A DNA stretch of 64,000 bases, from contig NC_084850.1 of the NCBI RefSeq assembly GCF_033115175.1, positions 15,035,218-15,099,217 on the forward strand, read 5' to 3'. A program made the translations under genes and the position numbers. Position 1 is the first letter of the stretch; each line of letters opens with the position of its first letter. Below are positions 1 to 64,000 of the stretch, piece after piece. The notes under the pieces are model-generated. The model saw nothing but the letters and a program-made list of their open reading frames with translations, searched no databases and was not told the DNA's origin. This DNA comes from Lepus europaeus (Eukaryota; Chordata; Mammalia; Lagomorpha; Leporidae).

Positions 1-232
1 TCTGTAATAGCATAGCCAAAATAAAAACTTAAATAATAATCTCATAGCTAGATTCACTTCGCCATCAGCGAAGTATACAGTAAGTAGAAAAAAACTCCCT
101 TTCAGACCAAAGGGAAAGAAAGTTTTAAAGTGAGAATATAGTTTTCCTCATGGGCATTGTCTACCTTAGAAAAACTACTACAGAACATGCCTGTGACTAT
201 AGACTTGTAGTTCAGGCCACCGAAGATTAGAG

Positions 233-704
233 ATGGGACACGAGCACTCCCTTGACTTGCATCCTCTGGTCTGCTTTAACACAAACCAGGAGGAAAAGAA
301 AGCTAGGCATCAGAAGCAATGGGTGGCAGGCCTATTAATGGCTGATCTGTACAGTGATCTGCCCTCAAGGAGACCCAACAGGCCAGTCCACTGCAGTGGC
401 TTTCAATGTGGTAAGCCTGGGCTTCAGCAGAAGTCAGCTTGTGAAGAGCCCTGGCAGCTCTGCCAAGAGTTGGATCACTGGAAATGGACCTGCCCTGGAG
501 TCGAACGATGCCCAGGTCAGAGCCACAGATCTTATTGGCTCTAAGCTGAAAAGCCCTTCACTCAGCCCAACTTCCAAAGTGACCACTGCAGCTGAGGGGA
601 CGGCCAAGCAGGGTAAGCAACATTGCAAGCAGAACTGTAAATTTCTTGTTAGAGATGCCCCCTGCCTTTACCTGGCCAGCTCTCCTCCCAGGCCAGCCAA
701 GTAA
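233..704 (+). pseudogene. Degraded retrovirus-like nucleocapsid/protease remnant, copy 1
   Basis: Two overlapping frames together look like the gag nucleocapsid-protease junction of a class I (gammaretrovirus-like) endogenous retrovirus. Frame A (233-544, 103 aa) has two degenerate zinc knuckles: C..CGKPG..C, with the expected His replaced by Leu, then CQELDHWKWTC, which keeps C-x4-H-x4-C but has Trp where the first Cys belongs. Frame B (354-704), shifted +1, has a segment like a retroviral aspartic protease start, in which the catalytic Asp-Thr-Gly is lost (reads FLVRDAPCLY). No pol and no LTR was recognised next to it. Inactive. The family assignment rests on motif spacing only. Confidence 0.55.
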
Positions 705-886
705 TGAAAGTCAACAGAGTGCCTTCCCCTAGGAGGTTCACACCTCCCTTAGGATATACCCCATGTGAAGAGATAGATAGGTCTGGGCCTCTTAACTTAC
801 AAGGCCTAAAGCCCAACAGATTATTATCAAGCCCCTTCTATCAGGTTCTATTTGCCTCTCAATCAGAAAACTTAATTGTAGCTTAG
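704..886 (+). other. 60-codon ORF of unknown meaning, repeated in every H copy
   Basis: An ATG ORF of 60 codons follows the NC/PR remnant. The same ORF, with the same length and stop, recurs at 2106-2288, on the minus strand at 38417-38235 and at 53605-53423. I recognise no domain. The copies differ by a few substitutions, several of them amino-acid changing, so conservation here probably reflects recent common origin and not selection. Confidence 0.3.
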
Positions 887-1569
887 ACAGCACCTTTCTT
901 AGCTCCTCTACTAATGACTCTGTCCTTTGTTCTAGACCCTGTCTAGCACACTTGGGCCTCATTCCTTTGTAATCATAACCTCCACTCTACCACCAATGGC
1001 TCTACTCCCAACCTGTGTGTACTGATGGTCCTCTTCCCCACTTAATGCTGTATAATTGTTCAGACCTGGTTAATGCTACTCTTAGGATCATTGGTTACTA
1101 TCCTCACTCTGTCTTTTATGACCTTGTCTAAATATGATCAGAGTCAGCAAACTTGGAAGGCTTCCATAGCCTTGGCAACTCATGACGACAGCCTAGGGTG
1201 GTTACTGGCGCCATAAACTAGAGTGTCAATTTGTTGGGTCAACAACAGGAGCCACTGTGCACTTGCTCCTCATGTGGGATTTCTGTCCTTAATGTGCTAT
1301 ACATTTTGATTTAATGCTATAACTAGTACTCAAACAGTATGTTTCACTTTGTGTTTCTGTGTGGGTGCAAACTGTTGAAATCTTTATACTAAATTGATCT
1401 TCTGTATATGAAGAGAATTGAAAATGAATCTTGATGTGAATGGAAGGGGAGAGGGAGCGGGAAAGGGGAGGGTTGCGGGTGGGAGGGAAGTTATGGGAAG
1501 GGGAAGCCATTGTAATCCATAAGCTGTACACTGGAAATTTATATTCATTAAATAAAGTTTTAAAAAAAA

Positions 1570-2988
1570 AGAAAAACTACTACAGAACATCCCTGTGACT
1601 ATAGACTTGTAGTTCAGGCCACCGAAGATTAGAGATGGGACACGGGCACTCCCTTGACTTGCATCCTCTGGTCTGCTTTAACACAAACCAGGAGGAAAAG
1701 AAAGCTAGGCATCAGAAGCAATGGGTGGCAGGCCTATCAATGGCTGATCTGTACAGTGATCTGCCCTCAAGGAGACCCAACAGGCCAGTCCACTGCAGTG
1801 GCTTTCAATGTGGTAAGCCTGGGCTTCAGCAGAAGTCAGCTTGTGAAGAGCCCTGGCAGCTCTGCCAAGAGTTGGATCACTGGAATTGGACCTGCCCTGG
1901 AGTCGAAGGATGCCCAGGTCAGAGCCACAGATCTTATTGGCTCTAAGCTGAAAAGCCCTTCACTCAGCCCAACTTCCAAAGTGACCACTGCAGCTGAGGG
2001 GACAGTCAAGTAGGGTCAGCAACGTTGCAGGCAGAACTGTAAATTTCTTGTTAGAGATGCCCCCTGCCTTTACCTGGCCAGCTCTCCTCCCAGGCCAGTC
2101 AAGTAATGAAAGTCAACAGGGTGCCTTCCCCTAGGAGGTTCACACCTCCCTTAGGATATACCCCATGTGAAGAGATAGATAGGTGTGGGCCTCTTAACTT
2201 ACAAGGCCTAAAGCCCAACAGATTATTATCAAGCCCCTTCTACCAGGTTCTATTTGCCTCTCAATCAGAAAACTTAATTGTAGCTTAGACAGCACCTTTC
2301 TTAGCTCCTCTACTAATGACTCTGTCCTTTGTTCTAGACCCTGTCTAGCGCACTTGGGCCTCATTCCTTTGTAATCATAACCTCTACTCTACCACCAATG
2401 GCTCTACTCCCAACCTGTGTGTACTGATGGTCCTCTTCCCCACTTAATGCTGTATAATTGTTCAGACCTGGTTAATGCCACTCTTAGGATCATTGGTTAC
2501 TATCCTCACTCTGTCTTTTATGACCTTGTCTAAATATGATCAGAGTCGGCAAACTTGGAAGGCTTCCATAGCCTTGAGAACTCATGACGACAGCCTAGGA
2601 TGGTTACTGGCGCCATAAACTAGAGTGTCAATTTGTTGGGTCAACAACAGGAGCCACTGTGCACTTGCTCCTCATGTGGGATTTCTGTCCTTAATGTGCT
2701 GTACATTGTGATTTAATGCTATAACTAGTACTCAAACAGTATTTTTCACTTTGTGTTTCTATGTGGGTGCAAACTGTTGAAATCTTTATACTAAATTGAT
2801 CTTCTGTATATAAAGAGAATTGAAAATGAATCTTGATGTGAATGGAAGGGGAGAGGGAGCGGGAGAGGGGTGGGTTGCGGGTGGGAGGGAAGTTATGGGA
2901 GGGGGAAGCCATTGTAATGCATAAGCTGTACACTGGAAATTTATATTCATTAAATAAAAGTTAGAAATAAAAAAAAATAAAAAAAAAA
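1570..2988 (+). mobile_element. Family H, copy 2: tandem 1,402-bp repeat of copy 1
   Basis: Homologous landmarks are offset by exactly 1,402 bases (233 to 1635, 704 to 2106, 1289 to 2691), so there is no net indel. The unit begins inside the element, at the equivalent of base 168, directly after the A-run of copy 1, and ends in its own A-rich tail (about 2967-2988). Copies 1 and 2 share variants absent from the minus-strand copies: gaaaaactac instead of gtaaaactac at the unit start, and Asn instead of Thr in the 60-codon ORF. This points to local duplication and not to two independent insertions. Confidence 0.8.
1635..2013 (+). pseudogene. Degraded retrovirus-like nucleocapsid/protease remnant, copy 2
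   Basis: This is the same two-frame remnant as at 233-704. The 103-codon NC-like frame is 1635-1946 with CQELDHWNWTC. The second frame (1654-2013) is cut earlier than in copy 1 by a TAG at 2011-2013, before the protease-like segment. Inactive. Confidence 0.5.
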
Positions 2989-2999
2989 CATTGTGTTTA

Positions 3000-3303
3000 G
3001 GGGCCAGCTTTGACCTAGTAGTTAAGATGGCAGCTAAGATGCCTGAGTCCCCTATTGCACTGTCTGGGTTTTGACACCTAGCTCTGCTCCTGACAATGCA
3101 CGCCCTGGAACGTAGCAGGTGATGGCTCCAATAGTTTAGTCCTTGCCACCAACGTTAGAGACCCAGACTGAGTTTCCAGTTCCTGGCATTGGCTTGGCCC
3201 AGCCCAAGCTGTTGGGGCATTTTAGAAGTGAACCAGCCGATGGAACTGCTCTTGATCTTTCTCTCTGTTTCTCCACTTCTCAAATATAAAATAATTTTTA
3301 AAG
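3000..3303 (+). repeat. CSINE, old diverged copy
   Basis: It begins ggggccagc and carries the CSINE body (gagacccagactgag..., agtgaaccagccgatgg...) and a reduced tail. It is much more diverged than neighbouring copies. No clear TSD. Confidence 0.75.
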
Positions 3304-3504
3304 GGGTATGTATAGTCATAACACATAAAAAATCATTTGAGCATATATAGCAAAATATTAACACCAGTTATCAGTAGGTGGTAGAATTATGTGCAAATTT
3401 TACTTTGCATTTTAAAGTTTTATAGTTAAAAATTTGTTTTCAGTGGCCATATATTACTTCTATATCCATATCCATATACATATATTTACATGTATGTAAG
3501 TACA

Positions 3505-4191
3505 TGAAATCAGCCCTCTGTATCCATGGGTTCTGCATCTGTGGATTCAACCAAACATGGATAAAAAAAGCATTAAGGGGAAAAATTGTAACCTTACTGA
3601 ATTTGTGAAAATTTTTCTTGACATAATTCCTGAAAACAATACAGTCTAACAATTGTTTATATAACATTTATATTGTATTGGGTATTAAAAGTAATCTAGA
3701 GATGGGGCCGGTGCTGTGGCATAGCAGGTGAGGCTACTGCCTGTGGTGCTGGTATCCAATACAGATGCCGGTTCTAGTCCCGGTTGCTCCTCTTCCAGTC
3801 CATCTCTCTGCTGTGGCCTGGGAAGGTGGTAGAAGGTGGCCCAAGCCCTTGGGCCCCTGCACCCATGTGGGAGACCCGGAAGAAGCTCCTGGCTCCTGGC
3901 TTCAGATTGGCGTAGCTCTAGCCATTGTGGCCAGCTGGGGTGTGAGCCAGCGATGGAGGACCTCTCTCTCTCTCTGCCTCTCCTTCTCTCTCTGTGTAAC
4001 TCTGACTTTCAAATAAATAAATAAATCTTTTAAAAAAAGTAATCTAGAGATGGCTTAAAATTATAGGAGGATGTGCGTTCATTATATATCAGCCCTATGG
4101 TATTTTATATTAGAGAATTGAGAATCATAGATTTTGGTGTCCACAAGAGTTCCTGGAATCAAATCCCCCATGGATACCAAGGGATGACTGC
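3505..4191. mobile_element. Tigger/MER2-like non-autonomous DNA transposon, split by a CSINE
   Basis: The left end (cagccctctgtatccatggg) and right end (cccatggataccaaggg, continuing to gatgactg near 4191) form an imperfect terminal inverted repeat, and the interior resembles mammalian MER2/Tigger-type elements. A CSINE and one TSD copy (3706-4053) interrupt it. No transposase coding remains. The family name is from memory of consensus-like text and is provisional. Confidence 0.6.
3706..4037 (+). repeat. CSINE with 16-bp TSD
   Basis: Full-length CSINE: a tRNA-like head (ggccggtgctgtggcatagc), a B-box-like ggttctagtccc, the body, (TC)n, then aaataaataaataaatc and an A-rich end. It is flanked by agtaatctagagatgg at 3690-3705 and 4038-4053, which proves retroposition into the older DNA transposon. 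Confidence 0.95.
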
Positions 4192-4513
4192 CTGTATATA
4201 AGTATATATATTTAATTTTTGTAAACAAGCACTTGTACTCTTTGTTATTTAATGGGCCCTCTTCTATTTCCTTCATCCCCATTCTCCAGGTAGAAGTGGT
4301 GGAACCTGGATGGGGCAGGATGCAAGGAGACCAGGAGCACCAGCCCCACCATGGGTCTTATTCCTCTTTCTTGAGTAAAGCGTAAAGGAAGCAAATTTAT
4401 CAAATATTCTAGAGCAAATGAGTAGCTGTGCACTGACTACAGAATGCTCTAGGATGGTAGCTCAGGCCAGATCTCCTTATCACCTCATTGACAGCACCTC
4501 AACAGATTATTCT

Positions 4514-4851
4514 TTTTCTTTTAAAGATTTATTTATTTATTTATTTGAAAGTCGGAGTTACACAGAGAGAAAGAGAGGCGGGGGGGGGGGGGTCTTCCAT
4601 CTTCTGGTTCACTCCTCAATTGGCTGCAACAGCCGGAGCTACATTGACCTAAAGTCAGTAGCCAGGAGCTTCTTCCAGGTCTCCCATGCAGGTGCAGGGG
4701 CCCTAGGACTTGGGCCATCTTCTACTGCTTTCCCAGGCCATAGTAGAGAGCTGGATCAGAAGTGGAGCAGCCGGGACTTGAACTGGTACCCATATGGGAT
4801 ACTAGCACTGCAGGCAGGCTTTACCTGCTTATACCACAGTGCTAGCCCCAC
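4514..4851 (-). repeat. CSINE (minus) with 11-bp TSD
   Basis: Reverse-oriented CSINE from the A/T tail (aaagatttatttattt) to the tRNA-like head (ggggctagcactg in sense). TSD cagattattct at 4503-4513 and 4852-4862. The antisense (TC)n region holds a G homopolymer at about 4580-4592. Confidence 0.95.
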
Positions 4852-4862
4852 CAGATTATTCT

Positions 4863-7210
4863 AATTTAGCTCTTTACAAATGAAAAATGATAGGTACAAA
4901 TTGGATTTGGGGATTTGCTACAGGTAGATTTGAGTTCTGCAATCTAAATCATAGCACCCATACTGATTCCTTAACAGTGTCTTATGACACCCTATTTAGT
5001 TTTTCAGGCTAACTGGCATAATTATGTTTCAAATATACCATGATCTGAATAGAGTTGTAAGCTAATTCACAGTGTAATTGAAAGGTAACAGTGTTTGCCA
5101 TTTATCCTAAGAGACTAACCATCATAAATAATACTGCTTTGATGGGAAAACATGCTTCAGGTTTCCAACTGACATACATACTAATGTTTGGAACATGACA
5201 TGATTCATTTGTAAATAGGGGGCTGCCAACTGGGGATCAGGTGGTCTGATCCTAACAGATCAGGGCCTTATGCTTCTCATATGGAAATGTCTTTACAGAT
5301 GTGCTATTGTGATCAATGAATAATTTTAAAGCATTTGGGAAACGTTAATTATTGATCCTTGCTTGCCTGACTAAAGGGTCTACAAAATGCCACACAAATT
5401 CAGTTTGGTCTGCCCATTGCGAAATAACTGTGCTGCTTGTCTTTTTCTCTGGCTGATTGCTTTCAAATGGTTTAGTTATAGTTTTGAGTTTATTTAAGAA
5501 GAGCTCAAATAAAATCGGGGATCGATCACTATCACAGAAAACACAGTTGAAGGATATGGTTCATTTACAGAGAAACTCAGCTTCTTCTTTCTCAAGCAAC
5601 AGAGGTGACTAGAGTATTTTAGTCTCCCAGTTGTAATCCACCTTTTGCAATGCCATTTCTTACACCTGGTTACTATTGTACTTCCTATCCCAAGCTTTCT
5701 GGTTTCTTCCTTCAAGAACTCCAAAAGCCATTTTAAAAGGATATTTCTCCAGGAGTAATAGAAAACTACTAACTGCTTTGTTTTTGTGGAGAAGGGTTGT
5801 TATTCTCATTTATAATTCAAATTTGCTCCTTTGGGCATGCAAGCTCTCTAACCCAAACGTTTATGTAGTTTGCTTCACACTTCTTTCTGGGCATGCATCT
5901 GTTCTTGATAAATTATGGTTATAATCTTTTAGAGATCCTACAGAGTCTGTTTCTAGAGCAAAAAGTTGTGCTACTGTGATCAATGAATTAGGGCTCAACC
6001 TAAGTCTGCCAACAGTACAAAGCTGCACAGTAAAAAGCCAACACTTTAGCCTAAGCATCAGAAGGCACAGGGTCTAGTTTTGCCTTTGTAATTAACTAGC
6101 TGCATTCCCTACAGTGAATCTCTTCCCTTCTCTGAGGTTTAGTTAACCTCTTCATTCGGAAAATAGGTAGGATTTAAAACTGAGTTTGGGAGGAAAGGCA
6201 GGAGCCCGCACATATTGAAGGTAATCTAACAGGAGGGCCATCTGGTTGAAGGAGATTATCCATCAAGAGTTTCATCTCCCCACCTGAGGGCAGGCCAGCA
6301 GATTCTCTCTTGCTGGAGCAGTCATCAAAAGTTCACAATTCCTTTTTATCTTGGATCAAATGCCAACAGCTCCAGCTGAGAAAGTGCAGCCGGTTATCCC
6401 TGGAAGGGAGAATTCAGAGCTCAGAGGTAAAGTGGAAAACCAGGAATAAAAGATCACTGCCACACTCTTACGAACTTCTGGTCATTTCTGAATTGTGGCA
6501 GGAATGGGTGGAAGTGGAATTCTTTATATTGTTTTTCTTCTTGTTTCAGGTTGTGTTGGAACAGATAGAATGTTTGGGTTATTTCAAAATCTTTGAGAAG
6601 ATGACTTTGTGGTAATGCTGTTTTACTTGTCTTTCTTTCTGATCAAGTGATGTTCTTTGAAGTCAAGAGTCAAACACAGAGCTGTTCTAAAAGTGTTTGC
6701 TAAGTCAATGACTGAATAGCACATTTCCAGCAAAACTTTAAAAACCTGATATCCAGAATGTAAATGAGCATGAAGGTTAAAAAATTGCTTTATATCCTTT
6801 ATGCAGTAAGCCATGCAATAAAATAATGAAATTTGTCAGATTAATTTCTTTCCAACAGCTTCTCGGTTCTTAAAGTGCAATGTCCCTAAATTAATATTAC
6901 ACTATGTTTGAGTTCTGGAAACCCAATGCATCTCTTTTTCCCCATTAATTCAAACCACAGATTATAAGAAAAGTATGAAAAATGGTCTCTATTTTAAGTA
7001 GAGATCTTTCTGTATGAAGTTACTCCTTTATGGAAAGCATTCAACAGAGTGGTCAAGAAGTTAAACCTGAGTTTGAACCCAGAACTAGCCAGAGTTCAAC
7101 AGGAAATGGGGAGCAGACCACAGTGCCCATATTAAGCCTTCAACAAATAGTAACTTTTGCTATGGCTGCTGCTCTTATTATCAATAACTCCTTTCATAAA
7201 ATAATCCTAA
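4863..7210. other. Single-copy or ancient sequence, no gene seen
   Basis: It is AT-rich, with short non-recurring ORFs only. A MIR-like stretch lies near 6045-6190. I see no splice-bracketed coding pattern, RNA gene or young repeat. Confidence 0.6.
6045..6190 (+). repeat. MIR-like SINE
   Basis: The order ctagctgcattcc...ctcttcccttctctgaggtttagttaacctc...attcggaaaatagg follows the conserved MIR core, with strong divergence. Confidence 0.55.
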
Positions 7211-7225
7211 AATCTTATTTATATT

Positions 7226-7730
7226 GCAGGCATGGAAAGCCAAGATATCATGGGAAAAAAAAAAGACCTAAATGAATGATCTCTGTGAGTGAGATCCCAG
7301 TGGAAAGAACGGGGCCATCAAAGAAGGAGATACCCTTCTCCGAAGGGAGGAGAGAACCTCCACTTTGACTATGACCCTATCTGAATAAGACCAAAGTCAG
7401 CGAACTCTAAAGGCTTCCATAGCCCTGGCAACTCATGACTAGAGCCTAGGGAGATTACTGACGCCATGAACAGGAGTGTCAAATTGTTAAGTCAGCAACA
7501 GGAGTCACTGTGTACTTACACCCCATGCGGGATCTGTCCCTAATGTGTCGTCTAAAGCCAAGTGATGCTATGACTGGTACTGAAACAGTATTTTTATACT
7601 TTGCGTTTCTGTGTGGGCGCAGACTGATGAGGTCTTTGCTAATTATATACTGAAGTGATCTTCTGTATATAAAGAGAATTGGAAATGAAAAAAAAAAAAA
7701 CAACCTGGTGTTAAAATGGAAAAAAAAAAA
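7226..7730 (+). mobile_element. L1 3'UTR insertion ending at the internal 'module A' site, 15-bp TSD
   Basis: A 5'-truncated L1 copy made only of 3'UTR. It ends after tataaagagaattggaaatg with an A-run, a short caacctggtgttaaaatgg piece and a second A-run. It lacks the terminal G-rich tract seen in most L1 tails here. TSD aatcttatttatatt at 7211-7225 and 7731-7745 shows that this shorter end is a genuine retrotransposition 3' end. Confidence 0.9.
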
Positions 7731-7816
7731 AATCTTATTTATATTAAAATCAGTTCAAGGACCACTATACATGTTTCTGTCCCAGCTGGAGCTGTGGAGT
7801 ATTCTAGACTAGTCAC

Positions 7817-9255
7817 TTTTTTTTTTTTAACTTTTATTTAATGAATATAAATTTCCAAAGTATAGCCCATGGGTTACAATGGCTTCCCCCCTCCCATAAC
7901 TTCCCTCCCGCCCGCAATCCTCCCCCTTCCCGCTCCCTTTCCCCTTCCATTCATGTAAAGATTCATTTTCAATTCTCTTTGTATACAGAAGATCAGTTTA
8001 GTATATATTAGGTAAAGATTTCAACATTTTGCCCATATAGCAACACAAAGTGAAAAAACTACCATTGGATTACTAATTATAGCATTAAATAGCAATGTAC
8101 AGCACATTAAAGACAGAGATCCTACATAATTTTTTTTTCAAATTAATTAATTTTCTATGCCATTTCCATTTTAACAACAGGTTGTTTTTTTTTTTCATTT
8201 CCAATTCTCTTTATATACAGAAGATCAATTCAGTATATAATTAGTAAAGACCTCATCAGTTTGTGCCCACACAGAAACGCAAAGTATAAAAATACTGTTT
8301 CAGTACTAGTTATAGCATCACTTCGCTTTAGACGACACATTAGGGACAGATCCCACATGGGGTGTAAGTACACAGTGACTCCTGTTGCTGATTTAACAAT
8401 TTGACACTCCTGTTCATGGCGTCAGTAATCTCCCTAGGCTCTAGTCATGAGTTGCCAGGGCTATGGAAGCCTTTAGAGTTCGCTGACTTTGGTCTTATTC
8501 CGATAGGGTCATAGTCAAAGTGGAAGTTCTCTCCTCCCTTCGGAGAAGGGTACCTCCTTCTTTGATGGCCCCGTTCTTTCCACTGGGATCTCACTCACAG
8601 AGATCATTCATTTAGGTCTTTTTTTTTTTCCATGATATCTTGGCTTTCCATGCCTGCTATACTCTCATGGGCTCTTCAGCCAGATCTGAATGCCTTGAGG
8701 GCTGATTCTGAGGCCGGAGTGTTGTTTAGGACATCTGCCATCCTATGAGTCTGCTGTGTATCCCACTTCCCATGCTGGATCTTTCTCTCCCTTTTTGATT
8801 CTATCAGTTAGTATTAGCAGATACTTGTCTTGTTTGTGTGATCTCTTTGACTCTTAGACCTATCAGAACTATCAATTGTGAGCTGAAATTGATCACTTGG
8901 ACTAGTGCGATGGCATTGGTACATGCCATCTTGATGGGATTGTGTTGGAATCCCCTGGCACATTTCTAACTCCACCATTTGCGGCCAGTCCGATTGAGCA
9001 TGTAATATAAGCAACAATGAACTGATCAGCTCCTGTCCTGACTTTAGATGTACAATGTAATACTTTATCCTTTTTAGTATTTGTTGTTGTTGTTGTTGTT
9101 CTAGTACTATTGGTTGAACTCAGTAATTAAAACACAATTATTCTTAGGTGTTTAAATTTTAACTGAAAAGTGATCCCTGTTAAATCTAAGAGTGGAAAAA
9201 GAGAGGGAGGAGACGAACAATTTGGAACATGCTCAATCGGACTGGCCGCAAATGG
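7817..9255 (-). mobile_element. L1 3'UTR insertion with 5' inversion (twin priming), dimeric 3'UTR
   Basis: It is minus-oriented from its A-tail (7817) to about 9003, then switches to plus-sense L1 3'UTR from about 9004 to 9255. A 30-bp segment is present in both arms as a perfect inverted repeat (8974-9003 and 9227-9256). TSD tagactagtcac at 7805-7816 and 9256-9267. The minus arm holds both the G-rich terminal module (7817 to about 8130) and the upstream related module (about 8140-8650). A (GTT)n run lies at about 9081-9100. Confidence 0.9.
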
Positions 9256-9651
9256 TAGACTAGTCACCTTTACAGATCTGTAGTCTTTCCTAATAGCAGC
9301 AGAAGAAATTCAGACATATGCCTAGTAAGCTCTTGTGATTCTTCCTAATTGCTGGTGGGCTGGCTGTCACAGCTTGAGGACATACTGTTCCAAGATTCCC
9401 TGTACTACTGTATGGATTATCACAATGTGGACTCATTGAACTCAAGATATTGAATAAAAGCATGTATTGCTTTATGCACAATTCTGTCATTATTGGTAAA
9501 ATAGACTATCTAATAAATATTCTGTTGAAATATATCCTTTCCAGTTGGTTGTCCATTATTAATAGGTTTATTTCAATTGAGCTGTGTGTTAGGAACAATT
9601 GCTATTTAATCTGATGGCTTTGTGTCATAAAGAAATATGAGTTATTTACAA

Positions 9652-9815
9652 GGTTTGCCAGATTTAGCAAACAAGAGTACAAGTTATCTAGTTACATTTG
9701 AGTTACAGATAAAGAAAAAATACTTTTTGTTGCTTGGGACAAACATGCTAAAAAGTTACTAGCTGTTTATCTGAAATTCAAATTTAACTGAGCATCCTGC
9801 GCTTTCTCCAGCAAC
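9652..9815. repeat. Palindromic DNA-transposon-like (MITE) relic
   Basis: The left arm (gccagatttagcaaac, acatttgagttacagataaa) and right arm (tttatctgaaattcaaatttaactg) are imperfect inverted repeats around a short centre near 9730. The pattern matches palindromic non-autonomous DNA elements common in mammals. I do not assign a family. Confidence 0.5.
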
Positions 9816-11269
9816 TCCATTTTTACACAACTGTTCATCTTTACTTGCAACAATCCAAGTACATTCACTTGATGGCATTTTATGAAGGATATCAGTTTAG
9901 CAGTCAATACCACTATTTTCTATCACTACATTTTAAAAATATTATAGGAGTTGGCTCCTTAATTCAATAAATTTTAACAAAGTTTCTATAAATCCAAGTA
10001 ATTTGTTTTTACTAGTATAAGAAATAATCGCAGCAAAAAACCACCAGAAACTACCTATGAATCCATGGTTAAGTATAAACTCTATGTAGGTCACTTTGAA
10101 ATGAATCTCATGTTGGAAACAAGAGCTCCAAGCAATCCTACTAAGGAACCTTCTGCCAGTTCACAAAGGTCATATTTACCTGTAGCTAGTGGCATTTCCT
10201 TGTTCCTAGATAAGATACAACAAAGGGAAGTGTTCAGTTCCAGGTGAGTGGGAAAGGGTGTAAGCAATAAGAAGATAACAGTATTTGGTTCAGGTGGGAA
10301 TATGTCAAGCAAGGTGTTCACTCTGTTACATGTTCAAGAGGCCACTAACAGTAATGCTAATATTATCACCCATTAAAATCCCCATCCTTTTTCATTCAGA
10401 TTTAGGCGTAGAAATTCTCATTGCACAAGCACCATAACTTTCCTTTTCCAGGGTTGGGGGGTGCAGTAAAATTGGCATTGATATTTAATGTTGACAAAAA
10501 CTAGAGAAGTTCAACTGTATGTCCTATGGTCTTGGTGGAGTCCCTAGCTAAGAATCCACAGGGAGGATTTAAAATAGGCGTGAGCCTCTGATATCCTCCT
10601 GCTCAGTATTAAAATCAGACAAACAATAACTTTGTGACAACATTCATTCACTAGGCAGAGAGTAACTGAGAAAGGTAAACAGAATCTTGTAAGAAAAACA
10701 TTCTAGAACTACAGGTTTCTCTCCCATCACACTATCTCACTGTGCTTCTTAAGAAAACTGTCAGGTTTTTGTTGCTCTAATCACTTTAAAGTCATGAAAT
10801 GGAGTTGACTTTTAAAAGATGGTGCTGTAAAGTTCCTCAAATCTAGACTCCTAGATCTTCTGTCTGAATAAACTTAAATAAAACTCTTTAAGTAGATTTT
10901 AACCTCCCAATCTCCTTCCTGCTTTTTTGACAAAGGAGGGAGGACGGAAAGATGAGCTAGGTAAGAAAAAACTAAAAAAGACTTTCCAACAGCTTATCTG
11001 AATAGGATGAATTTTTCTCATGTCACTCCTTAAAGTCCAAAACTGTTTTCTGATGTAACAGTGAGGAGTCTGGACATATCACTTACTATGGTCACCCATT
11101 TACCAAATTAAACTTGGGGCTATGATGTTTCAGCTTCATTACACCTATAGTGCACAACTGTCTTTATAACCTTGTCCAGTTTTCTTGAGACAAAAAGCTA
11201 CAGTATCCTTTGGCTTGGAGATTTTCCAACACACCCATAGGTGAAGCATTTTGTTACATGTTTGGGAAA

Positions 11270-11400
11270 AATGGGATTTGGAGCCAAAAAGTTAGATATT
11301 AGTCCTGACTTCAAGACTTACTGGCTCTGTAACCATGAACAGCTTACTTATTCTCTCTTAAATTATATAGCCTTATCTGAAAAATGGGTTGTTGGAATCC
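11270..11400 (+). repeat. MIR-like SINE
   Basis: Text such as cttactggctctgtaaccatgaac...ttatctgaaaaatggg follows the MIR core and 3' region at high divergence. Confidence 0.5.
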
Positions 11401-12035
11401 AGTGAAAAAATGCCTGTGGAAGTGATTTTCAGATGGTAAGCCTGCATAAAAATGTTACTGATGGTCCTTATAATAGAACTCAGAATGGAATTTCCACCTT
11501 GTGCTAACAGGGTGGGAATAGGGCAAAGGTGGCCTTTGAAGAGGCTCCTGGTGGTTTGTGGAAGGCCATGGTCTGGAATGTTAAGCATCATTCTGACTTT
11601 TGAGACTGAAGGACTGACCTTGCAACCCTTATTTACATGTATCCCTTCAATGACTTTTCATGAGTCTAAATTCAAAAGTCAGCCCCTTTTTGCTCAGAGA
11701 TCCTTCCTGAGGAGTTGAGCCTCCCCCTCTTCTGACAAAGGGTGCATCTTTACCAAGAGGGCATGGGGATACACAGCCAGCCTGTTCGATTTCATGTAGC
11801 CTGCATCTCCTTAACTGCTGTGAGATCCCACTGGCTAAATATTTGAGGCCACTGATAGCTCATGCCAATCTTGAATACATTGTTACAACCACTTATATCC
11901 CATTCATGGCTTGTAAAACTTGTTTAAGGGGCTGATAATTACCACAACATTGAAGAAATGAGATTTCCTCCTAGTTTAAATATAGGTAAAGGCAAAATAG
12001 AGTATATAGTATGCAGTATTATGAGAGAACATAAA

Positions 12036-12131
12036 AAAGTTCATGGAATTAAATGATGTTCACTCTGGTGCATTTTTTAAAAATCTGAAAATAAACTCTT
12101 TATAATATGCATTTCCATGAACTTTTTGAAG
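12036..12131. repeat. Short TIR element (mariner-like MITE)
   Basis: About 95 bp bounded by aaaaagttcatgga and tccatgaactttttgaag, which are inverted complements. A related half element occurs at about 30530-30605. Non-coding. Confidence 0.5.
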
Positions 12132-13404
12132 ACCCCCTCCTTATCTGTGAGCTAAAATAATACAATAGCTAATGCTAGGTGGTAAAAGACACACATGGTA
12201 AGTAGGAGAGCATAGGGGAGTATTATGAGTACTAGATTAAACTTGAATAGGATATAGAGCTGGACTTTTGTTATTTCCAACAATATAATTACAAGTACTA
12301 AGAAACAAATACATGCATCATTTATGTATCCTCCTAGTTGTAGAAAGCAAAGAGCTAATTTTTTTGCAGTCTCAAGAACTTTGTGAAGCACAGGGTTTGT
12401 AGTTTTCCTTTTCTAGTCAGGGATTTCTAGATACCTGAAGTAAAAGTGAAAGGTCCAACTGACCATGGGAAATATGCAATGAGAATATTTTTTAAATTGC
12501 ATAATCCAATTGACATTGACTTCACATGTTTCTATCTAGAGGCAAGACAAGGCATTTGAACATACAATGTATAATAGTATAACATTATTAACATACATAA
12601 TAATATAATAACATATTATGAAGCATAATAGTATGTTATATAATAATTGCCACTACTATAACTGTGGACAGATACAGATATGTGAGAAATATTTGGGCTT
12701 CTTAATTTTTATCTCAGAAAGAAGCATAAAAACTCAAATACATGTGCATCTACAGTATTTGTAACCAGTCTTTGCACTGAATGCCTATTAAATTGTTTTT
12801 CTGAGTTCCCTTTTCCTTACAGGTAGCTATGTTTGTACAACGTGATCTCTCCTTTCTTGAATATAGTTGACTGGTCCAGAGGTAGGAAGCTGTCCATGAA
12901 TTTGAAATGAAACTCAGAGAAAATTGGTCTCACTCTGATTAGCTAGGCCTTTAAATATAAGTGCAAGTACTATGGATAGCCATCTGCTGCCATACAGCCT
13001 GGGGAGTAGAGAAAGAAAATCAAGCTGACATGCAAATAGAGGCAGAGACTAGAGGGAATAAGTCTCAAATACCAGCTTAGTGTTTAGTCCCAGATCATTT
13101 CTGAAATCTGGCTGCATCCTTACCCCTAGTTTCCTTGAGAACCCCAGAGTCTGTAAAATAAATTCCTGTTTTTTGTCAAAGCTGGAAAAAGTAGGTCTCT
13201 ATTAAAACTAAGAGTCGACATGACTGCACGCTTAATAGAATTTGCTTTTAAAAGATATATACTCATCCTCTTATGGCTTTAATTTCCCTCAAGTGTCCAT
13301 GTGATTGGTGGCAGTATTCTGAGGTTGGCATAACCTTTAAGAGGTGGGGCCAAGTAGAAGTCTTTAGGTCACGGCAGCGCAGGGGAGGGGGGTACCTTCA
13401 AAGG

Positions 13405-13594
13405 GGATTAAGTATGCACCTGTGAGGTAGCAGGTGACAGCTCGAGTAGTTGGGTCCCTGCCATCTACATGGGAGACCCAGATGAGGTTTCTCCACCCAC
13501 TTGGAAGACTCAGACAAAGCTCCTGGTTTCTGGTTTTGGCTCAGCCTAATCCCAGCCTTTGCAGCCACTTGGGGAGTGAACCAGTGGATGGGAG

Positions 13595-13644
<50 letters not shown>

Positions 13645-13669
13645 CTCTGTCTTTCAAATAATGATTAAA
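13405..13669 (+). repeat. CSINE, older copy with long (TC)n
   Basis: The CSINE body runs from ggtagcaggtgacagctcg to ctgtctttcaaataatg, lacking a clear tRNA head. A (TC)n microsatellite fills about 13598-13641. Confidence 0.8.
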
Positions 13670-15560
13670 AAGCTATGCCTAGAAATGTTCCCTAGCACCC
13701 ATCGGCCCTTCCTTCTCACACTTCTTTAGCCTCAGCTGTCTATAATTTTACTAATAGGGAATGTAGCTTTTCTTTTCTTACATCTATTGTTTCAGGCAAT
13801 GCCTTGAAATCATAAACTGTCCCCCAAAGAAACAGAAGACTCATATCCTACACACACAGAAGAGGACATTTGAGCACAATTTAGATACTATCTTTGAAAA
13901 GATTTAAATTGGTTTCATTCCTGTTTTGAGACAAATGCATGAAACAACTAAGTTCTAGGAAAAACTGTCTCTTTTCAGTTGATAATTTTATTTACATCCA
14001 AAATGATAAAACGTGCACCCCCTGTGATACAGGTATAGTGGGTTAGCAAATACCCTTTAAAAGATGCACATTCAAGAGCAGCTAAATCAATAGCCACATG
14101 AAAAACTGTCTTCACCTTGCATCACAGAGGTTTTGTTCATGCCTTGTAGTCAGGGCATCAAATGTATCATAGCAACAGTAATGGGATGCTGCTAACAACA
14201 TTTAACCTTGGTGGCAAGCTTCACAGAAGGTTCTTGTCATGGCATTGCTGACAACTGCAGGCAATAGACACATGGTCTTAAATGACCAAGGACCATGCCA
14301 GAATGTCAAGAAGTGGCTGCTACTCTCTGATGGAGCTAATCATTTAGGAAAATGGGATAAATTAGAAAGAAAATAATTATAATCTGTACTGTGATTATTG
14401 CTTCTATATGACCATTGGTGCTGATCATCTGTCATCAAGGGGTAGTGGAACTGGGGATTGGTTTTCAGGTGCTGGCATTTTCTTACAAAGATCTGGGCTT
14501 TCAGCTGCATTGCTGGTAGTGCATCCACAGCCCCACTCTCTCGTTCGTACCCTCCTTGGAACAAACATGGTGTAAAGCCAGCTGGTAGGGTTAGGGAAGG
14601 AGGGTAGGGTCAAAGAGGGGAGCAAAGCTAACTGTTCCCCATGGAGATATAGCCCTGACCTTGGCATCATTAGCTCTGGGCTCTGATAGAACTAAACTAG
14701 CCCAGATGGCTTTAGGAATAAGGTGAAGACCCACTTCACAAAAACTAGAGGAAAAAAAAATAACAATGTGCTAAGCTTAAAGTGATGGGGAGGTGTGGAA
14801 GGAAAGATGTTCTAGTGGATTTTGATAGGGAAAATCTCAAAGAACTTTCCATGTTACATTTATTTTTTAAATCATTATTATTATCAGCTAAAGGCAATGG
14901 GATTTAGTTTGCTTTCTCCAAATAGAAGCAAGAATTAGATTCTTTTAAAGTGTCACAATAATAAAGCTTTTGCTTTTTGCCGATACGTTTTTCAAGGGAC
15001 AGAAGGAACCTAACATTTATTGAGTACCTGTTACATTACTTAGGTCAATGTCACACTCAGGTAGGTAACATCATCAGTCTTGAAAAACTTTGGCTTGGAC
15101 ATGTTAACTAATTTGCCCAAGGTCATACATCTAGTAACTAGTGGAGAAGGGGTTTGAATTTAGGTCTTCCCTAAAGCACCCTTCCAGCTTTTCACGACAC
15201 CACATTGCTTATCTGCAGAGGAGCACAAAGCAATTACAAGAGAACAATTACTAAGAACATCTGTGAGGGGTTTAAAACCAAGTTAACACCCTTCATCACA
15301 TTATGAAATTGCATCAGAAAAGATACCCTGGAGCACTTAACTTGCAACAACTGATTGTGTTTTCCAAAAGCTCCAAAAGTTCCATCAGTGACCATTTTCA
15401 GCAAAATGACTCCAAATTTATTAGGCTGATTTTTTCTTAAAGGAGAGGATTTGAAACATTTGTGTTTGGGGAGAAATAGAACCAATTTTACACCTATACT
15501 TAGAGCAATATAGTGTGCTGATTTGTAATCCTATGCAAGCACAATTTCAGTACCTACTTA
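13670..15560. other. Single-copy or ancient sequence, no gene seen
   Basis: Nothing recognisable apart from a MIR-like stretch near 15010-15190. Confidence 0.55.
15010..15190 (-). repeat. MIR-like SINE (minus)
   Basis: Text such as tttattgagtacctgttac...ttgcccaaggtcatacatctagtaactagtgg...gaatttaggtcttcc is the reverse complement of the MIR core and tail. Confidence 0.65.
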
Positions 15561-15568
15561 ATGGCTGC

Positions 15569-15880
15569 TGGGGGCCAGTGCTGTGGCATAGCGGGTAAAG
15601 CTGCCACCTGCAGTTCCGGCATCCCATATGAGCGCTGGTACGAGTCCCAGCTGTTCCACTTCTGATCCAGCTCTCTTCTATGGCCTGGGAAAGCAGTAGA
15701 AGATGGCCCAAGTTCCTGGGCCATCTGTTTAGGAGACCCAGAAGAAGTTTCAGATAGGCCCAGCTCCAGCCATTGCAACCATTTGGGGAGTGAGCCAGCA
15801 GATGAAAGACTCCCCCCCCCCCCCCTTCTCTGTAGCCCTACCTTACAAACAAACAAACAAACAAACAAATCTTTAAAAAA
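15569..15880 (+). repeat. CSINE
   Basis: Full CSINE with head gggccagtgctgtggcatag. The pyrimidine stretch became a C homopolymer (about 15812-15825), and the tail is (AAAC)n, not (AAAT)n. Flanks atggctgctgg and atgactcctgg may be a decayed TSD. Confidence 0.9.
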
Positions 15881-16094
15881 TGACTCCTGGACTGCTCTGA
15901 TGCTGGAAGGCAAGGCAGCCTAGTAGTTTCCAGAGTGGGTTTGGCAAAAGACAGATCAATACCTGTGTGAAATAACACATGTACAGCAATAATAGTTTGC
16001 TAAACAGTAGGTATTATTGCAACTTAAATCATTGTGCTTCCCTTTATTTTACCTTTGCCCTTCCATAGGAAAACTTCCTCTAGTACTTTAAGTT

Positions 16095-16560
16095 AGGGTT
16101 TTCTCAACCTTGGCATAATTGACATTTTAGACTGGATAATTCCTGGTTTTGGGGGACTGTCCCAGGCATTGTAGGATATTTAATAGCAGGGCTAGGACTA
16201 AGGTGAGGCCAGTGAGGTGAATGAGGTACTTACCTCAGGCACAGAATTTAAGGGGACACCAAAATCAAATTAATGCCAAAAAAATCCACAATGAACCAAG
16301 ATACCAACATTTTCAACAAAGATAGGATCACTGTTACTGATTTTTCCTTTGGTCTCAGCTCCAAAGTGACTGAGTATGGCACTATTTCTGATCCTCTTAC
16401 TGCCCTGCAAAACATCATCCCTGACATCTACTCCTAGAAACCAGTAGCATTCCCACCCTCTCCCCGAGTTGTGACCACCAAAATGTTTCTAGACATTTCC
16501 GAATATCTGCTGTAAGGCAAAAATGATGCCTCCCACCCCAACTGAGACCACTGTTATAGG
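16095..16560 (-). repeat. MER5A-like hAT relic, interrupted
   Basis: Outer parts (about 16095-16190 and 16405-16560) read like the reverse complement of MER5A: caaccttggcataattgac..., tgtcccaggcattgtagg..., gttgtgaccaccaaaatgt.... The middle (about 16190-16405) is other sequence that I do not recognise. Confidence 0.6.
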
Positions 16561-16652
16561 CAACCCTTATAGGCATAGAGTGATAGGGACTCCCATTCAT
16601 TAAAAAAGAACAAAGAGATTGATTAAGTAGTCTATAAGATTAAGCTGCTTTT

Positions 16653-16994
16653 TTTTTTTTTTGACAGGCAGAGTGGACAGTGAGAGAGAGAGAGACAGAG
16701 AGAAAGGTTTTCCTTTTGCCATTGGTTCACCCTCCAATGGCCGCCACGGCCAGCGCGCTATGGCCTGCGCACCACGCTGATCCGAAGGCAGGAGCTAGGT
16801 GCTTCTCCTGGTCTCCCATGGGGTGCAGGGCCCAAGCACTTGGGCTATCCTCCACTGCACTCCCGGGCCACAGCAGAGAGCTGGCCTGGAAGAGGGGCAA
16901 CCGGGACAGAATCCGGCGCCCCAACCAGGACTAGAACCCGGTGTGCTGGCGCCGCAAGGGGAGGATTAGCCTATTGAGCCGCAGCGCCAGCCTG
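16653..16994 (-). repeat. CSINE (CSINE2-type, minus) with TSD
   Basis: Minus-oriented, GC-rich head variant (ggcgctgcggctcaataggc in sense) with tail ttttgacaggcagagtgg. TSD aagctgctttt at 16642-16652 and 16995-17005. It looks younger than the CSINE piece just downstream. Confidence 0.95.
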
Positions 16995-17005
16995 AAGCTG
17001 CTTTT

Positions 17006-17190
17006 AATCCCCGGTGCTCCACTTCTGTTTCAGCTTCCTGCTGATAGCCTTCGGCCTGGCACAGCCCTGGCCATTGAGGCCATTTGGGAGTAAACCAGTG
17101 GATAGAAGATTCTCTCTCTCTCTCTCTCTCTCTCCCCAACTCTGCTTTTCAAATAAATAAATGCATAAATAAATAATCTTTTTTAAAAAA
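17006..17190 (+). repeat. CSINE 3' fragment
   Basis: The 3' half of a CSINE (gtgctccacttctg to aaataaataaatgcataaataaataatc). It abuts the TSD of the preceding minus CSINE. Confidence 0.8.
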
Positions 17191-17199
17191 AGAAAAAGA

Positions 17200-17430
17200 A
17201 ATAGAAGGACTCTGGCATCAGGTAGACCTGGATTCAAATCTCAGTTTCAAGACTTGGTAGATGTGTGACCTTATATGGTTTGGTCCTGTGCTTCAGTTAC
17301 ACTATCTGTGAAGTGGAGATGATGATAAAATATCCTCCACAGAGTTGTAAAGATTAAACATTGATTTGTGGAAGTCAGGACAGTACATAATACATGGCAA
17401 AAGTTCACAAATGTTAGCCATATTATTACT
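17200..17430 (+). repeat. MIR-like SINE
   Basis: Contains gacctggattcaaatctcag, gatgtgtgacctta and the MIR-like 3' part. One of the better preserved MIRs here. Confidence 0.7.
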
Positions 17431-17844
17431 AAGATGCAATCAATGGCTGGGCACTCTTCTCCAGTTTCTGTGCCAGAGTGAAAAGATTGCTCACTTTTCT
17501 GAGCAAGGAGAGACAGGTTCCATAGCAAAGAAACACAGGCTATTTCCAATGACTTATTCTTTGGGTATACAAGTACAGGTGATTTTTCTCCTTTCAGAAG
17601 GAAATATTTAGTTTGCTCTCCTAATTAAACATCTAGTATGCAAGTCTTAGTGTCTCTCATTACCAGCTTAGAACTTTGACAAACTTGACTGCGATTCAGA
17701 GAAAATGTTTTTAGTTAGGCTAATTAAAACCTACATTCCTACAGACTTCTAAGGGTACAGTTTAAAAACTTGCCATGAGACACCAAATTTCATTAAGCTG
17801 GGTGGTAAAAATGCCATTTTAAGTGTAAAAGTGACCATATTAAG

Positions 17845-18665
17845 TGTTAAAGTGATCATATAGATAGGATTAAGTGTTAAAGGGATCAGATAAATACAAT
17901 AAAATGTCTGGTAATACTAATAGATAGAATTAAAAAGGAGAGAATGTTCTAACATGGGAAGCATTCCACACAGCAGACTCAGAGAATGACAATCGCTTTA
18001 AACAGCATTCAGTTGACCTCAGAATCATTTCTGAAGGCATTCTGGTCTGGCTGAAAAGCCCATGAAAGCATTTCAGGCATAGGAAGCCAAGACACTGTGG
18101 GAAAAAATGTTCTACACGAAATATCTCTGTGAGTGAGACCCCTATGAAAAGAAGTGGCCATCAAAGAGGGGTACACTTTTCTCTCAAGGGAGGAGAGAAC
18201 TTCCACTTTGCTTATGGCCTTCTCTAAATACTGATGGAGACTGTAGATTCAAAAGGCTTCCATAGCCTTTGTAGCTCATGTCAAGAGCCTTGAGTGATCA
18301 GTGACATCATACATAAGAGTGTTAATTGTCAAATTAACAACAGAAGTCACTGTGCACTTACTTCCATGCAGGACTTCTGTCCTCAATGAGTTGCATTATG
18401 AGAATTAACTGTAAAACTTGTCCTCAAACCATATTTGTGTGTGTGTGTGCAAATTCTTGAAATCTTTACTTAGTATAGAGTTAGTCTTCTGTATATGAAA
18501 TTAATTGAAAAATGAATCTTAGTGGAGAATGGAATTGGGAATGGGAGAGGGAGGAGGAGGGGGGTGGGAGAGTGGATTGGGAGGATGGGTATGGTGGGAA
18601 GAATCACTATATTCCTAAAATTGTACTTAGGAAATTTGTACTCATTAAATAAAAGATTTCTTTGA
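17845..18665 (+). mobile_element. L1 3'UTR, older subfamily
   Basis: Aligns with the 3'UTR at 40670-41300 but is more diverged, and its G-rich tract differs (gggaggaggaggggggtggg). It ends cattaaataaaagatttc with a weak A-tail. No clean TSD. No ORF2 sequence. Confidence 0.8.
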
Positions 18666-18829
18666 AGAAAAAGAACAAGAGGGAAAATAAAAAACTACCA
18701 ACTTGGCTTTACACAATCATTTTAGCAGCTAAACAGGAAAATTTATAAATACAAGATGCAACTAGAATTCACCAGTATCAAAAATATTATTTTAAGCGTA
18801 GTACATAAAAATAGTAAAGTCTGCTTTGT

Positions 18830-19172
18830 TTTTTTTTTAATTTTATTTATTTATTTTTTTGACAGGCAGAGTAGACAGTGAGAGAGAGAGAGAGACAGGG
18901 AGAAAGGTCTTCCTTTTGCCATTGGTTCACCCCCTAATTGGCTGCTACGGTCGGCACACTGTGCTGATCTGAAGCCAGGAGCTAGGTGCTTCTCCTGGTC
19001 TCCCATGGGGTGCAGGGCCCAAGCACTTGGGCCATCTTCCACTGCCCTCCCGGGCCACAGCAGAGAGCTGGCCTGGAAGAGGAGCAAGCGGGACAAAATC
19101 CGGCGCCCCGACCGGGACTAGAACCTGGGGTGCCGCCGCCGCAGGCGGAAAATTAGCCTATTGAGCTGCGGC
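18830..19172 (-). repeat. CSINE (CSINE2-type, minus)
   Basis: Reverse CSINE from its T-rich tail (ttgacaggcagagtagac) to its head (gccgcagctcaataggc in sense). Flanks resemble each other around gctt(t)gttttt, but the TSD is unclear. Confidence 0.9.
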
Positions 19173-19279
19173 TTGTTTTTATTTGAATCAGACTAAAGGA
19201 AAAGAACAAAAGTGTTGCACCACTCAAACATACTTAAGCCATTGTGTACTGATTTTGAGGAAAATCACCAATGGTTATC

Positions 19280-19890
19280 CGGCTTTTTTTTTTTTTTTAA
19301 TAGTAGCCATCCTACATAGTGTGCCGTAATGTCCTATTGTGGTTTGGATTTGCATTTCTTTTATGATTGATGATTTTTTAAAACTTTTATTTAATGCATA
19401 TAAATTTCCAAAGTACAGCTTATGGATTACTATGGCTTTCCCCCCATAATTTCCTGCCCACCCACAACCCTCCCCTCTCCCGCTCCCTCTCCCCTTCCAT
19501 TCACATCAAGATTCATTTTCAATTCTCTTTATATACAGAAGATCAGTTTAGTATATATTAAGTAAAGATTTCAACAGTTTGCACCCACATAGAAACACAA
19601 AGTGAAATATACTGTTTGAGTACTAGTTATAGCGTTAAATCCCAATGTACAGCACATTAAGGACAGAGATCCTACATGAGGAGTAAGTGCACAGTGACTC
19701 CTGTTGTTGACTTAACAAATTGACACTCTTGCTTATGGCATCAGTAATCACCCTAGGCTCTTGTCCTGAGTTGTCAAAGCTATGGAAGCCTTTTGAGTTC
19801 ACCAACTCTTATATGATTGATGATGTTGATCACCTTTTCAATTTGCTTATTGGCCATTTGTATATCTTCTTGGGAGAATTCCTAGTTTCA
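19280..19890 (-). repeat. Old L1M ORF2 3' relic, split by an L1 tail
   Basis: The outer parts (about 19280-19374 and 19825-19890) read as the reverse complement of old mammalian L1 ORF2 3' end (ggtttggatttgcatttc; ggccatttgtatatcttctt). A leporid L1 3' end is inserted between them. Confidence 0.6.
19375..19812 (-). mobile_element. L1 3'UTR insertion (minus), 12-bp TSD
   Basis: 5'-truncated L1 3'UTR with the antisense G-rich tract at about 19440-19500. TSD atgattgatgat at 19363-19374 and 19813-19824. Confidence 0.92.
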
Positions 19891-22289
19891 TTTTGATATT
19901 CCAAGATGTGTGAAAAGCATTATGTGGCTGGTGGGACTATCTGTAACAGAGATAGGAACCCTGATAAAATATGCATCTCAACCAAGTCATTCCACAACAT
20001 TACTGAATTAATTAGCTTAACGTACGAGAAAAAGAAAACTCATTCCTCTAATGGCAACAAAAATTATACTACATGTGTGGCCTTAGTTGAAGGCTAACTG
20101 AAACTAACCAATGGGGAAAGTGTGTTTAGCATGAAGAACAATTTATGTGTATCCAAGCTGCAAAATTCCAGAATATGTTATTGAAACCCATGTTCTGTTG
20201 GTACATGTCAGATCAATGGCATGCACCTTAGAGTAACAGCCAAAATCTAACTTGAGTGTGTTCTGTATTTCTCAGCTTAATTGAGTGGATTCCGTCGTGC
20301 TTTCCCTTGATCCCATGGAAATGTTTTCTTCCTTGTTTGGAAAGAAATTTCATGTATTTTTGTTCTCTGAAAATAAACCCTTATCAGAAGAATAATATGA
20401 ATATACAATCTATCTATACTGGATTACCACATCAGAATCTAACATTTCATTGATTCAGGTGGATTCACAGTACTACAATGAAAGGTCTAGGTTTGAGATG
20501 ACTACCCATTTCTAAAACTTCAGAGAGCCTGATAAATTCAGACATTTGGAAATAGTTTGTCAGCAGTCTGTGACAAACAGTGAAGGCAAGGAAAAACAGA
20601 GCTCTGAGAGTCATTAATCTAAATTAATTAACCTAGTGACATTGTCATAGAATTTTAGTTCCATTGCAGAACACAGATGAATACAATGGTTCAGGTAGGT
20701 AAACTTTTTCCTTGTTGTGGGATGTTTGTTTACAATGAACTCTGGAAGAGGGTTCATCTAATGGGATGCAGGACTGCATCGGATGGTGAAATGCTTTGTG
20801 ACCAACATCCATTTGAGATATCAATTAACTTTTAATTCTTGGAGGGAAACAAAAGCAGCCTTGCACAAAGACTAAATCAGGGGTGGTATAAGGGGCACAG
20901 AACTCATGGAACCTTAGGCCTGCTACCTTTTTGTAGCAGGGAAAGGCCTCCTTATCTAACAAAGGGGTTGAAGAGTAGGGAGGGAGAAGGGTGAATTGGT
21001 GTGTGGCCTGTTAACTCAATGATGTTTCTAAAGCTTGAATGGAAGAGTCAAAGCCACCCAAGTCACAACAGTGTTAAGTCAACAGTTTGACTGAGACAGC
21101 ATGACCTGAATGGAAATGCAAATGGTTCAGTCCAATAACTGATTGAGGGTGTCACTTGGTCCACCAGCTCTTGCCTCCCTGGAACCTTTTCAACTGCACA
21201 CAGAACAGCAAGTCACCTTACTAGACGTTGTGTCCAATTTCCAATCCAAATTAAGAGAACAAGAAGAAAAGCATGGGGTAGTAATTCCCAATATAAAAAA
21301 AGACTATTTACTGTGCTCACGGTTTTCCTAACAGATCCTTTCAAGCCATCAGCCATGTGATTTTGAAAAAAAGCACCAGCTGTGGTCCTACAGAAGTGTC
21401 TCACGTTCAACAGGAAAGAAATTTCTTTCCATAGGGTACTGTTGTGGCCATGTCCAGCTTCCAACCACCAGACAACACAGGAGTACATAATTAGTTTGTT
21501 TTCCAAAGGGGGAGTCACCTCATGCTTTTCTTTAAATTCAATCAAAACATACACGTTCTAAATAGAAACACGTTCATTTGAAACCCGTTTGCATGAGCAG
21601 CTGTCTAGACCAGGCCTTGCCGAACAGCCGAATTGTATTCATCCCTGCACTCCAGCCAATAAATGCTTGGCTTTGTTCACCCCACTAACAGAGGCAGTCA
21701 GACTATGTGAATTAGGCAAGGGCCTTAATGATCTGAGGCAGGTGTCCTCAGAGGCTGCCCAGGTGAGGGGGTCAGCCGGCCTACCATGACTCACTCACTT
21801 GTCCTCAGTTTACAAAGCCCGCCCCTGCCATTAATTACCACTGTTAGTACATTCACTTACACAAGTGAAAGGAGTCTGCTCAAGCCTGATTTGGGCCTTT
21901 GCTACTATTTAAGGACTCTGAGGACAACCAAAAGCCACGTTTTCAAAGGAGGAGGGGGTCGAAGCACTCTCCAGAAATTCTGCAAAATGAAATCATAATA
22001 ATATGAAAGAAATAAGCAGCTGCTAAGGCTTAATAAAGAAGCTATTCAAAGCACAAAGATGGCCTCTTGGCAAATACTCACCAGAGCTAAAAAACTCATA
22101 TTCTCAAGTTTCCAAAAGGTAAAGAAAAGGTTGTGTTCTTTTCCTTAATGAATTTAAAAATGTTATTGCAGTAGACAACCTAAATGGACTGAGAACAATA
22201 ATCATGCCTTATGTTTATTTTATATTTTTGCATTCCTAAAACCAAAACTTGCATATTGCCTCATTTTATCTCTCAGAATCCAGAATTCA

Positions 22290-22430
22290 GTAAGGCAGGC
22301 AAAGTGAGTATTAATAGCTCCACATGACACATGAAGAAAGTAAGTTCAATGAGGTTAAGCGATTTGTGCACAATCACACAACAAATTAGTTTGAGGGTCA
22401 GGGCCAGAACCCAGGTGTACATGCAAATAG
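22290..22430 (-). repeat. MIR-like SINE (minus)
   Basis: Text gaggttaagcgatttgtgcacaatcacac...ccagaacccaggt is the reverse complement of the MIR core. Confidence 0.65.
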
Positions 22431-22984
22431 AGCGGAGGCCCTAGGCACAATCAATCACAGAGGTGGTCTCACAAGTTGTAGGGGAGTGCAGCTGGTACAA
22501 CCTAAGTTAAGCAGTGCAAGCTTTGTTGGGGGAGGAAATTGGCTTTTGAAGGTCTCAAAAGAAGAGAATGCTCTTCCGCACAGAAAGCTCACCACTGGCA
22601 TTGGAACCTAATTTATGATGCTCTGCTCCGTTTACTTTGGGTAGATGGAAATTTAGTGATGTAGTGTTTCTAAAAAAAAATTTGTAAAACCCTAGATTTT
22701 TCTATGTATGCAGAGCTGCTGCCTAATAACATTTTCTAAATGCTGTCAACTATGGCACAGAAAGATTTTTCTCCATGAGTAACCAGTTTTCACCTTTCTG
22801 CTGACTTCAGGGTCCATTTGGTTATGCATTATTTTATTATAATCCATCTTATTTCAAAAAGAATTCCAGGAAGCTGAATTAGTATCCAGGCAATCTTGCC
22901 TAATGTGGGATCATTTTTTGCCATGATGTAGTCTGCCTAACAGGCACTGAAAGGAAGCAGCTGCCTCTCTGCAGCCTAGTAATA

Positions 22985-23285
22985 AAAAATCAGATAGTCA
23001 CTGGGTTCAAATCCCAGCTCGGCTGATTGCCATCTATGTGGCCTGGAACCAATGACTTAAGTCTCTCTAAAACTCAGTTGCCTGGTCTAGAAATAGGGGA
23101 TAAAAAATATAAAAATTAAGTTAAAGGTTCAAAACCACTCAGTCTAGTGTCTAGTGTTTGAGTTGTGCTCATTAACATTTTCATTGTTAAAATGATCAGC
23201 TTGCTCATTTTGACATTTAAATGATTTATCAACTATTAAATAGTGAACACAGTTGCCAACACATGGTGAGTGCCATGTCATTACT
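22985..23285 (+). repeat. MIR-like SINE
   Basis: Contains gggttcaaatcccagctc, gtggcctggaaccaatgac and the later gtgagtgccatgtcattac segment in MIR order. Confidence 0.65.
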
Positions 23286-23559
23286 AGCTGCTACTGTTAT
23301 TATCTCACTCTGTCTCAGTCTTCACATCTCACACTGAAGGCAAACTCATCTTCGAATTCCTGGTCTTTGTACATGTTATTACCTTTGGCTGTTTTTTGCT
23401 CCTTCTTGGTTTTTTTTTTTTCTAATAAACTGGCTTCTTTTTAAAAACTTAAATCAGGAGGAATATCCTCCAGGAGGCTCCAGCTGGCCAGGGTAATTCC
23501 ACCTGCGACATGCAGATAATTCTAACAAGCATCTCTTGATACTTGCAAACCTGAATCTT

Positions 23560-23740
23560 AGTATCTGTCATTTGCCAAGCACCAGGAACTCTGATCAAAG
23601 CTCATCTTTGCACTGGGTGAAGGAGGAGCTACTATTTCCAACCATCTCACATAGTAGTTCATTAAGATTCAGGTTAAGTGACTTGTCCAACATCTTGGAG
23701 TGTGTCAAAACTCTGTGGATATTCTAATCTGGAGTTTTTG
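23560..23740 (-). repeat. MIR-like SINE (minus), weak
   Basis: Includes ggttaagtgacttgtccaac and an upstream tgccaagcaccaggaac-like piece, in reverse MIR order. Confidence 0.45.
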
Positions 23741-24849
23741 AGGTCAAGATTCACCTTACTGACCCAAAAGCCCACATTGGTAGCTATTCCATAATCCTAC
23801 TAGCTAAATGCACTAACTCTCAGGGACTGGAGGGCTACAAAGATGAATGAGGGTATGGTTCTGTTCTCCAGGAGCTCCAAATCTAGAGGGGAGCACAGGC
23901 ATACTCACAGATAACCATATTGTAAGACAGATAATGACTGGTGCCAGAATAGAACGCTCTATAAAATGAAACAGGACCTCATAGAAGAGAAAGATTAAGT
24001 GTAACTGGCAAGGATTTGGAAATATAAATGCCCTTTTACACCACTAAATCTCAAAAGTTGGCCTTCGTCCTTAGACTTTACAAACCCTATTTATTTTGCT
24101 TTCACTCCATTCCCCTTCCCAACTTCATTTATTTCCCTTCTTTTACTGACTGTCCTTTCTGAAGTAGGCATACCATCCTTAAGCCTCCCATCCTCTCATG
24201 GTTCTTACTGACATTTTCCCTGCCACATTCCATGCATTGTTGGAGAGGAGATTTTACAAAGGGATGGGGGCCTGGATTAGATGACTTCTAAGATTGCTTC
24301 TGAGACTGAAAGATTCTCTGAGCAAAGTGCCCAGACACACAGAAAGTCTCAAGAGCAAATTGCAGAAGTTAGCAAAGACCCACCCAACACAATCATTCAT
24401 GTACTTTAAAAACTTCAAAATTGCTCATTAATTTATATTTAACAGGATCCCAAGGTATAGTTTTTGAATTATTTTCAAATGGAAATTTGATTCAAATCAA
24501 GGTCAAAGGTTTAAACACTGAGTTAGAAACCAGCCCTTGAGTTCAAAACTGATTTTAAGCACAGCAAAATACCCTTGCTCTTGTCCAACCATCAGGTTTC
24601 TATTCTATTGCTGCAATCTGAGGGCATTGAAAATGGAGACCCAGAGGTGATAGCCTTTTCATTCTAGTCTACGCTCCTATCTATTCCATGTTACCAACAG
24701 AATTGTCAGCAACCAGATAATCATTGTCTAATTCTAAAACATTATCTAAATCCAGTAATAGGATTAAAGGTAATTCAGTCTTTCCAGCCTTAATTCTGGC
24801 CACATGTTAACCCTTACTAGACTCCAATAGCCAGTGGTCATTTCCATGG

Positions 24850-25895
24850 GCTATTCTTTCACGTAGCACAGCACTGTCTCCACAAGTAACCAAGGAAATA
24901 CTTAAATAAATTATACCTTATCAAAATTAAGCACTGTTGTCCTTCAAAGGACACCATCAAAAAATGGAAAATCAATACACATAACCAGAAACTATTTGCA
25001 AATAGTATATCTGATAAGGCTCTAGTAACCAGAATATATAAAGCACTCTTACATCTCAACATTAAAAGGACAAGTAACACAATTCAAAGTTGGGTAAAAA
25101 ATGTGAGGAGACATTTTTCCAAAGGAGATATGCTTAAATAAATGACCAGTAAACACAAGAAAAAGTTCATCATTAGTCATTAGGAAAATGCCAGTCAAAA
25201 CCACAGTGAGATAGTATTTCACACCTATTAGGAAGGCTATTACCAAAAAGACAATAACACATTTTGGGTAAGGATGCAAAGAAATGAACCCTCAGACACT
25301 TCTGATAGGATTGTAAAATGTTGCTACCAAGCTGGTAACTTTGGAAGTCCCTCAAAAATTTAAACATAGAGTTATCACATGACCTAGAAATTCCACTCCT
25401 AGGTATATACCCAAGAAAAATGAAAACATATGTCCACACAAAAACCTGTACATGATTGTTCATAGCAGCATTATGTACGATAGTTAACATGTAGGAACAA
25501 CCTAAGTGTTCATCAACTAATGAGTAAACAAAATGTAATAGATCCATACAATGGATTATTATCAGCAAGAAGAAGAAATAAAGCATTGACACAAAGAACT
25601 ACATGGATGGACATTGAAAGGAGTCAGGCACAAGCGCTCTATGGTATATTATAAGCAATCTTCAGAATAAGTAAGTCTGTAGAGAGAGAAAATACTTTAG
25701 TGGTGGCCAGAGGCTTTGGGTAGAGGAAGTAAAAAGTGACTGCTAATTGAGTAGAGTTTCTTTTTGGATCAATAAAAGTGTTTAGGAATTAAGATTGTGG
25801 AGAAGGTTTCACAACTTTCTAAGTAAACTGAAAATCATTGAGCTACACACTTGAAATAGGTGTATTTTATGGTGTGGGAGTTATACCTAATTCCT
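24850..25895 (+). repeat. Old L1M: ORF2 3' end plus 3'UTR
   Basis: Plus-sense decayed L1. It includes the conserved ORF2 3' text (gtataaagcactcttacatc; ccactcctaggtatataccc; catagcagcattatg) followed by an old 3'UTR. The frame is broken many times. It is clearly older than the leporid L1s nearby. Confidence 0.85.
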
Positions 25896-26478
25896 CCATG
25901 AGTTGTTGGACTAATGGATGAATAGGTAAGCCTGAGGGTGAGGTGATGTTCCTGCAAGGGGAGTCCAGTTCACATCTGAGTTTCTCATAGAAACAGTGAA
26001 ATAGCATGGCCATTGTCAGTCTTATCTTTAGTGAGACACAGATTGCTAGAAGAAGCTCACATATAGGGCTGGCCCCCATGGGTTTAAGCAAGGTTATGTA
26101 AGTTCCCACCTCATCTTCTCCCAGTCAAGAAAACACTTCAGAATGCATGTAAATAAGAATAATATTTTCATAAAAACAAACTTGAACTATGTCTAGTTTA
26201 CTAAAACAGGCCTTTACCTTCACAAACTTAAGATACTTATTTATTAGTAGGAACAATTCTTGGCAAACCAACTCCCAAATGATTGTGACTCACCAAGGTG
26301 TGGTCATGCTGCAATGAGGACGATTGGTGCCCCAGGAGGTCACGTTACAGAAGGTCCAGAATTGAAGACCTGCTATGGAAATAACCACAAATCATAAATG
26401 ATATTTTGGTGCAAGGAAATTCTTTCTAAAATGCATTTATAGCATAGGCTTAACAGATCTAACAGAACTCAATCCAGT
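25896..26478. other. Single-copy sequence, nothing recognised
   Basis: No gene, RNA or young repeat was identified between the L1M relic and the next L1 insertion. Confidence 0.5.
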
Positions 26479-26495
26479 AAAAATGCATCTAATCT

Positions 26496-27008
26496 ACGGG
26501 CCATCAAAGAAGGAGGTACCTTTCTCTGAAGGGAGGAGAGAACTTCCACTTTGACTATGACCTTGTCTAAATAAGATCGGAGTTGGTGAACTCAAGAGGC
26601 TTCCAGAGCCTTGGCAACTCATGACTAGAGCCTCGGGTGATTACTGATGCCATAAACAAGAGTGTCAATTGTTAAGTCAACAACAGGAGTCACTGTGCAC
26701 TTACTCCCCATGTAGGATCTCTGTCCTTAATGTGTTGCACAATGTGAATTAATGCTATAACTAGTACTCAAACAGTACTTTATACTTTGTGTTTCTGTGT
26801 GGGTGCAAACTGTTGAAATATTTACTTAATATATACTAAATTGATCTTCTGTATATAAAGATAATAGAAAATGAATCGATGTGGATAGAATGGGAGAGGG
26901 AGCGGGAGATGGGAGGGTTGCGGGTGGGAGGGAAGTTATGGAGTGGGGAAAAGCCACTGTAATCCAAAAGCTGTACTTCGGAAATTTCTATTTATTAAAT
27001 AAAAGTTT
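26496..27008 (+). mobile_element. L1 3'UTR insertion, 17-bp TSD
   Basis: 5'-truncated L1 3'UTR of the single-module type, with the G-rich tract at about 26885-26950. TSD aaaaatgcatctaatct at 26479-26495 and 27009-27025. Its start (cgggccatcaaagaagg) shows 3'UTR sequence upstream of the part retained in family H. Confidence 0.95.
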
Positions 27009-27307
27009 AAAAATGCATCTAATCTGCTGTTGTGTATGAATATTGTATATCACAGAGCTCTCTCTCATCTTGCCTTATAATTTTCCTCCTGTTTGCTGAA
27101 AAATCCAGAGGGGAAGGAACACCAGTGAAGCCATAGATTCAAAAGGACTTCTATGGGGGAAATTCACCCAGGAATGTTTGAGAACATTTGTAGAAAGATG
27201 ATCAGTTGATGATATTTTAAAAAGTTGATCCAAGGAAAATTGTTTTGTTGCTTTTTCTCCCAGTCTTTACAAGTTTCTCACTAGCAGAGATAGGAATTAA
27301 CCAAACA

Positions 27308-27638
27308 GAGCCAGTGCCGTGGCTTAACAGGCTAATCCTCCGCCTTGTGGCGCTGGCACACAAGGTTCTAGTCCCGGTTGGGGCGCCGGATTCTGTCCTG
27401 GTTGCCTCTCTTCCAGGCCAGCTCTCTGCTATGGCCCGGGAAGGCAGTGGAGGATGGCCCAAGTGCTTGGGCCCTGCACCCGCATGGGAGACCAGGAGAA
27501 GCACCTGGCTCCTGGCTTCGGATCAGCGAGATGCGCCGGCCGCAGCGGCCATTGGAGGGTAAACCAATGGCAAAAAGGAAGACTTCTCTCTCTCTCTCTC
27601 TCTCTCTCTCAATATCCACTCTGCCAGAAAAAAAAAAA
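27308..27638 (+). repeat. CSINE (CSINE2-type) with 14-bp TSD
   Basis: Full CSINE with head gagccagtgccgtggc, a (TC)n tail and an A-run. TSD gaattaaccaaaca at 27294-27307 and 27639-27652. Confidence 0.95.
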
Positions 27639-27652
27639 GAATTAACCAAACA

Positions 27653-28490
27653 TCCTATTTGTCTTTGGTGCTACCTTCAAAGCAAAGTTTCTGCCCTTTT
27701 AAGCTGTACCTCATCAGCATTAGCTGTTTCACTTTCTGCACAAGTGTTATACAAGCCACCACTCTCCCTTAAAACGCAAGAGCATACTCTTATTTGCACA
27801 TAATTTGTCATCCTTCGATTCTTTGAGACTTGTTTCACAAGGCTGAAAAGCCTCAGAGCTCTGGCTTGATGACAGCCAAAGGGAAAGGTACATCAGCCTG
27901 AGTTTAATCCCAGATGCACAATATGAAAAGCCTTCTGCATTGGCCTTGTAAGAGGGACTTGCAATCATCATTACAGCTATGCTTTTTTCCCTTTGATCAT
28001 CAGTTAAGAATTGAGTACAGAATGATTATAATAGGACTAATACTTGTAAGAACAAATTCAATGAAAGCCCTTCCAGCCTCATCTCTGATGATCAATCCTT
28101 GACTACTACACTACATGTAAGGCACGAATATAAGTATGAAACCTGTGCATCCTACTACACTTATATTTATGGATTGGAAAATAATGCTTTTGTTACATCT
28201 TACTCATATAATATATAAAGCTTAATGCATAAGACTCAATTTTCCATATAATTCAAAAACATTTTCCTTGCAAGCACTATTACATCTGATCTTTCCATCA
28301 TACTAGGCTTGGTAAATAGCTACTGAAGTATACCCACATAATAATACTTTCTTAAAAGGAAAAATAAAGGCCTGGAGTTCTTATATTTTTTTGCTGGTCT
28401 CTATGTTTTCTCCCACTTGAAATTGATCCAAATTTTCAAAGGCTTTTTCAATTATTTCTCTCATCTTGCCCCTAAAATGTAGAACACTTT
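27653..28490. other. Single-copy sequence, nothing recognised
   Basis: No repeat, RNA gene or supported coding region seen. Confidence 0.5.
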
Positions 28491-28492
28491 AG

Positions 28493-28849
28493 GGTTGGCT
28501 TTTGGCATACTGGGTAAAGCTACCACCTGTGATGCTGGCATCCCATATGGGCACTGATTTGTGTCCCAGCTGCTCCACTTCCAATCCAGCCCCCTGATAA
28601 TGGCCTGGGAAAGCAGCAGAAGATGGCTCAAGTTCTTGGGCTGCTGCCACCCATGTGGGAGAATCAGATGAAGCTCCTGGCTCCTGACATTAGCCTAGCT
28701 GAGCCCTGGCTATTGTGGACACTTGGGGAGTAAACCAGCAGATGGAAGTTCTCTCCGTGTCTCTCCTCTCTCTGTAGCTCAGACATTTTTTTAAAGATTT
28801 ATTTATTTATTTGAAAGGCAGAGTTACAGAGAGGCAGAGGCAGAGGCAG

Positions 28850-28893
<44 letters not shown>

Positions 28894-29196
28894 TTTCATC
28901 TGCTGGTTCACTCCCAAGATGGCCGCAATGGCCGGAGCTGTGCTGATCCAAAGCCAGGAGCCAGGAGCTTCTTCGGGTCCTCCCGTGTGGGTGCAGTTGC
29001 CCAAGCACTTGGGCCATCTTCCATTGCTTTTGCAGGCCATAGAAGAGAACTAGATCAGAAGTGGAGCAGCTGGGACTAGGACCAGTGCCCATAGGGGATG
29101 CTGGCACTGCAGGCAGTGGCTTTACCTGCTATACCACAGTGCTGGCCCCTGTAGCTCCGATTTTAAATAAATAAATAAAAAAACAAATAAATCTTT
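28493..29196 (+). repeat. Older CSINE split by a younger minus CSINE
   Basis: The plus CSINE head and body occupy 28493-28786, and its AAAT tail resumes at about 29149-29196. A minus CSINE sits between. The text at the two junctions (ctgtagctcaga and ctgtagctccga) fits a slightly decayed TSD. Confidence 0.85.
28787..29148 (-). repeat. CSINE (minus) nested in an older CSINE
   Basis: Complete minus CSINE from aaagatttatttatttattt to ggggccagcactg (sense head), with a long (GA)n at about 28855-28892. Confidence 0.95.
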
Positions 29197-29207
29197 TTAA
29201 AAAACAA

Positions 29208-29312
29208 AAAACAGAACATGTCATGAATTTATGTGTCATCCTTACAGAGGACCATGCTAATATTCTCTATGTCCTTCCAATTTTATATATGTGCTGTTGA
29301 AGCTAGGACACA
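29208..29312 (-). pseudogene. U6 snRNA pseudogene
   Basis: The minus strand spans essentially the whole of U6 snRNA from its 5' end (about 29312) to the 3' end next to an A-rich run (about 29208). Recognisable blocks in plus text are tgtgtcatcctt, ccatgctaatattctct, ccttccaattttatatatg and tgctgttgaagc. Many substitutions across the RNA, including in the 5' domain, and the absence of a visible snRNA promoter mark it as a retroposed pseudogene. Confidence 0.88.
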
Positions 29313-30429
29313 TTTTCCCTCAATTATTCCCATTCACAAAGTAAAGCATTTCCATCACTTTAAAAAGTTCCTAATATTAGCTCCTTCAGTAGACTTTATA
29401 AAACAGATGTTTGTCAACATTTGCCCATTCCTCTGCTTTTTACTATAGGCATGTTATTGGTACCTACTGTGAAGGTTTTCAACTTTTTGCATATTTTGAG
29501 GTATTAACTGTGTGGAAGATGGCTTTTCTGCCTCCTTTTCCTTCAAATGATGGAGAAAGGACCAAAGCTGTATTAGAATGGCTGCATTTGCTTCAGAAAT
29601 CAGGCAAGCACATCATGCCAACATGACATACATCATTGAGGTTTGACTTTGTGAAGTTTTCAAGTTATTTTATAAAGAAAACTTTGAAAAAAAACAAAAA
29701 AATACACCATATTAGAAATCTTGGTTTCCTAGCATGATTTGGATTTATCTCTGACTACCTTTTTAATAACCTAATAGGCAGTAATTGAGGACTTTCTATG
29801 TGTAAATCATATACACAAAAAAATCAGGCAGGCAGAGAGATAATTAAACTGTAGGCTATTTAACCCAAACATCATTGTGTAAGGAATAGATATAGATGAA
29901 TAGATGAAATTAACTCTAATATGAGGGAAATGTTGTCAAATGCTGTAGTAGAGACATATATTGCCATTGGCGATTTGTAAAAGAAGAGATTAATTCTGGC
30001 TGGCTGTTTCTGGCAGGTACTGTGGAAGTTTTAGCACTTAAGCAGAGCCTTAGCATTAGACTAAGGATTCCTTTGTAACCCATGTTGGAAGGGTGATGAG
30101 ATAAGATTCAGTGGTGACAACACAATTTGACTTTGAGAGTGAAAGGGGACCTGAAATACTGGAAAGTAGAACCCTCCCATTTCTGCCTCAACCACTTAAA
30201 CTACAACAGCTCCACCCTGGCTATTGTAATTATTGAGGTGCCACTTATATTTTCCTTTGAACTAAAGGTTTTGCCATTCAAAAAAAAAGTTTGAAAAATC
30301 ACTGAGTAAAAAATTATTTTACAGGGCCTTCCAACACTAACCTTCTATAAATCACAGAAGAAATGAAGCATGACCACAAAAAGAAAGCTTTTATTTTATC
30401 AAACTTACCAACAGAAGGGGTGAACATAG

Positions 30430-30720
30430 GAAACAAACATTTATTGAATGAGCACCTACTATGTATCTAGCATCCTGAGCATATTACCATTTAACCCAAA
30501 TAGCAACCTTGTTGGGTTAGATAGTACCAGTGCCTTCAGAAAGTTCATGAAACAATTGAATTAAAAGATAATGCACATTTTCCATTAATGGTTTGAAATC
30601 CTCCATATTATTATTATCATTTTGTAGGCAAGAAAACTTAGAGGTGTTAAATATCTTTCCCAAAGGCACATAGCTAATAAAGTAGAAGAGCCAAGATTCA
30701 AATGCAAGAAGTATTATACC
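30430..30720 (-). repeat. MIR-like SINE (minus), interrupted
   Basis: MIR reverse-complement text (tttattgaatgagcacctactatg ... cacatagctaataaagtagaagagcc) is broken at about 30530-30605 by part of the TIR element seen complete at 12036-12131. Confidence 0.6.
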
Positions 30721-31234
30721 AAAGGTCAAATTCCTATTGCCATTCCATGCCTCTCTGAGCATGGCAGAGCTCATACTTTCAGAGGAGGGTTGGCCCCTGC
30801 AAAATGATCACTCCTAAAAACCATACACATCTATGTCAATCATGCTGTCACAATTTTTTGAAGAAACACTCATTTTAGACTCATCACTTTCTTCTGAATG
30901 CTCTCAATTTTGACAGATCCATGTCATCGGAGGTTGATGATATCTTTCTTTCTTTCTTTTTTTTTTGACAAAAGCCAAAAGTCACTGGAAGTCAGGTCTT
31001 AGGAAGAAGGACATAATCAAAGTGGGCAATGCCAAGACAATCAATAGAACAGTGTGAATAAAGAGTGAGATGGATGTTCCCATTCAATGTTTGAGTCAGC
31101 TTTGAAGTAGCATGCCAAGGACAATAACCACAATGTTGTAAGGTACATCTGAACACCCTAGGTGACCATTTTGGAGGACAAACCTCTTTTTCCTATGGAA
31201 AATCTAGCATGCATATTTTTTAAAAGTCTCAATG

Positions 31235-31430
31235 ATGTGCCAGAGAGACCTGGTTTCGCTTCTCAGCAACTGAACAGACATGGCCTAGTCCCTTAGTGTT
31301 TCCCAATGTGAATTTTCTCATCTATGTAATACACTAGTAAAACCCAAAATGGAGGGTGGTTTTAGGGATTAGAAGAGAAAAAAAAAAACATGTAGAACAA
31401 CCAGTACCATACCTGATCATAAATGGGCTC
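31235..31430 (+). repeat. MIR-like SINE, weak
   Basis: Text such as tttctcatctatgtaatacac... fits the second half of MIR in plus orientation. Confidence 0.4.
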
Positions 31431-32894
31431 TCCAAAAAGGAAGCTATTATTGTTTTGAGCTAGGTATTAAACATTCTTTGCAGATTTGAGAGCTTGAGAT
31501 GATTTTTATGCAAATCAGATATGCTTTGGAGTTTTCCCCCAAGTACCATAACTGGTAGTTTATTCTAACACAGTGTGGCACATCTACACATAAGAAATGA
31601 GGGCATTTTGAAAACAAACCAAGATCCCAGAAAAACATTTCTTGGAAATGCAATCTACCACCACTGTATTTAACTCATTCAGGTTGCTAATAAACACTCT
31701 TCTAGTATCTTGGCAAGCACGGTTTAAAGAGAAATTTTCTGACCACAATAACTGCATGTCTTTCATAGCAATTGTCTTTCAAAAAAAAAAAAAAAAAGAA
31801 GAAGAAGAAAGAAACTACCAAGTTTCTCTGTTGGTAAGAAAGCAGGTGAACTGGGAAAGAAATGTAAAGCTTTGTGCATGCAGCTTGTTTTCCATGACAG
31901 GGGAGGTCTGCTTTTGAAAGCAAGCAAAGTGTTCATTTATTAGAAAAAACCAGTTCTTTGGGCTCCTGCTAAGTGTTTTGGGGCTCAGCAATTACCCAAA
32001 ACTCAGATTATAGATTCAAACCTCCCTCCTACCCACACACGCCCTCACCTCCCTGAAAAACAGGAAATCTTACTGTGCCTGCATGATGCCTTCATCTCTG
32101 CAATCTTGCTGTGAGTTGGGCCGAATATTATGTGAAACAAGTCACAAAAGAGAAAAGCTGAAGGCAGGTGCAGGAACAAGACGCTGTGCTCCTTGGAGAG
32201 GGCCTTAGGTAAGTAGCTACAAGAGTTGTACATGCCAATCAAAGTCGGGCAAGGGTCAAGCTCCCTTTTGTGCACAAACAAAGACTAATTGCATGTTCAT
32301 AGCTGTAGAGTCTTCGGGCACTAATTCGAGAGAGGAACTATAAAAACCTTGGACTCCCGCCTCCCAACAGCAGCCAAGGCAAAGCGGAGAGCTCAAGGAG
32401 CCCAGTGGCTGTCAACCAGCTGGGCCTCTCCCTGCCTTCTCCACAGCAACCAGGGGCTCCCACGTGGCTGCCATTTCAGAAATGAAAATAAGCCATTTTG
32501 TGAAAACTGAAAGGATAGCTGTGTGTACACAACGCCAAACCAATGAGCAGCAATGGAAAAGGCTCTGAGCCACTTAGCTTCCTTTGAAGCACAATGGCCA
32601 ATACTGTTGGCCTTGCTTTTTCAATGAATCGACCAAATTAGCTGGCTCTTTTGACATCTTGTAGACATGACTGGTCAGCGCAAGTTGTCCTTTTCTTACA
32701 TTCGAAAACAAAGGCCTGATAAGGTGATTTGGTCCATTTTGTAAGAAACCATTTTGAATCAAGTTACCATTAAGACATAGCAAGTGGAGCAGCTGGCTTT
32801 TGAATTTATTATTAACCATAGCTTACATTCATAGAATACTTTCTCATTTCCAAAACACTTTCATTCGTTCATCACCTTGCTGTTTATTGCTGCT

Positions 32895-33150
32895 CCTGCT
32901 ACAGGCAAGGCACTGTGCTTGGCTCTATGCAGAAAACAAATACATATGTCAGCCAAATAGGGACCTTGCTCATTAAGCAGGGTAGACCTGATTATGTCTA
33001 TTCCACAAGTGAGGAAACTAACAACCAAAGCAGTAGGGTAACTTGCCCCAACCACACAACCACTTAGTGACAAAGGCAGTTGGAAATCCAGGGCCCACCC
33101 CACAACTACCCAATCCCTGCTAAGAACTAAGCCCACTGCATCACACTGCC
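32895..33150 (-). repeat. MIR-like SINE (minus)
   Basis: Reverse MIR order: gcaaggcactgtgcttggc ... agtgaggaaactaac ... gtaacttgccccaaccacac. Confidence 0.55.
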
Positions 33151-33329
33151 TTTAGATAGGCCTGTGTCAGGAGCCCCCCAGTGGAGGACAGTGAGCAGGG
33201 TAGAGTACAGAGGTCTTCAAATCTGTACTCTTTCTCAATTAAAAACAAAACCACCAATCTCCTTTTGCTAAATTTCCATATATAAAGTAGATGAAAGCAT
33301 AGTTGCTCTACATAAAATAAGGATGGGAC

Positions 33330-33425
33330 ACTGGTAGAGTGGATCCCAATTTGTCCATTGACAAGCTATGTGACTTTGGAGGAAGCACTTTATCCCATCT
33401 GTAAAAGGAGAGAGCTGAACTCACT
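33330..33425 (+). repeat. MIR-like SINE fragment
   Basis: Short match to the MIR core (acaagctatgtgactttgg ... atcccatctgtaaaagg). Confidence 0.5.
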
Positions 33426-34239
33426 AAAATCTATTAATCAAAAACATTGCTGATTTTGCCTATTGAAGAGGAACTTGTGAAAATACAAATCTGAGGTCCT
33501 TCTTTGGGCTTTATGATTTATAATTCTCAGGAGAGAAGGCCTGTGAATGTGAACAGTAACAAGCTACCCAGAAGACTGCTTCAGAGTAAAGATCAGAAGT
33601 CCTGCAAGAGATGACTTTCAGTGACTGGGTTTGTCCCTGAGAAGGCCTTAAAGAAACTGCTTATTTGTTTTTTCATTCATGTGATCCACAAACAATCTGA
33701 ACCATTATCTCTTTGTTGATTTCTGTACTAGACTCTGGAAACACAAATATGGCTAGCATATAGTTCCCGTCCTTAAGAATCTCAGAGTTCATTTGGATAG
33801 ACAGGTGTGTCCAGAGATTAGTACAATGAAAGTTGTAGGCACTTTAACAGGGGCAAAAAGAGTGCTATGGATACACAGGGACGAGATCTGTAAGAATGAA
33901 GCAGTATGGCCAAGCATACAGGTTAAATCACGAAGACGCAAGGAAGAAGAGTCTGTTTCCCATGATAAACCATGACAATGAGGTTGAAATTTGTCCTGCA
34001 GGCAGTTTGTGTGAATGGGGTAGGGGCATTGAAGGGTTTTGGCAAGAGAACAAAATGTTCCAGGTGATGTTTGAAAAAGATTCTTCTGTTGGATGGCTAA
34101 AAAATGAGTTGGAAGGAACCAGAGAAAAGACAGGATCAACAAAAAGAGAGGGATGATGTGAGAGACAAGTGAGGCCTGAATTAGTGCTTTGCTGGTTTGC
34201 CACTATATACCCTACAAGGGCACCAGGAAGTGCTTGTTA

Positions 34240-34417
34240 AGTGAAATAGATAAGCCAAGCACTGTTTTGAGCATCTTACAGATTGTCTTGCTTAATTCCG
34301 TTAAGCACCCTACAAGGTAGGATTATTGTCATAATTCATCTTATTCACAGCTGAACAAGCCAAGGTCCAGAGAAGTTAAAAAATTTTGTCCATGTCACAC
34401 AGTTAGAAATTAATGTA
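34240..34417 (-). repeat. MIR-like SINE (minus)
   Basis: Reverse MIR: gccaagcactgttttgagc ... ctacaaggtaggattattg ... gtccatgtcacacagttag. Confidence 0.65.
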
Positions 34418-34488
34418 GGGACGGGTACTGTGGTGTAGCAGGTAAAGCCATCACCTGCAGTGCCAGCATCCCATATGGGATGTGCTCA
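34418..34488 (+). repeat. CSINE 5' fragment
   Basis: The first 70 bases of a CSINE (gggacgggtactgtggtgtagc to cccatatggg), then it stops. A complete CSINE follows 20 bases later. Confidence 0.75.
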
Positions 34489-34505
34489 TAAGATTGGTGG
34501 CACAT

Positions 34506-34845
34506 GGAGCCAGCACTGTGGTGTAGTGGGTAAAGCCACCACATGCAGTGCTGGCATCCCATATGGGCACTGGTTCAAGTCCCAGCTCCTCCTCTTCCAA
34601 TCCAGCTCTTTGCTATGGCTTGGAAAAGGAGTGGAAGATGCCCAAGTCCTTGGGCCCCTGCACCCACGTAGGAGATCCTGAAGAAGCTCCTGGCTCCTGG
34701 CTTTGGATCAGCACAGCTCTGGCCATTGTGGCCATTTGGGGAGTGAATCAGCGGATGGAAGATCTCTCTCTCTCTCTCTCTCCCTCTGCTCTCTGTATCT
34801 CTGCTTTTAAAATAAATAAATAAATAAATAAATAAATATTTTTAA
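34506..34845 (+). repeat. CSINE
   Basis: Full CSINE ending (AAAT)n. Flanks agattggtggcaca (just before 34504) and agactggtggcaca (about 34851-34864) look like a TSD with one mismatch. Confidence 0.92.
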
Positions 34846-34931
34846 AAACAAAGACTGGTGGCACAAACAAAGAGGGATAGGGCTCAGAGAAAGTGCATTT
34901 CTGACCAGTGAGCATGTTAAATCCAGTTTTT

Positions 34932-35256
34932 TAAAAAAGATTTATTTATTTGAAATTCAGAGTTACAGACAGAGAAGGAGAAACAGAGAGAGAGAGATCT
35001 TCCAATCACTGGTTCACTCCTCAGATGGCTGCAATGGCCAATGCTGGGTCAGTCTGAAGCCAGGAGCCAGGAATTTCATCCTGGCCTCCCACATGGGTGG
35101 CAGGGCCCAAGCACTTGGGCTATTTTCTACTGCTTTTCCCAGATCATTAGCAGGGAGCTGGATTGGACATGGAACAGCTGGGACACGAACCAGTGCACAT
35201 ATGGGATGCTATTGTCACAGGTGGCAACTTATTCTGCTACATCACAATGCCAGCCA
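34932..35256 (-). repeat. CSINE (minus)
   Basis: Reverse CSINE from aaagatttatttatttg to the sense head (ggctggcattgtgatg). TSD not clear. Confidence 0.9.
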
Positions 35257-35372
35257 TAAATGCAATTTTCTTAAGGCTCAACAATTTTCTCTCCCCTGCC
35301 AAAACACTACTTGGATATTTTATTATGTTCCATTGTGGGGCTCACCCAAGTGACTATGGTACAAGTGGTGGG

Positions 35373-35375
<3 letters not shown>

Positions 35376-35420
<45 letters not shown>

Positions 35421-35425
35421 TGTGT
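35376..35425 (+). repeat. (TC)n(TG)n compound microsatellite
   Basis: A run of TC dinucleotides passes directly into TG dinucleotides, with no CSINE body attached on either side. Confidence 0.95.
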
Positions 35426-37223
35426 AAGGGGTGGAGAAAGTGTTCAGGGCACCATCTTTTAGTCCAAAGCTAAAAGACTTATTACTTGTTGTAACTTATT
35501 TGCGAACAAGCTTGGCTTTAGAGTCAACTTCCCCATCATAAACATCAGACCATAAGGTAATTGGTGAACATTGATCTGTAAGGCAAGGGCAGGGTTTGGT
35601 GCATCCAATCCAGTTGGCAGAGCATCAGGTGAAAGCATCCTGAATCCGACATTTTATTTCAACCAGTTACTCAAATGCATTCACTATATCCCTGCTGTAT
35701 GCCAGATCACCCACAATTTAGTTATACTTCCCACCACTAGAGTCTGCCACCCAGATCTAGTTGAGTAACTAGAATTAAAACAGAACTCTGCATCCAAACT
35801 TGTAAAGGAGATCACTAGGCAACCCAATACAGTGTCAAGTCATTCTGCACTGACTCGAAGATGTCATGTAACTAACCCAGGAAGACTGTACATATAAGCA
35901 TTAGCAAGTAAGTCAGCCTACAAAGGCATCTATACCTGGAGCCACCCACAATGGTACAGACTTGACGATTCCTAGAAAGGTGAGTGGAGTAAGCTGTAAC
36001 ATTGACATTTCACTTTGCCCATTCTTTATTTGATAAAGTAAGTCTATATACTTTATATATACTATACATATACTTTAGTAGGTATACTTTCACATGCTAT
36101 ATAGACTATACATGCGTCTAATTCTCAAAAGGGAATATTTTATAGCAATTTCAAGTGTCAGTCACTACACAGCAGTAAGTACTCTATATAAGTGCTGTAA
36201 AATAAAATACAGGCAAATAAAATAGTAAGTACTCTATATAAGTGCTGTAAAATAAAATACAGGCAAATAAAATAGTAAGTACTCTATATAAGTGCTGTAA
36301 AATAAAATACAGGACAAAGTTTAGGTTGGTCTCACTCTTCTGGAGGCAGATTTAACATAAAACCCTCATGTGTATTAATGATGGTTTGCTGCAATGAAGC
36401 ATGTAACAGAAAACAAAGAGCTGGAGATGGATATTTTTTTTGGGGGGGGGATTGGTATAATAAAGGCTTAAAACCCAACATAGCAGAAATTACAGCCAGT
36501 TTCATTATAAGAAATATACCTCTAAGTTCCAGAGTCATTTTCTACAGACTTGATGACAGGCATTCTATGCTTACTTCAATACTAAGACTATTTGTACTAG
36601 ATTTCCCAGTCCCTTCCTCTTGCCTCTCCTCTGCAACTGATAAGAGTGCATCCAACTAGTTATTATCAGATATATAGTGAGTTATTTGACTTACAACAAA
36701 GAGTTGGCTTTTTTCCTATTAGTGAACATGTGAAATACATCTTTCATATTGTTCATGCTCTCCTTACTGATTCTTAATATTTTCTGAAAAGCAAGGGGAA
36801 ACACCTAGGTAAAAATTAAGGAAATGCTATTCCCTGGGGAAATGCTCTAGATGCATATGTTTTGGAGTAGAATAAATGCTGAAAGTTGCAAGGTATCAGC
36901 AAAAGTTTATTTGCAATCATTGCCTGCTTCTTCCCATGCAGATATATTCTCTGTTTAAAATATATAAAGCTGAGCTAGGACTTCTCACGCTGTTTGCAGT
37001 AAAATGTGGCTTACTATGTCTCTCTGAGGAACCACTGACAAATAAGCTCTTGTTATCCAACTTTTGCTCTGCTGAGGGTAATGATTTAGTGGTTCAGAAG
37101 GTTAATTCCTAGAGATAGTGTTGTCTTTGGCTTAAACAGATGTTGGTAGTGCTTTAATGTGGTTATCAAACTAAGTTGCCCTTCATTCATTCTTTGCTCT
37201 TGGGAGCACAGTGCATTGTTTTA
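35426..37223. other. Single-copy sequence, no gene seen
   Basis: AT-rich. Contains a 50-bp minisatellite (36174-36313). No coding region or RNA gene recognised. Confidence 0.5.
36174..36313. repeat. 50-bp minisatellite, about 2.8 units
   Basis: The word actctatata recurs at 36181, 36231 and 36281, a period of exactly 50. The first two units are identical through the whole period as read. The last unit ends at aataaaatacagg. Confidence 0.95.
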
Positions 37224-37394
37224 CTTTTTTAAACTTATTTTTTAAACTTTTATTTAATAAATATAAATTTCCAAAGTACAACATTTGGATTATAGTGGCT
37301 TTTTCCCCCCATAACCTCCCTCCCATCCACAGCCATCCCATCTCCCACTCCCTCTCTCATCCTATTCATATCAAGATTCATTTTCAATTATCTT
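37224..37394 (-). mobile_element. L1 3' terminal fragment (outermost of three stacked tails)
   Basis: Minus-oriented L1 tail (aacttttatttaataaat ... aagattcattttcaattatc). More diverged than the next two, so probably the oldest. Truncated after about 150 bp. Confidence 0.8.
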
Positions 37395-37541
37395 CTTTTT
37401 TAAACTTTTATTTAATGAATATAAATTTCCAAAGTACAGCTTATGGAATACAATGGCTTCCCCCCCAAATACTTCCCTCCCACCCACAACCCTCCCCTTT
37501 CCCGCTCCCTCTCCCCTTCCATTCACATCAAGATTCATTTT
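37395..37541 (-). mobile_element. L1 3'UTR (left part) that hosts the family H insertion
   Basis: Minus L1 tail whose sequence resumes at 44113-44323 on the other side of the 6.57-kb H element. The last 13 bases (37529-37541, caagattcatttt) are one TSD copy. Joined in mind, the two parts give a normal uninterrupted L1 3'UTR. Confidence 0.92.
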
Positions 37542-37904
37542 GTTTTTTTTTAACTTTTATTTAATGAATATAAATTTCCAATGCACAGCTTATGGATTAC
37601 AATGGCTACCCCTTCCCATAACATCCCTCCCACACGCAACCTTCCCCTCTCCCGCTCCCTCTCCCCTTCCATTCACATCAAGATTCATTTTCAATTCTCT
37701 TTATATACAGAAGATCAATTTAGTATATATTAAGTAAAGATTTCAACAGTTTGAACCCACACAGAAACACAAAATACAAAGTACTGTTTGAGAACTAATT
37801 ATAGCATTAAATCACAATGTACAGCACATTAAGGACAGAGATCCCACATGAGGAGCAAGTGCACAGTGAATCCTATTGTTGACCCAACAAATTGACACTC
37901 TAGT

Positions 37905-38096
37905 TTATGGCGCCAGTAACCACCCTAGGCTCCCGTCCTGAGTTGCCAAGGCTATGGAAGCCTTCCAAGTTTGCCGACTCTGATCATATTTAGACAAGGT
38001 CATAAAAGACAGGGTGAGGATAGTAACCAATGATCCTAAGAGTGGCATTAACCAGGTCTGAACAATTATACAGCATAAAGTGGGGAAGAGGACCAT
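37905..38096 (-). pseudogene. Possible hydrophobic (envelope-TM-like) remnant
   Basis: A 63-codon frame includes a hydrophobic run near its start (WLMPLLGSLVTILTLSF) preceding the L1 3'UTR. Position after an NC/PR remnant and a central hydrophobic stretch would fit the end of a retroviral env after large deletion, but there is no second motif to support this. The 3' half of the frame is L1 3'UTR. Treat as a weak suggestion. Confidence 0.25.
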
Positions 38097-38234
38097 CAGT
38101 ACACACAGGTTGGGAGTAGAGCCATTGGTGGTAGAGTAGAGGTTATGATTACGAAGGAATGAGGCCCAAGTGCGCTAGACAGGTTCTAGAACAAAGGACA
38201 GAGTCATTATTAGAGGGGCTAAGAAAGGTGCTGT

Positions 38235-38417
38235 CTAAGCTACAATTAAGTTTTCTGATTGAGAGGCAAATAGAACCTGATAGAAGGGGCTTGATAATAA
38301 TCTGGTGGGCTTTAGGCCTTGTAAGTTAAGAGGCCCAGACCTATCTATCTCTTCACATGGGGTACATCCTAAGGGAGGTGTGAACCTCCTAGGGGAAGGC
38401 ACCCTGTTGACTCTCAT
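38235..38417 (-). other. 60-codon ORF of unknown meaning in family H copy 3
   Basis: Counterpart of the ORF at 704-886, with identical length. No domain recognised. Confidence 0.3.
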
Positions 38418-38887
38418 TACTTAGAGGCCTGGGAGGAGAGCTGGCCAGGTAAAGGCAGGTGGCATCTCTAACAAGAAATTTACAGTTCTGCCTGCAATGT
38501 TGCTGACCCTGCTTGGCTGTCCCCTCAGCTGCAGTGGTCACTTTGGAAGTTGGGCTGAGTGAAGGGCTTTTCAGCTTAGAGCCAATAAGATCTGTGGCTC
38601 TGACCTGGGCGTCCTTCGACTCCAGGGCAGGTCCATTTCCAGTGATCCAACTCTTGGCAGAGCTGCCAGGGCTCTTCACAAGCTGACTTCTGCTGAAGCC
38701 CAGGCTTACCACATTGAAAGCCACTGCAGTGGACTGGCCTGTTGGGTCTCCTTGAGGGCAGATCACTGTACAGATCAGCCATTAATAGGCCTGCCACCAA
38801 TTGCTTCTGATGCCTAGCTTTCTTTTCCTCCTGGTTTGTGTTAAAGCAGACCAGAGGATGTAAGTCAAGGGAGTGCCCGTGTCCCAT
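38389..38887 (-). pseudogene. Degraded retrovirus-like nucleocapsid/protease remnant, copy 3
   Basis: The clearest of the four copies. The NC-like frame (38887-38576) carries CQELDHWKWTC after a first degenerate knuckle. The second frame (38766-38389, +1 relative) reads FLVRDATCLYLASSPPRP where a gammaretrovirus-like protease would carry its catalytic Asp-Thr-Gly-Ala segment. The Asp and Gly context is destroyed, so it cannot be an active protease. The two frames overlap out of register, implying at least one ancestral frameshift. Confidence 0.6.
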
Positions 38888-39043
38888 CTCTAATCTTCGG
38901 TGGCCTGAACTACAAGTCTATAGTCACAGGCATGTTCTGTAGTAGTTTTACTAAGGTAGACAATGCCCATGAGGAAAATTATATTCTCACTTTAAACTTT
39001 CTTTCCCTTTGGTCTGAAAGGGAGATTTTTTCTACTTACTGTT

Positions 39044-39064
39044 TACTTCACTGATGGTGAAGTA
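39044..39064 (-). other. Small perfect hairpin in family H body (copy 3)
   Basis: An 8-bp stem with a 5-nt loop (catca in element sense). In this copy the fifth stem pair is A:T, whereas copies 1 and 4 have G:C at the same pair. A second hairpin (stem ccctt/aaggg class, loop cagacc) lies about 25 nt further 3' in the element. Confidence 0.6.
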
Positions 39065-40321
39065 AATCTAGCTATGAGATTATAAGTTAAGCTCTTATTT
39101 TGTCTATGCTATTACAGAAAAATGTTAGCCATCTCTTTTATAAGGTCTAAAGATTAAATTGTGCATCCTGCAGATTCCTTCATAATAGAATTAGTTTCCT
39201 ACCTTGAAGAGAATAGAGAAATGAAAGAACAAGTTGGGCTTAGAATAGAGAAATGAGGGAGCAAGTCCTAGATCGCTTGCTGACAATAGCAATATTACAT
39301 GGATAGTTAGAAAATAGCTTCAACCATTAGATAACAACTTAAGAAAACACTTACCAGAAGGTCCAATGCCTTCTATAAATTTTAAGAATCATGTATTTGA
39401 AAACACCTCTTAAATATCTAACATGGTGTAGTTTGTTTAACCAGTAAACTTAAGCACAACCATCTAAAATGTTTTTAGTTTCTTTCTACCAACAAGTATA
39501 AAACATATGATACAGTGATTCAGGTCACATGAATTAAAATGTATCTTTGATTAAATTTAGCAGCTTAAATTTATGGACAATCTTATCTATAAGCCATTTA
39601 AAATAAAACTCTTAATAAAATTTCCCCATGTGGACATACAATATGTACACATATATAACATAACATAATAGACCAATATAGCAATTTTAATAATAGCTTT
39701 TAAAGTCTTTAACTCTTTTTGTAGATTGCCAATTGATTTGAATTGCTTTTTGTTTTTAGTAACCTCAGTTAACCATACTTTCTCTCAGTTGGTACTGTTA
39801 ATACATTATTGGCTTTATCTGTTTACAGAGCCATCCCAAAGTACTGAATACAATAAAAGTGGCTGGAAAAAGTCCATAGGAACCTATAGGAGGACAGCTA
39901 AACACAGAACCAACAACACTTTAATTTTATGAGCAGCACATCATATATAACTATGGATGACAAAAGACTTTAAGTCACATGTTTAAAATTATAAATTCAT
40001 CAACCAACAAGAGGCACTTGCTTACTTCACAGTATTTTTGAAAGCACCTGTAGGATTTTACAAGTATTTAACCCTTTAGGCCTCTGGGGCTTTCTCATTA
40101 AGATAACTATCATGTCTTGTAACACAAGATCATTAGACTTTTAAATTCTCAAACATTTGTATTAATAGCATTTTCCATTATAGAAACTTAAAATTTAGTA
40201 CCACATCACATCTTGACAGTCCTTCTAATATAATCCAAATAGCCTGATGAGTTGGTGTCTCTATAAGATGAGAGACCTAGGTCCTTCGATTTTTTCAGTT
40301 GGGCCCAAACAGGAAAAACCA

Positions 40322-41721
40322 TGGGCATTATAAGAAACAATGACCTGATCAGCTCTTGTCCTGACTCGATGTACAATATAATACTTTATCCTTTTTAGTA
40401 TTTGTTGTTGTTGTTCTAGTACTAGTGGTTGAACTCTTTAATTAACACACATTTATTTTAGGTGTTTAAATTTTAACTGAAAAGTGACTCCTCTTAATTA
40501 TAAGAGTGGGAAAAAGAGAAGGAGGAGATGTACAATTTGGGACATGCTCAATCGAACTTGCCCCAAATGGTGGAGTTAGAAATGTGCCAGGGGATTCCAA
40601 TACAATCCCATCAATGTGGCATGTACCAATGCCATCTCACTAGTCCAAGTGATCAATCTCAGTTCACAATTGATGACTCTGATAGTTCTAAGAGTCAAAG
40701 GGATCACAGAAACAAGACTAGTGTCTGCTAATACTAACTGATAGAATCAAAAAGGGAGAGAACGATCCAACATGGGAAGTGGGAGACACAGCAGACTCAT
40801 AGAATGGCAGATGTCCTAAATATCACTCTGGCCTCAGAATCAGCCCTTAAGGCATTCAGACCTGGCTGAAGAGCCCATGAGAGTATTTTAGGCATGGAAA
40901 GCCAAGACACCCTGGAAAAAAAAAAGACCTAAATGAAAGATCTCTGAGTGAGATCCCAGTGGAAAGAGCGGGGACATCAAAGAAGGAGGTTCCCTTCTCT
41001 GAAGGGAGGAGAGAACTCCCACTTTGACTATGACCCTGTTGGAATAAGATCAAAGTCGGCGAACCCTAAAGGCTTCCATAGCCTTGGCAACTCATGACTA
41101 GAGCCTAGGGAGATTACTGACGCCATAAACAAAAGTGTCAAATTGTTAAATCAACAACAGGAGTCACTGTGTACTTACATCTCACGTGGGATCTGTCCTT
41201 AATGTGTTGTCCAATGTGAAGTAATGCTATAACTAGTACTGAAACAGTATTTTTACACCTTGTGTTTCTGTGTGGGTGCAAACTGATGAAATCTTTACTT
41301 AGTATATACTGAATCGATATCATGTACATAAAGATAATTGTAAATGAAAAAAAAACTTGGTGTTAAATTGGAAATTGCATAGAAAATTAATCAATTCTTA
41401 AAAAACTATCATGTAGGATCTCTGTCCTTAATGTGCTGTACATTGTGATTTAATGCTATAACTAGTACTCCAACATTTTTTTTTTTTTTCGCTTGGTGTT
41501 GCTATGTGCAGGCAAACTGTTGAAATCTTTACTTAATATATACTAAACTGATTTTCTGTATATAAAGAGAATTGAAAATGAATCTTGATGTGAATGGAAG
41601 GGGAGAGGGAGTGGAAAAGCGGAGGGTTGTGGTTGGGAGGGAAGTATTGGTGGGGGGAAGCCATTGTAATCCATAAGCTTTACTTTGGAAATTTATATTC
41701 ATGAAATAAAAGTTAAAAAAA
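40322..41721 (+). mobile_element. L1 3'UTR insertion (dimeric type) inside family H copy 3
   Basis: 1.4-kb 5'-truncated L1 consisting of 3'UTR. It holds the upstream module ending atgaaaaaaaaacttggtg (about 41350), then a second related module (about 41410-41721) with the G-rich tract and A-tail. TSD gaaaaacca at 40313-40321 and 41722-41730. The empty site is visible in family H copy 4, where gaaaaacca occurs once, at 55497-55505, with the same flanks. Confidence 0.95.
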
Positions 41722-42109
41722 GAAAAACCAAAGACCAAGATTTACTGGAAATTTTAGAGTCCAGATTGTTTGAAACTTTGATTTTTGAATGCCTGTCAAG
41801 AATGCCAAGAAGGCTCAAAATCCAAAATATCTGGTTGAAATAAGATTCCTTAAAATCATGACATAACATAGACCAAATTTGATCATTGTTACAAGGTGAT
41901 TATTCAAATCTTTGAAAATAAGGACATATTTAAATAACCCATAGCTCTTAATAAAAATTCAGCTGTTTTTGAACAATTAGAATTTAACAGACATCAAGAG
42001 AACATAATAGATTACTTTAACACATTGCTTTAACAGAGCATCAGAGTTTAATTCTATGTCAAAGAGAAATTGAGCTTCCTGTGATCTTTTGCTGTGAGGT
42101 TTCCTTCCT

Positions 42110-43009
42110 TTACCTTCTTTCATATTGATGACCATGTTTCTGTGTTTCTGTGTGTAACACATCTTTAAGCATCTTTTGCAGGGCAGGACGAGTGGCAACA
42201 AATTCTTTCAATTTCTGTTTGCTGTGAAAGGTCTTTATTTCACCTTCATTCACAAATGAGAGCTTTACAGGATATAATATTCTGGGATGGCAGTTTTTCT
42301 CTCTTAGTACTTGGGCTATGTCTTGCCATTCTCTTCTAGCTTGTAGGGTTTCTGATGAGAAGTCTGCTGTGAGTCTAATTTGAGATCTTCTGAGAGTAAT
42401 CTGACATTTCTCTCTTGCACATTTTAGAATCTTTTCTTTATGTTTCACTGTGGTGAGTTTGATTACAACGTGTCGTGGTGAGAATCTCTTTTGGTCATGT
42501 TTATTAGGGGTTCTATGAGCTTCCTGTACTAGGTTGTCTCTGTCCTTCTTCAAACTTGGGAAGTTCTCTGCAAGTATCTCACTGAAAATGCCTTCTAATC
42601 CTTTCTCCCTCTCCATGCCTTCAGGAACTCCTAGAACCCGAATGTTGGGTTTTTTAATAGTATCTTGTAGATTCCTGACAATATTTTTTAGATTTCTAAT
42701 TTCTTCTTCTTTTCTTTGGTTTGACTTTATACTTTCCTGTGCTCTGTCTTCTAAGTCAGATATTCTCTCTTCTGCTTCACCCATTCTGTTTTTAAGGCTC
42801 TCTAATATGTTTGTCATTTGGTCTATTGAATTTTTCATTTCATTATGATTTCTCGTCACTATCACAGTTTCTTGTTCTACTAGTTGTTTCATTTCATTTT
42901 GATTCCTCCTTAATATTTCATTTTCGTGTGAGAGATTTTCTATCTTGTCCATTAAGGATTTCTGTAGTTCAAGAATTTGTTTTTGAGAACTTCTTAATGT
43001 TCTTATCAA
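42110..43009 (-). CDS. L1-ORF1: L1 ORF1 protein (main frame), in family H copy 3
   Basis: The RNA-binding chaperone ORF1p of LINE-1, which coats L1 RNA as trimers in the cytoplasm. The uninterrupted frame is 299 codons from a TTG. Residues about 5-118 form a Glu/Lys/Asn-rich coiled coil, 119-200 the RRM-like domain (starts KKPNIRVLGVPEG), and 208-288 the C-terminal domain (SSETLQARREW, KLSFVNEGEIKTF, TRPALQKMLKDVL). Typical mammalian ORF1p is about 340 aa. The missing N-terminus lies in the preceding frame (43095-43009 from an internal ATG), which ends at A_AAA_AAT TGA. The TTG may not be the true start. About nine of ten residues match the copy at 47065-47964. After its stop the L1 sequence continues only to about 42073. 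Confidence 0.85.
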   Translation of the reverse strand: MIRTLRSSQKQILELQKSLMDKIENLSHENEILRRNQNEMKQLVEQETVIVTRNHNEMKNSIDQMTNILESLKNRMGEAEERISDLEDRAQESIKSNQRKEEEIRNLKNIVRNLQDTIKKPNIRVLGVPEGMEREKGLEGIFSEILAENFPSLKKDRDNLVQEAHRTPNKHDQKRFSPRHVVIKLTTVKHKEKILKCAREKCQITLRRSQIRLTADFSSETLQARREWQDIAQVLREKNCHPRILYPVKLSFVNEGEIKTFHSKQKLKEFVATRPALQKMLKDVLHTETQKHGHQYERR

Positions 43010-44112
43010 TTTTTTGAGATCCGCTCTTGCATTTCTTCTATCTCATCATCTTCATAATCTTGAATTGGGGTGTCTTTTTCATTTGGGAGCGTCATAATGT
43101 CTTCCTTGTTCTTGTTTCCTTGGTTTTTTCGTTTGTTGTTTGACCTACTGGAGATATTCTTTGGTTTCTTCACTGTGGTGTTTTTTCTTGTTACACTATG
43201 ACTCTAGAATAAGGGGACTGTCTGCTTTTGATGGAGCCTTAGAGACTTGAGATGGGTGTGGCCTGAGATCTCTGTTTGGTTCCTCATGGTTAAGGGTGTG
43301 TCAAAGGTGACACTCCCAGTTTAGGCGCGGTAAATCTCTCTAATTGGAGGTGGTTAGCAGGCGAATGATATACCCACAGGAGCCAGAGATCAGAAGCTCT
43401 TTCCCAAGGACCACACAGGGAATCTGTGCTGCCCTCAGTGTGGGCTCCAATTCTCCTGCAGACTCCCACTGGGTTGCCAAGGTTACCGGATTGTAGCGTC
43501 TCTGGAGAGTACTCACGTGAATTCCATGAGTTCTCTCCCCCACCGTCTCTTTATTCACAGTCTCAGTTCATTAGCACCACACATTCACTAGGTCCTAATC
43601 TCCTGTTATTTCACGCCCCCAGAGTCAGGTTTTTCTGGTAGGCTGAGGGTGGGTGCACACCTGAGTTCCCTCTGCTTATGACATATGTCCAAAATGGCGC
43701 CTGCTCTTTGTCTCTCTCGCGTTTGAGAGGTGAGTGGAGAGAAACTCATGTCCATATCCGTCACTTTTTTTTTTCTCTCTCTTCTAGTTAGCCTGATGAG
43801 TTTTCCCCACGGAATTTCAAGCCTTGTTCCCTCTAGTCTCCTCTTTCCACTTTCCCGCTGGTGTCTCGGGCTATTGAGGTTTGGCTCACTTCACGTTCCA
43901 GCGCTGGTGTGTTGAGTCTGCTGCTGGTGTCCCGAACTTGGGCTCCCACGCTCTCCACGCAGGTCCACTGTGAATCACTAGTTCCGGAAGAGTTTCCTCT
44001 GCTGTTTCTTCCCCTACTCTTCCTTGAACCTGCAGTATCTCCACTTTTATTAAACTGTCTCTCCCCGGACTATCAGTGTGCTCCCTTCGTATTCTGCTAT
44101 CTTGCCCGACTC
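43010..44112 (-). promoter_or_regulatory. L1 5'UTR (internal promoter region) of family H copy 3
   Basis: About 1.1 kb, GC-richer than its surroundings, with an element start (gagtcgggcaagatagcag in sense) recognisably related to the start of the L1 at 46158. It ends at the ORF1 region and includes a short N-terminal ORF1 frame. The ATG used in the other copy is lost here (the corresponding bases read agg). Promoter function is inferred from L1 biology only. Confidence 0.75.
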
Positions 44113-44323
44113 CAAGATTCATTTTCAATTCTCTTTATATACAGAAGATCAATTTAGTATATATTAAGTAAAGATTTCAACAGTTTGCACCTACACAGAA
44201 ACACAAAATACAAAGTACTGTTTGAGAACTAATTATACCGTCAATTCACATAGTACAACACATTAAGGACAGAGATCCTACATGAGGAGTAAGTGCACAG
44301 TGACTCCTGTTGTTGATTTAACA
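44113..44323 (-). mobile_element. L1 3'UTR (right part) that hosts the family H insertion
   Basis: Continuation of 37395-37541 beyond the inserted H element. The first 13 bases are the second TSD copy. Truncated at about 44323, where a CSINE follows. Confidence 0.92.
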
Positions 44324-44336
44324 TAAATTTATTTTT

Positions 44337-44659
44337 TAAAAGTTATTTTATTTATTTGAAAGACAGAGTTACAGAGAGAGGTAGATACAGAGAGAGAGAT
44401 CTTCCATCCGCTGGTTCACCCCCCAGATGGCTGCAACTGCCAGAGCTCCACCAATCTGAAACTAGGAGCCAGGAGCCTCTTCCAGGTCTCCCACGTGGGT
44501 GAAGGGACCCATGGACTTGGGCCATCGTCCACTGCCTTCCCAGGTCATAGCAGAGAGCTGGATTGGAAGAGGAGCAGCCAGGACTAAAACCGGTGCCCAT
44601 ATGGGATGCCAGTGCCTCAAGGCGGGGCTTTAACCTGCTGCACCACAGCGCCGGCCCCT
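44337..44659 (-). repeat. CSINE (minus) with 13-bp TSD
   Basis: Full reverse CSINE ending at its sense head ggggccggcgctgtgg. TSD taaatttattttt at 44324-44336 and 44660-44672. Confidence 0.95.
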
Positions 44660-44674
44660 TAAATTTATTTTTAC

Positions 44675-44917
44675 AGCTTTATTTTTTATTTGAATTGCAG
44701 AGTTATAGAGAGGCAGAAGCGAAGAGAGAGAGAGAACAAGTCTCCCACACAGGTCCAGGGGCTCAAGGACTTGGGCCATCTTCCACTGCTTTTTCAGGCC
44801 ATAGCAGAGAGATGGATCAGAAGTGGAGCAGCCAAGACTCGAACCACTGCCTATAATGATGCCAGCACTGCAGTCAGCCCCCTCAGCTGCTATGCCACAG
44901 TGCCCCACCCCCCACCA
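44675..44917 (-). repeat. CSINE (minus), internally deleted
   Basis: Tail and head are present, but the central body between the (GA)n and the tctcccacacaggt segment is missing about 90 bp. Confidence 0.85.
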
Positions 44918-45811
44918 GTGCATTATTACACAAGGCATTCCAGCTTCCCTCTATGGGGATCTAGCAGAGCTGAACATACAACAGCAATGACTCCTGCCAG
45001 AACAGGCTCTTCTGGGGTCACTATGAATACTGGCAATATACAGCATAGAAACTGATAATGACAAACTTGATGTTTAAAAAGATCTGTAAATATTTGCAAA
45101 TGTTTAAAGATTTGGAAAGTCTATTGATGATCTGATTCAATAATCTGTAAAACTACTTACTCATTAGATGTTCAAATCCTTCAGAAGCTCTATGGACTGA
45201 CCTCTTGACGGCTTATTCTGTTGCATAATATCTTCTTGGCTGTATCATTTCCAAAATGTCTGGAATAATTATTTTTGTAGTCAGTATGTTCAAAACCACC
45301 AAACAGAATCAACATTGGGCTAGAGTGCAACTATATAGCAAGCTCAATTTTGCAAATACTCATAAAATCTACTACAACCAGCTGAGCAGAACAGACTATC
45401 CCCTAGACTAGGAGAGACTACTTTCACCAAATCATGGTTTCCCATTTTTCTGGAAAATTACTACCAATTCAATGCCTTTGAAATAATGGCATCCAGATAG
45501 CACAGTGTCATTTCAAAATCAAAGTGTAGTGGTTGACAACTTATTACATGTCCAAACACCACAGGGAATAAGTAGATATAAGCATGTCCTGGTTTTATGG
45601 AACTTAGTTATTTTGGGGAGCTCAGGGTTACATGTATGAAACAATTTGTGAGCAATCAGCACCAGAAAGGAGATGGCTTAGTTCTAAAGTATGTTTGACT
45701 CCTCCATTCTCTTAATCAGCATACTACACTTGATCATAGCCAAAAGGCCGAGAAGCAATATCAGTCAGCATACTGTCTTCATAAAGACTTGTGAATATTA
45801 ATCAATTTAGG
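44918..45811. other. Single-copy sequence with a U2 fragment, no gene seen
   Basis: Nothing recognised except the 40-nt U2-like stretch at 45721-45760. Confidence 0.5.
45721..45760 (-). pseudogene. U2 snRNA 5'-end fragment
   Basis: The plus text contains actacacttgatcatagcc followed by aaaaggccgagaagcaat, the reverse complement of the first ~40 nt of U2 snRNA with about two changes. Similarity stops abruptly after that, so this is a truncated retroposed fragment and not a gene. Confidence 0.85.
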
Positions 45812-46078
45812 TGGGGCAAGTGCTGTGGCACAACAGGTTAAAGCTGTGGCCTACAGCACCAGCATCCCATATGGGTGCTGATTCGAATCCCGGCTGCTCT
45901 GCTTCTGATCCAGCTCTGCTATGGCCTGGGAAAGCAGTACAAGGTGGTGCAAGTCCTTGAGCCCCTGCACCCACGTGGTAGCCCTGGAAGATGCTCCTGG
46001 CTCCTGGCTTTGGATCAGCTCAGCTCTGGCTGTTGCAGTCATTTGGGGACTGAACCAGCGGATGGAAGACCTCTCTCC

Positions 46079-46114
<36 letters not shown>

Positions 46115-46157
46115 CTCTACCTGTATCTGTAATTCTTTCAAATAAATAAAATAAATC
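45812..46157 (+). repeat. CSINE abutting an L1 5' end
   Basis: Full CSINE (ggggcaagtgctgtggc ... aaataaataaaataaatctt). Its last tail bases are followed without a gap by the first bases of the L1 5'UTR. Confidence 0.95.
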
Positions 46158-46675
46158 TTGGCAGAGCCAAGATGGCGGATAGTGAGGATGTGCACCAATA
46201 GTCTGGGAAAATTTAGTTTCATAAAAGTGGAATTACTGTAGCCTCAGGAAAAGACTCAAGAAAAAAACTGCAGAGGAAACGCTTCTGGATCTAGTGGATG
46301 TGACACAGAGAACCTACAGGGAGCCCACCGCGTGGAAGCCCCGCTGCAGGAGCCAAGCCGCAGAATCTCGCCAGTGCGGGAACGAAAGGGAGGTAAGACA
46401 AAAGCCTCAGAAACCCGAGACATTGGTGGGGAAAGGCATAGGCCTCTCTCTCCACTTGAGCAAAACAAAGAGCAGGCACCATTTTACATATGTAAAGTGG
46501 CAACAAGTACACAAACTCAGTAACTTTGGGTCTATGGTGAAACTTGAGAACACATTGAGGCCTGCAAAAACTCTTTGTGTGGTCCCAGGGGTAGATCAAA
46601 CAAATACTCACAGAAGCCAGATTTCAACTACCCTCAATTCCACTCAGCTATGTGGAATTACTTCCCAACTGAGTC

Positions 46676-46713
<38 letters not shown>

Positions 46714-46927
46714 GAGAGATCCAGCAAGGAGCAAGGGAGAGAACAATCTGGGTGAGTCACTTTTTACACAGACTTAAACCTGAAGAATCAAGCAGAGCTC
46801 TCTGGCCACACCCATCACAGCCTCTAAGGATCCATCAAAGCAGACACCCCACTTAGAGGCATAGTATAACGAGAAAAAAACACCACAGCAAAAAAAAAAA
46901 AAACAAAAAACATAAATTATCTCCAAC
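46158..46927 (+). promoter_or_regulatory. L1 5'UTR (internal promoter region)
   Basis: About 770 bp before the ORF1 ATG, shorter than the one at 43010-44112. A (GA)n run lies at about 46680-46712. The first bases include gccaagatggcgg, reminiscent of YY1-type sites at the start of other mammalian L1s. That functional reading is inference. Confidence 0.7.
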
Positions 46928-47068
46928 ATGCCAAACAACAAATGTAGAAGCCGAGGCAACAAGAGCAAGGAAGACACAATGATGCCCCCAAATGAACAAG
47001 ACACCCCAATCCAAGATTATGAAGATGAAGAGATAGAGGAAATGCAAGAGCGGATCTCAAAAAATTGA
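46928..47068 (+). CDS. L1-ORF1: Short N-terminal ORF1 frame ending at A_AAA_AAT TGA
   Basis: ATG at 46928 opens 46 codons (MPNNKCRSRGNKSKED...), basic then acidic, as expected for the disordered N-terminus of ORF1p, and stops at TGA 47066-47068. The bases immediately before the stop are A AAA AAT (47059-47065), and the -1 frame there enters the 299-codon ORF1 at exactly 47065. The summed product would be about 345 aa, close to a normal ORF1p. Without a shift, this is only a 46-aa peptide. Confidence 0.6.
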   Translation: MPNNKCRSRGNKSKEDTMMPPNEQDTPIQDYEDEEIEEMQERISKN

Positions 47069-47964
47069 TAAGAACATTAAGAAGTTCTCAAAAACAAATT
47101 CTTGAACTACAGAAATCCTTAATGGACAAGATAGAAAATCTCTCTCATGAAAATGAAATATTAAGGAGGAATCAAAATGAAATGAAACAACTAGTAGAAC
47201 ATGAAACTGTGATAGTGACAAGAAACCACAATGAAATGAAGAACTCAATAGATCAAATGACAAACACATTAGACAGCCTTATAAACAGAATGGGTGAAGC
47301 AGAAGAGAGAATATCGGACTTAGAAGACAGAGAACAGGAAAGGAAACAGTCAAATCAAAGAAAAGAAGAAGAAATCAGAAATCTAAAAAATATTGCCAGG
47401 AATCTACAGGATACTATTAAAAAACCCAACATTCGGGTTCTAGGAGTTCCTGAAGGCCTGGAGAGGGAGAAAGGATTAGAAGGCCTTTTTAGTGAGATAC
47501 TAGCAGAAAATTTCCTAGGTTTGGAGAAGGACAGAGACATCCTAGTACAGGAAGCTCATAGAACCCCTAATAAACATGACCAAAAGAGATTCTCACCACG
47601 ACACGTCGTAATCAAACTCACCACAGTGAAACATAAAGAAAAGATGCTAAAATGTGCAAGCGAGAAATGTCAGATTACTCTCAGAGGATCTCAAATTAGA
47701 CTCACAGCTGACTTCTCATCAGAAACCCTACAAGCTAGGAGAGAATGGCGAGATACAGCCCAGGTACTAAGAGAGAAAAACTGCCATCCCAGAATATTAT
47801 ATCCTGAAAAACTCTCATTTGTGAATGAAGGTGAAATAAAGACCTTTCGCAGCAAACAGAAATTGAAAGAATTTGTTGCCACTCGTCCTGCCCTGCAAAA
47901 GATGCTTAAAGATGTGTTACATACAGAAACACAGAAACACGGTCACCAATATGAAAGAAGGTAA
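47065..47964 (+). CDS. L1-ORF1: L1 ORF1 protein (main frame), internally deleted L1
   Basis: 299 codons from TTG with no break, the same length as the minus-strand ORF1 at 42110-43009. Coiled coil about 5-118, RRM-like domain about 119-200 (KKPNIRVLGVPEG), C-terminal domain about 208-288 (TLQARREW, EKLSFVNEGEIKTF, TRPALQKMLKDVL). The basic tail HGHQYERR precedes the stop. In family terms this binds L1 RNA. Here the element has lost ORF2, so the protein could only act in trans. The TTG start is probably not real; see the N-terminal frame just upstream. Confidence 0.87.
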   Translation: MIRTLRSSQKQILELQKSLMDKIENLSHENEILRRNQNEMKQLVEHETVIVTRNHNEMKNSIDQMTNTLDSLINRMGEAEERISDLEDREQERKQSNQRKEEEIRNLKNIARNLQDTIKKPNIRVLGVPEGLEREKGLEGLFSEILAENFLGLEKDRDILVQEAHRTPNKHDQKRFSPRHVVIKLTTVKHKEKMLKCASEKCQITLRGSQIRLTADFSSETLQARREWRDTAQVLREKNCHPRILYPEKLSFVNEGEIKTFRSKQKLKEFVATRPALQKMLKDVLHTETQKHGHQYERR

Positions 47965-48032
47965 AGGAAGGAAACCTCACAGCAAAAGATCACAGGAATC
48001 TCAAAGCATATATTAGAAAATATTTTTGGCAA

Positions 48033-48344
48033 ATTGCAGGGCAAAGTTACTCCTTCTCAATAGTCACATTGAATGTTAATGGCTTGAACTGTCCAGTTAA
48101 AAGACACCGATTGGCTGATTGCGTTAAGAAACAAAACCCATCTTTTTGCTGCCTACAAGAAACTCATCTTTCCAACAATGATGCATACAGACTGAAAGTG
48201 AAAGGCTGGAAAAATATATACCATGCCAACAGAAATGAAAAAAGAGGGGGCGTAGCCATCTTAATATTGGACAACATAAACTTTACCACAAAAACTCTGG
48301 CATTTGGAACTGGCTCAAGATGTACTGTATATAAAGAGAATTGA
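48033..48344 (+). pseudogene. L1-ORF2: L1 ORF2 N-terminal remnant (start of endonuclease)
   Basis: The frame begins at the position of the ORF2 start, where ATG has become ATT (48033), and reads through the endonuclease N-terminus with NVNGLN (catalytic Asn region) and QETHL (catalytic Glu). It then leaves L1 sequence near 48295 and stops at 48344 in unrelated or 3'UTR sequence. About 85 of roughly 1,270 codons remain. Confidence 0.85.
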
Positions 48345-48486
48345 AAATGAATCTTGATGTGAATGGAAGGGGAGAGGGAGCAGGAAAGGGGAGGGTTGCA
48401 GGTGGGAGGGAAGTTATGGGGGGAGCCATTGTAATCCATAAGCTGTACATTGGAAATTTATATTCATTAAATAAAAGTTTAAAAAA

Positions 48487-48765
48487 TATTGCCCATACCA
48501 ATGTCAAGAAACATTTTTCCTTGTTTTCTTCTAGTAGTTTTAATCCATTTTCTATTTTGAAATTATATTTACATATTTATTTTTATTTGAGAGTGAGAGA
48601 GATTGAGAGAGAGAGAGAGAGATCTCCTAACTACTGATTCACTCCCCAAATGTGGCTGAAGCCAGGAGCCAGGAATTCTATTTATATCTCCTACATGATC
48701 TGCAGGGATCCAAGCACTTAAGCCATCACCTTTTTTCTTCCAGGGGGTAGATTAGCAGGATTCTA
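48487..48765 (-). repeat. Old L1M sliver followed by an old CSINE fragment
   Basis: 48487-48570 resembles antisense old L1 ORF2 (gtcaagaaacatttttcc, tcttctagtagttttaatcc). 48575-48745 is a decayed minus CSINE (gagagagag..., gaagccaggagccaggaa, ccaagcacttaagccatc). Confidence 0.6.
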
Positions 48766-49080
48766 AAATGTGCAAGAGAGAAACGTCAGATTACTCTCAG
48801 AGGATCTCCAATTAGACTCATAGCAGAATTCTCATCAGAAACCCTACAGGCTAGGAGGGAATGGTGAGACATAGCCCAGATGCTAAGAGAGAAAAACTGC
48901 CAGCCCAGAATATTATATCCTGCAAAGCTCTCATTTGTGAATGAAGGTGAAATAAAGACCTCTCATAGCAAACAAAAATTGAAAGAATTTGTCACCACTC
49001 GTCCAGCCCTGCAAAAGATGCTTAAAGATGTGTTACATACAGAAACACAGAAACACGGTCATCAATATGAAAGAAGGTAA
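48766..49080 (+). pseudogene. L1-ORF1: L1 ORF1 3' part
   Basis: Encodes the C-terminal domain from about AREKRQITLRGSPIRL to HGHQYERR. One in-frame TGA follows REW near 48865. The remaining open piece is 48880-49080. Confidence 0.85.
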
Positions 49081-49148
49081 AGGAAGGAAACCTCACAGCA
49101 ACAGATCACAGGAATCTCAAAGCATATATTAGAAAATATCTTTGGCAA

Positions 49149-52100
49149 ATGGCAGGGCAAAGTCACTACTTATCCATAGTCCCATTCAACGTTAATGGCC
49201 TGAACTGTCAAGTTAAAAGACACCAATTAGCTGATTGGGTTAAGGAACAAAACCAATGTATTTTCTGCTTAAAAGAAACACATCTTTGCAACAAAGATAC
49301 ATACAGACTGAAAGTGAAAGGCTGGAAATATATATACCATGCCAACAGAAATGAAAAAAGAGCGGGCGTAGCCATCTTAATATCAGACAACATATAATTT
49401 AACACAAAACCTGTTAAGAGAGACAAAGAGGGGCACTATTTAATGATTAAGGGATCAATTCAACAGGAAGATATAATGATTATCAATGCATATGCACCTA
49501 ATTACAGGGCACCGACTTATTTAAAAGATTTGTTAAGGGACTTAAAGGGAGACTTAGATTCCAATAAAATAGTACGGGGGAATTTAATACTCCACTCTCA
49601 GAGATAGACAGATCAACAGGACTGAAGATCAACAAGGAAACAGTAGATTTAAATGACACTATAGCCGAATGGATCTAACAGATATCTACAGAACATTTCA
49701 CCCTACATCTAAGGACTTTACATTCTTCTCAGCAGTACATGGAACCTTCTCTAGGATTGACCACATACTAGGCCATAAAGCAAGTCTCAGCAAATTCAAA
49801 AGAATTAGAATCATACCATGCAGCTTCTCAGACCACAAAGGAATGAAACTGGAAATTAGCAACTCGGGAATCCCTAGAGCACGTGCAAACACATGGAGAT
49901 TGAACAACATGCTGCTGAATGAAAAATGGGTCATAGAAGAAATTAAAAGAGAAATCAAATATTTTCTGGAAGTAAATTAGGATAAAAGCACAACATACCA
50001 AAACCTATGGGATACAATGAAAGCAGTGTTAAGAGGAAAGTTTATAACAATAGGTGCCTACATCAAGAAACTGGAAAGGCACCAAATAAATGAGCTTTCA
50101 ATTCATCTCAAGGATCTAGAAAATCTGCAGAAAACCAAACCCAAACCCAGTAGGAGAAGAGAAATAATTAAAATCAAAGAAGAAATCAACAGGATTGAAT
50201 CCAAAAAAACATTACAAAAAAATCAGCAAAAGGAGGAGCTGGTTTTTTGAAAAAATAAACAAAATTGACACACCATTGGCCCAACTAACTAAAAAAAGAA
50301 GAGAAAAGACCCAAATCAATAGGATCAGAGATGAAAAAGGAAACGTAACAACAGACACCACAGAAATAAAAAGAGAATCATCAGAAATTACTACAAGGAC
50401 TTGTATGCCAGCAAACAGGGAAATCTATCAGAAATGGACAGATTCTTGGACACATACAACCTACCTAAATTGAGCCAGGAAGACATAGAAAACCTAAACA
50501 GACCCATAACTGACACAGAAATTGAAACAGTAATAAAGGCCCTCCCAACAAAGAAAAGCCCAGGACCAGATGGATTCACTGCTGAATTCTACCAGACCTT
50601 TAGAGAAGAACTAACTCCAATTCTTCTCAAACTATTCAGAACGATCGAAAAAGAGGGAATCCTCCAAAATTCTTTTTATGAAGCCAACATCACCTTGAAT
50701 CCTAAGCCAGAAAAAGATGCAGCATTGAAAGAGAATTACAGACCAATATCCCTGATGAACATAGATGCAAAAATCCTCAATAAAATTCTGGCCAATAGAA
50801 TGCAACAACACATTAGAAAAATCTTCCACCCAGACCAAGTGGGATTTATCCCTGGTGTGCAGAGATGGTTCAATGTTCGCAAAACAATCAATGTGATACA
50901 CCACATTAACAGACTGCAGAAGAAAAACCATTTGATTCTCTCAATAGACGCAGAGAAAGCATTTGATAAAATACAACACCCTTTCATGTTGAAAACCCTA
51001 AGCAAACTGGATATAGAAGGAACATTCCTCAATACAATCAAAGCAATTTATGAAAAACCCATGGCCAGTATCCTACTGAATGGGGAAAAATTGGAAGCAT
51101 TTCCACTGAGATCTGGTACCAGACAGAGATGCCCTCTCTCACCACTGCTATTCAATATAGTTCTGGAAGTTTTAGCCAGAGCCATCAGGCAAGAAAAAGA
51201 AATTAAAGGGATACAAATTGGGAAGGAAGAACTCAAACTATCCCTCTTTGCAGATGATATGATTCTTTATTTAGGGAATCCAAAGAACTCTACTAAGAGA
51301 CTATTGGAACTCATAGAAGAGTTTGGCAAAGTAGCAGGATATAAAATCAATGCACAAAAATCAACAGCCTTTGTATACACAGGCAATGCCACAGCTGAGG
51401 AAGAAATTCTAAGATCAATCCCATTCACAATAGCTACAAAAACAATCAAATACCTTGGAATAAACTTAACCAAGGACGTTAAAGATCTCTACGATGAAAA
51501 TTACAAAACGTTAAAGAAAAAATAGAAGAGGATACCAAAAAATGGAAAAATCTTTCATGCTCATGTGTTGGAAGAATCAATATCATCAAAATGTCCATTC
51601 TCCCAAAAGCAGTTTACAGATTCAATGCAATACCAATCAAGATACCGAAGACATTCTTCTCAGATCTGGAAAAAATGATGCTGAAATTCATATGAAGACA
51701 CAGGAGACCTTGAATAGCTAAAGCAATCTTGTACAACGAAAACAAAGCCAGAGGCATCAGAATACCAGATTTCAGGACATACGACAGGGCAGTTGTTATC
51801 AAATCAGCAATGGTACTGGTACAGAAACAGATGGATAGACCAATGGAACAGAATTGAAACACCAGAAATCAATCCAAACATCTACAGCCAACTCATATTC
51901 GACGAAAGATCCAAATCTAATCCCTGGAATAAGGACAGCCTATTCAATAAATGGTGCTGGGAAAACTGGATTTCCACATGCAGAAGCATGAAGCAAGACC
52001 TCTACATTTCACCTTACACAAAAATTCACTCAACATGGATTAAAGACTTAAATCTATGACCTGACACCATCAAATTATTAAAGAACATTGGAAAAAACCT

Positions 52101-52727
52101 GCAAGATATAGTTACCGGCAAAGACTTCCTAGAAAATACCCCAGAAGCACAGGCAGTCAAAGCCAAAATTAACATTTGGGATGACATCAAATTGAGAAGT
52201 TTCTGTAGTGCAAAAGAAACAGGAGAGTGAAGAGGCAACCGACAGAATGGGAAAAAATACTTGCAAACTACGCAAGAGATAAACGGTTGATAACCAGAAT
52301 CTACAAAGAAATCAAGAAACTCCACAATGTGAAAACAAACAACCCACTCAAGACATGGGCCAGGGACCTCTATAGACATTTTTCAAAAGAGGAAATCCAA
52401 ATGGCCAAAAGACACATGAAAAATGTTCAAGATCACTAGCAATCAGAGAAATGCAAATCAAAACCACAATGAGGTTTCACCTCACCCAGGTTAGAATGTC
52501 TCACATTCAGAAATCTACCAACAACAGATGCTGGAGAGGATGTGGAGGAAAAGGGACACTAACCCACTGTTGGTGGGAATGCAAACTGGTAAAGCCACTA
52601 TGGAAGTCAGTCTGGAGATTCCTCAGAAACCTGAATATAACCCTACCATACAACCCAGCCATACCACTCCTTGGAATTTACCCAAAGGAAATTAAATTGG
52701 CAAACAAAAAAGCTGTCTGCACCTTAA
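49149..52727 (+). pseudogene. L1-ORF2: L1 ORF2 (endonuclease-reverse transcriptase), multiply broken and 3'-truncated
   Basis: ATG 49149 opens the APE-type endonuclease (FNVNGLN, KETHL), which is stopped at 49397. The endonuclease continues in another frame (49669-49980, with RIDHILGH and the catalytic SDHKG motif). The reverse transcriptase core is one open frame, 50401-51525 (374 codons), with [33 protein letters not shown] and the catalytic [11 protein letters not shown]. The C-terminal cysteine motif ([18 protein letters not shown]) is in 52451-52727. At least five stops or frameshifts separate these pieces. The 3' end is missing about 75 codons. ORF2p normally nicks target DNA and primes reverse transcription. 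This copy cannot make it. Confidence 0.92.
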
Positions 52728-53422
52728 TATTTATTTATTTATTTATTTAACTTTTATTTAATGAATATAAATTTCCAGTGTACAGCTTATGGATTACAAT
52801 GGCTTCCTCCTCCCATAACTTCCCTCCCACCCGCAACCCTCCCCTCTCCTGCTCCCTCTCCCCTTCCATTTGCATCAAGATTCATTTTCAATTCTCTTTA
52901 TATACAGAAGATCAATTTAGTATAAAGATTTCAACAGTTTGCACCCACATAGAAACACAAAGTGAAACATACTGTTTGAGTACTAGTTATAGCATTAAAT
53001 CACAATGTACAGCACATTAAGGACAGAGATCCCACATGAGGAGCAAGTGCACAGTGGCTTCTGTTGTTGACCCAACAAATTGACACTCTAGTTTATGGCG
53101 CCAGTAACCATCCTAGGCTGTCGTCATGAGTTGCCAAGGCTATGGAAGCCTTCCAAGTTTGCCGACTCTGATCATATTTAGACAAGGTCATAAAAGACAG
53201 GGTGAGGATAGTAACCAATGATCCAAAGAGTGGCCTTAACCAGGTCTGAACAATTATACAGCATTAAGTGGGGAAGAGGACCATCAGTACACACAGGTTG
53301 GGAGTAGAGCCATTGGTGGTAGAGTAGAGGTTATGATTACAAAGGAATGAGGCCCAAGTGCGCTAGACAGGGTCTAGAACAAAGGACAGAGTCATTACTA
53401 GAGGAGCTAAGAAAGGTGCTGT

Positions 53423-53605
53423 CTAAGCTACAAGTAATTTTTCTGATTGAGAGGCAAATAGAACCTGATAGAAGGGGCTTGATAATAATCTGGTGGGCTT
53501 TAGGCCTTGTAAGTTAAGAGGCCCACACCTATCTATCTCTTCACATGGGGTATATCCTAAGGGAGGTGTGAACCTCCTAGGGGAAGGCACTCTGTTGACT
53601 TTCAT
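53423..53605 (-). other. 60-codon ORF of unknown meaning in family H copy 4
   Basis: Counterpart of 704-886, with the same length and stop. Confidence 0.3.
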
Positions 53606-53697
53606 TACTTGGCTGGCCTGGGAGGAGAGCTGGCCAGGTAAAGGCAGGGGGCATCTCTAACAAGAAATTTACAGTTCTGCCTGCAATGTTGCTGACC

Positions 53698-54076
53698 CTA
53701 CTTGACCATCCCCTCAGCTGCAGTGGTCACTTTGGAAGTTGGGCTGAGTGAAGGGCTTTTCAGCTTAGAGCCAATAAGATCTGTGGCTCTGACCTGGGCA
53801 TCCTTCGACTCCAGGGCAGGTCCATTTCCAGTGATCCAACTCATGGCAGAGCTGCCAGGGCTCTTCACAAGCTGACTTCTGCTGAAGCCCAGGCTTACCA
53901 CATTGAAAGCCACTGCAGTGGACCGGCCTGATGGGTCTCCTTGAGGGCAGATCACTGTACAGATCAGCCATTAATAGGCCTGCCACCCATTGCTTCTGAT
54001 GCCTAGCTTTCTTTTCCTCCTGGTTTGTGTTAAAGCAGACCAGAGGATGCAAGTCAACGGAGTGCCCAAGTCCCAT
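53698..54076 (-). pseudogene. Degraded retrovirus-like nucleocapsid/protease remnant, copy 4
   Basis: The NC-like frame (54076-53765, 103 codons) has CHELDHWKWTC. The second frame (53955-53698) is stopped before the protease-like segment by a TAG, as in copy 2. Inactive. Confidence 0.5.
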
Positions 54077-55710
54077 CTCTAATCTTTGGTGGCCTGAACT
54101 ACAAGTCTATAGTCACAGGCATGTTCTGTAGTAGTTTTACTAAGGTAGACAATGCCCATGAGGAAAATTATATTCTCACTTTAAAACTTTCTTTCCCTTT
54201 GGTCTGAAAGGGAGGTTTTTTCTACTTACTGTATACTTCGCTGATGGCGAAGTAAATCTAGCTATGAGATTATAATTTAAGTTCTTATTTTGTCTATTAC
54301 AGAAAATGTTAGCCATCTCTTTTTAAGGTCTAAAGATTAAATTGTGCATCCTACAGATTCCTTTATAATAGAATTAGTTTCCTACCTTGAAGAGAATAGA
54401 GAACTGAAAGAACAAGTTGGGCTTAGAATAGAGAAATGAGGGAGCAAGTCCTAGATCGCTTGCTGACAATAGCAATATTACATGGATAGTTAGAAAATAG
54501 TTTCAACCATTAGATAACAACTTAAGAAAACACTTACCAGAAGGTCCAATGCCTTCTATAAATTTTAAGAATCATGTATTTGAAAACACCTCTTAAATAT
54601 CTAACATGGTGTAGTTTGTTTAGCCAGTAAACTTAAGCACAACCATCTAAAATGTTTTTAGTTTCTTTCTACCAACACGTTTAAAACATATGATACACAG
54701 ATTCAGGTCACACAAATTAAAATGTATCTTTGATTGATTTTAGCAGCTTAAATTTATGGACAATCTTATCTATAAGCCATTTAAAATAAAACTCTTAATA
54801 AAATTTCCCCATGTGGACATACAATATGTACACACATATAACATAACATGATAGACCAATATAGCAATTTTAATAATAGCTTTTAAAATCTTTAACTCTT
54901 TTTGTAGATTGCCAATTGATTTGAATTGCTTTTTCTTTTTAGTAACCTCAGTTAACCATACTTTCTCTCAGTTGGTACTGTTAATACATTATTGGCTTCA
55001 TCTGTTTACAGAGGCATCCCAAAGTACTGAATACAATAAAAGTGGCTGGAAAAAGTCCATAGGAACCTATAGGAGGACAGCTAAACACAGAACCAACAAC
55101 GCTTTAGTTTTATGAGCAGCACATCATATATAACTGTGGATGACAAAAGACTTTAAGTCGCCATGTTTAAAATTATAAATTCATCAACCAACAAGAGGCA
55201 CTTGCTTACTTCACAGTATTTTTGAAAGCACCTGTAGGATTTTACAAGTATTTAACCCTTTAGGCCTCTGGGGCTTTCTCATTAAGATAACTATCATGTC
55301 TAATAACACAAGATCATTAGACTTTTTAATTCTCAAACATTTGTATTAATAGCATTTTCCATTATAGAAACTTAAAATCTGGTACCACATCACATCTTGA
55401 CAGTCCTTCTAATATAATCCAAATAGCCTGATTAATTGGTGTCTCTATAAGATGAGAGACATAGGTCCTTCGATTTTTTCAGTTGGGCCCAAACTAGAAA
55501 AACCAAAGTCCAGGATTTACTGGAAATTTTAGAGACCAGATTGTTTGAAACTTTGATTTTTTGAATGCCTGTCAAGAATGCCAAGAAGGCTCAAAATCCA
55601 AAATATCTGGTTGAAATAAGATTCCTTAAAATCATGACATAACATAGACTTAATTTGATTATTGTTACAAGGTGATTATTCAAATCTTTGAAAATAAGCA
55701 CATATTTAAA

Positions 55711-56479
55711 GCACATGGGTATTTTTAGAGATCATTCTGGCCATTTCTTATCCTGTTCTTCTCCAGCACAGCCAGCAGAGGGGGCTCTGGAATTTTTTCT
55801 CATCCTGAAAAAGCCAAGATTATACATTAAAAAACACAACTTCCTTTGAAAAATTCTAGTTCTTGAAAGGAATGGCTATGGTGTACATCTTTTCATATTC
55901 TGAAGACAGAAAAGAGGCATTAATTCAGACCTCAAGTATCCCCACTATTAAGGCTATTTTTGTCTGAGAGTAACCACCGAACTCCCAAAGAATGTTAAAC
56001 CACTTGAGCACTCCCGCCTCATTTCCATCTCTCCTGTGACACCATGCATGGCACACTTACTTGCTTTCTGGCTACCCAAAACTCCCTAAAATGCAGCTAT
56101 TGCACAATCAATCAAGTATTCCATCTTCCCTTATTTCTTCTCCACTTTCATACCTTTGTTTGCATGGCCTTTGAGCTGCAACTCTACAATTAATAATGAC
56201 AGAACATCCATGAGGCCAGACTTTGTTTCATTAAACCTGTCATCTAGTCTAGGAGGGAAGAACCACTACTTTATCTTTTTTGCTTGGTAAAAAAGGAATA
56301 AAAGCTCAGAGAGAAGGGTGCCTTGTCTAAAGTCACACAGACGATAAGGGATACAGGCAGAAATCAGAGACCAAAATTCCTCTGAATTTAGAGCCTATTC
56401 TCTCTCCATTTATACTACAGGCTATGGAAAATGGTTGGGGCTACAAGTCAAACCCAGGTAGTGAGTGAGTTTTTATCTT
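55711..56479. other. Single-copy sequence, nothing recognised
   Basis: The L1 ORF2 sequence cut at 52727 does not resume here. No gene or RNA seen. Confidence 0.5.
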
Positions 56480-56531
56480 TTTTAAAAGGTTTATTTATTT
56501 ATTTGAAAGGTAGAGCTATAGAGGGGCAAAG

Positions 56532-56571
<40 letters not shown>

Positions 56572-56823
56572 TCTATCTGCTGGTTCATTCCCCAGATGGC
56601 TGCAATGGCCGGAGCTGCGCTGATCCAAAGCCAGGAGCCAGGAATTTTTTCCAAGTATCCCGCGTAGGTGCAGGGGCCCAAGGACTTGGGCCATCTTCTG
56701 CTTTCCCAGGCCATAGCAGACAGCTGGATTGGAAGTGGAGCAGCCAGAACTTGAACCAGTGCCCACATGGGATGCTGGCACTGCAGGTGGTGGCTTTACC
56801 AGCTACGCCACAGTGCCGACCCC
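56480..56823 (-). repeat. CSINE (minus)
   Basis: Full reverse CSINE with (GA)n at about 56537-56567 and sense head ggggtcggcactgtgg. TSD unclear. Confidence 0.93.
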
Positions 56824-57816
56824 ATGACGCCTTATCTTGACTCACCTTTCCATCAAAAATTCTCAAACCCAAATATGCGTCACAGAAGTCACCAGAAATC
56901 TCAGTCTGCAGGAAACCCAAGAATTTGCCTTTGTAATAAAAACCCCATGTGACTCATGCAATATGGTCCCCTGACCACTCAATAGCCTCCTACAAGGCCC
57001 ACACTCTTTCCCTCAATTATCACAAGTTCTTGGCCAGCCAACTCTAAAAGCCTCAAAACACTTTCAAATATCCATGGTGACCATTGATGTAGCAGCTATC
57101 ACATTCTGGACACTTTACATTTAGTTTTATGATCTATTATTATCTATTCTGTGTTCGTTTTTCTAAAAAATATAAGGTCTAGGTTCATCTTTAATATGGA
57201 CGTCTAATTGCTCTAGCACCATTTATTGAAAAGACTACCCTTTCTCCATTGAATCACCTTTGTTCTTTCTTCAAAGAATACTTGAATATATTTTTTGAGT
57301 TTATTTCTAAACTCTATATTCAGTTTCATTGATTTGTTCTTTTGCCAATACCACAGTATATTGATTTCGTTCCCCTTATAGTAATTCTTAAGATCGTAGT
57401 AGTAGTCTGATTCCTCCAACTTGATCTTCTTCAGTGATTTGCTTGCTATTTTAGACCTTCTGCCTATTCATAAAAAGTTTATAACTAGTTTATCAATATC
57501 TACAAAAAGCTTGATGGGATTTTGATTGGAAGTACCTTGAAGCTATGAATAAAGTTGGGAATAATGACATCTAAACAATACTGAGTCCATGAACACAGGA
57601 TATTTCACTGTTTATTTAGATCTTTGACTACTTTCATCAGAAATTTTTAGTTTCCAGTATACACACACACACACACATATATATAAATGAAAAACTAGAA
57701 TTAAACATGAATACAGAAGCACAACTGACATTCTTAGGCACAAATCTAACATTATTGTGGTACTTCTGTATTCATTTTTAATTCTATTGTTCATTGCTGG
57801 CATATAGCAATGTGAC

Positions 57817-57817
57817 T

Positions 57818-57856
<39 letters not shown>
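57817..57856. repeat. (TA)n microsatellite
   Basis: About 38 bp of TA dinucleotides directly before the CSINE. A tatata-rich target also reappears after the CSINE (58222-58230), so it may have grown from the target site. Confidence 0.9.
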
Positions 57857-57859
<3 letters not shown>

Positions 57860-57870
57860 CCAGGCAGAGT

Positions 57871-57913
<43 letters not shown>

Positions 57914-58216
57914 TGAGAGAGAGGCAGAGAGAAAGGTCTTCCTTCCGTTGGTTCACTCCCCTAATGGCTGCTATGGTCGGCGCTGCACTGATCCAAAGAT
58001 ACAAAGCCTAGAGCCAGGTACTTCCTCCCAGTCTCCCATAAGGGTGCAGGGACCCAAGCACTTGGGCCATCCTCCACTGCCTTCCCAGGCCACAGCAGAG
58101 AGCTGGACTGGAAGAGGAGCAACGGGGACTAGTACCTGGCACCCCAAGCGGGACTAGAACCCGGGGTGCTGGTGCTGCAGGCAGAGGATTAGCCAAGTGA
58201 GCCACGGCGCCAGCCC
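57857..58216 (-). repeat. CSINE (CSINE2-type, minus)
   Basis: Reverse CSINE from ttgccaggcagagttagac to sense head gggctggcgccgtggctc, with a long (GA)n. Confidence 0.93.
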
Positions 58217-58354
58217 TGACTCCTATATATTAACCTTGTATCCTGTGACTGATGAATTACATATTATATTAGTTCCAGGAGGTTTGGGGGACTTTTTTGT
58301 AATTCCTTTGGAATATTCTACACAGATGTTCATGTCATTGGAAAACAAAGACTC

Positions 58355-58530
58355 AGGCACATTACATACATTATATCATTCAATCTTCAGGCCAACTGTG
58401 CCAAGTCAAGTCCTGTCAGTATCTCCGTTGTCCAGAAGAGGAAGCTGAGGCTTAGTTACCTGAATACAATTATTCAAGATCACAGAGCTGGGAAGTAGAG
58501 AAGTTGATGTTTAACCCAGGTCTTCAAGGA
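58355..58530 (-). repeat. MIR-like SINE (minus)
   Basis: Reverse MIR order: ggaagctgaggcttagttac, tcaagatcacagagctggg, acccaggtctt. Confidence 0.65.
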
Positions 58531-60774
58531 ATTCATTGAAACAAAAGGTAAGAAAAGTATAATGGGAGTGAGAGAGTCGATCTCTAAGCCTGCTTGACTG
58601 GGTGCAGTTGGGAAAGTCACTGAATCCTAGAGAGCTAAGTCATTCACGTCACAAATGTATAAAACATTGGTCTAGTCTGAAACTCGTGTCAAATTCCTGA
58701 TGAGGAAACTAATGACCAGTGATCATATCTGAAAATTCCAATTTAAGATAATTGTCTCAATGAATTATTGATTAAGGTAGTTTATGGGAGAGGAAATTGA
58801 GGAAGCAAAGGGTTTACTCTGGTCATAATTGGCATCCTCAAAACCTCTACACAAACACATCCCAGAATGAGGTTTAAATTGCCATATCTGGTAGGCCAAC
58901 AAATCCAATTAGAAAGCCATCTAAAGTCCACAACGGAAACATATTGTGGAAACACACACCAGGCATAGGCAAAGTAGTGATTAAAAGCAAGGAGGCAAAG
59001 AGGACACTGATAAAATGGAAGTAGCAAGTAAACATCATGATATTGTTCTTTATAGCATTAGTGAGTAATTTCTCTTTCTGTTAATTAATTAATTACACAG
59101 AATGAAAGATAAGCAGAGAGATACAGAAAGCTTCCATCACCTGGTTCACTCCCCAAATGCCCCAATAGCCAGGGTGGGGCCACAACCAAAGCTGGGAGCT
59201 GGGAACTAAATCTGGGTCTCCCACGTGAATGGAAGGAACATAACTACATGAACTATAACCATTGTCTCTCAGGGTCTACATTGGCAAGAAACTGGAATCA
59301 GAAGCCAGAGCCATGGACCAACCTGAGACATTCCTATGTAGATTGTGGGTGTCCTGACAGGCATCTAAATGGTGAGGTCAAAGGCCTGCCCCCAAAATGA
59401 GTGATTTGAAAACAGGGGAGGTTGTTTCATTCATCCTTGATGAATGTATATAGCCCAGTGCTATGTACACAAAACCTGCTCAAAAACATGAAGTAGTCTT
59501 TTCTTGATGTCATTTATATGAGATGGTTCTAACAGAGTAAACTGGGGTCATACTTGTTACCCCATTTGACAGGTTGGTTATCTCATTTCAGGACACACAC
59601 CTCAAGACCTATTAGCACTGTCCCAGGGTGGGCTCAACCAAGTGGCCTTTCTTCATCCATCAAACATTTATTGAGCCCCTATCTAGGACCTGTGGAGACT
59701 TCTGAACTTGATAGTGGGCCATGGGGTCAACCAGGCCGGGCTATAAAATGATGCAGTCCACTCCACTGACTTGTTCTGTGTAACTTCACCTCTTGAAGCC
59801 TTCATCTACTTGTCAGGATTAGAGGCATTGAAATTCTACCATATTCACAGGCTGCTGGGGGTGGGGAGGGGTCATGAAATGAGAGGGGGAGGGTGGTACT
59901 TTGGGCACATGGACTCCCAGGAAATACTCCACAGGTGTCACCTGGGCCCAGTCCGACCACAGGGTGAGTGGAGGGAGCTCAGTCTCTATGCTTAGTCACA
60001 TTTGGCAGCCTCCTAGCTAGCCAGCAATCCTGGGGCACACGTGGCAGGAGTTCTGGGAAGCACTGATGAGAGCCCACACCAAGGACCTCACAGCATCTCT
60101 AGGAAGACTTCATCTTAGTGGGCAAATTGAATGCCTAACAGGCCAGGGCTGGGACCCCTGAGAGTCAAAAGGCTTGGTTTTGAAGAGGAAGCGATGAGGC
60201 TGAGGCAAAGATTAAGTAAATTAATTTGTGTGGAACACTTAGCACGGGCCCTGTCCCCTAGCACAAGTTCATGGGTATCATCTGTTATTAGGATATGTTC
60301 AGGGCATATCATTTACTATGAGAACTAGATGTGGTCTTTGCACCTTAAGGAACCTGCTCATGGATCCCAAATGGACTTGTAGGGAATGGCTTGCAGAGTG
60401 GGATTTGTAAAGCATGAAAAAGTCCTGCTGCCACTTCAGGAGCTACATTGTCACACTGTCATTGTTGGACATGAACTACATGTAGAATGACTGACAAATA
60501 CTCAGCATAGTTCTAAGGACCCAAAAGGTTCCATGAGGGCCATTATTACCAATGATACACTATCCAATGGAGCTCACCCAGGACCTCAGATAAGGCTTCA
60601 CTACACTGTGCTCCTGCAGCAATTGCAACAGGGCACCAGCTAACTTGGGAGTTGTACCTATTTCCTCTGAGAGAAATGTTGACTCTCATTTCTTTGCTTA
60701 CTTTCTTTCAAATTTTATTTATATAATTAATGACAGTTCATCTGTCACTGTGCATAATATATTGTTAGTAAAAT
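58531..60774. other. Single-copy or ancient sequence, no gene seen
   Basis: Contains an ancient C-repeat-like SINE (59075-59395) and a weak MIR-like stretch near 60190-60300. No supported coding region. Confidence 0.5.
59075..59395 (-). repeat. Ancient CSINE-related SINE (minus)
   Basis: Reverse CSINE-like features (aagcagagagatacagaaagc, cctggttcactccccaaatg, ggtctcccacgtgaatgg), but with a different internal and head sequence from the other copies. Probably an early lagomorph subfamily. Confidence 0.6.
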
Positions 60775-61055
60775 TTTTTAAAGATTTATTTATGGGGCTG
60801 GTGCTGTGGCATAGTGGGTAAAGCCACTGCCTGCAGTGGTGGCATCCCATATGGGCACCAGTTCAAGTCCCGGCTGCTCCACTTTCAATCCAGCTCTCTA
60901 TTGTGGCCTGGAAAAGCAGTAGAAGATGGCCCAAGCCCTTGGGCCCCTGCACCCATGTGGGAGACCTAGAAGAAGCTCCTGGCTTCTGGTTTCAGATTGG
61001 TGCTGCTCCAGCTGTTGTGGCCAATTGGGGAGTGAACCAGTGGATGGAAGACCTG

Positions 61056-61112
<57 letters not shown>

Positions 61113-61195
61113 GCCTCTCTTTCTCTCTGTGTGTAACTCAAATAAATAAATAAAAAAGATTTATTTATTTATTTGAAAGAGTTACACAGAGAGAG

Positions 61196-61231
<36 letters not shown>

Positions 61232-61499
61232 ACAGTGATCTTCCATCTGCTGATTCACTCCCCAGATAGCTGCAACGGCCAGTGCTAGGCCAGACTGAAG
61301 GTAAGAGCCAGTAGTTTCATCTATGTTTCCCATATAGGTGGCAAGGGCCCAAGTCTTGGGCCATCTTTTGTTGTTTTTCCCAGGCCATTAGCAAAGAGCT
61401 GGATATGAAGTGGAGCAACTAACACATGAAAGAGAACCCATATGGGATGCTGGCATTGCAGGCAAAAGCTTAACCCATTATACCACAATATTGTCCCCT
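60775..61499 (-). repeat. CSINE (minus) split by a plus CSINE
   Basis: The tail (ttttttaaagatttatttat) is at 60775-60793 and the rest at 61157-61499. A (TC)n/(CA)n run lies at about 61196-61233. The plus CSINE between them duplicated the word aagatttatttat. Confidence 0.88.
60794..61155 (+). repeat. CSINE nested in a minus CSINE tail
   Basis: Full plus CSINE with (TC)n at about 61054-61108. TSD aagatttatttat at about 60781-60793 and about 61158-61170, inside the older SINE tail. Confidence 0.93.
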
Positions 61500-62790
61500 T
61501 TAATTAAATGTTTATTAAGGTCCTTGTAGATTTACTTGCACATGTAAGAGATTATACAGAGAGAACCTGTAGAGTCTATATCCAGTATTCCCAAAGAGCA
61601 ACATATTGGAAAAGTATATTACATGATCACAACAAAGATACTGACACTAGTAGAATCCACTGATGTATTCACATTTCCCCAGTTTTATCTGTACACATTT
61701 GTATGTGTGTATTTAGCACTTTGTAATCTTATCAATCTTATCACATTTATGGGTCTATGTGTCCACCACCATAGTCAAGATACTGATGAGCCCATCACCA
61801 CGAGGATCAATCCTTTAACCATTCACTATCACATGGACTTTCCCCTCACACCGCAACTCTCATCCCTGTCAACCACGTACCTCTGCCTGACTACAAGTTT
61901 GTCATTTCATGATCTGATATAAATGCAATCCTAGCAAGTGTAAACTCTTGGGATTGGCTCCTCTTAGTCCCCACACTTCCCCAGAAAATTGCCCTTGTTG
62001 TTGTATGTATCAATAGATAATTATTTTCTTCCTTGAGTCATATACCTTAGTGGATGCACTGCACTGTTTTTAACCATTCACCCAGCAAAGAACATCTGGG
62101 CTCTTTCCAAGCTGCTGTTTTTGCCATTATAAACAAAGATGCTATGAATATTCATGTACAAGGTTTTGCATGAACACAAGTCTTCATTTTTGTGGCAAAT
62201 GCTCAGGACCACCTTGGCTGAGTCATAGAGGAGTTGTATGTTCACTTTTTTAAAGAGGCATCCAAGCTATTTTCCAAAATTGATGCATCATTTCCCATTC
62301 CCACTGCGATATATTGGTAATCTACTTTATTCATATCCTCACCAGCATTGGTGATGTCATTACTTCCCATTGAAGTCACTCTGAGCATTAGGGGTGTACT
62401 GATATCCTGTTGTGGCTTTAACTTACATTTCCCTTATGTTGAGGTAATGATGTGGAACATTATCTTATGTGACAGTTTGCCATCTTTTATTCTCCTCAAT
62501 GATATGGCTACTCATGTTTTATGTCTAATTTCTGATTAAATTGTTTTATTATTATTTTGTGAATTATTTATATATTCTAGATCCTAGTTTTTTTCAGGTA
62601 TATGGTGTGAAAATACTTTCTCCCCATCTGCCAATCAGCTTTCAGCCTCTTTGCCCTGGCTTTTGAAGAATAAAAGTTCAAATTCTGATGAGGTGCAATT
62701 TGGCAAGTTTTCCTTTTATGGGTTGTGCTTTTGTCCTTAGGATTCAGATAGGACAGCCTTGTTAAAGAAATCAGGGCTGAGATGAGTTAC
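61500..62790 (-). repeat. Old L1M/L1ME relic (3' end, minus)
   Basis: Antisense old L1 3' region (cacatttatgggtctatgtg; ttttgccattataaacaaag; ttttccaaaattgatgcatc; cattcccactgcgatatattgg). Heavily decayed. Confidence 0.75.
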
Positions 62791-63190
62791 ATTTTACAAT
62801 ATTGACTTCAATAAGAAATAGATTTCAGAACTGGGATGCACCACTGGCCAAAGATGGTTTCGAATGGCCCTGCCTCTAGAGGTGAGCTGTATTTACAGCC
62901 AGAAAAACATTAATCACATACAAGATTGCACTGATCGGTGCAGCTTGGCATTTGCCTTATCTGAGCCTAATTGGGCAGCCTGATGCCTGTGATTGACTGA
63001 GGGTTTGGTTGCTATGATTGGGTAAAGCTTGGTTTTGTGGTTGCCATGGTGCACTCTTAGGTCAGGTTACAGCTTGCTTACATATCAAGCTTGGTTACAT
63101 TTCACTATATAAAGAAGCTGCAAAGGAACAAAATTTATGACCCAAGTATGGAGACCACTTACGCCAAATTTATTTCAGTTTAAAATGGTG
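62791..63190. other. Single-copy sequence, nothing recognised
   Basis: No gene, RNA or repeat assignment possible. Confidence 0.5.
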
Positions 63191-63194
63191 GACC

Positions 63195-63510
63195 TGTGAC
63201 AGGCATTGTGTTCCAGTAGTGTAAGCTGTTGCTTTGAACACACATTCCATATGAGAGTGCCAGTTTCTGTCCAGGCTACTCCACTTTTATTCCAGGTTCT
63301 TGGTAATGTCCCTGAGAAAGATTTCAAAGGTGGCCTCTTTACTTTTGTCCCTGACACCTATGTAGGAGTCTTTGGAGGAGTTTCAGACTCCTAGCTTTGG
63401 TCTGATGCAGCTTGGCTATTATAGGTATTTGGGGAGAAATAATTAGATAGATAGATGGATAGATAGATAGATAGACAGACGGACCAACCAACTTTGTCAA
63501 TAAGTAAGTT
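63195..63510 (+). repeat. CSINE, old copy with GATA-type tail
   Basis: Decayed CSINE (gacaggcattgtgttccag ... ccaggctactccactt ... ggtatttggggagaaat), followed by a tagatagatagatgg microsatellite at 63441-63479. Confidence 0.7.
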
Positions 63511-63539
63511 ATATTACTTTTGTTAGTGGGAGTCTGCAT

Positions 63540-63770
63540 TCAATCACTGTGTGCCAAGCACTCTCTAGACATTACTTCATTTAATCCTCCCCTCCAATCC
63601 GTGACATACATGCCATTTCTATTTGCATTTTCTAGATGTGGAAGTAGAGACACAGAGTGACTTGGGGATTTGTCTGAGGTCCCACAAGTAGGAAGTAGAA
63701 GAGCTCAGAGAAAATCCTGATTCTGTGTTGTTTCCAAGCACCTGTCCTTGTGATGATTTCCAGTTTCCAT
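63540..63770 (-). repeat. MIR-like SINE (minus)
   Basis: Reverse MIR order: tgtgtgccaagcactctc, cttcatttaatcctccc, gaggtcccacaagtaggaag. Confidence 0.65.
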
Positions 63771-63821
63771 CAGGCAACAGAAAATTCAACCTCCAGAATA
63801 CAGAGTTTTTATAACCAAGTT

Positions 63822-64000
63822 TTTTTTTGACAGGCAGAGTTAGACAGTGAGAGAGAGAGAGAGAGACAGAGAGAAAGGTCTTCCTTTTCCCATTGGTTCA
63901 CCCCCCAAGTGGCCGCTACGGTCGGCACGTTGCTGTCAGTGCACTGCGCAGATCCAAAGCCAGCAGCCAGGTGCTTCCTCCTGGTCTCCCATGTGGGTGC
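63822..64000 (-). repeat. CSINE (CSINE2-type, minus), cut by window end
   Basis: Begins ttttttttgacaggcagagttagac and continues to the window end. Confidence 0.92.

Follow-up and report, generated by a model that had tools for sequence, protein, structure and literature searches.

HAL1 (half-L1) elements are described as L1-derived and non-autonomous, with ORF1p as the only encoded protein (PMC5753468), and HAL1 families are on record for guinea pig and marmoset (PMC3183009). SVA and LAVA are described as composite, non-autonomous elements moved in trans by L1 proteins, with SVA comprising a HERVK10-derived part (PMC5753468, PMC7353768). In the genome of Lepus europaeus, we analyzed a window of 64,000 nucleotides (NC_084850.1, positions 15,035,218 to 15,099,217; the coordinates below refer to the window) containing a chimeric element, copy A, which, judged from its sequence, probably belongs to a half-L1-like composite family that retains only ORF1 and relies on L1 ORF2p, acting in trans, for its copying.

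Copy A occupies positions 37542–44112 of the minus strand, spanning 6.57 kb, or about 5.17 kb when a nested L1 is subtracted. Read along this strand, it starts with an L1 5′UTR (43147–44112) followed by the L1 ORF1 region (42110–43146), which harbors the Pfam domains Transposase_22 and Tnp_22_dsRBD; sequence comparison bore out both segments of the preliminary description. The inter-ORF linker (42070–42109) carries the last L1 base, and the end of L1 homology, formerly placed at 42073, was measured at 42070. The non-L1 body comprises a 5′ part (41731–42069) and a remainder (38005–40312), the latter AT-rich and then with a 48% GC part, in which a weakly gag-like piece is located at 38579–38917. 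Beyond the junction at 38004/38005, the element terminates in the final 0.46 kb of L1 3′UTR and an A-tail (37542–38004); body, junction, and A-tail had all been described before and were confirmed here. The two body parts are separated by a 5′-inverted L1 3′ end of 1.4 kb on the plus strand (40322–41721), a later insertion missing from the preliminary description and bounded by its own 9-bp duplication GAAAAACCA (plus strand, 40313–40321 on its 5′ side and 41722–41730 on its 3′ side). The empty site of this nested L1 is preserved in copy B (52740–55710, minus strand), which lacks the insertion, is 95.6% identical to copy A over the longer piece, and ends inside the body. On the plus strand, copy D (1–1569) runs past the window edge and copy C (1570–2980) begins in the body directly after the tail of D, which suggests that D probably inserted into C. 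Copy A is the only one in the window to reach the ORF1/body junction; the other three stop or are cut off within the body.

A perfect 13-bp target-site duplication (TSD), AAAATGAATCTTG, flanks copy A on its 5′ (44113–44125) and 3′ (37529–37541) sides, and the host L1 3′UTR resumes upstream (44126–44330) and downstream (37395–37528) of the insertion, all on the minus strand, with the joined flanks aligning to uninterrupted L1 3′UTRs, as had been claimed. Because the letters of AAAATGAATCTTG are a common L1 3′UTR motif present at 10 places in the window, the TSD of copy A alone is weak evidence, and it is the exact ends (L1 5′ start and A-tail) together with the seamless empty site that carry the case for a single insertion. 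The central claim, that copy A is one retrotransposed unit, holds. Gene conversion between the distal 3′UTR of copy A and the host L1 was considered as well and was weakened, because a closer version of the 3′UTR patch of copy A (88.5–92.3% identity) is shared by 9 of 18 family copies, the other nine exhibiting 80.1–86.8%, so that the patch looks like a family variant. The two 3′UTR variants present within the family are not explained by a single unmixed lineage and are thus counted against the best explanation.

Searching the genome with probes over both junctions, as the preliminary description had proposed, yielded many dispersed copies. Exact matches to the 42 nt that open the body numbered 4,230, compared with none for the reversed control, and the ORF1 end was located directly upstream of this 42-mer in all 20 sampled places; by this count and this sample, the family consists of thousands of copies in this genome that inherit the same junctions. 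All 40 of the 850 candidates scored for the ORF1/body junction probe (copy A included) matched at 98–100%, 39 of them over positions 1–351 and one over 3–351, and the 40 scored of 2,012 candidates for the body/3′UTR junction probe covered no fewer than 349 of the 351 bases, matching at 97–100%. The ORF1/body junction falls on the identical base in 21 compared copies, whose differences there are scattered single-base changes only. The colinear order of ORF1, body, and 3′UTR was conserved in 17 of 20 fetched copies, and ORF2 preceded the 3′UTR in none of the 18 copies with a 3′UTR match, in agreement with the half-L1 architecture formerly suggested. Among 15 copies with both ends found, nine bear a TSD of at least 10 bp (4 of 208 in the swapped-flank control) and six do not, and the TSDs of other family copies are unrelated. 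The anticipated multi-copy family, with both junctions recurring at dispersed sites, was therefore retrieved.

Two other accounts would make copy A a product of its own locus. The window self-comparison, in which A alone reaches the junction, had raised a one-off chimera, in which the reverse transcriptase, while copying a body-bearing RNA, would have jumped to an L1 RNA at 42070 during insertion; since the same junction was found at all 40 scored places (copy A included) and at all 20 sampled ones, on an identical base in the 21 copies compared, this account was rejected for copy A and is scarcely credible, although a template switch may be the way the founder arose. An origin without retrotransposition, through a deletion or a DNA-level recombination that joined an L1 to a resident ERV, would fit the L1 3′UTRs on both flanks and the commonness of AAAATGAATCTTG, but it is highly improbable at this locus given the L1 5′ start and A-tail at the ends, the seamlessly joined flanks, and the unrelated TSDs of other copies. 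For the whole family it is ruled out by dispersed copies with their own TSDs, and it may still account for the founder.

The ORF1 of copy A had been described as intact, which was not borne out: the initiator site (43144–43146) has AGG, and a single-base break of the frame within an A-run, read as near codon 46, leaves 42113–43009 open, with 299 codons counted from a TTG or 280 counted from an ATG further inside. In 7 of 38 other copies, ORF1 is open for 344–345 codons (threshold of at least 340), these counts leaving out L013, a probable duplicate of L012, as well as L015 and others below 80% coverage. The ratio of replacement to silent changes in 19 copies was 142:57 for singletons and 28:39 for shared variants (p = 2.9e-5), whereas 24 control frames of body and 3′UTR reached a lowest p of 0.027; a replicate set of 19 other copies gave 118:40 versus 35:28 (p = 0.0093). 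The tree version of this comparison showed 36:51 on internal and 385:217 on terminal branches (p = 8.7e-5), and replacement depletion was not found in two shifted ORF1 frames. In ORF1, then, the shared variants include fewer amino-acid replacements than the singletons would predict, and no such deficit is seen in the body.

For the body, searches against protein families, structure sequences, and a protein database did not confirm the ERV-like character formerly assigned to it: no retroviral Pfam family was detected, the PDB sequences returned no retroviral match and one chance hit, and the protein database searched with the gag-like piece gave one candidate, with none scored. Comparison of the body DNA with 12 gag loci produced matches of chance length only, the lowest E-value for body pieces by tblastn was 0.14, and a second body piece compared with open frames gave no support. 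A zinc-knuckle scan of the whole window detected 13 places with at least three of four positions, four of them being one site common to the four family copies, compared with 4–14 in 20 Markov simulations, and thus gave no support either. Viral and prokaryotic collections scanned for junction, body, and L1 3′-end patterns yielded no match, and a substitution test did not find protein-coding constraint in the body frames. At least 60 direct-repeat families lie in 36000–46000, and paired LTRs around the body were not seen among the 20 largest of these, a survey in which strongly diverged LTRs could be missed.

Two further alternatives concern what the body and ORF1 are. The body may be other captured or decayed sequence, acting only as a spacer or 3′UTR extension, a reading to which we give close to an even chance: the protein searches, the DNA comparison with gag loci, the knuckle count, and the unconstrained body frames all agree with it. 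Against it, and hinting at the captured retroviral segment put forward earlier, a 113-residue piece of copy A aligned to the C-terminal end of the gag frame at 7 of 10 loci (L055 and L059 being left out), with 1–8 of 300 shuffles as good; these seven loci resemble one another and so are not seven independent tests, and the equivalent piece of copy B aligned less well (10–74 of 300 shuffles). ORF1, in turn, could be a passenger, with L1 ORF1p and ORF2p both acting in trans and the silent-biased variants originating from conversion or recombination with selected autonomous L1s. Of the 115 shared minor alleles, 60 are also present in a sample of 13 L1s, compared with 23 of 289 singletons, and when minor alleles present in any of these L1s are dropped, the comparison gives p = 0.14 (shared 35:20, single 197:69), so that some of the ORF1 signal could come from exchange with L1s; dropping them is presumably not a clean test, as ancestral alleles in older copies would also look L1-like. 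Stop-creating variants amount to 6 of 115 shared and 10 of 289 singletons, but five of the six shared ones fall on CpG-type positions, which are prone to mutation and likely to change in parallel. The ORF1s of 38 chimeras formed a clean group against 12 ORF2-bearing L1s (one of the 13 left out), with none misplaced and a support of 0.986; after 14 further L1s were added, the best split misplaced copy A and the ORF2-bearing locus L098, which groups with the chimeras, at a support of 0.158. The alleles held in common with L1s, the shared stops, this grouping, and the two 3′UTR types favor the passenger reading; the initial clean group, the possible ancestral alleles, and the nature of the shared stops speak against it, and we consider it rather unlikely. 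The shared stops, the small number of copies with an open ORF1, the six copies with no TSD of 10 bp or more, and the loss of the clean split also weigh against the best explanation. ORF1, the sole protein gene kept, shows signs of preservation, some of which could be due to exchange with L1s.

Direct observation covers the family, the two junctions its copies share, the TSDs, the lack of ORF2, and the way substitutions are distributed in ORF1; 5′UTR transcription, trans-acting ORF2p, cis-acting ORF1p, and the order of founder events are inferred. A founder L1 would have lost everything from the ORF1–ORF2 linker to the last 0.46 kb of its 3′UTR, and a 2.65-kb non-L1 segment would have replaced the lost stretch. 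RNA presumably transcribed from the L1 5′UTR of the family would then provide ORF1p and end in a poly(A) tail, and ORF2p, probably supplied in trans by an L1, would nick the target DNA and reverse-transcribe the chimeric RNA. Copying driven by ORF2p would account for the L1-type target duplications, A-tails, and 5′ truncation of the copies, and it is from these features and established L1 biology that trans mobilization follows. Source elements would largely have kept a working ORF1 during the spread, most simply if ORF1p acts mainly on its encoding RNA. A more specific reading is put forward only tentatively, namely an undescribed composite class of thousands of copies in which a retrovirus-derived non-coding body replaced ORF2, ORF1 was selected for service in cis, and ORF2p alone was borrowed; were it true, nature would have uncoupled in this family what ORF1p and ORF2p each do in cis.

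The family offers a large natural experiment on how the L1 machinery is contested by an RNA that lacks a reverse transcriptase of its own. If ORF1 was retained because its product remains with the RNA that encodes it, genome data would allow the cis functions of ORF1p and ORF2p to be tested separately. With its thousands of sites, the body may also influence RNA stability, polyadenylation, or silencing, and the two junctions constitute simple annotation markers for L1-rich genomes of the group to which the hare belongs.

In an ERV or LTR element, paired LTRs bound the body, whereas around the body of copy A none were seen among the largest direct-repeat families, and the body start was fused to ORF1 in all 20 sampled places. 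Single-event L1/ERV chimeras formed by template switching join L1 and ERV-like sequence in one insertion, as copy A may do, but each represents one event, whereas the junctions of the hare family were inherited by thousands of copies. With autonomous LINE-1, the family shares the 5′UTR, ORF1, 3′ end, TSDs, A-tails, and 5′ truncation, and it differs in lacking, between ORF1 and the 3′UTR in 18 of 18 copies, the ORF2 that bears endonuclease and reverse transcriptase. Like SVA and LAVA it is composite, non-autonomous, and presumably mobilized in trans, yet its 5′ half holds ORF1 and an L1 5′UTR; the hexamer and VNTR arrays that are the hallmark of SVA/LAVA were not found, the sole array overlapping the element at the threshold used being a 150-bp L1 3′-end unit (37238–37691). 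The literature searched, of partial coverage, contained no description of a leporid ORF1-only composite family, and the novelty of the family is provisional, its separation from HAL1 being drawn from published descriptions and not from Repbase/Dfam consensus. As in HAL1, the hare family is L1-derived, its 5′UTR, ORF1, and 3′ end being homologous to L1s of the window and the genome, and it is multi-copy with L1-type insertions, no ORF2, and a long ORF1 in some members (340 codons or more in 7 of 38), but it would differ from HAL1 as described above in the 2.65-kb non-L1 segment between ORF1 and the L1 3′ end.

The chimeric retroelement (copy A) occupies positions 37542-44112 on the minus strand, beginning at an L1 5′ end and running through the L1 5′UTR and ORF1 to 42070, where L1 homology stops 40 nt past the ORF1 stop, within the ORF1-ORF2 linker. 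From there a non-L1 body extends down to 38005, followed on the same strand by the final 0.46 kb of an L1 3′UTR and an A-tail. The target duplication AAAATGAATCTTG lies at 44113-44125 and 37529-37541, and the joined flanks align unbroken to other L1 3′UTRs in the window. As a common L1 3′UTR motif, this 13-mer occurs at 10 places within the window, so the precise ends and the seamless join count for more than how long the repeat is. The preliminary description had ORF1 as intact, which did not hold: ORF1 of copy A contains two L1 ORF1 domains (Pfam), but its initiator position is AGG and its frame is broken by one base in an A-run common to the neighboring L1 at 46148-48486. In addition, 40322-41721 within the body proved to be a later, 5′-inverted nested L1 with its own duplication (GAAAAACCA, 40313-40321 and 41722-41730), the empty site of which is present in copy B.

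Nearby, a 150-bp L1 3′ end stands three times head-to-tail at 37238-37691 (that of copy A, that of the host L1 interrupted by it, and one further), and a 50-bp unit is repeated 2.9 times at 36174-36318 (98%). The element at 46148-48486 is a second ORF1-bearing one without most of ORF2, in the order L1 5′UTR, ORF1, ~290 nt of ORF2, ~22 nt unmatched, and the terminal 168 nt of an L1 3′ end. At 29205-29309 the minus strand matches U6 snRNA (63.4 bits), probably as a retrocopy.

The body is shared in the window by copies B (52740-55710), C (1570-2980), and D (1-1569). The body/3′UTR junction is identical in all four copies, which are 96.7-97.9% identical over the 38006-39100 stretch; because their 3′ flanks differ from each other, we read them as separate insertions, with copy D probably sitting inside copy C. 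One side of the copy B region (52720-55720) adjoins the ORF2 end of an L1, the opposite flank is not the continuation of that L1, and no TSD was seen around it; a target deletion is likely. The genome search across both junctions put forward in the preliminary description was borne out in the window's own assembly (2.93 Gb, 649 contigs), which is leporid to judge by its C-repeat SINEs, each junction recurring in all 40 places scored per probe. The 351-base ORF1/body probe gave 850 first-look candidates, and the 40 scored (copy A included) matched at 98-100%, 39 over 1-351 and one over 3-351; the body/3′UTR probe gave 2,012, with at least 349 of 351 bases covered at 97-100% in the 40 scored, and a probe within the body gave 1,652, of which 40 were scored. 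These candidate counts are undercounts, since an exact match to the body's first 42 nt is present at 4,230 places (reversed control, 0). Sampling one in five of the first 100 places listed, all on a single contig (C1), showed the ORF1 end directly upstream in 20 of 20.

Among the 39 best-scoring other places, 20 were fetched at 7.45 kb and the remaining 19 at 1.45 kb. ORF1, body, and 3′UTR were colinear in 17 of the 20 longer stretches, including L011, which has lost an internal segment, and L019, which has gained one, while L015, L016, and L020 missed part of the body or 3′ end within the fetched stretch. The L1 5′ start was reached in 15 of the 20, and 18 had a 3′UTR match downstream of ORF1 (the 84.5% match of L016 may come from a different L1); ORF2 was found between ORF1 and 3′UTR in none of these 18. 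Exact flank matches of at least 10 bp were present in nine of the 15 copies with both ends found (A included), versus 4 of 208 swapped-flank pairs, the nine counting as eight independent insertions because L012 and L013 have one common TSD and are probably a single duplicated insertion. Against the distal 3′UTR patch of copy A, half of 18 copies (L009-L028) showed 88.5-92.3% identity and the other half 80.1-86.8%; as this patch and the host L1 are 93% alike as well, the family may have exchanged 3′ ends with L1s.

An open ORF1 of at least 340 codons from ATG persists in 7 of 38 copies, a count that leaves out A and L013. In 19 copies, the ratio of replacement (or stop) to silent variants was 142:57 for singletons and 28:39 for shared variants (p=2.9e-5, or 4.0e-6 when CpG-type sites are left out). 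ORF1 frames 1 and 2 showed no singleton/shared difference in these copies, reverse frame 2, which has its third positions in common with the coding frame, gave p=0.011, and the lowest value among 24 control frames of body and 3′UTR was p=0.027. The contrast recurred in 19 other copies (118:40 vs 35:28, p=0.0093) and in all 38, A included (215:74 vs 64:51, p=3.3e-4). On a tree with 12 ORF2-bearing L1s as outgroup, internal branches (counted without the stem) had 36:51 and terminal branches 385:217 (p=8.7e-5), and the ORF2-bearing L1s had 11:14 and 110:63 (p=0.079); shifted frame 1 gave no difference (p=0.78) and shifted frame 2 one in the opposite direction (p=0.035). These patterns suggest that ORF1 was largely kept while the family spread. 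No such pattern is clear in the body frames, so the body behaves as non-coding.

Conversion from L1s could supply part of this ORF1 signal, given that 60 of the 115 shared minor alleles are found in 13 L1s too and that the contrast without them falls to 35:20 vs 197:69 (p=0.14); however, an equal overlap would be expected if older copies retain the ancestral L1 state, and removing these alleles is therefore not a clean operation. Stop-creating variants made up 6 of 115 shared variants versus 10 of 289 singletons, and five of the six shared stops fall at CpG-type sites, which are likely to mutate in parallel. In the ORF1 comparison, 38 chimeras split from 12 L1s selected by likeness to neighbor E with none misplaced (support 0.986); after the addition of 14 L1s, drawn from 82 L1 places that carry the linker letter of the chimera type, the best split misplaced A and L098 (support 0.158). 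L098 (G000:C6:67575419-67576705) is an L1 locus in which the ORF2 start follows ORF1, and its ORF1 is nearer to the chimeras (mean 0.062) than E-type L1s (0.079), the nearest among sampled L1s with that linker letter. It is possibly of the parental type or a recombinant, and offers a lead toward the parent L1 of the family.

As to the ERV-like nature ascribed to the body, Pfam searches of nine and then six pieces found no retroviral families, PDB sequences gave no retroviral match, and a protein-database search with the gag-like piece scored none. This 113-residue piece of copy A (38579-38917) did align to the C-terminal end of gag frames at 7 of 10 loci compared (out of 12 fetched), and 1-8 of 300 shuffles did equally well; the loci resemble each other and are not independent. 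At the other three the gag frame is interrupted, and the longest frame there is probably not the gag frame. The copy B counterpart gave weaker alignments at these loci (10-74 of 300 shuffles equally good), and a third body piece found no support against gag frames. The chances of a retroviral origin are about even. The genome itself is rich in class I ERVs, since a PF02093 search scored 150 gag p30 matches of 1,454 candidates, most of those listed being free of internal stops.

The TSDs, A-tails, L1 5′ ends, and truncation fit the established L1 process in which ORF2p carries out target-primed reverse transcription; ORF2p would have been supplied to the family RNA in trans, as its absence suggests. 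Across 16 copies, pairwise differences in the two larger body segments average 3.7-4.2%, which at mammalian neutral rates suggests, as a rough figure, an age of several million years, biased downward since copies were chosen for likeness to A.

The nearest composites mobilized in trans are SVA and LAVA (PMC7353768), and HAL1 is defined as a non-autonomous L1 derivative with ORF1p only that arose several times (PMC5753468). HAL1 families are given for guinea pig and marmoset, and the rabbit row of young families carries no HAL1 entry (PMC3183009). The present family works like HAL1 and shares every HAL1 feature that was examined, but is set apart by the large stretch of foreign sequence that separates ORF1 from the L1 3′ end.
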